DNA of 35,417 nucleotides, taken from positions 1 through 35,417 of the forward strand of contig JAJOKO010000149.1 of assembly GCA_021129825.1 (NCBI GenBank), given 5' to 3'. A program made the translations under genes and the position numbers. Position 1 is the stretch's first letter. The number at the start of each line of letters is the position of its first letter. The notes below the pieces were generated by a model. That model saw only the letters and a list, made by a program, of their open reading frames with translations. It ran no database searches and was not told the DNA's origin. Of the stretch, positions 1 through 35,417 are shown one piece after another. This DNA is from Desulfotomaculum sp. GTDB taxonomy: Bacteria > Bacillota > Desulfotomaculia > Desulfotomaculales > Desulfohalotomaculaceae.

Positions 1-68
1 AAACTTTCTTTGAAAGGTACAGAAATAGTGGGGTTAGACTTTCCGAGAGTACTCCCTTTTTAAAGGAG

Positions 69-1725
69 GTGCTCAAGATAAATAAAATATTCAAAACAAT
101 CAAGCGTCTGGTGTCGACCCGCACTGGGGCCACTTCCCGGCAAGCGATAAAAGTAGTAGCGGGGTTTAAACCGGCACCTGCTAAAAAAGTGGACAACCAG
201 AAGACCCCATTATCCCATAATTTAGATGCTAATTTATCCGGTGTTCGCCAGGCACTGGGTTCTGCTTCCGACTTGGTGATCCGCCGGTTCAACATCGGGG
301 GGGCGAAAGGACAGCAGGCGGCGCTAATCTTTCTGGATGGTTTCGTAGACGTTAACCGTATCGGTGACCAGATTTTGCGTCCGGTTAGTGAGCGGGTGGA
401 TGCCGTTACTGTTTCCCAACTGAACCCGGGTCAATTGCTCCGGCATTTGCAACAAGATATCCTCCCGGTAGCGGATATTAAACACTACGGGATGTTGGAA
501 AAGGTACTTGAGCAGGTGTTGGGCGGCTATACCGCCTTATTTTGTGATGGTGCTAATATGGCACTGGCTATGGACACCATTGCTTTTGAACACCGCGATG
601 TGGCCGAACCTACTCAGGAAACGGTTATCCGGGGACCAAAGGAGGGGCTTAACGAAAATATCCAGAACAACATCATTATGATCCGGCGAAAAATTACTCA
701 CCCGCAGTTGCGGTTTGATAAAATTACCATCGGACGTTATTCCCAAACCCAGGTGATTGTGGTTTACATCAACGACGTGGCAGAAGCAAGCTTGGTGCAG
801 GAAGTGAAAGACCGCCTTTCCCGGGTGGATATTGACGGGGTGATCGAGTCCGGTTGCTTGGAGCAACTGATCGAGGATACTCCCTACTCCCTGTTTCTAA
901 CTATTGGCAATACCGAAAAACCAGATACCGTGGTCGCCCGTATTCTGGAGGGCAAAGTGGCAGTTTTAGTTGACGGTACTCCGGTGGCACTGACAATGCC
1001 CCATCTTTTTTTACGAAACCATTCAGACCACCGAAGACTACTATTCCCGTCATTACAGTGCCAGTATGGCGCGGGTTTTAAGATATACCCTGCTGGTTAT
1101 TACTACTATCCTACCTGCACTTTACTTAGCAATTGTAAACTATCACCCCGAAATAATTCCTACCCCCTTTGCAATTACTATTGCGGCGGCGCAGGAGGGT
1201 GTACCGCTACCGTTATTTCTGGAAATACTGATAATGGGTTTTTTTTTCGAAGGTTTACGGGAGGCCGGGGTGCGTCTGCCCCGACCTGTAGGACCAGCGG
1301 TAACGATAGTAGGAGCACTGGTCATTGGCGAGGCTGCCGTAATGGCTGGAATTGTGGGTGCTCCCTCGGTGGTGGTAACGGCCTTGGTGGATATTGCGGG
1401 CTTCGCTAGCCCAGGGTTGGGCGATGTTTTCCCGTTACTGCGTGTTTTTCTGTTAGGCCTGTCTGGTATGTTAGGTTTTTATGGTCTGCTGATCGGGCTA
1501 TTATTATGCTATGCGCATATGTGTTCGCTGCGTTCTTTCGGGGAAACCTACATGATTCCGGTAGCACCGCTACAGTTATCAGCCTGGAAGGATATCTTTG
1601 TCCGGGCACCGCTTTGGGCTTTGGATAAACACCCCGGTTTTATTACTCGCCGGAACCGTACCCGGATGGGTCCGTCAGCCCGACCCGGGCCACCGCCACT
1701 AAAGACAAAGCCTGAGAAACAATAA
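69..1725 (+). pseudogene. gerKA: Spore germination receptor subunit A (GerA/GerKA family), frameshifted
   Basis: ORF 69..1409 matches the GerA N-terminal domain up to '..VALTMPHLF'. GerA continues in ORF 1066..1725 (MARVLRYTLLVITTILPALYLAIVNYHPEIIPTPF..). Removing one T from the T7 run at 1006-1012 joins them as ..MPHLFYETIQTTEDYYSRHYSASMARVLRY... Confidence 0.88.
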
Positions 1726-1738
1726 AGGAGTAGAATCA

Positions 1739-2826
1739 ATGTTAGAAGGAGGCAAAATCTCGGGTCGTCAGGCCGTTTACCTGCTTGTGATCACCATGTT
1801 ACCGATTACGATTTTTTCTCTGCCGCACTTGATGTATATCGAGGCCGGTCGGGATGCTTGGTTACGGGTGAGATCATTGGTCGCCTGGCAGAACGCTTTC
1901 CGAACCAGACTGTGATTAGCTACAGCCGCACCTTGCTGGGTAAGTACCTGGGTTGGGTAGTAGGGCTGGTTTTTGCCGTTTCTTTTTTCTATCTTAATGC
2001 TACCGTCCTCCGCCAGTTCAGTGAATTCATAACTACAAACTTTTTGCCGTGGACGCCGGTAGCAGTTTTTATGGTCATGACTACGGTAACTATTGTATAC
2101 ATTACTCGGCACGGGCTGGAGGTGTTAAGCCGGGTTAACGACATGGTGCTTCCGCTGGTGTTGGTATTGATTATCTTACTGCTGCTCTTAATTGCCGGCA
2201 TGGTCAAACTGGAAAAGCTCTCCCCCGTTCTTGTTGAAGGGGTGGTTCCGGTGGCACGCGGGGTGATACCGGCGGCGGCTATTTTTGCAGAAACTTTTAT
2301 TATGTTAATGCTGACCCCCTTTTTAGTACGCCCGGCGGAAACTAGGGCGGTAATCGCCAAAGCAGTACTGACGATGGGTTTTTTTCTGTTACTGATGGTC
2401 TTAGCTTCAATTACCATCCTTGGTGGTTTGCTCGAATATATGAATTTTCCTTGCTTGGAACTGATTCGCTTAGTAGTTATAGGCGGTATCGAGAACTTAG
2501 ATCTGCTGGTATTGTGCATTTGGATTTTAGGAGGAATTATTAAAATTGTGGTATTACACTACTGTTCGACATTAGCTACCACCCAGTTGTTCAAACTAAA
2601 AAACTACGGACCGGTAGCGATAATCAACGGTTTAGTTTTACTGCTGGTGGCTACTTGGAGTTTTGAGAACGTGGTGGACGTTGGTTGGGAAGATGCAGTA
2701 GAACTGGCGCACCTTGTTGCTGTTCAGGGTGTGCCTGTTTTCTTGTCTGTTCAGGTTGGCCTACCCCTGCTGCTTTTAATAATAGCCCTGATCACCGGAA
2801 AACGGGGTAAAAAGGATGACCGGTAG
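1739..2826 (+). pseudogene. gerKB: Spore germination receptor subunit B (GerKB-like permease), disrupted near the N-terminus
   Basis: ATG 1739 with upstream aaaggag gives MLEGGKISGRQAVYLLVITMLPITIFSLPHLMYIEAGRDAWL.. and then a stop at 1913-1915. The rest (GEIIGRLAERFPNQTVISYSRTLLGKYLG..) is in another frame (ORF 1858..2826). Confidence 0.82.
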
Positions 2827-3985
2827 ACTTTTGATTTTAGTTTTGCTGGTAAATTTATTAATTTTGATCCCGGGTTGCTGGGACAATAGAGAGATTGCGG
2901 ACCAGGCGATTGTTACCGGTATCGGGGTAGATAAAGGTACCCAAGACCGGTTGCGGATCACGGTGCAGATGATTATCCCGGCGGCGGTGGGCGTGGGTGC
3001 GCAGGGTGGCGGTGATGGTGCTCAAAAGACCGTGTTCGTGGCTTGGGCCGAGGCCCGGACAATCCACGAAGCCCTGAATCTGGTGGCCAAACAATCTAAC
3101 CGGGTGCTGCTTTTGTCCCATAAGGAGATCATTGTGGTTAGTGAAGAGTTAGCCCGGGAAGGTATCGTGCCGGTGATAGACTGGCATATCCGGGCCCGGG
3201 AAACACGATCGAAAAACTGGCTGGTGGTTACCTCGGCTACTGCTCAAGAAGTATTGGAACTACCGCCATCGGGGGTTGCTAACATCCCCGCCTTTAATAT
3301 TGGCGATAACATTAAGCTTTCTTTTCAACATTCCAAGGTGCCGCTGGCCCGTGTTTTTGATTTTGCCAGTGCTATCACCGGGGAAACTAAGGACCCGGTA
3401 GCGGTAGCACTGCACCTGACGAAAGATAAACCCCCGCGACCCAAAATCTCGGGCAGTGCGGTTTTTCGGGATTTCAAACTGGCCGGGTATCTCACAGAGA
3501 CCGAAACCCGGGGCTACCTGTGGGTTACCGGGGACACCAAACGAGGTTTTATTTCGGCTCGTTTGCCGGGAGTAAACAATAAGTATATCGCCTTGCAAAT
3601 GCGGGGATCTAAGATTAAAGTGCAGCCAGAATTCCAAAACGGTATTCCGGTGATCAAGGTCAACATAGATATAAAGAGTGCCCTTGACGAAACTGCGGAG
3701 CTGGCTTTGAAACTGGACCGGCCGGAGGTAATTGATGAGCTGGAAGCACTAATGGAGCGGCAGATTACGATGGAGGTCGAGGCCGCCGTTACCAAAGCGC
3801 AGCAGTTGGATGCAGACATCTTTGGCTTCGGTGACAGCATTAAACGCAAACATCCCGCAGTCTGGGAGGATCTAAAGTACGACTGGGAGTGGATCTTTCC
3901 CGTTCTGGAAGTAGAAGTAACCGTTAAATCAATTATCCGGCGCACCGGGATGCTTGCTACGCCAATTCGCCGACCTGGTTCATAA
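2816..3985 (+). CDS. gerKC: Spore germination lipoprotein subunit C (GerKC/GerAC family)
   Basis: 389 aa; lipobox-like N-terminus LLVNLLILIPGCWDNREIADQAIVTGIGVDK; GerAC family features; overlaps the gerKB end by 11 bp. Confidence 0.9.
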   Translation: MTGRLLILVLLVNLLILIPGCWDNREIADQAIVTGIGVDKGTQDRLRITVQMIIPAAVGVGAQGGGDGAQKTVFVAWAEARTIHEALNLVAKQSNRVLLLSHKEIIVVSEELAREGIVPVIDWHIRARETRSKNWLVVTSATAQEVLELPPSGVANIPAFNIGDNIKLSFQHSKVPLARVFDFASAITGETKDPVAVALHLTKDKPPRPKISGSAVFRDFKLAGYLTETETRGYLWVTGDTKRGFISARLPGVNNKYIALQMRGSKIKVQPEFQNGIPVIKVNIDIKSALDETAELALKLDRPEVIDELEALMERQITMEVEAAVTKAQQLDADIFGFGDSIKRKHPAVWEDLKYDWEWIFPVLEVEVTVKSIIRRTGMLATPIRRPGS

Positions 3986-3988
3986 AAC

Positions 3989-6298
3989 CTAGTTTGTAGT
4001 AATTTGCTCTTCTGCCGGTTGTTCCGGCGGTATATTCCAAGGCATATCCCAAGGGTCGGGGTTAAAATGCGGGAAGTCCGGCAAGTCTGGTGCTATAGGT
4101 AACCACTCATCATGTTCTACTGCGATACAAGTAGCACACATTTCAGTAGGGGCGCGCAAATGAAAGTCCGCTACTTTTGCACTAACAGTATAAGGTAGTT
4201 TGATGAATACTTTAGGTACCCGGTTTTGGCAGTATTCACCGGATAATTTTCCGGTAGTACCGCAAACTTCCATCAATACATGAACATTATCTGTTTTAGT
4301 AGGTACAGTACCGCGAGCGAACAAATCAGTAACCAGATGTTCCGGTGGTGTATATGGTCCCGGTAATAAGCCGGATTTACTGTCTACGGTAGCGGAAACA
4401 ATTTCCGGTGGTCTACTGAAATCGCGTACCGGTAGTCCCTCGTGAGCTACTACCATTATTTCTTGCCACAAGCGAGCGGTGTGAGTACCACCAAAATAGT
4501 TTCTGGGTAAAGGCTTATTTTGGTTTTTGTTACCAATCCAAGTTGCCCCTACCAAATCAGCAGTATAGCCTACAAACCAGGTGTCACTGGTCCGACCGTC
4601 TTTATTTTCAGCAGTACCGGTTTTGCCGGCTACCGGACGGTTCATTCTAGCAGCAGTACCGGTGCCGCCGGTTACCGCAGACTGGAGCATATCAGTAATT
4701 AAATAAGCGGTGGTGGGCTTCATAGCCCGGTGTTGTTTAGGTGTAATTTCTTCCAGTAGAGTGCCGTCTAATCTTTCTACTCGTCTGATAATAATTGGTT
4801 CAGTATAAATGCCGTTATTGGCAAAAGCGCCAAATGCAGCAGCCATTTGTAGCGGGGTTACTCCTTTATCTAAACCACCTAGCGCGGCAGCTAACCCGGC
4901 TATCTTTATCTGTTCTTGGTTTTGTTCAAAGCCTAAACCGGCAGCAAAAGCAACTGCTTGATTCATGCCCGCTGTTCTCAAAGCTTTAACCGCAGGTATA
5001 TTTACAGAAAGACGCATCGCATGGCGCATGGTTATTAAGCCACGATAAGCGTGATCAAAATTTCTAGGCGAATACTTGCCGACGGTAAGAGGAATATCGT
5101 CAAAGATTGTTGCTGGTGCTTGACCCAAAAATTCAATTGCCGGACCATAGGCAATGATCGGTTTGAAGGCTGAACCAGGCCGGCGTTTTTCATCAGTAGC
5201 CCTGTTCCAACCACGCTGGGTTAAGTGCTCTCTACCACCAACCAAAGCCTTGATATGACCGGTATGGGGGTTTAAGACAACCGCAGCAGAGTTAGGTTGC
5301 CAATTACCATGCTGATCTTTGGTGGAACCCGGGAAATTATTTTCATTACCGAGAGCAATTTCCGCCGCCTGTTGGATGTTGGGATCTAATGTTGTGTAAA
5401 CTTTTAACCCGCCTTTAAACACTTTCGTTTCTCCGTATTGATCAATTAAAGTTTCGATAACATAGTCAATAAAATATGGATAAGGGTAGTCTTTAGCAGT
5501 AAGTTTACCAGGATTCAGGACGATCTTTTTTGCTTGAGCTTCGCTGGCTTGGGTTTTAGTAATATAACCATGCACGGCCATTTGATTCAACACTATATTG
5601 CGCCGGTTTTCAGCAGCCTCAATATTCCGTAAAGGATTATAAGCACTGGGAGCTTGAGGTAATCCGGCTAATACAGCTGCTTCTGCCAGTGATAATTCAC
5701 TGACATCTTTATTGAAATAGATATGCGCAGCGGCTTGGATGCCGTGAGCTCCTGCGCCAAAATAAATGCCGTTTAAATAATGTTCTAAAATTTCATTTTT
5801 AGTGAAGTGGCGTTCCATCTGGATAGCCAAAATCATTTCTTGTATTTTTCTTTCAAAAGTTCTTTCGGTACCAATATCGGTAGCCCGGCGCACTAATTGT
5901 TGGGTGATGGTACTGCCGCCCTGCCGCAAACTTTCTGCTTTAATATTTGCCCAAGCAGCACCAAAAATCCGGTAAATATCAATACCCATGTGTTGGTGAA
6001 AACGATGATCTTCAATTGCCAAAAATGCTTCTTGGACCATTTTTGGTACTTGTTCAATATCTACCGGCACCCGGTTTTGGATACCAACCCGGGCTACTAA
6101 TTGATCATTTTTATCGTAAATATCAGTAGAAGCAGCAAAATGGATATCTGCTGGGTCAAAGGCAGGCATATCTGCTACACTCTTGTATATGTAGCTACAA
6201 GCGATAGTACAGGTAGCTACTACCATTAAGAATAAAATTATTAAAGCTAAACGGAATAAATTCAATTTTTTACGCCGTTTCTTATTAGTCTTTTCCAT
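3989..6298 (-). CDS. Class A penicillin-binding protein (PBP1A family, transglycosylase/transpeptidase)
   Basis: 769 aa; N-terminal TM; GT51 motifs (EDHRFHQHMGID, RQGGSTITQQLVR); transpeptidase motifs (KPIIAYGPAIE, SVN, KTGTAENKDGRTSDTWFVGYT). Confidence 0.95.
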   Translation of the reverse strand: MEKTNKKRRKKLNLFRLALIILFLMVVATCTIACSYIYKSVADMPAFDPADIHFAASTDIYDKNDQLVARVGIQNRVPVDIEQVPKMVQEAFLAIEDHRFHQHMGIDIYRIFGAAWANIKAESLRQGGSTITQQLVRRATDIGTERTFERKIQEMILAIQMERHFTKNEILEHYLNGIYFGAGAHGIQAAAHIYFNKDVSELSLAEAAVLAGLPQAPSAYNPLRNIEAAENRRNIVLNQMAVHGYITKTQASEAQAKKIVLNPGKLTAKDYPYPYFIDYVIETLIDQYGETKVFKGGLKVYTTLDPNIQQAAEIALGNENNFPGSTKDQHGNWQPNSAAVVLNPHTGHIKALVGGREHLTQRGWNRATDEKRRPGSAFKPIIAYGPAIEFLGQAPATIFDDIPLTVGKYSPRNFDHAYRGLITMRHAMRLSVNIPAVKALRTAGMNQAVAFAAGLGFEQNQEQIKIAGLAAALGGLDKGVTPLQMAAAFGAFANNGIYTEPIIIRRVERLDGTLLEEITPKQHRAMKPTTAYLITDMLQSAVTGGTGTAARMNRPVAGKTGTAENKDGRTSDTWFVGYTADLVGATWIGNKNQNKPLPRNYFGGTHTARLWQEIMVVAHEGLPVRDFSRPPEIVSATVDSKSGLLPGPYTPPEHLVTDLFARGTVPTKTDNVHVLMEVCGTTGKLSGEYCQNRVPKVFIKLPYTVSAKVADFHLRAPTEMCATCIAVEHDEWLPIAPDLPDFPHFNPDPWDMPWNIPPEQPAEEQITTN

Positions 6299-6415
6299 GG
6301 CAGATACGGTACCTCCCTATAACGGTTATCGTGTTGGTATTATAGCACATTAAATTATAACATATTTACAGATTAATTTCATAAATAAAATTTACCAAGA
6401 TACTATTTATAAGTC

Positions 6416-6445
6416 TTGTCAGAACTTAAAATATTTTGATATAAT
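6416..6445 (+). promoter_or_regulatory. Putative sigma-A promoter for tyrS
   Basis: TTGTCA (6416-6421), 18-bp spacer, TATAAT (6440-6445), about 60 bp upstream of tyrS. Confidence 0.65.
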
Positions 6446-6504
6446 GTTTAGCAAAGACTAATTATATCAGAATATTATCAAATTCGAAAGGAGTAATATT
6501 TAAA

Positions 6505-7740
6505 TTGAGCTTAATAGAACCAGATTTAGAAAAACAGTTACAGCAAATTCAGCGTGGAACTGCCGAAATTATACCAGAAAATGCCTTAGTGGAAAAGTTA
6601 AAAAAGTCAATAAAAAATAATAAACCACTAACTGTAAAGTTAGGTTTGGATCCTACCGCTCCGGATATTCACCTGGGTCATACGGTAGTATTGCAAAAGT
6701 TACGCCAATTTCAAGATTTGGGTCACCAGATAATTATTATTTTAGGAGATTATACTGGTCGTATTGGTGATCCTACTGGAAAATCGGAAACCAGAAAACA
6801 GTTAATGACAGCAGAATTAATGGAAAATGCCGCTACTTACCAGCAACAAATATATAAAGTACTTGATGCTGAAAAAACAAAAATTGTTTTTAATAGTGAA
6901 TGGTTGGCACCATTAACTTTTGAACAGGCTATTAATCTGGCCTCTAAGTATACGGTCGCCCGGATGTTAGAACGGGATGATTTTCAAAAGCGTTTTAAAA
7001 CTAATTTATCGATTGGTATTCATGAATTTTTTTATCCTTTAATGCAGGGTTATGATTCAGTAGCTTTGAAAGCAGATATAGAATTGGGTGGTACAGATCA
7101 AAAATTCAATTTATTAATGGGGCGTCATTTACAAAAAGAATATCATCAAGAGCAGCAAATAGCGGTGATGATGCCAATCTTAGAAGGTTTAGACGGTACC
7201 AATAAAATGAGTAAGAGTCTTGGTAATTATATTGGTATTGATGAACCGCCTCACGAAATGTACGGTAAGATTATGTCAATGCCGGATCAATTGATGTTGA
7301 GATATTTTGAACTGGTCACCAGCGAATCTGTAGAAGAAATAGCTAGGATAGCAACCGGCTTGCAAGACGGTAGTAGGCATCCCCGGGATATTAAAATGAG
7401 GTTAGCCCGGGAAATAGTTAGTATTTACCATAGTGTTCAGGCAGCCAAGCAGGCCGAAGAACATTTTAAGCAAGTATTTCAACAACACAAAAATCCGGAT
7501 GAAATGCCGGTATTTAAAATAACGGGTGCAGTGATAGAAGATGGTAAAGTAGTGTTGCCTAAATTACTGGCTACTGCCAAATTGGTCAGTGGCACCAGTG
7601 AAGCCAGAAGAATGGTTAAACAGGGTGCCGTTAGAATAAACGGGGTAGTTGTTGAGGATGTTAACTTGAGATTTGTGCCAGAACCAGAAACTATTATCAA
7701 GGTAGGCAAACGTAAATTTATTAAATTACAAGCACCATGA
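6505..7740 (+). CDS. tyrS: Tyrosyl-tRNA synthetase
   Basis: 411 aa; HIGH-like '[12 protein letters not shown]', KMSKS '[12 protein letters not shown]', C-terminal S4 domain. Confidence 0.95.
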
Positions 7741-7780
7741 GTACTAAACCTCCATAATATATAACTTGGGGGGTGGGTGG

Positions 7781-8513
7781 ATGTTTAAAAAAAGATGGCG
7801 CATATTGGGTGCGGTTTTGCTTGTTAGTGCGGTAATCTTCATTTTTTTTTATTGCTGCTATAACTGTATATTTTACGGTGGATAGAAATTTACAACCTAC
7901 TATTATGGCTATGGCTGAAGCACGGGCAATTTTTAAAATTAATGAAGCGGTTAGTGGAGCAGTAAAACGGCAATTAGCAGAAGAAAATTTACACTATCAA
8001 AATTTAGTAGGGATACATAAAGATAATAACGGTAGAGTAGTAATGATGCAAGCTAATACGGTGCAGATAAACCAAGTAGCAGCGGATATTACTCTGGCAG
8101 TCAATGAAACATTAGAGCAAATTAAAGATCAAAAACTAAATATTTCGTTGGGTCAGGCTGTAGGGAGTCACTTTTTAGCCAACTACGGACCAGATGTTAA
8201 TGTTAGCATCTTACCGGTAGGTAGCGTTAAGGTTTTAGTGGCAGATGAATTTGATGCTGTTGGTATTAACCAGGTTAGGCATCGCCTGGCGTTAGATATA
8301 AACACTAAAATAAAAGTGGCAGTACCTTTTTATACTAATAATGTTACTGTACATACCGTAATACCTTTAACGGAAAATATTATTGTAGGTGAGGTCCCTG
8401 AAACTTGGGTAAGTATTCCCGGTGGTTTATTTGGCAAAAGCAGCTTGGGCGAAACGATATTAGGAGGATGTTCGAAAAGTCCGTGCGAAATACCCGGCGA
8501 ATTTCTGCGTTGA
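7781..8513 (+). pseudogene. yunB: Sporulation protein YunB, frameshifted at the N-terminus and with a MITE-altered C-terminus
   Basis: ATG 7781 (RBS-like gggtgggtgg) encodes MFKKRWRILGAVLLVSAVIFIFF, then shifts frame at a T9 run (7842-7850). Removing one T gives ..IFIFFFIAAITVYFTVDRNLQPTIMAMAEARAIFKINEAV.., continuous with ORF 7878..8513 (YunB family). The last residues come from the inserted element. Confidence 0.8.
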
Positions 8514-8616
8514 CTTGGTAATGGCGGCGCTTACGTATTGTTTATACGCTTCACCCCACCATTACCAAGTCGCCTTGAACTTCTTGGGTCTATCGTACTC
8601 CTTTTCGAACACGCAC
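8464..8616. mobile_element. MITE-like element 1 (153 bp)
   Basis: Left end GAGGATGTTCGAAAAG (8464-8479, 3 mismatches) and right end CTTTTCGAACACGCAC (8601-8616); 5-bp direct repeat ATTAG at 8459-8463 and 8617-8621; internal perfect 13-bp inverted repeat GACTTGGTAATGG/CCATTACCAAGTC. Confidence 0.82.
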
Positions 8617-8714
8617 ATTAGGTAAATAACTCCAGTAATATTTTTGATTTGCACAAACTCTAAATTGTGATAAAATCACCTTATTAATTACTATTTCGGT
8701 TGGAGGGTATTATT

Positions 8715-9449
8715 TTGTCGATAAGTACGATAGCAAATAAACTTACAGCGTGGTTAGAAACGAAATTAGTGGAAACGGAATCAAGGTGTTTTATCGTAGG
8801 ATTAAGCGGTGGTGTTGATTCTGCGGTGGTTGTCGGGTTGTGTCAACGGGTAAGACCTCAAGATACATATGGTATTATTATGCCTTGTCACAGCAATGCT
8901 AATGATGCTAAGCATGCTAATATGGTAGCTGAAAAATTCAATATACCAATTAAAGAGGTAGTGTTGGATAGTGTATTTGATTTATTAGTATCAAAATTAA
9001 CTGCTGAACAATATCAAGATAATATTACAAATTTAGTTTTTGCTAATATTAAGCCCCGGTTACGGATGACCACTTTATATTTCTATGCTTCTAAATATAA
9101 GGGGTTGGTAGTGGGAACAAGCAACCGGGCTGAAATTACTGTGGGCTTTTATACTAAACACGGTGATGGTGCTTGTGATCTCCAGCCGATAGCTAACTTA
9201 TTGAAAGGTCAAGTATTTGAACTGGCTGCCTACTTAGGAGTGCCCCAACCAATTATTGACAAAAAACCATCTGCTTCCTTGTGGCCTGGGCATGATGATG
9301 AACAAGAAATGGGCATTACTTACCAAGAATTAGATCATTACATTCTTACCGGTGATGGAGAACCTAGGGTGAAAGATAAAGTGGGGAAACTGCATCGTAA
9401 AAGTGAGCATAAAAGACATTTGCCGCCGGAACCACCGGATTTTCAATAA
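8715..9449 (+). CDS. nadE: NAD+ synthase (NH3-dependent)
   Basis: SGGVDSAVVVGL ATP-pyrophosphatase P-loop; GTSNRAEITVGFYTKHGDGACDLQPIANLLKGQV; C-terminal KSEHKRHLPPEPP. TTG start preceded by ggttggaggg. Confidence 0.92.
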   Translation: MSISTIANKLTAWLETKLVETESRCFIVGLSGGVDSAVVVGLCQRVRPQDTYGIIMPCHSNANDAKHANMVAEKFNIPIKEVVLDSVFDLLVSKLTAEQYQDNITNLVFANIKPRLRMTTLYFYASKYKGLVVGTSNRAEITVGFYTKHGDGACDLQPIANLLKGQVFELAAYLGVPQPIIDKKPSASLWPGHDDEQEMGITYQELDHYILTGDGEPRVKDKVGKLHRKSEHKRHLPPEPPDFQ

Positions 9450-9459
9450 AAGTGCAAAA

Positions 9460-9475
9460 GTGCGTGTTCGAAAAG
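9460..9475 (+). repeat. Solo copy of the MITE terminal repeat
   Basis: GTGCGTGTTCGAAAAG, identical to the TIR of element 2, between nadE and yebC; no partner end nearby. Confidence 0.75.
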
Positions 9476-9489
9476 GGGATATTTTATTT

Positions 9490-10221
9490 ATGGCCGGTCA
9501 CTCTAAATGGGCAAACATTAAACACAAAAAAGCTAAAGTAGATGCTAAGCGTGGTAAAGTATTTACTAAATTATCTAAAGATATTATTTTAGCGGCTAAA
9601 TTAGGTGGTGGTGATCCCGCTGCCAATGCCCGGTTAAAAACAGCGGTAGAAAAAGCTAAAGCGGCTAATATTCCCAATGACAATATTAAACGTGCGATTA
9701 TGAAAGGTACCGGTCAGTTGGATGGTACTAATGCGGCAGAATTAATGTATGAAGGGTATGGACCAGGTGGAGTAGCGATAATGGTCGATATTATAACTGA
9801 TAATCGCAACCGCACCGCTGGTGAAATCCGCCATATTCTTGCTAAAAATGGTGGCAACTTAGGTGAAAGTGGCTGTGTAGCGTGGATATTTGAACGTAAA
9901 GGATTGTTATTTATTGAAAAAGAAAATATTGGCATATTAGAAGATGAACTGGTGATGCTGGCTTTAGAATGTGGTGCCGAGGATATAAAAGTTGAAGATG
10001 ATCGGTATGAAATATATACTACCCCGGATAACTTGGAAACGGTATTAAAACAATTGACAGCTCAAAATATCCAATCAATTGAAGCTGAAATAACGATGGC
10101 ACCTCAAAATACTGTTAAATTACAAGGTGTAGAAGCGGAAAAGATGATTAAAATATTGGAAATATTAGCAGAACACGATGACGTTAATAACGTATATGCG
10201 AATTGTGATATTAGTGATTAA
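9490..10221 (+). CDS. yebC: YebC/PmpR family protein
   Basis: MAGHSKWANIKHKKAKVDAKRGKVFTKLSKDI; ATG 9490 is internal to ORF 9403..10221. Confidence 0.95.
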   Translation: MAGHSKWANIKHKKAKVDAKRGKVFTKLSKDIILAAKLGGGDPAANARLKTAVEKAKAANIPNDNIKRAIMKGTGQLDGTNAAELMYEGYGPGGVAIMVDIITDNRNRTAGEIRHILAKNGGNLGESGCVAWIFERKGLLFIEKENIGILEDELVMLALECGAEDIKVEDDRYEIYTTPDNLETVLKQLTAQNIQSIEAEITMAPQNTVKLQGVEAEKMIKILEILAEHDDVNNVYANCDISD

Positions 10222-10231
10222 GATTACAAAT

Positions 10232-11368
10232 ATGGGAATTGCGTTATACGTTCATATACCTTTTTGTGTGCAAAAGTGTCGCTATTGTGATTTTGTTTCT
10301 TATAATTATAGTCCGGATTTAGCCCAAGCTTATCTAAAAGCATTGGAGCAGGAAATGCTTTTTTATGCTTCATCTGAATTAGTTAGCAATAAAAAGATTA
10401 ATACTGTATTTATTGGCGGTGGTACGCCTACAGTGTTGGCAACGGTCGAATTAGAAAGATTATTGGTAATTTTAAAAACATATTTTTCTTGGTCTAAAGA
10501 GACCGAAGTTACGGTAGAAGCTAACCCGGGTACTTTATGTAAACAAAAATTAACAGTTTTAAAAAATGCCGGTGTTAATCGTCTGAGCCTGGGGGTGCAG
10601 GCTTGCCAGTCCAATTTGTTAGCGTTATTAGGGCGAGTTCATAATTATGATCAGGCAGTGCAAGCGGTAGAATGGGCCCGGCAAGCGGGGTTTGATAATT
10701 TAAACTTAGATTTGATTTTTGCTATTCCGCATCAAACGATTAAAGAATGGCAAGAATCATTGACGTTGTTAGCAGATTTACAACCAGAACATTTGTCTTG
10801 TTACGATTTACAGTTAGAAGATAATACGCCTTTGAGTGTGGCTGTAGAGCAAGGCAAGTTGCTGGCTTGTTCAGAAGAAAGTGCGTTAGCAATGTATCAG
10901 GAAACCATTGCATTTTTAACTGGCAAAGGTTATTCGCACTATGAAATTTCTAATTTTAGTAAACCTGGTTACCAGTCCGAGCATAATTTATGTTACTGGC
11001 ATAATAAGCAATATTTAGGTTTGGGACTAGCGGCACACTCTTATATAAATAGCACAAGATGGGCTAATACCGGTAATTTAGAGCAATATATCACTAAAGT
11101 ATCAAAAGAGTTTTTACCGGTGGATGAGCGTCACCAACTTACTACCTCGGAAATGATGTCAGAAACAGTTTTTATGGGCTTGCGGTTAATTAATGGTTTG
11201 CAATTAGATGATTTTAGTAGCCGATTTAATTGCCGGGTGACAGATGTATGGTCGGAACAAATTAACAAATTAATGAAACAGGGTTTATTGGCAATGACAG
11301 CTACGCATTTAAAATTAACTAAAAAAGGGCTACCGTTGGCTAATGTTGTTTTTAGGGAATTTGTATAA
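10232..11368 (+). CDS. hemW: Radical SAM coproporphyrinogen III oxidase-like / heme chaperone HemW
   Basis: MGIALYVHIPFCVQKCRYCDFVSY (CxxxCxxC), FIGGGTPTVL; conserved position upstream of hrcA. Confidence 0.92.
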   Translation: MGIALYVHIPFCVQKCRYCDFVSYNYSPDLAQAYLKALEQEMLFYASSELVSNKKINTVFIGGGTPTVLATVELERLLVILKTYFSWSKETEVTVEANPGTLCKQKLTVLKNAGVNRLSLGVQACQSNLLALLGRVHNYDQAVQAVEWARQAGFDNLNLDLIFAIPHQTIKEWQESLTLLADLQPEHLSCYDLQLEDNTPLSVAVEQGKLLACSEESALAMYQETIAFLTGKGYSHYEISNFSKPGYQSEHNLCYWHNKQYLGLGLAAHSYINSTRWANTGNLEQYITKVSKEFLPVDERHQLTTSEMMSETVFMGLRLINGLQLDDFSSRFNCRVTDVWSEQINKLMKQGLLAMTATHLKLTKKGLPLANVVFREFV

Positions 11369-11406
11369 TGGTTATACTAATATAAAAGTGTTTTTTAGAA
11401 TAATAC

Positions 11407-11435
11407 TTGACAAAAATCCTGCTAAATGCTATGTT
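11407..11435 (+). promoter_or_regulatory. Sigma-A promoter of the heat-shock operon
   Basis: TTGACA (11407-11412), 17 bp, TATGTT (11430-11435), just upstream of CIRCE. Confidence 0.8.
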
Positions 11436-11448
11436 TTACAAAGAAGTA

Positions 11449-11475
11449 TTAGCACTCATGAACATAGAGTGCTAA
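11449..11475 (+). promoter_or_regulatory. CIRCE operator (HrcA binding site)
   Basis: TTAGCACTC-N9-GAGTGCTAA, perfect 9-9-9 inverted repeat. Confidence 0.97.
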
Positions 11476-11491
11476 CAGGAGGTGCTTCTTA

Positions 11492-12529
11492 GTGGAAATG
11501 GATGCTCGCAAAAAAAAAGTACTGTTGGCTATCATTCATGATTACATTTCTACTGCTGAACCGGTGGGTTCTAGGACTGTTTCCCGTAATTATGATTTAG
11601 GAGTAAGTCCGGCTACTATTAGAAATGAAATGGCTGATTTAGAAGAGTCCGGTTTTATTGAACAACCGCATACTTCGGCTGGACGAGTGCCTTCTGACTT
11701 AGGTTATCGCTATTATGTAGATTATTTAATGCCCAGAAAAGCATTAACTATGAAACAAGAAGAAATGATTTGGCGTAATTATCAAGATAAGCAATTGGAA
11801 ATTCATGAAATAATTAACTGTACCAGCCAATTATTAGCCAGTTTAACTGATTACGCGGCAATGATTATAGCCCCGGCGGTGACATTGGTAGCTACTGTTA
11901 AACATATTCAACTAGTTTTAATGAACCCCACCAGAGTGATGATTATTATAGTACTGGATACTGGGATATTACAACATCACTTAGTTGAATTGACAGAAGT
12001 TATCAGGCAATCAGATCTAGAGCAGATTTCAATGGTGCTAAATAACAAACTAGCCGGGTTGAATTTTGATGATATCCGGGTAACGGTTATTAAAAAGATT
12101 CGCTTAGAATTATCAAGATACAAGTTTTTTTTAGATTTAGTGTTAGAAATGATTCAAAATACTCTAACTATAAGGACGCCAAGTAAAATTCATTTAGGTG
12201 GAGTATACAATATTTTGAATCAACCTGAATTTCATAATATAGAGCGGGTGAAAGCTTTGCTAACCCTGTTAGAGCAAAAAGAATTATTGTATGAAATGCT
12301 TGCTGACAGGGGAGACGAAGATTTATCTGTTTGTATTGGTGTGGAAAATATTCAAGAACAGATGAAGGATTGTACAATGGTTACAGCCACGTATTACACC
12401 GGTGATAAAATGGTGGGTGCTATTGGTGTATTAGGACCTACCCGCATGGAATATGCCAAGGTGATTACCATTGTAGAATATTTAGCTAAAATATTGAATC
12501 AAACTTTGGAAAAAATTCAAAGAAAGTAA
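11492..12529 (+). CDS. hrcA: Heat-inducible transcription repressor HrcA
   Basis: MDARKKKVLLAIIHDYISTAEPVGSRTVSRNYDLGVSPATIRNEMADLEESGFIEQPHTSAGRVPSDLGYRYYVD. Confidence 0.96.
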   Translation: MEMDARKKKVLLAIIHDYISTAEPVGSRTVSRNYDLGVSPATIRNEMADLEESGFIEQPHTSAGRVPSDLGYRYYVDYLMPRKALTMKQEEMIWRNYQDKQLEIHEIINCTSQLLASLTDYAAMIIAPAVTLVATVKHIQLVLMNPTRVMIIIVLDTGILQHHLVELTEVIRQSDLEQISMVLNNKLAGLNFDDIRVTVIKKIRLELSRYKFFLDLVLEMIQNTLTIRTPSKIHLGGVYNILNQPEFHNIERVKALLTLLEQKELLYEMLADRGDEDLSVCIGVENIQEQMKDCTMVTATYYTGDKMVGAIGVLGPTRMEYAKVITIVEYLAKILNQTLEKIQRK

Positions 12530-12578
12530 GCGTTATTTCACTCAAAGTGCGTGTTCGAAAAGTATGTTTGTGGTAAAA

Positions 12579-12626
12579 CCCCCCTCCCCTTAATCCCCTC
12601 CCACGAGGGGATTAAGGGGAGGGGGG
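12579..12626. repeat. Perfect 22-bp inverted repeat inside element 2
   Basis: CCCCCCTCCCCTTAATCCCCTC - ccac - GAGGGGATTAAGGGGAGGGGGG. Confidence 0.95.
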
Positions 12627-12649
12627 AACTAAATCTCCTCCCCCTTGAT

Positions 12650-12669
12650 GGGGGAGGGTAGGGTGGGGG
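12650..12669 (+). other. Canonical G-quadruplex motif
   Basis: GGGGGAGGGTAGGGTGGGGG: four G tracts of at least 3 with 1-2 nt loops on the mRNA-sense strand. Confidence 0.75.
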
Positions 12670-12781
12670 TGTGTTTTAAGGTTGATTGGATTAATATGTA
12701 AATTTTAAATGTACTAAATGGTACCCTTTTCGAACACGCACTCAAAACCTTGTGGTATTTTTAAAATGGAGGGAAAAATAC

Positions 12782-14350
12782 TTGAGTTTAAAACAACAGG
12801 CTAGTCCAGCTTCTGAGGTTAATGAAAAAATGGCGGCTTTAATTACTAATGCCAACGCAGTACGGGCTATTGCTTCAGCGGTGGAAGGTACGCTGGGTCC
12901 TAAGGGACTGGATACTATGCTGGTAGACCGGTTTGGCGAAGTAGTGATTACAAATGATGGTGTAACCATTTTAACAATGATGGAAGCCAGTCACCCGGCA
13001 GCTAAGCTGGTTATTAATATTGCTAAAGCACAACAGGAAGAAATTGGCGATGGTACCACTACAGCCACCATCATGGCCGGCACACTGGTCGATACCGGTG
13101 TAAATCAAGTAGCTAAGGGGGTGCCGGTAGCTTGGGTGATTGCAGGATTGAAAATGGGTCTGGCACGAGCCCGGCAGGTGATCGCCACACAAGCGCGATT
13201 AATAGCTAATCTTGATGATGTAGCGATCAAACAAGTGGCAGTGGTAGCCGGGCGGGAACATCAAGATATTGCTGACTTGGTGGTGCAGGCGGCTATTTTA
13301 ATTGGTGAAAAAAAGCTAAAAGATCCTAATTTTAAATTATCAGACACTGTTTTAGCGGAGGAAGGGGCAGAAAACCAAGTATTTGATGGTGTAATCATTA
13401 CCAAGGAACGTTTGAATAAACAAATGCCTCTAAATTTAGAAAAGGCAAAAGTACTGGTAATTGATGATGCTTTAGAACCGGAAGAAATGGAAGAAGAAGC
13501 CTTGGGTACCGAAAGTGGTTTTACCCGTTACTTAGAGTTACAGAATGAGTTTCGCAATAATCTGCAAAAAATCATTGATTTAGGGGTACACTTAGTGCTG
13601 GTAGACCGGGGGGTAGATGATATTGCCGAAGAAATGCTTACTGATGCTGGGATAATAGTGTTGCAACGAGTGGCTAACAAAGAACTGGAAAAAGTAGTGG
13701 AACACTGCGGGGTGCGTATGATCAAACGCACTGGTTTGAAAAAAAATAAATCAGATTTAGAAAAATATATTGGTAGTGCTCAAAAAATAATCAGTAAAGA
13801 AAAACTAGCACAAGTTTGGATTATTGGTGGCAGTGGCAAAGCAATGGCCAGTGTGTTAGTTGGTGCTGCTACTACTGAAGTGGTTGGTGAACGCCAGCGT
13901 ATTGCTAAAGATGCGGCAGCAGCAGTGCAAGCAGCAGTGCGTGGTGGTGTGGTAGCCGGTGGTGGATCGCTGGAATTAGCGGTGGTGCGGGAAGTAGAAA
14001 AATTACGTGAAGGCACTCGCAGCATGGCTTCTTTTGGCGTGGATTGTGTAATAGAAGCTTTAAAGCGTCCGCTAGCCCAAATTGTGACTAACGCCGGTTT
14101 TAATCCTTTGGAAAAAATCAGTGATGTGCTGGTGGCCCAAGCGGAAACAAGTCAAACAGCTTTAGGCGTTAATTGTGACACTGGTGAAGTAGTAAATATG
14201 TTTGAATTAGGGATAGTAGATCCGACTTTGGTTAAAACACACGCCCTAAAAGCAGCCGGTGAAATTGCGGAGGCGATATTAAGGATAGATACTATTATTA
14301 AAATGCGGGATGAAAGTAGTGGTTTAGCAGATGCTGGTGAACCAGCATAA
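12782..14350 (+). CDS. Archaeal-like (Group II/III, thermosome-type) chaperonin
   Basis: [122 protein letters not shown] start after ggaggg. CCT/thermosome signatures rather than GroEL. Confidence 0.93.
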
Positions 14351-14380
14351 AAACACGCATTAGAAGTGAGGTGATATTTT

Positions 14381-14944
14381 TTGACGAATGAGCAAAAAAA
14401 ATCTACTGTTTCACCCGAATTACAGCAGGATGATACTAACCAAAATGAAGTTATAAATGAAGCCGGATTTTCAGATGAAACACCTTCAATTGATGAACTA
14501 CAACAATTATTAGAGCAGAAAATGCTTTTAGCGGATGATTATTATAGCCGGTTAGCTCGTATCCAAGCTGATTTTGATAATTTTCGCCGGCGTACCAGTG
14601 AAGAACGTGGAAAATTGCTTAATTGTGCTAATGAAGCTTTAGTTACTGATATATTGCCGGTATTAGATAATTTCCAAAGAGCATTGGACACTAAGGAACA
14701 TGGTAGTGAAGAGTTTTTTGCTGGTATGAAAATGATTTATAGCCAATTGCTAGATATTTTAGATAAAGCCGGTTTAGAAGAAATTACTGTGTTGGGAACA
14801 GAGTTTGATCCCAATAAGCACGAAGCGATTATGCAGGTAGCAAGTGACGAGCACAGTGAAAATATAATAGTAGCAGAATTGCGCCGGGGCTATTCATTAA
14901 AAGGCAAAGTGATTCGCCCGGCGATGGTTAAAGTAGCGAAATAG
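14381..14944 (+). CDS. grpE: Nucleotide exchange factor GrpE
   Basis: YYSRLARIQADFDNFRRRTSEERGKLL..VLDNFQRALD..FDPNKHEAIMQV..LRRGYSLKGKVIRPAMVKVAK. Confidence 0.95.
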   Translation: MTNEQKKSTVSPELQQDDTNQNEVINEAGFSDETPSIDELQQLLEQKMLLADDYYSRLARIQADFDNFRRRTSEERGKLLNCANEALVTDILPVLDNFQRALDTKEHGSEEFFAGMKMIYSQLLDILDKAGLEEITVLGTEFDPNKHEAIMQVASDEHSENIIVAELRRGYSLKGKVIRPAMVKVAK

Positions 14945-15022
14945 CTATCAGCAAAAGATTTTAAAGATTTTAAGCTGAACGCTGACTAGTAAATTAAAAC
15001 TTTTGGAGGTTGATTTGTTTAA

Positions 15023-16915
15023 ATGGGTAAAATAATTGGGATTGATCTGGGAACAACTAACTCTTGTGTAGCGGTGATAGAAGGTGGCGAGCCGGTAATC
15101 ATCCCTAATGCTGAAGGAGCACGCACCACCCCTTCGGTTGTTGGTTTTTCCAAAACAGGCGAGCAGTTAGTAGGACAAATTGCTAAGAGGCAGGCAGTGA
15201 GTAACCCTGACCGGACCATTAGTTCTATTAAACGACGCATGGGTACTGATTATAAAGTTAATATTGATGGCAAAGACTATTCTGCGCCAGAAATTTCGGC
15301 GATGATTTTGCAAAAAATGAAAGCAGAAGCGGAAGCATATTTGGGTGAAAAAGTAACCCAAGCGGTGATTACTGTGCCGGCTTATTTTTCTGATGCCCAG
15401 CGTCAAGCCACTAAAGATGCCGGAAAAATAGCCGGGTTAGAAGTATTGCGGATTATCAACGAACCAACTGCCGCCGCTTTAGCTTACGGAATGGATAAAG
15501 GAGACGATCAAACCATTTTGGTTTATGATTTGGGTGGCGGTACTTTTGATGTTTCTATTTTAGAACTTGGTGACGGGGTATTTGAAGTTAAGGCTACCAG
15601 TGGTAATAACCGGTTAGGTGGTGATGATTTTGACCAGCTAATTGTCAATTGGATGGCTGCCGAATTCAAAAAAGACAGCGGGATTGATTTGAAAAATGAT
15701 CGTATGGCGATGCAGCGACTGTATGAAGCGGCAGAAAAAGCGAAGATAGAATTATCCGGGGTGATCACCAGTAATATTAATTTGCCGTTTATTACTACTG
15801 GTGAGGATGGTCCTAAACACTTGGATTTAAACTTAACCAGAGCTAAATTTGATGAGTTAACTGCTGATTTGGTAGAGAAAACAATAGGGCCAACCCGTCA
15901 AGCGATGGCAGATGCCGGGTTAGAACCTAAGGATATTAACAAAATATTACTGGTGGGTGGTTCAATCCGTATTCCGGCGGTGCAAGAGGCTACTAAAAAG
16001 TTTTTGGGTCAAGATCCCGATAAAGGAATAAATCCAGATGAATGTGTGGCTCTGGGTGCTGCTATTCAAGCCGGTGTTTTGGGTGGAGAAGTTAAAGATG
16101 TCTTACTGCTAGATGTGACCCCGTTATCTTTGGGTATCGAAACATTGGGCGGTGTATTTACTCGCCTAATTGAACGCAACACTACTATTCCGACTGCCAA
16201 AAGCCAAGTATTTTCTACTGCTGCTGACAGCCAGCCTTCTGTAGAAATTAATATATTACAAGGTGAACGCCAGATGGCGGCAGATAATAAAAGCATCGGG
16301 CGGTTTACTTTAACCGATATTCCGCCGGCACCAAGAGGCATACCGCAAATTGAAGTTAAATTTGATATTGATGCTAACGGTATTGTCAATGTATCCGCCA
16401 AAGATAAGTCTACCGGTAAAGAGCAAAGTATTAGTATTACTAGTAGTGGTGGATTCAGTGATTCTGAATTAGAAAAAATGGTTAAAGATGCCGAAATTTA
16501 TGCTGAAGAAGATCAAAAACGCAAAGAAACAGTAGAAGTACGGAATAGTGCAGATAGTATGCTTTACCAAACTGAAAAAACAGTTAAAGAATTTGCAGAA
16601 AAAGCAGATAAAGCGATGATTGAAAATGTGAATAAAGCGGCGGAAGAATTACGCACCGCATTAAGTGGTACAGATATAGAAGCAATTAAGCAAAAAACTG
16701 AAGAATTAACCAAACCTCTTTTTGAATTAACTACAGCCATGCACCAGCAATCTGCGCCGCCAGAAGATAATCAAGAACAAGGTTGCCAAGGAGGAACTTG
16801 TGGTACGCAATCTGGCGATGAGCAAAAAAAGGAACCGGTAGATGCTGAGTTTGAAGTTAAAGATAAAGAAGATGACAAAAATAAAGAAGACAAGAACGAG
16901 GACAAAAATAAATAA
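15023..16915 (+). CDS. dnaK: Molecular chaperone DnaK (Hsp70)
   Basis: [54 protein letters not shown]; unusual charged tail [17 protein letters not shown]. Confidence 0.98.
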
Positions 16916-16927
16916 GACAAGAACGAG
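16874..16927 (+). repeat. Two 27-bp tandem repeats spanning the dnaK 3' end
   Basis: gacaaaaataaaGaagacaagaacgag (16874-16900) and gacaaaaataaaTaagacaagaacgag (16901-16927); the single G-to-T difference makes the TAA stop of dnaK. Confidence 0.92.
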
Positions 16928-17039
16928 GATAAAGGAACGAGGAACTAGAATAAAGGAACGAGGAACTAGGATAAAGAAAAAAGCTAGAGCCTAGAGCCTC
17001 GAACCTCGAACCTAGTTCCTCGAACCTCGAACCTAGTAC
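16921..17039. repeat. Array of 17 phased heptanucleotides between dnaK and dnaJ
   Basis: GAACGAG GATAAAG GAACGAG GAACTAG AATAAAG GAACGAG GAACTAG GATAAAG AAAAAAG CTAGAGC CTAGAGC CTCGAAC CTCGAAC CTAGTTC CTCGAAC CTCGAAC CTAGTAC, uninterrupted 7-nt phase. Confidence 0.92.
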
Positions 17040-17058
17040 TTCGCTTCTCAAAAGAAAG

Positions 17059-18198
17059 GTGGTGGCATCACTGGCTAAACAGGATTATTATGAAATTTTA
17101 GGTGTAAACAAAGATGCCTCCGGTGACGAAATCAAAGAATCATATCGTAATTTAGCACGAAAATATCACCCTGATGCTAATCCGGATGATCCGGGAGCAG
17201 AAGCTAAATTCAAAGCACTTTCTGAAGCTTATGCAGTACTTAGTGACTCTGAAAAAAAAGCTAAATATGATCAATTTGGTCATGCTGGGGCTGATGGTCA
17301 AGGTTTTGGTGATTTTGATGCCGGTGCAGCTGGTTTTGGTGATCTAAATGATGTTTTTGATATGTTTTTTGGTGGCGGCGGTGGTGGACGCCGGCGTGGC
17401 GGACCGCAAAAAGGAGCCGATTTAAGACTGGATATGCAGCTTTCTTTTAAAGAAGCTGTTTTTGGTGTAGAAAGAGATGTCCAAGTGCCCCGTACCGAAA
17501 CTTGCCAAACTTGTAGTGGTAGTGGTGCTGCTCCGGGCACATCTCCCCAAAAATGCCAAGTTTGTAGAGGTGTTGGGCAAGTACAAGCAACTGTCAACAC
17601 CCCGTTTGGTCGTATTCAGCAATCACGCACCTGTAGTAATTGTAATGGTAGTGGAAAAATAGTTAAAAAGCCTTGTGCTACTTGCCAAGGGAACGGTCAA
17701 GTGCGGCGCACTCGTAACATTAATGTAAAAATACCTGCTGGTGTGGATCACGGTACCAGAGTGCGTTTAACCGGTGAAGGCGAGTTGGGTAGCAAAGGTG
17801 GACCGCCAGGTGATTTGTATGTATTTGTTTTTGTGCGAGATCATAAAATATTTAAACGAGAAGGTAATGATCTTTTTTGTGAGGTGCCGATTAGTTTTGT
17901 TCAAGCAGCATTAGGGGATGAAATAACGGTACCAACTCTGGAAGGGGAAGCGGTAATGAAAGTACCTGCCGGTACGCAAGCTGGATCAGTTTTTCGTTTG
18001 CGTGACAAAGGGGTTCCCTATATTAGCTCTAGTCGTTGCGGTGACCAACACGTGCGGGTAAAAATAAAAACGCCGGTTAAATTAAATAATAATCAAAAAG
18101 AGTTATTGCGAAAATTTGCTGAATTATCAGGTGAAAAAGTTCCTAAAGGATCTGAAAAAGGTTTTCTGAATAAAGTTAAGGATGCTTTTACGGGGTGA
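17059..18198 (+). CDS. dnaJ: Chaperone protein DnaJ
   Basis: KQDYYEILGVNKDASGDEIKESYRNLARKYHPDANP (J domain), G/F-rich region, four CxxCxGxG zinc-finger repeats. Exact start uncertain. Confidence 0.97.
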   Translation: MVASLAKQDYYEILGVNKDASGDEIKESYRNLARKYHPDANPDDPGAEAKFKALSEAYAVLSDSEKKAKYDQFGHAGADGQGFGDFDAGAAGFGDLNDVFDMFFGGGGGGRRRGGPQKGADLRLDMQLSFKEAVFGVERDVQVPRTETCQTCSGSGAAPGTSPQKCQVCRGVGQVQATVNTPFGRIQQSRTCSNCNGSGKIVKKPCATCQGNGQVRRTRNINVKIPAGVDHGTRVRLTGEGELGSKGGPPGDLYVFVFVRDHKIFKREGNDLFCEVPISFVQAALGDEITVPTLEGEAVMKVPAGTQAGSVFRLRDKGVPYISSSRCGDQHVRVKIKTPVKLNNNQKELLRKFAELSGEKVPKGSEKGFLNKVKDAFTG

Positions 18199-18213
18199 AT
18201 AAACCACGGGAAT

Positions 18214-18276
18214 AAACCAAGGGGACAGTTCTTGTGGTTTGAAAACCAAAACCACGAAAAATCGTCCCCTTGGTTT
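18214..18276. repeat. REP-like nested inverted repeat between dnaJ and mtaB
   Basis: AAACCAAGGGGAC ... GTCCCCTTGGTTT (13-bp perfect arms) enclosing GTGGTTT ... AAACCAC. Confidence 0.85.
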
Positions 18277-18313
18277 CCGGTTATCTGTTAAAGATGAAAG
18301 CGAGGGCTAGGAA

Positions 18314-19630
18314 TTGTCCCGAAAAAAAGCAGCTATCTATACATTAGGTTGTAAAGTTAACCAAACTGAATCAGTTGCTATTAGTGAAATGTTTAAAAAC
18401 CAAGATTACCAGCTGGTAGATTTTGATAAACCAGCAGATGTGTACATAATCAACACTTGTACGGTTACTCATTTGAGTGATCGAAAAAGTCGTCAAATGA
18501 TTAGACGAGCTGTAAAAATAAATCCTTCAGCACTGGTGGTAGTAACCGGGTGCTACGCCCAAATTTCTGCGGATCAAATTATGGAAATACCCGGGGTAGA
18601 TTTAGTAGTGGGTACCGGTGATAAAAATAATATTGTGGCTCTGGTGGAAAAAACCAATAAATCAACATCGCCTGTAAAGATGGTCACCAAGATATCCGAA
18701 CAACATCAATTTGTAGAAATGCCTGTTGTTACTAAGGGTAATAAAACTAGAGGTTTTATTAAAGTGCAAGAAGGGTGTAATGATTTTTGCACTTATTGTA
18801 TTATCCCGCATGCCCGTGGTCCGTTGCGCAGTCGTAAATTAAGTAGTATAATTACTGAGGTTCAACAATTATTGCAAAATGATTTTAAAGAAATTGTACT
18901 TACTGGTATTCATACGGGGGCGTATGGTTTGGATTTCCGAAATGGTCTGAATTTAGCTACTTTAGTAAAAGAACTATTATCATTACCAGGATTAGTCCGG
19001 TTACGTCTTAGCTCGGTGGAACCAAATGATATTAAGGCGGAACTAATAGCGATAGCCAGTGCTGCGAAATCTTTTTGTAAGCATTTACATATTCCGCTAC
19101 AAAGTGGAGATGATCAGATCTTAGCTACTATGCAGCGTAAATATAATACTGAATATTATGCCCGGTTAATAAATGATATCCGGGAGAAAATACCTGATAT
19201 GGCGATTACTACTGATATTATGGTCGGTTTTCCGGGTGAAAGTGAGGCCATGTTTGATAATACATATAATTTTTGTCGAAAAATGAATTTTAGTGGCATG
19301 CATGTATTTAAATATTCTTCCCGTAAAGGTACCGTAGCAGCAAATTTTTCAAACCAAGTACCGGCATCAAAAAAAAATTGGCGTAGTAACAAACTAATGA
19401 TTTTGGCTGAACAATTGGCGGCTAATTATGCGGCTAATTATTTAGGTCAAAAAACAGCAATACTGGTAGAGCAACAAATAGAAAATAAGCCCGGTTATTG
19501 GCAGGGACTTACCAGTAATTATTTGCGGGTAGAGTTTTACGCTCCCGGAAATGCAGATTTATGCGGGCAGTTTTTAAATATCCGGATAACTAAAATTGAC
19601 CACAAAAAATTGTATGGTGAAATAATTTAA
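18314..19630 (+). CDS. mtaB: tRNA (N6-L-threonylcarbamoyladenosine37-C2)-methylthiotransferase MtaB-like
   Basis: YTLGCKVNQTESVAISEMF, NTCTVTHLSDRKSRQMIRRA, radical SAM CNDFCTYCIIPHARG; conserved position. Confidence 0.92.
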   Translation: MSRKKAAIYTLGCKVNQTESVAISEMFKNQDYQLVDFDKPADVYIINTCTVTHLSDRKSRQMIRRAVKINPSALVVVTGCYAQISADQIMEIPGVDLVVGTGDKNNIVALVEKTNKSTSPVKMVTKISEQHQFVEMPVVTKGNKTRGFIKVQEGCNDFCTYCIIPHARGPLRSRKLSSIITEVQQLLQNDFKEIVLTGIHTGAYGLDFRNGLNLATLVKELLSLPGLVRLRLSSVEPNDIKAELIAIASAAKSFCKHLHIPLQSGDDQILATMQRKYNTEYYARLINDIREKIPDMAITTDIMVGFPGESEAMFDNTYNFCRKMNFSGMHVFKYSSRKGTVAANFSNQVPASKKNWRSNKLMILAEQLAANYAANYLGQKTAILVEQQIENKPGYWQGLTSNYLRVEFYAPGNADLCGQFLNIRITKIDHKKLYGEII

Positions 19631-19725
19631 TTATCTTAGCAGGATTTATCGAATAAGAGTGGAAGTAGTTTATAAACTAAAAAAATCTTGTTAGGAGTTA
19701 TTATTTTAAAAAGGGGGTGCAAGTT

Positions 19726-20070
19726 TTGCCGGAGTGTATTTTTTGCAAGATTATTAATAAAGAAATACCTGCCGAAATTATATACGAGGATGAACAAGTA
19801 ATGGCATTTAAAGATGTTAACCCGGTAGCTCCCGTTCATATTCTGTTGATACCAAAAAAACATATTGCTACATTGTTTGATTTGACAACAGAGGATAGTG
19901 ATGTTATTGGGCAGTTAGTTTTAACTGCTAAAAAACTAGCTGTAAAGCTAGGACTAGAAGAAAAAGGATTTCGATTAGTAGCTAACTGCAAAGAAGATGG
20001 TGGGCAAACTGTTTTTCATATCCACTTCCATTTAGTTGGTGAGAGATTTTTTGCATGGCCTCCGGGTTAG
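19726..20070 (+). CDS. HIT family protein
   Basis: CIFCKIINKEIPAEIIYEDEQVMAFKDVNPVAPVHILLIPKKHI; histidine triad HIHFHLVG. Confidence 0.94.
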   Translation: MPECIFCKIINKEIPAEIIYEDEQVMAFKDVNPVAPVHILLIPKKHIATLFDLTTEDSDVIGQLVLTAKKLAVKLGLEEKGFRLVANCKEDGGQTVFHIHFHLVGERFFAWPPG

Positions 20071-20133
20071 AATACCAAAATTCGAGGTTTTCATAGTTAG
20101 CTTTTAATGGATTACCGGGGGGAGGGGAAATTA

Positions 20134-20310
20134 ATGGCGGAAGTTAAAGTAGGTAAAAATGAAACATTGGATAGTGCTCTCCGACGTTTTAAGAAATCCT
20201 GCCAAAAGGCCGGGGTTATGTCTGAAGCGCGGAAACATGAAGTTTACGAAAAACCAAGTGTTAAACGCAAGAAAAAATCAGAAGCGGCTCGGAAGCGCCG
20301 TACGTTTTAG
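20134..20310 (+). CDS. rpsU: 30S ribosomal protein S21
   Basis: [59 protein letters not shown] ggggagggg. Confidence 0.96.
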
Positions 20311-20356
20311 ATAGATTATCTATAAGTGTTTCTCTGTAAATATTAGTAATTTGGTG

Positions 20357-20396
20357 ACCTCCTTAGGCATATAATTAAGCCTAAGGAGGTTTTTTT
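20357..20396 (+). terminator. Intrinsic-terminator-like hairpin overlapping the yqfC RBS
   Basis: ACCTCCTTAGGC - atataattaa - GCCTAAGGAGGT plus a T7 run; perfect 12-bp stem; yqfC ATG follows immediately at 20397. Confidence 0.8.
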
Positions 20397-20684
20397 ATGG
20401 TCTGGTCAGGTTTTGAAAAACATATCAAAAAACAAATGGTGAATTTATTAGAAATACCCAGTGATATAATGCTGGATTTGCCTAAAGTTGTAGTTGTAGG
20501 TAATTTACAAGTGTTTATTGAAAATCACCGTGGTATTATTGAGTATACCTCTGAATTAATCAGAATTATTGTGGAAGATGGTGAAATAAACATCAGCGGT
20601 GAAAACTTATCTATCAGAAATATTATGGTGGATGAACTTATAATAGAAGGTAAAATCAAAAGTTTAGAACTGCGGGGTGGATAA
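20397..20684 (+). CDS. yqfC: Sporulation protein YqfC
   Basis: 95 aa; LLEIPSDIMLDLPKVVVVGNLQVFIENHRGIIEYTSELIRI; adjacent to yqfD. Confidence 0.9.
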   Translation: MVWSGFEKHIKKQMVNLLEIPSDIMLDLPKVVVVGNLQVFIENHRGIIEYTSELIRIIVEDGEINISGENLSIRNIMVDELIIEGKIKSLELRGG

Positions 20685-20686
20685 AT

Positions 20687-21907
20687 TTGTTTTTGTTTAA
20701 ATTGATATCTTATTTGTTTGGACATGTTTTTTTGGTAGTGAAGGGAAATTCGTTAGAAAAATTTATTAATATGGCTGCTAACCGGGGTATTTATTTGTGG
20801 GATATTACTAAATTAGGAGCAAATAGAATTAGGGTGGGCGTAAGGCTTTCGGGGATTAGACCGCTTAGACATATTGCCAGAGAAACAGCTTGTAGATTTA
20901 AAATTAAATCGCGGGTAGGAATACCTTTTATTGTTGAACGTATGAAAAAAAGAAAAATATTAGTTGCAGGAGCCTTTATATTTGTTATAGTATTATATAT
21001 ATTATCATCTTTTGTATGGTTTATTGAGATTGAGGGTAACGATAAAATATCTGGGAAAGATATTTTATTGGCGGTCCGGCAGGTTGGTTTGTCTGAGGGA
21101 GTTTGGAGAGGCGATATTGATACTGCTGTGATAGAGCAAGCGATAAAAGATAAACTACCAATAGTGGCTTGGGTAGGAGTATTTATTGAAGGAACAAAGG
21201 TCCGGATTGAAATTGTAGAGAAAAAAATAATTGGCAACGAAATCAGCGATCAACCTACTCATATAGTAGCTACAAAAACTGGCTTATTGCAGGGAATTTT
21301 AGTATTATCCGGTCAAGCAGTGGTAGCAGAAGGTGATGTTGTAGAGGTTGGCCAAGTGCTGATTTCAGGCGAAGTAATACCGGAACAAACTATCAATCAA
21401 AATAACGGGGTGATGGATTTACCCCGTTATTTGCAGGCCCAAGGGGTGGTACGGGCCCGGGTGTGGTATGAAGGATATGGAGAAGCTAAATTAGTTGAGA
21501 TGTTAATCAAACCTTCTGGTAAGCAGACAGAGCGTTTCAGTATTAAAATGGTTGGTCAAGAAATAATTTTAAAAGGACCGTCGCAAATACCATTCACAAA
21601 ATATCAAAGTGAAATTACAGTAAAAACTTTTCCTCTTTGGAGGGATTTTGCAGTGCCTGTAGAATTTATTAAGGTACAATATTTAGAATTAAAAAAACAT
21701 CGTGAAGAGCGCACTAAGACAGAAGCACGTAAACTGGCAGAACAAAAAGCGTGGTCACAAGTAAAGTTGAAATTACCAACAGAACATAAAATTTTAAAAC
21801 AACGAGTAGAGCATATTGAAACGGAACAGCAAGAAAATTTGGTGCGAGTAAAAGTATTAGTGGAGACATTGGAAGAGATCGGCACAGAAAAACCTTTCCA
21901 ACCATAA
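20687..21907 (+). CDS. yqfD: Sporulation protein YqfD
   Basis: 406 aa with a central TM segment (ILVAGAFIFVIVLYILSSFVWFIEIEGNDKISGKDIL); conserved position between yqfC and phoH. Confidence 0.9.
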   Translation: MFLFKLISYLFGHVFLVVKGNSLEKFINMAANRGIYLWDITKLGANRIRVGVRLSGIRPLRHIARETACRFKIKSRVGIPFIVERMKKRKILVAGAFIFVIVLYILSSFVWFIEIEGNDKISGKDILLAVRQVGLSEGVWRGDIDTAVIEQAIKDKLPIVAWVGVFIEGTKVRIEIVEKKIIGNEISDQPTHIVATKTGLLQGILVLSGQAVVAEGDVVEVGQVLISGEVIPEQTINQNNGVMDLPRYLQAQGVVRARVWYEGYGEAKLVEMLIKPSGKQTERFSIKMVGQEIILKGPSQIPFTKYQSEITVKTFPLWRDFAVPVEFIKVQYLELKKHREERTKTEARKLAEQKAWSQVKLKLPTEHKILKQRVEHIETEQQENLVRVKVLVETLEEIGTEKPFQP

Positions 21908-21915
21908 TTTGCTTT

Positions 21916-22923
21916 GTGAAATTAGGAGGTATCTTGCTTATATTGAAACCAAATACAGAGGTAAGAATCATCCTTGATGATATTAGGTTAGCTGCTGAAA
22001 TAATGGGTCAACATGATCAAAATATTGTTTATATAGAAAAACTACTAAATGTTAAAATGGTAATTCGTGGGGACGAACTAATTATTACCGGTACACCTGA
22101 GGCGGTGCAAGAAGCCGGACAGTTGCTAAATCAATTGTTAGCTTATTCTGATACCGGAAATAATATTACTGTCCATGAAATCAACTATGCTTTACAAGTA
22201 GTGCGTGCTGGCAGGGGAGATACCTTGGCCGATTTGACCCGGGATATAGTAGCGGTTAATGCCCGTGGAAAGCAAATCAAACCGAAAACACCGGGACAAA
22301 AACAATATATCGACGCTATTCGTAAACACGATGTAGTATTTTGTATTGGACCGGCGGGTACAGGTAAAACATATCTTTCAGTAGCTTTGGCTGTCGCAGC
22401 CTTGCGCAATAAAACGATCTCTCGGTTGGTGTTAACCAGACCGGCGGTAGAAGCAGGCGAAAAACTGGGGTTTTTGCCCGGAGATTTGCAAGATAAAGTA
22501 GACCCTTATTTACGCCCGGTTTATGATGGCTTGTACGATGTTTTAGGGGTGGAAAATACCCAAAAATACATGGAGCGAAATATCATCGAAATTGCCCCGC
22601 TGGCTTATATGCGGGGGCGAACTTTAGATGATGCTTTTATTATTTTAGATGAAGCTCAAAACACCACCCCGGAACAAATGAAAATGTTTCTGACACGCTT
22701 GGGTTTCGGTTCTAAGGCGATAATTAACGGGGATATCACCCAAATTGATTTATCTCGTGGTCAAAAATCTGGTCTAGTTGATGCTCAAATGAAGCTTAGT
22801 AAGGTGCCTGGTTTGGCGTTTAATTACATGACCGGGGATGATATAGTCCGGCATTCGTTAGTACATCAAATTATCAAAGCTTATGATTTGGCGGAGCAGC
22901 CAGCGCAAGCTGATCGGAAGTGA
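21916..22923 (+). CDS. phoH: PhoH-like ATPase
   Basis: PKTPGQKQYIDAIRKHDVVFCIGPAGTGKTYLSVALAV; RPAVEAGEKLGFLPGDLQDKVDPYLRPVYD. Start may be a downstream alternative codon. Confidence 0.95.
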   Translation: MKLGGILLILKPNTEVRIILDDIRLAAEIMGQHDQNIVYIEKLLNVKMVIRGDELIITGTPEAVQEAGQLLNQLLAYSDTGNNITVHEINYALQVVRAGRGDTLADLTRDIVAVNARGKQIKPKTPGQKQYIDAIRKHDVVFCIGPAGTGKTYLSVALAVAALRNKTISRLVLTRPAVEAGEKLGFLPGDLQDKVDPYLRPVYDGLYDVLGVENTQKYMERNIIEIAPLAYMRGRTLDDAFIILDEAQNTTPEQMKMFLTRLGFGSKAIINGDITQIDLSRGQKSGLVDAQMKLSKVPGLAFNYMTGDDIVRHSLVHQIIKAYDLAEQPAQADRK

Positions 22924-22927
22924 AAGC

Positions 22928-25054
22928 ATGATTACTTTTAGTAAACTTGGCAGTACTATTTGGCAGGGACTGGTTTTTTTTGTTAAGCATCGCCAAGTAC
23001 GCCGTGGTAGTGCAATTATTTTTTTCTTAGCTATTTTCACTTTATTGTTGTCTTTAGACTTTTTTTACGGTAAAGTAAGTCTTGAAGTAGGAGATGTGGC
23101 TCCTCATGACATCAGGGCACCGCATAGTGTTGAATTTATAGATCCGGTAAAAACCGACGAGTTAAGACAACAAGCTGCTCAAGGAGTGGACAAGGTTTAT
23201 ACTACCGACCCTCAAATAACGCTGGCGGTGGAAAACAATATTATTAACCTGACCGCCGATATTGCCGCTATCCAGCTTGCAGAAAATTTAGATATTGATG
23301 AAAATTTACTTATTAAAGAAAAAGCCGAAAAATTAAGAGTAAGAATACCATTTACATTATCAGAAGAAGCTTTACTTAGTTTAGCCAGTGGAGTGCTAGA
23401 GGATTTATATTTAGTACAAGATAAAGTGATTAATATTGTTAATCAAAAAATGAAAACAGGAATCACTGAAGAACAATTAGAAGGTGTTCGGGGAGAGCTA
23501 ATTGCCAGTATCAATGAATTTAATTTAAACCAGGGTTATTATCAATATGCAGTAGGATTAGTGCATATTTTTTTACAACCAAATCGTTTTTATAATCCAG
23601 AACAAACTGATGCGGTGCGTCAAAAAGCGATGGCAGCAGTTGAACCGGTTAAAATTAAAATAAAGTCTCAACAAAGAATTACCAGTGCTGGAGAGATTGT
23701 CACCAGACAGCATATTCAGGCTTTACATGCTTTGAACATCTTACACCCGCGTCAGCCTTGGGTAACTTTATTGGGCACTATCTTTTTGGTAGCGGCTTTT
23801 ATGGCGGTAGTATTATTTTATTTACGCCGGCAAAACCGTAAAATTTACCAAAATACAGGTCAATTATATTTAATTGGCATTGTGATAGTAATTGTTTTAG
23901 CAGTTTCTAAATCTATCTTGGCAATTGATATCTTTCATTGGCCAGAACTGGAAGAATTGTTGGGCTACACGGCGCCGGTTGCCGCTGCCGGTATGTTAAT
24001 CGCAATTTTATTAAAAACTAGGCTAGCGGTATTAGTAGTGACTGTAACCAGTTTATTTTTAGGATTGATGATCGGTAATCAAATTAATTTTAGCGTTGTT
24101 GGTTTTTTGGGTGGTATTGCCGGTGTTTACAGTGTTTCCAGACTTAGTCAACGGGGAGATTTAGTGCGAGCAGGATTATATACCGGGATTACGGTAATGT
24201 TGGCTATATTTGTTATTGGGATGATTGAAGAAACCCCTTGGCAGTTATTGTTACTGTCTGGTTTGATGTTGGGTTTATTAAATGGCTTGTTGTCTTCTGT
24301 ATTAACCAACGGGGCTTTACCTTACTTAGAATCATCTTTTGGGATTACTTCGCCGGTTAAATTATTGGAATTATCGAACCCTAGCAACCCATTGTTACGC
24401 AAATTATTAACCGAAGTACCGGGGACATACCACCATAGTATTATGGTCGGAAACTTGGCTGAAGCAGCTACTGAAGCTGTGGGTGGTGATCATTTATTGG
24501 TGCGGGTAGGTGCTTTATATCATGATATTGGTAAAATAAAAAGACCTTACTTTTTTATAGAAAATCAAATGAGAGCGGATAATCCCCATGATAAAATCGC
24601 CCCTTCGCTTTCTACCTTGATAGTAACATCCCATGTTAAAGACGGTGTGGATTTAGCTAAAGAACACAAACTACCCCAATGTATTATTGATTTTATTGAA
24701 CAGCACCATGGTACCGGTTTAATAAAGTTTTTTTATCATAAAGCCCTAAAAGGGGAAAAACCAGAGCTTATTACCGAAAAAGAATTTAGCTATACCGGTC
24801 CTAAACCGCAAACTAAAGAAACAGCTATTATAATGTTAGCTGATACAGTAGAAGCGGCGGTACGTTCTTTAAAAACGCCTACACCCGGGCAAGTAGAAGG
24901 TTTGGTTAGAAAAATAATTAAAGAAAAACTGATGGAAGGGCAGTTAGATCAGTGTGATTTAACATTAAAAGATTTAAATACTACGGCGAAGGCTTTTTTG
25001 CGGGTGTTATCAGGAGTGTATCACTCCCGGATAGAATATCCAGAAATAAAATAA
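22928..25054 (+). CDS. pgpH: HD-family cyclic-di-AMP phosphodiesterase-like membrane protein (PgpH/YqfF)
   Basis: 7TM region followed by HD domain ([51 protein letters not shown]); ATG 22928 is internal to ORF 22883..25054. Confidence 0.92.
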
Positions 25055-25079
25055 AAGTGAGCAAAGGAGATTGCTGAGT

Positions 25080-25535
25080 ATGCCGGTACTGATAAATAAT
25101 TTACACCTAAATTTTCCAGTCCAAGAAGAATGGATCAATAACGCTGTTAAAGCTATTGAAAATATATTGGCACGACATAATCAAGCCGAGAGTGAAGTAG
25201 GTTTGATTTTGGTAGATGACCAGTATATGCACCGGTTAAATAAAGATTACCGGGGGGTAGATAGTCCTACGGATGTGCTTTCTTTTGCGATGAATGAGGG
25301 TGAAACAATGCCGGAACCAGAAGATTCAGAACAGCTATTGGGAGATGTACTTATTTCTTTAGAAACTGCTCAACGTCAAGCGGAGCAATACCAGCATTCT
25401 TTAGAACGAGAGTTAGTTTTTTTAGCATTACACGGGACACTACACTTATTGGGCTATGATCACCAGAACAAAGAAAATAAAAGTTTAATGCGGGCTCAAG
25501 AGGAAATTATTTTGACAATCATGGAGTTAAACTGA
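25080..25535 (+). CDS. ybeY: Endoribonuclease YbeY
   Basis: [19 protein letters not shown]; zinc motif [11 protein letters not shown]. Confidence 0.95.
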
Positions 25536-25556
25536 ATTATTAAGGAGAGCTTTGCT

Positions 25557-25985
25557 ATGAACGGAACAGGCGAAAAATTAATCCATACCGGTGGTAGTGG
25601 GTTTCCGTTAGTAAAGTTGATAAACTTAGCCAAAGCTGCTATGGAGCGGTCTTATGCGCCTTATTCCAAATTTCCGGTAGGCGCAGCTTTACTTACTATA
25701 GACGGACACGTTTACAGTGGTTGCAATGTAGAAAATGCTTCCTACGGGTTGACTTGCTGTGCGGAACGAGTAGCTATTTTTAAAGCGGTGTCTGACGGGG
25801 CAAAAGAGTTCCAAGCTTTGGTGATAATCGCCAACACCACACAGCCTTGCAGTCCGTGTGGTGCTTGCCGGCAAGTAATGGGCGAATTCGCCCCAGATAT
25901 GGTAGTTTATATGGTTAGTAAAAATGGTGACTATATTAAAAACAGTGTTAATGAATTATTGCCAAACATGTTTTCGTTACCATAA
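25557..25985 (+). CDS. cdd: Cytidine deaminase
   Basis: SYAPYSKFPVGAALLTIDGHVYSGCNVENASYGLTCCAERVAIFKAV; PCGACRQVMGEF. Confidence 0.95.
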   Translation: MNGTGEKLIHTGGSGFPLVKLINLAKAAMERSYAPYSKFPVGAALLTIDGHVYSGCNVENASYGLTCCAERVAIFKAVSDGAKEFQALVIIANTTQPCSPCGACRQVMGEFAPDMVVYMVSKNGDYIKNSVNELLPNMFSLP

Positions 25986-26002
25986 AAATAGGAGGCTGAA
26001 GA

Positions 26003-26893
26003 TTGACTTTTAAATCTGGCTTTGTAGCTTTAGTAGGTCGACCCAACGTAGGTAAATCAACATTATTAAACCAATTATTGGAGCGAAAAATAGCGATTGT
26101 ATCTGATAAACCCCAGACTACCCGGCATAAAATCCACTCCATCTTAAACAGAGAAAATACCCAAATAGTATTTTTGGATACTCCCGGTATTCATAAACCT
26201 AAACACAAGCTAGGTGAACACTTGGTAGATGTAGCCCTCAGTGCTTTAAGAGAAGTAGACGTAGTGTTGTTTTTGACAGAAGTCACGGCGCCGCCGGGTA
26301 GCGGTGACCGCTATATTTTAAAGCAAATGCAGGACTTGAAAACACCGGTGTTCTTAGTGCTTAATAAAATAGATTTAATTTCTAAACAAGCAATTTTAGA
26401 AATGATTACCCGGTACCGTGAAAGCTATAACTTTGCCGAAATCATTCCGGTATCAGCCTTAAAGGGGGAGAATACGGCCAGATTGATTGAAGTGCTGGTT
26501 AAGTATTTGCCAGTGGGACCACAATATTATCCTGCGGGTACGATTATTGATCGCCCGGAAACTTTTATTATGGCTGAACTAATCCGGGAAAAAGTATTGC
26601 GTTTGACCAGTGAAGAAATACCGCATTCAGTAGCGGTGGTTATTGATCAATTAGAAAAGCGTTCTGAAAACCTAATAGCAGTAGGAGCTACTATTTATAC
26701 TGAAAGGGAATCGCAAAAAGGTATTTTAATCGGCAAGGGCGGTAGTATGCTTAAAAAGATCGGTCAACTGGCCCGGCAAGAAATTGAAAATTTGCTTGGT
26801 TCTAAGATTTATTTAGAACTGTGGGTAAAAGTAAGGAAAAATTGGCGTAACCGACCGGATTACTTGGAAAGATTAGGCTATAAAAATAAATAA
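26003..26893 (+). CDS. era: GTPase Era
   Basis: GFVALVGRPNVGKSTLLNQLLERKIAIVSDKPQTTRHKI; DTPGIHKPKHKLGEHL; C-terminal KH domain. Confidence 0.97.
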   Translation: MTFKSGFVALVGRPNVGKSTLLNQLLERKIAIVSDKPQTTRHKIHSILNRENTQIVFLDTPGIHKPKHKLGEHLVDVALSALREVDVVLFLTEVTAPPGSGDRYILKQMQDLKTPVFLVLNKIDLISKQAILEMITRYRESYNFAEIIPVSALKGENTARLIEVLVKYLPVGPQYYPAGTIIDRPETFIMAELIREKVLRLTSEEIPHSVAVVIDQLEKRSENLIAVGATIYTERESQKGILIGKGGSMLKKIGQLARQEIENLLGSKIYLELWVKVRKNWRNRPDYLERLGYKNK

Positions 26894-26896
26894 TAG

Positions 26897-26925
26897 TTGA
26901 CAATTAGCGTGATAAGCAGTATCAT
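26897..26925 (+). promoter_or_regulatory. Sigma-A promoter of the tetR/efflux operon
   Basis: TTGACA (26897-26902), 17 bp, TATCAT (26920-26925). Confidence 0.75.
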
Positions 26926-26935
26926 TTAGTTAGCT

Positions 26936-26959
26936 ACAATAGACGTAGACGTCTATTGT
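26936..26959. promoter_or_regulatory. Putative TetR-family operator
   Basis: ACAATAGACGT-AG-ACGTCTATTGT, perfect 11-bp inverted repeat just downstream of the -10 element and upstream of the TetR gene. Confidence 0.82.
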
Positions 26960-26985
26960 TATAAAACGACAGATGGAGAATACTA

Positions 26986-27582
26986 ATGAAAAAATATATC
27001 AGAAAAAGTCGCCCTGAAAGAAAAAAAGAAATAATTGTAGCAGCAACACAAGTGTTTTTGCAAAAGGGTTATCGCCATACTACTATGGAGGATATTATCC
27101 AAGAAACCAGTTTGTCTAAAGGCGGTTTTTATCACTACTTTAAAAGTACCCGGGAAATATTTTTAGCGATCATGGAAGAATGTGCTCAAGAAAATGTTTG
27201 TTATTTAAAAGCATTAGAAAGCAGTTGTCAAAGTAAAGATGAATTTATTAATAAACTAGAGGAGTATTTATTAAAACGGCTTTTTGAAAAGCATGATCAG
27301 CGCGATATTTATTTAATGGGAGTAAGCGAGGTTTTTTATGATCAGGAATACTTGGGATATTTGGATAAAATAGAGCAAAAGTATATCAAAGACTTGAGCC
27401 GGTGTTGGTTGCAAAGATTTCCAGATTACACCGAAACACAAATGACGGAAAAATTAAAATTGTTATCCGAAGTTTTTCATGCGTTGATGATTAGCTGTCA
27501 TTTATTCAAAAAAGAAAAACTTTATCAAGAAAACCAGCAATATATTAAAAATATATTTTTGAATATTTTGCTGGATAAATAA
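26986..27582 (+). CDS. TetR/AcrR family transcriptional regulator
   Basis: KKEIIVAATQVFLQKGYRHTTMEDIIQETSLSKGGFYHYFKSTREIFLAIM. Confidence 0.95.
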   Translation: MKKYIRKSRPERKKEIIVAATQVFLQKGYRHTTMEDIIQETSLSKGGFYHYFKSTREIFLAIMEECAQENVCYLKALESSCQSKDEFINKLEEYLLKRLFEKHDQRDIYLMGVSEVFYDQEYLGYLDKIEQKYIKDLSRCWLQRFPDYTETQMTEKLKLLSEVFHALMISCHLFKKEKLYQENQQYIKNIFLNILLDK

Positions 27583-27620
27583 TTCATAAAAATTAATATT
27601 AACGGGAGAGAAATTATTAG

Positions 27621-28820
27621 ATGAAAACAAAAAAACTTTCACGAAAATTATGGTTAATACCCTTTATTGCTATATTAATAATAGGGTTACAACAAATTAG
27701 TATTGCTCAAAATGCGCCAGCACCGGTGGTGGGAAAAGATTTACATACCCATACCGTGTTGGCTACAGCAGTTAGCAAAATAACCAAAGAAAACGAACTG
27801 GTTTTAACCGGTAATATTACGGCTTATGATACAGCAGTAGTCAGTAGTAAAATAGCCGGTCGGGTCAATCAAGTGCTGGTGAAAAACGGTGCTTATGTAG
27901 TAGCAGGTCAACCTTTGGTTACGCTGGAAACCGGAGATTATAACCGGGCTTTGGAAATAAGCCAAACCCAGCTTAAAAAAGCAATCTTCGCTTTAGAAAC
28001 CAGCCAAGCTCAATTAGAAAATGCAGCAGTTGTTTTGGCAAATACCGCCAGTAACTTGGAACGCTTACAAACCTTACATCAAGCCGGGGCTATTGCTCAA
28101 AAAGATTATGATGATGCGGTGGTCGCCATGCAGCAGGCAGAAACAGCAGCACTAGTAGCTAGTGCGGGTGTGCAAATGACTGAGAGCGGTGTGCTTGCTG
28201 CTGAAATTGCGGTAACACAAGCTACGGAACAACTAGCAGATACTACTATCAAGGCTAAACTCAATGGGGTGGTAACCGGGCGTGAGGTCACGTTAGGACA
28301 GGTATTAGCTCCAGGTGTTTCTTTAATGGAATTACATCAAATAACACCTATCTATGCAGTGGTAAATATACCCCAACGAAAATTAGCTTACGTTGAACCA
28401 GGTCAGCAAGTACAGTTAACAGTAGATACTTACCCAGGGCATCAATTTACCGGTGCAGTAGAACTGGTGGAAAGAGTAGGTAATCCCGGTGCGCGTACTT
28501 TTACCACTAAAATAAAAATAGCCAATCAAGAAAAATTATTAAAACCAGCTATGTTTGCCCAGGCGCAAATTAATATGGGTGAAACAGAAGTTTTGGCGAT
28601 ACCACAACAAGCGTTTTTTAGTAGAGAAGATCAGTATTTTGTTTTTGTGGCTGAAAATGGTTTAGCTAAATCCCGGCAAGTAGAAACCGGTCAAGTAATT
28701 GGTCAATTGGTAGAGGTTAAGTCTGGGTTAACTGAAGGAGAAACAGTAATTATTACTAGTGTTAGTAAGCTAAAAGACGGAGATGCAATTATTATTGAAG
28801 ATAAAGAGGTAAAAAGATAA
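27621..28820 (+). CDS. RND efflux periplasmic adaptor (membrane fusion protein)
   Basis: N-terminal TM/signal, GNITAYDTAVVSSKIAGRVNQVLVKNGAYVVAGQPLVTLE, coiled-coil hairpin, beta-barrel domain. Confidence 0.92.
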   Translation: MKTKKLSRKLWLIPFIAILIIGLQQISIAQNAPAPVVGKDLHTHTVLATAVSKITKENELVLTGNITAYDTAVVSSKIAGRVNQVLVKNGAYVVAGQPLVTLETGDYNRALEISQTQLKKAIFALETSQAQLENAAVVLANTASNLERLQTLHQAGAIAQKDYDDAVVAMQQAETAALVASAGVQMTESGVLAAEIAVTQATEQLADTTIKAKLNGVVTGREVTLGQVLAPGVSLMELHQITPIYAVVNIPQRKLAYVEPGQQVQLTVDTYPGHQFTGAVELVERVGNPGARTFTTKIKIANQEKLLKPAMFAQAQINMGETEVLAIPQQAFFSREDQYFVFVAENGLAKSRQVETGQVIGQLVEVKSGLTEGETVIITSVSKLKDGDAIIIEDKEVKR

Positions 28821-28850
28821 ATAGGTAAAGAGATTAGGGGAGAGATTGGC

Positions 28851-31800
28851 ATGTTTTTAACTAACCTTAGCTTAAAAAGACCGGTATTGATTACGGTAGT
28901 GATTTTAATCCCGGTAATTATGGGGATTATGAGTTTATTTACCATTAATATTGATGAGTGGCCAGAAATAGAAGCACCTTTTATTGCGATTACAGTAGTC
29001 CAAGTAGGAGTAGCACCGGAGCAATTAGAAACAGGTGTAGCTGAAAAAATCGAAGAAGCTATTGCCCAAGTGCCCGGGGTGACCAGTATTGTTACCCGGA
29101 TACAAGACGGGGTGAGTTTAACCTGGGCCGAGTTAACAATGGAAACAGATGTAAATATTGCGGCACAAAATATTCGAGATAAAATAAGTGCTATTCGTCA
29201 AGATTTACCGGCGGATATTGAAGAACCAATGATTACCAGATATGACCCGTTGGCAGCATTTCCGGTAATTTCACTGGCTGTTACCACTACCAGTGATTTA
29301 TCACTGGTAGAAAAAACGGTGTTAACAGAAGACTTGATTAAAGAGCAACTGGAATCTGTCAGCGGTGTAGGGGCAGTTAAAATGTATGGTGATACTCAAC
29401 GAGAAATTCAAATTAAACTGGATAAAACGAAATTAGCTGCTTACCAACTGACTATCCCAGAAATTTTAGCTGCTTTTAATAAAGAAAACATAGCTATGCC
29501 TGGCGGTAAAGTAAGTACTGGTAAACAAGAAATCACTTTGCGTACCTGTGGCAAACTAGTGGCAGTAGCAGAATTTAATCTACTACCGGTAGCAATACGA
29601 GACGGGGTGCAAGTTTATGTTCAAGATATTGCTGTTGTGATTGATGGTATCAAGGAACAACGTACTATTTGTCGTTTTCAAGGTCAACCAGCTATTGGTT
29701 TAGAAATTATCAAGCAGTCTGGTACCAATACTATTGAAGTAGTAGATCGGGTTAAAGCAGAACTTATTCAAATAAATGCTAAATTACCACCAGGGATTCA
29801 ATTAGAAGTGGTACGGGATAATTCGATTACTATTCGCCAGTCGGTAAACGATGTGGCTTTTAATTTAGTGCTGGGGGCTTTACTGGCTACTTTAACTATC
29901 TTTGTTTTTTTGAGAAATTGGCGCAGTACCGTGATCATTGCGATAGCTATTCCGGCCAGTATGATTGCTACTATATTTGTGATGCGGATAATGGATTTTA
30001 CTTTAAACACCATGTCTTTGATGGCTTTATCGATGGCTATTGGTTTATTAATAGATGATGCGATAGTGGTTATTGAAAATATAGAGCGGCATTTTAAAAT
30101 GGGTAAAAACCGCATTAAGGCCGCCCAAGAAGGAGCTAGTGAAGTGGGGATGGCAGTATTAGCCACCACTTTGGTAATTATAGCGGTGTTTTTTCCGGTG
30201 GCGATGATGACCGGTATGGTCGGGCAGTTTTTTAAACAATTTGGGATTACCGTAATTTTTGCTATTTCTTTTTCGTTGCTGATGGCTTTAACGCTGGTGC
30301 CAATGTTATCTTCCCGGCATTTAAAATCAGCAGATACTGCTAAAACATTTATTTTAATTAAACCATTGCTTTGGTTTCACCGGCAATTAGAAAGAATCAC
30401 TGTTAAGTATGTTAGTTTGTTAAAGGCGGCCTTGCAACGGCGGTGGATTACGGTGTTAGCGGCATTGATCTTATTTGGGGGTAGTTTGCTCTTAGTACCC
30501 CAGCTGGGATCTGGTTTTATACCTAAAACTGATATTGGTAATTTTACTATCACCGCCAGACTTGATGCCGGATTAAATTTAAACGGTGCCGCTGTTGTGG
30601 CAACAGAAATAGAAACTGTTATTTTAAATTATCCGGAAGTAATTAAATACTATACTACTGCTACCAGTAACGAAATTACTATTTTTGTGCAATTGCTAGA
30701 CAAAAGAGAGCGGGAGCGCGATATTGATACTATTATTTCCAGTATTCGCCGGGATTTAAATACTATTCCCGGGGTACGGGTAGCGGTCAATCAAAAGATA
30801 GGCATGATGGAAAGTGAAACAATATTATTTTATTTACAAGGTCCGGATATCAATAAAATGCAACAGTATGCCGGGCAAATCCAAAAGATTATGGAAAGTA
30901 TTCCTGGGGTGGTAGATATCAGCACTAGTTACAAACCGGGTAAACCGGAAGTGAATATTGAAATCAAACATCAAGTGGCAGCAGATTTGGGTGTCAATAC
31001 TGCTCAAACAGCTAAGACATTGCACACTTTGTTTAGCGGCTCAGTGGTCGGGCAATTTGAGGACGGTCCTGACCGGGTAGATGTACGGGTGCGTCTAGAT
31101 GAAAGCCAGCGTCAATATGCCAGTGATTTACACGGTATTTATTTACCGGGAAGTTTAAATCTAGACACCCAAAAACCGGTTATGATACCGCTTTGGCAGG
31201 TAGCCCAAACTAAGTTTACTACCGAAACCGGTGAAATTACTCGTTATAACCGGGCGCGGGATATTACTATCCAAGCTAATTTGGAGGATATTTCTTTAGG
31301 AGAATTTAATAAAACATTTCAAGAACGGGTAGCCCAAGAAATTAGTTTTGAACCGGGTTATCGTATTTTTAGCGGTGGTAACACCGAAGATATGCAAGAA
31401 ACTTTTGTCGTGATGGCTATGGCTATGGTTACAGCGATTTTATTTATATTTTTAATTTTAGCGGCTCAATTTGAAAGTTATATCAGCCCGCTAGCTATTA
31501 TGTTTGCTTTACCTTTAGCAATAATTGGGGCTGTTGGTGGTTTGTATTTAATGAATAGTGAATTAAGCATGGTATCTATGATTGGCATCGTTTTCTTAAT
31601 GGGCTTGGCCGCTAAAAACGGTATTTTACTGATTGAATTTGTTACTGCCCAGCGTGCTAAAGGAATAACACGGAATAAAGCTCTGTTAACAGCAGCTAAA
31701 ATTAGGTTTAGACCGATTATGATGACTGCCAGTGCTTTAGTAATGAGTATGCTACCGTTAGCATTAGGCTTAGGTCCTGGTGCTGAAGCGCGGGCACCGA

Positions 31801-31958
31801 TGGCTCACGCTGTAATTGGCGGGATGATTACCGCTACTATCCTTACTTTGGTGGTAGTACCGGTGATGTACAGTTTGTTGGATGACTTGCGGAATAAAAT
31901 ACAGGCGTTGGTGAGCAGGAAGCAAAGCAAAGAGTTGAAAGGGGAGATTAACCAATAG
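28851..31958 (+). CDS. RND family (HAE1-like) efflux permease
   Basis: 1035 aa; TM4 motif GLLIDDAIVVIENIERHF; FLRNWRSTVIIAIAIPASMIATIFVM; C-terminal GPGAEARAPMAHAVIGGM. Confidence 0.95.
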   Translation: MFLTNLSLKRPVLITVVILIPVIMGIMSLFTINIDEWPEIEAPFIAITVVQVGVAPEQLETGVAEKIEEAIAQVPGVTSIVTRIQDGVSLTWAELTMETDVNIAAQNIRDKISAIRQDLPADIEEPMITRYDPLAAFPVISLAVTTTSDLSLVEKTVLTEDLIKEQLESVSGVGAVKMYGDTQREIQIKLDKTKLAAYQLTIPEILAAFNKENIAMPGGKVSTGKQEITLRTCGKLVAVAEFNLLPVAIRDGVQVYVQDIAVVIDGIKEQRTICRFQGQPAIGLEIIKQSGTNTIEVVDRVKAELIQINAKLPPGIQLEVVRDNSITIRQSVNDVAFNLVLGALLATLTIFVFLRNWRSTVIIAIAIPASMIATIFVMRIMDFTLNTMSLMALSMAIGLLIDDAIVVIENIERHFKMGKNRIKAAQEGASEVGMAVLATTLVIIAVFFPVAMMTGMVGQFFKQFGITVIFAISFSLLMALTLVPMLSSRHLKSADTAKTFILIKPLLWFHRQLERITVKYVSLLKAALQRRWITVLAALILFGGSLLLVPQLGSGFIPKTDIGNFTITARLDAGLNLNGAAVVATEIETVILNYPEVIKYYTTATSNEITIFVQLLDKRERERDIDTIISSIRRDLNTIPGVRVAVNQKIGMMESETILFYLQGPDINKMQQYAGQIQKIMESIPGVVDISTSYKPGKPEVNIEIKHQVAADLGVNTAQTAKTLHTLFSGSVVGQFEDGPDRVDVRVRLDESQRQYASDLHGIYLPGSLNLDTQKPVMIPLWQVAQTKFTTETGEITRYNRARDITIQANLEDISLGEFNKTFQERVAQEISFEPGYRIFSGGNTEDMQETFVVMAMAMVTAILFIFLILAAQFESYISPLAIMFALPLAIIGAVGGLYLMNSELSMVSMIGIVFLMGLAAKNGILLIEFVTAQRAKGITRNKALLTAAKIRFRPIMMTASALVMSMLPLALGLGPGAEARAPMAHAVIGGMITATILTLVVVPVMYSLLDDLRNKIQALVSRKQSKELKGEINQ

Positions 31959-32008
31959 ACGCTGATCGATAGGAATTTTTTATTAAAAAAGTAAGGAGTG
32001 ATTAACTA

Positions 32009-33753
32009 ATGGAAATAAGCAACAAAAATCCGGCATTACAAAAACAAAAATTTAAAATCATCATTGCCGGGATATTGATGACTTTAAGTATGCTGGCGGG
32101 TATTATCCCGGTTTTACTGGTGATGCAGGTGTTTGGAGAGTTGATATCTGATGTCCCCGACTTAAACAACATCAACTTTTATTTGATTTTAATGGCGGTG
32201 CTGCTGGTTTTAAAAGCAATATTATATGCGGTATCATTAATCATTTCTCATATTGCTGCTTACCAAGCTTTAGCCGATATTCGCTTGCTGATTGTGGCCC
32301 ATTTAAAAAAATTACCGGTGGGATTTTTCCAAAAAAAAAAAGCAGCGGGGAATTAACTAAAATAATCAACCATGATGTAGAACAAGTGGAATTACAATTA
32401 GCTCATGCCTTGCCGGATACCTTTGCTACTGCTTCTGTGCCGGTACTGATTTTAATAGTGGCTTTGATCATTGAATGGAAGATGGCCTTGGCACTGCTAC
32501 TTTTTTTGCCGTTAATAGCCTTAGTAATGCTGGTGTTATCCAAGTGGTGGCGAAATATGACTGCTAAATATAGTCGTAGTCTGGTAGCGATGTCAGCTGG
32601 TTTGATGGAGTTTATTGCTACTATTCCAGCGATTAAAGCTTTTAGTAAAGAAGAAAATCGCACTGCTGTTTTAGAAGAGCAGATGGCCGAATACCAACAC
32701 TGGGCTACCCGTTCGATCATTATTTTTACTGCCCCGGTCGGCATAATGGGCATTCTACTAGAAAGTGGGTTGACGGCAGCAATTATTATCGGGGCGTTAT
32801 TATTAATGAGCGGGCAAACCGGGGTAGAACAGTTTTTTATGATTATTATTTTAGGGGTGGCTTTTTGTGCTGCTTTAGTTAAATTGGCTTTTATCGGGGC
32901 CACCGGGATTACTTATAAAAATTCGCTGCAAAATATTAATTCTATTTTAACCGAAAAACCACCGGCACTAAAACCGGTTAGCGGTCAACCGGATCATTAC
33001 GATTTAGAATTTAAAAACGTCTATTTTAGTTACCAAGAAGACGTGCCCGTTTTACAAAATATTAATTTGACTCTGCCACAAAAATCACTCACTGCTATTA
33101 TTGGACCATCCGGTTCCGGTAAAAGTACTTTGGCGCAGCTGGTGATGCGCTTTTGGCTACCGCAGCAAGGTCAAATTAGCATTGGTGGTTACGACATTAA
33201 AAAATTACCGGAAGAAATCTTAGCTAAACTGGTGTCACTAGTACACCAAAACGTCTACCTTTTCAACACTACTATTGCCGAAAATATTCGTCTGGGTAAA
33301 CAAGGAGCTAGTGACCAAGCAATAATTGAAGTCGCTAAAAAAGCGCGCATTGATGACTTTATTCAATCATTACCAATGGGTTACCAAACAACAGTCGGTG
33401 AAAGGGGTGGGTTGCTTTCCGGCGGGCAAAAACAGCGTATTTCTATTGCCCGGGCTATTTTAAAGGATGCCCCGGTGATTATTTTAGATGAAGCTACCGC
33501 TGCTGTTGACCCGTATAACGAAATGTTAATTCACCAGGCGATTCAAAACCTAACTAAAGATAAAACGGTGCTGGTGATCACTCACCGCATTAGTACGGTG
33601 ATCAATGCTGATCAAATCATCCTGCTTGATCACGGTAAAATAGATGCTCAAGGAACCCACCAGCAGTTGTTAGCAACGTCTCAGCTATATCAAGAATTAG
33701 TGCAAAACCAAGCATATGTAGAACAATGGGGCTTGAAAGGTGGTGCTTGCTAG
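32009..33753 (+). pseudogene. ABC half-transporter (TMD-NBD), frameshifted at an A11 run
   Basis: ORF 32009..32356 ends ..PVGFFQKKKAAGN*. Adding one A (or removing two) in the run 32331-32341 gives ..FFQKKKSSGELTKIINHDVEQVELQLAHALPD.., continuous with ORF 32386..33753 (Walker A GPSGSGKST, LLSGGQKQR, VIILDEAT). Confidence 0.88.
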
Positions 33754-35417
33754 TGAGTGGTTTTTCTGAAATTTACCGGCGTTTGCATGCTAAAGAAAAG
33801 CGTCTTTTAGCATTATCTGTGCTGTTGTGGATACTGTGGTCGTTGGCAGGGGCATCAGTAATTATTATTACTTTGCTAATGGTTAAAGAAATACTAACCC
33901 CGGGGTATCAACTGGCAACTATTTATTACTATTGGGCGGTAATTGGTGGCGTGATTATCTTAAAAGGGATGCTACTTGCCGTGGCTAATACCACCAGTCA
34001 CTTTGCTGGGTATGCTTTGGTAGGCCGCCTACGCTCTGAATTGATTAGCCGTTTAAAATCATTTTCACTGGGTTTTTACAGTAAAGAACGGCTAGGCAAT
34101 ATTTCTACCGTAGTCCATCATGATGTTAATAGTATTGAAATCCTGGTTGCTCACTTGTGGACCCGCATGTTCAGTGATATTTTTGTAGCGCTACTGATTC
34201 TAACCGGCTTATTGATTCTAGATTGGCGCTTGGGCTTGGCGTTAATTTCTCTTTTGCCGCTGGCATTTATAGTTCTTTGGATCGGGCAAAAAAAAGGACT
34301 TGAAATTCAAAAACAAAACCAAGATAACATGGTAAACATGACTAGTGCCTTTGTGGAGTATACTAAAGGGATTCCGGTACTAAAAACTTTTAGTGAAAAC
34401 CCGGTTATTTTCCAAAAACTGCAAGATAAGATTAATAGATTTGGGCATAGCAGCAACTTGGCGGCCCGGCGAGGCGGGGTTTATATCGGCAGTTATTTCT
34501 TCTTTATGGAACTTTGTTTTGCGGTGCTAGCAGCAGCCGGTGCTTATCTATTTTTAGGGCAGAGTATTGATTTAGTAGTCTATATTATTTTTATAATTTT
34601 GGGTAGAGAATTTTACAGACCGTTAGCTAATGTTGAAGCATATTTTGTCTATTATATAGTAGTGCGGAACAGTTATAACCGGGTTAATGCTATTTTAGAA
34701 CACCCGGTAGTGCCGGAAGCGCACTCCCCGCAAAAACCGTTAAAATATAATTTGCACTTTAATATTGAGTTATTTCAGTATCAAAAAAGCAAAGATAACC
34801 AGGATAATCAAAAAACTTTTGCTTTAAAAAACATCAATTTTGCAGTGCCGGCAGATACCGTTACCGCTTTAGTCGGTCCCTCCGGTTCCGGTAAGACTAC
34901 GATTGCCAATTTACTGGTGCGCTTTTGGGATGTAAACAAAGGTGATATTAAAATCGGCGGGATAGATACCCGGGATGTAGCCTATGATCAGCTGTTATCG
35001 ACAGTCAGTTTTGTAATGCAGGATGTAATTTTATTTGATGCTACTATTTATGAAAATATCCGGACAGGTAAGCGCAATGCTACTAAAGCAGAAATTATTG
35101 ATGCGGCTAAAAAAGCGATGATTCATGATTTTATTATATCACTACCCAAAGGATATAACACTAAAATTGGTGAACTAGGTTCCCGGCTTTCTGGCGGAGA
35201 AAAACAACGCCTTTCCATTGCCCGGGTGATTTTAAAAGACGCCCCGGTAATTATTCTAGATGAAGCCACCAGTGCGATAGACCCGGTCAACGAATATAAA
35301 ATTCAAAAAGCTTTAAATAATTTAATTAAAGGAAAAACAGTATTAGTAATCGCCCATCGTTTAAAAACGATTCGCCATGTAGATCAAATTATCGTTTTAA
35401 AAGACGGGCAGATAGCA
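33753..35417 (+). CDS. ABC half-transporter (TMD-NBD), second subunit, open at window end
   Basis: GTG 33753 overlaps the preceding TAG; open frame to 35417: VSGFSEIYRRLHAKEKRLLALSVLLWILW..; Walker A GPSGSGKTT, signature LSGGEKQR, Walker B VIILDEAT. Missing from the ORF track because it has no stop in the window. Confidence 0.92.
   Translation, partial: MSGFSEIYRRLHAKEKRLLALSVLLWILWSLAGASVIIITLLMVKEILTPGYQLATIYYYWAVIGGVIILKGMLLAVANTTSHFAGYALVGRLRSELISRLKSFSLGFYSKERLGNISTVVHHDVNSIEILVAHLWTRMFSDIFVALLILTGLLILDWRLGLALISLLPLAFIVLWIGQKKGLEIQKQNQDNMVNMTSAFVEYTKGIPVLKTFSENPVIFQKLQDKINRFGHSSNLAARRGGVYIGSYFFFMELCFAVLAAAGAYLFLGQSIDLVVYIIFIILGREFYRPLANVEAYFVYYIVVRNSYNRVNAILEHPVVPEAHSPQKPLKYNLHFNIELFQYQKSKDNQDNQKTFALKNINFAVPADTVTALVGPSGSGKTTIANLLVRFWDVNKGDIKIGGIDTRDVAYDQLLSTVSFVMQDVILFDATIYENIRTGKRNATKAEIIDAAKKAMIHDFIISLPKGYNTKIGELGSRLSGGEKQRLSIARVILKDAPVIILDEATSAIDPVNEYKIQKALNNLIKGKTVLVIAHRLKTIRHVDQIIVLKDGQIA

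Follow-up and report, generated by a model that had tools for sequence, protein, structure and literature searches.

The hrcA–Chaperonin Operon and Its Insert

The window analyzed here, meaning the whole 35,417-nucleotide stretch of DNA from Desulfotomaculum sp., carries on its + strand the heat-shock repressor gene hrcA, followed by the gene for a group III (archaeal-like) chaperonin. Between them lies a 195-bp element whose limits could be placed exactly. The main features of this region are as follows:

11407–11435: promoter-like TTGACA-17-TATGTT, upstream of CIRCE
11449–11475, + strand: CIRCE operator, the HrcA binding site, TTAGCACTC-N9-GAGTGCTAA, perfect, upstream of hrcA
11492–12529, + strand: hrcA, heat-shock repressor (TIGR00331, 343 bits, above the cut-off)
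12542–12546, + strand: target-site duplication (TSD) TCAAA, left copy, directly outside the left terminal inverted repeat (TIR)
12547–12741, + strand: complete family-A MITE, 195 bp, with perfect TIRs, a 5-bp TSD and multiple copies across the genome
12547–12562, + strand: left TIR, GTGCGTGTTCGAAAAG, from the genome-wide 16-mer count
12579–12626, + strand: hairpin H1, perfect 22-bp stem with a 4-nt loop, from folding and copy alignment
12637–12670, + strand: hairpin H2, CCTCCCCC-TTGAT-GGGGGAGG, with a G4-capable run, from copy alignment and sequence search
12726–12741, − strand: right TIR, the perfect complement of the left TIR by sequence match
12742–12746, + strand: TSD TCAAA, right copy, directly outside the right TIR
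12782–14350, + strand: group III (archaeal-like) chaperonin, TTG start (PF00118; PDB 5x9u)

The gene names in the earlier note, hrcA and chaperonin, hold by these matches, the nearest natural solved protein to the chaperonin being PDB 5x9u (E = 7e-140), and a perfect CIRCE lies upstream of hrcA. Group III archaeal-like chaperonins normally sit in the dnaK operon (PMC5635000), and here the archaeal-like chaperonin is encoded within the hrcA/dnaK operon. The element begins 17 nt downstream of the hrcA stop and ends, as had been described, 40 nt upstream of the chaperonin TTG at 12782; the GGAGGG found 8 nt upstream of this start leaves the Shine-Dalgarno site outside the element. Further along, between dnaK and the next frame (16930–17050), we observed short repeats (AGGAACGAGGAAC/CCTAGTTCCTCGAACCTCGAAC) whose core 15-mer occurs only three times in 1.42 Mb.

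In 26 of the 27 relatives in which the two genes are linked, the HrcA-to-chaperonin gap is 20–73 nt, compared with 255 nt here, and subtracting 195 bp and one TSD from the local gap leaves 55 nt. The relatives' gaps were obtained by subtracting the match coordinates of HrcA and the chaperonin, and the empty site in relatives is thus seen as a distance rather than as an alignment of intergenic letters. The remaining gap, 241 nt in a distant relative (G025:C1:2171342–2171584), possibly reflects an independent insertion.

A MITE with Many Copies

The earlier note did not recognize that inverted repeats and a target duplication mark the exact limits of the interval, or that it recurs across the genome. 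The inverted GTGCGTGTTCGAAAAG at its two ends matches at 16 of 16 bp, and the 1.58-Mb genome contains 189 occurrences of this 16-mer with up to one mismatch, compared with 0 of its reversed control. Classification of the ends over 1.42 Mb of the genome revealed three element families that have the TIR 16-mer in common: A, to which the hrcA–chaperonin element belongs, B and C. Family A comprises 26 complete copies and 90 single ends (38 left, 52 right), equivalent to 78–116 elements; a second count under looser rules gave 27 complete copies. The complete copies are 132–258 bp long, whereas family B measures 97 bp and family C mostly 153 bp, the latter with ends GAGGATGTTCGAAAAG and GTGCGTGTTCGAAAAG. 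One family-C element of 153 bp, with related ends and the TSD ATTAG, lies in the window at 8464–8616, flanked by a YunB-like sporulation gene and NAD synthase.

The insertions share a duplication of fixed length. Exact 5-bp duplications flank 34 of the 49 complete elements for which both flanks are available, compared with a mean of 2.7 for shuffled flanks, and matches of 6 bp (0) or 4 bp (1) are nearly absent from the same set. In family A, the duplication is perfect in only 15 of 27 copies, the imperfect ones being due to decay or to near-identical repeats having been joined into chimeras during assembly. Target sites are rich in AT, with T at position −5 in 111 and A at position −1 in 112 of 127 ends, and no called gene contains any of 50 complete elements.

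A search of 112 further genomes of the order found the full-length family-A element in none, and family-C-like elements are present in several genomes of the order as well as in a Clostridiales MAG. When public genomes were scanned for the TIR 16-mer, mostly chance matches across phyla came up, the useful ones being the Clostridiales MAG and a Desulfotomaculum MAG.

Family A therefore shows what defines a MITE: TIRs at its exact ends, a TSD of fixed length, short, high-copy and mostly intergenic elements, and ends that match an autonomous insertion sequence (IS). Given the exact ends, the 5-bp duplication, the high copy number and the shorter hrcA–chaperonin gap in nearly all relatives, we conclude with high confidence that the hrcA–chaperonin interval is a gene-free MITE, offering a transposase only its 16-bp ends to recognize, and that it is probably carried as a tolerated passenger.

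Ends of this type also occur next to or within reading frames. A solo TIR (GTGCGTGTTCGAAAAG) at 9460–9475 of the window lies 15 nt upstream of the start of a reading frame that we take to be YebC-like; the AAAAGGGG within this TIR may act as the ribosome-binding site of that frame, in which case a transposon end may have been left as a leader. In relatives, reading frames (L085 871–1527 and L049 1318–2547) terminate within family-C-like ends (...VRVRKGAR and ...VSVRKGAR), so that the elements give host proteins new C-termini.

A Candidate Driver Transposase

Which transposase could have recognized these ends? In a genome of the same family (G003), the identical TIR 16-mer lies 124 nt upstream of the start of a transposase (VQAIQLDLLPMAYYNTLGFDKELIDYIDF...), the frame of which runs into an assembly gap. 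Relatives of this transposase were detected in 11 of 113 genomes, among them the source genome, in which decayed relics remain. In one of these genomes (G021), five of six transposase matches are situated ~120 nt inside a GAGTCTGTTCGAAAAG end. A full-length relative, annotated as a transposase and 64% identical over the query, is encoded on an Alicyclobacillus fastidiosus plasmid (WP_268005238.1). It carries the Pfam domains DUF772 and DDE_Tnp_1, and its IS has the TIRs GAGCGTGTCCGAAAAG/GAGGTTGTCCGAAAAG and a 5-bp TSD, TATTA. The best NCBIfam match of this transposase is IS1182 (NF033551), at 110 bits against a cut-off of 270, which is too low to assign it to IS1182.

From these three sources, the IS and the MITE agree in the sequence of their ends, in how long a duplication they leave and in the composition of the target. 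The driver is thus probably an IS with a DUF772/DDE transposase, and we infer that such an enzyme would have moved the MITE in trans by cutting at TGTTCGAAAAG ends, its insertion duplicating an AT-rich T...A pentamer. The source genome (85.5% complete, 171 contigs) yielded no intact autonomous copy, and a search of viral contigs with the transposase N-terminus gave no match. Orphan ends in the source genome were also followed as a lead to the transposase and rejected, as they reached a nucleotidyltransferase/HEPN-like gene pair instead; this pair, at L092:6646–7442, adjoins a degenerate end resembling that of the IS.

Hairpins, the G4 Motif and the Modular Core

The perfect 22-bp stem and the short-loop G4 motif that first drew attention to the interval are both present. 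The arms of H1, CCCCCCTCCCCTTAATCCCCTC (12579–12600) and GAGGGGATTAAGGGGAGGGGGG (12605–12626), enclose a 4-nt loop, and the G4-capable run GGGGGAGGGTAGGGTGGGGG occupies 12650–12669 on the + (transcribed) strand. Folding analysis indicates that the G4 motif competes with the H2 hairpin. The element as a whole has a predicted folding energy of −102.9 kcal/mol, compared with −61.3 for dinucleotide shuffles (z = −9.2).

The aligned family-A copies are alike at their ends and in their AT-rich right part, and they differ in the G+C-rich core. The core is a patchwork of palindromic modules, namely H1 (CCCTCCCACGAGGGG), H2 (CCCCCTTGATGGGGG) with the G4 run, and H3 (CACCCTTCCCTTCGGGTGGGTACCC), which are found in other repeats too. 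The three modules occur mostly in family A, and H1, H2 and H3 are found without family-A flanks at 5, 10 and 9 places, respectively. The H2 module is present in most family-A copies and also stands without family-A flanks in this genome and in others of the order. On the other hand, the extended H1 arm ATTAAGGGGAGGGGGG, and with it the perfect 22-bp stem, is confined to the window copy, 1 of 27 family-A copies.

Could so perfect a stem arise without selection for its shape? Template switching at inverted repeats is known to homogenize arms and invert spacers (PMC8604942), and both outcomes have counterparts among the family-A copies: H2 is perfected in the copy at L093:17012, and its loop is inverted in the copy at L169:3546. 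Hairpin-dependent template switching would therefore be able to change the core modules by perfecting one arm against the other and by flipping loops. The most designed-looking feature of the element, the unusually perfect H1 stem, is thus most likely a private mutation produced by template switching.

Because the stem is private to one copy and the G4 hairpin is a widespread repeat module, the cassette is not built for the heat-shock operon. Nor is the earlier proposal of a purpose-built regulatory cassette supported by the 78–116 copies in the genome and the 26 of 27 relatives that have no room for it.

Possible Effects on the Operon mRNA

Could the inserted MITE nonetheless have been recruited as an RNA element? 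It would fold into a 16-bp outer stem together with H1 and either H2 or the G4, be cut by an RNase or shield the hrcA 3′ end, and thereby uncouple the mRNA levels of hrcA and the chaperonin. The strong predicted fold is consistent with this, as is the placement of the element just behind the hrcA stop with the Shine-Dalgarno site of the chaperonin left free. Furthermore, there are precedents in ERIC and NEMIS, co-transcribed MITEs that affect the neighboring mRNA (PMC2229807). Orientation relative to the adjacent gene is mildly in line with it: in family A, where "sense" denotes the G-rich strand being transcribed into RNA, the ratio of sense to antisense is 61:39 (p = 0.035), and in family C it is 22:8 (p = 0.016). 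These tests are exploratory, use crude gene calls from open reading frames and may count split elements twice. The bias suggests that the direction in which an element is transcribed is not entirely neutral for the family; it says nothing specific about hrcA.

However, nothing sets the insertion at hrcA apart. Codirectional genes flank 16 of 19 family-A sites, close to the background of 495 of 623 for all intergenic gaps, and we rejected a special link of family A to operons since the gene-pair configuration resembles this background. The stem, found in one copy only, offers no conservation to back selection. The transcribed strand also lacks a terminator-like site: no stem followed by a T-run was found on the + strand, and a single weak site on the − strand is at chance level. 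Classical intrinsic-terminator attenuation is thus unlikely, and the suggestion that the structures attenuate readthrough finds little support. At gathering thresholds, no Rfam model, whether of an RNA thermometer or of another known riboregulator, matched in the window. We regard recruitment as an RNA element as unlikely.

As a tolerated passenger, the MITE is probably co-transcribed with hrcA and the chaperonin, with an effect of RNA folding that would be modest at most. Judging from the predicted fold, a tightly folded RNA between the two genes may affect processing or stability, or the ratio of hrcA to chaperonin mRNA. The sense-orientation bias exceeds the expectation for a strictly neutral passenger and is counted against our explanation, as are the missing intact autonomous copy, the imperfect duplications in family A and the reliance on coordinates for the empty site.

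Assembly and the Mobility of the Palindromes

The core of the window copy might instead be an artifact of assembly, a chimera put together from several near-identical copies of the MITE. The assembler did struggle with this repeat, as 85 contig termini (1.42 Mb) stop within family-A elements and the genome is fragmented by them, and the perfect H1 arm appears in no other copy. However, the left and right TSD copies agree, and 27 relatives have the gene order seen across the element, which shows that the insertion at least is real, and we consider a chimeric core very improbable.

Another view is that what moves is the G+C-rich palindromes, as REP-like units mobilized by a Y1/RAYT transposase, within an incidental TIR frame: the modules do stand outside family A, further genomes of the order contain the H2 segment and a Y1 transposase gene is present in the genome (G000:C9:15538), but the insertion boundaries and the 5-bp duplication match the TIRs and not the palindromes, no H2 palindrome surrounds the Y1 gene, and two genomes carrying the H2 module (G055 and G091) have no detected Y1 gene, which makes this account very improbable for the 195-bp unit. 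The Y1 transposase was likewise rejected as the driver, as no module flanks its gene. Mobility of this kind could still apply to the modules within the element.

Several observations concern the modules themselves. Another repeat, with CAAAGAAAGTTTTCG-like boundaries, holds the G+C-rich hairpin modules of family A; its sites are as follows:

L092:16392–16480
L094:5766
L096:5541
L099:17470
L112:3443
L135:3801
L171:7472

In the family-A copy at L095:4714–4971, a palindrome of ~50 nt (GGCACTCACC...GGTGAGTGCC) is nested in the loop of another hairpin. In three genomes (G055, G090 and G091), the H2/G4 segment is multi-copy without MITE ends, and some copies form close opposite-facing pairs that resemble REP dimers. 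We raise, as a rather doubtful idea, that H1–H3 might constitute mobile or copy-prone DNA in their own right, a second layer independent of the first, which would invade the loops of other palindromes, move between unrelated families (A, C, the CAAAGAAAGTTTTCG-bounded repeat and stand-alone sites) and have its stems perfected by template switching, by a mechanism undescribed for so short a unit.

Relation to Known Elements and Significance

Family A resembles the bacterial MITEs RUP, NEMIS/Correia and ERIC in being ~100–200 bp long and gene-free, with TIRs, a TSD, ~100 mostly intergenic copies and a strongly folded transcript, and it resembles RUP in having ends that match an IS (PMC2229807). 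It differs from them in its TSD, a 5-bp TWWWA where theirs is TA, in its ends, which match a DUF772/DDE_Tnp_1 IS where theirs match IS630, and in its core, a mosaic of shared G+C-rich palindromes. The Alicyclobacillus IS with DUF772 and DDE_Tnp_1 has the same terminal repeat core, TGTYCGAAAAG, and the same 5-bp AT-rich duplication, but it is autonomous and longer, whereas the MITE has no transposase. The palindromes of family A are, like the REP/BIME palindromes of the GTAG and CGTC families, G+C-rich, multi-copy and extragenic, and occur in related genomes (PMC3733652); unlike those, they lie within a TIR-bounded element, and no linkage to a RAYT was found. Family A is thus a new family within the known class of MITEs; its IS driver is plausible, and its core of palindromic modules is unusual. 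Among the open-access papers searched, we found no description of this MITE system, and nothing relevant for the TIR sequence with MITE or for Desulfotomaculum with MITE.

For the hrcA–chaperonin interval, the mobile-element account replaces a plausible regulatory story. The operon offers a natural case in which to ask whether a chaperone operon can tolerate an insert with so stable a fold, and the set of family-A copies allows the perfection of hairpins and the inversion of their loops to be traced.
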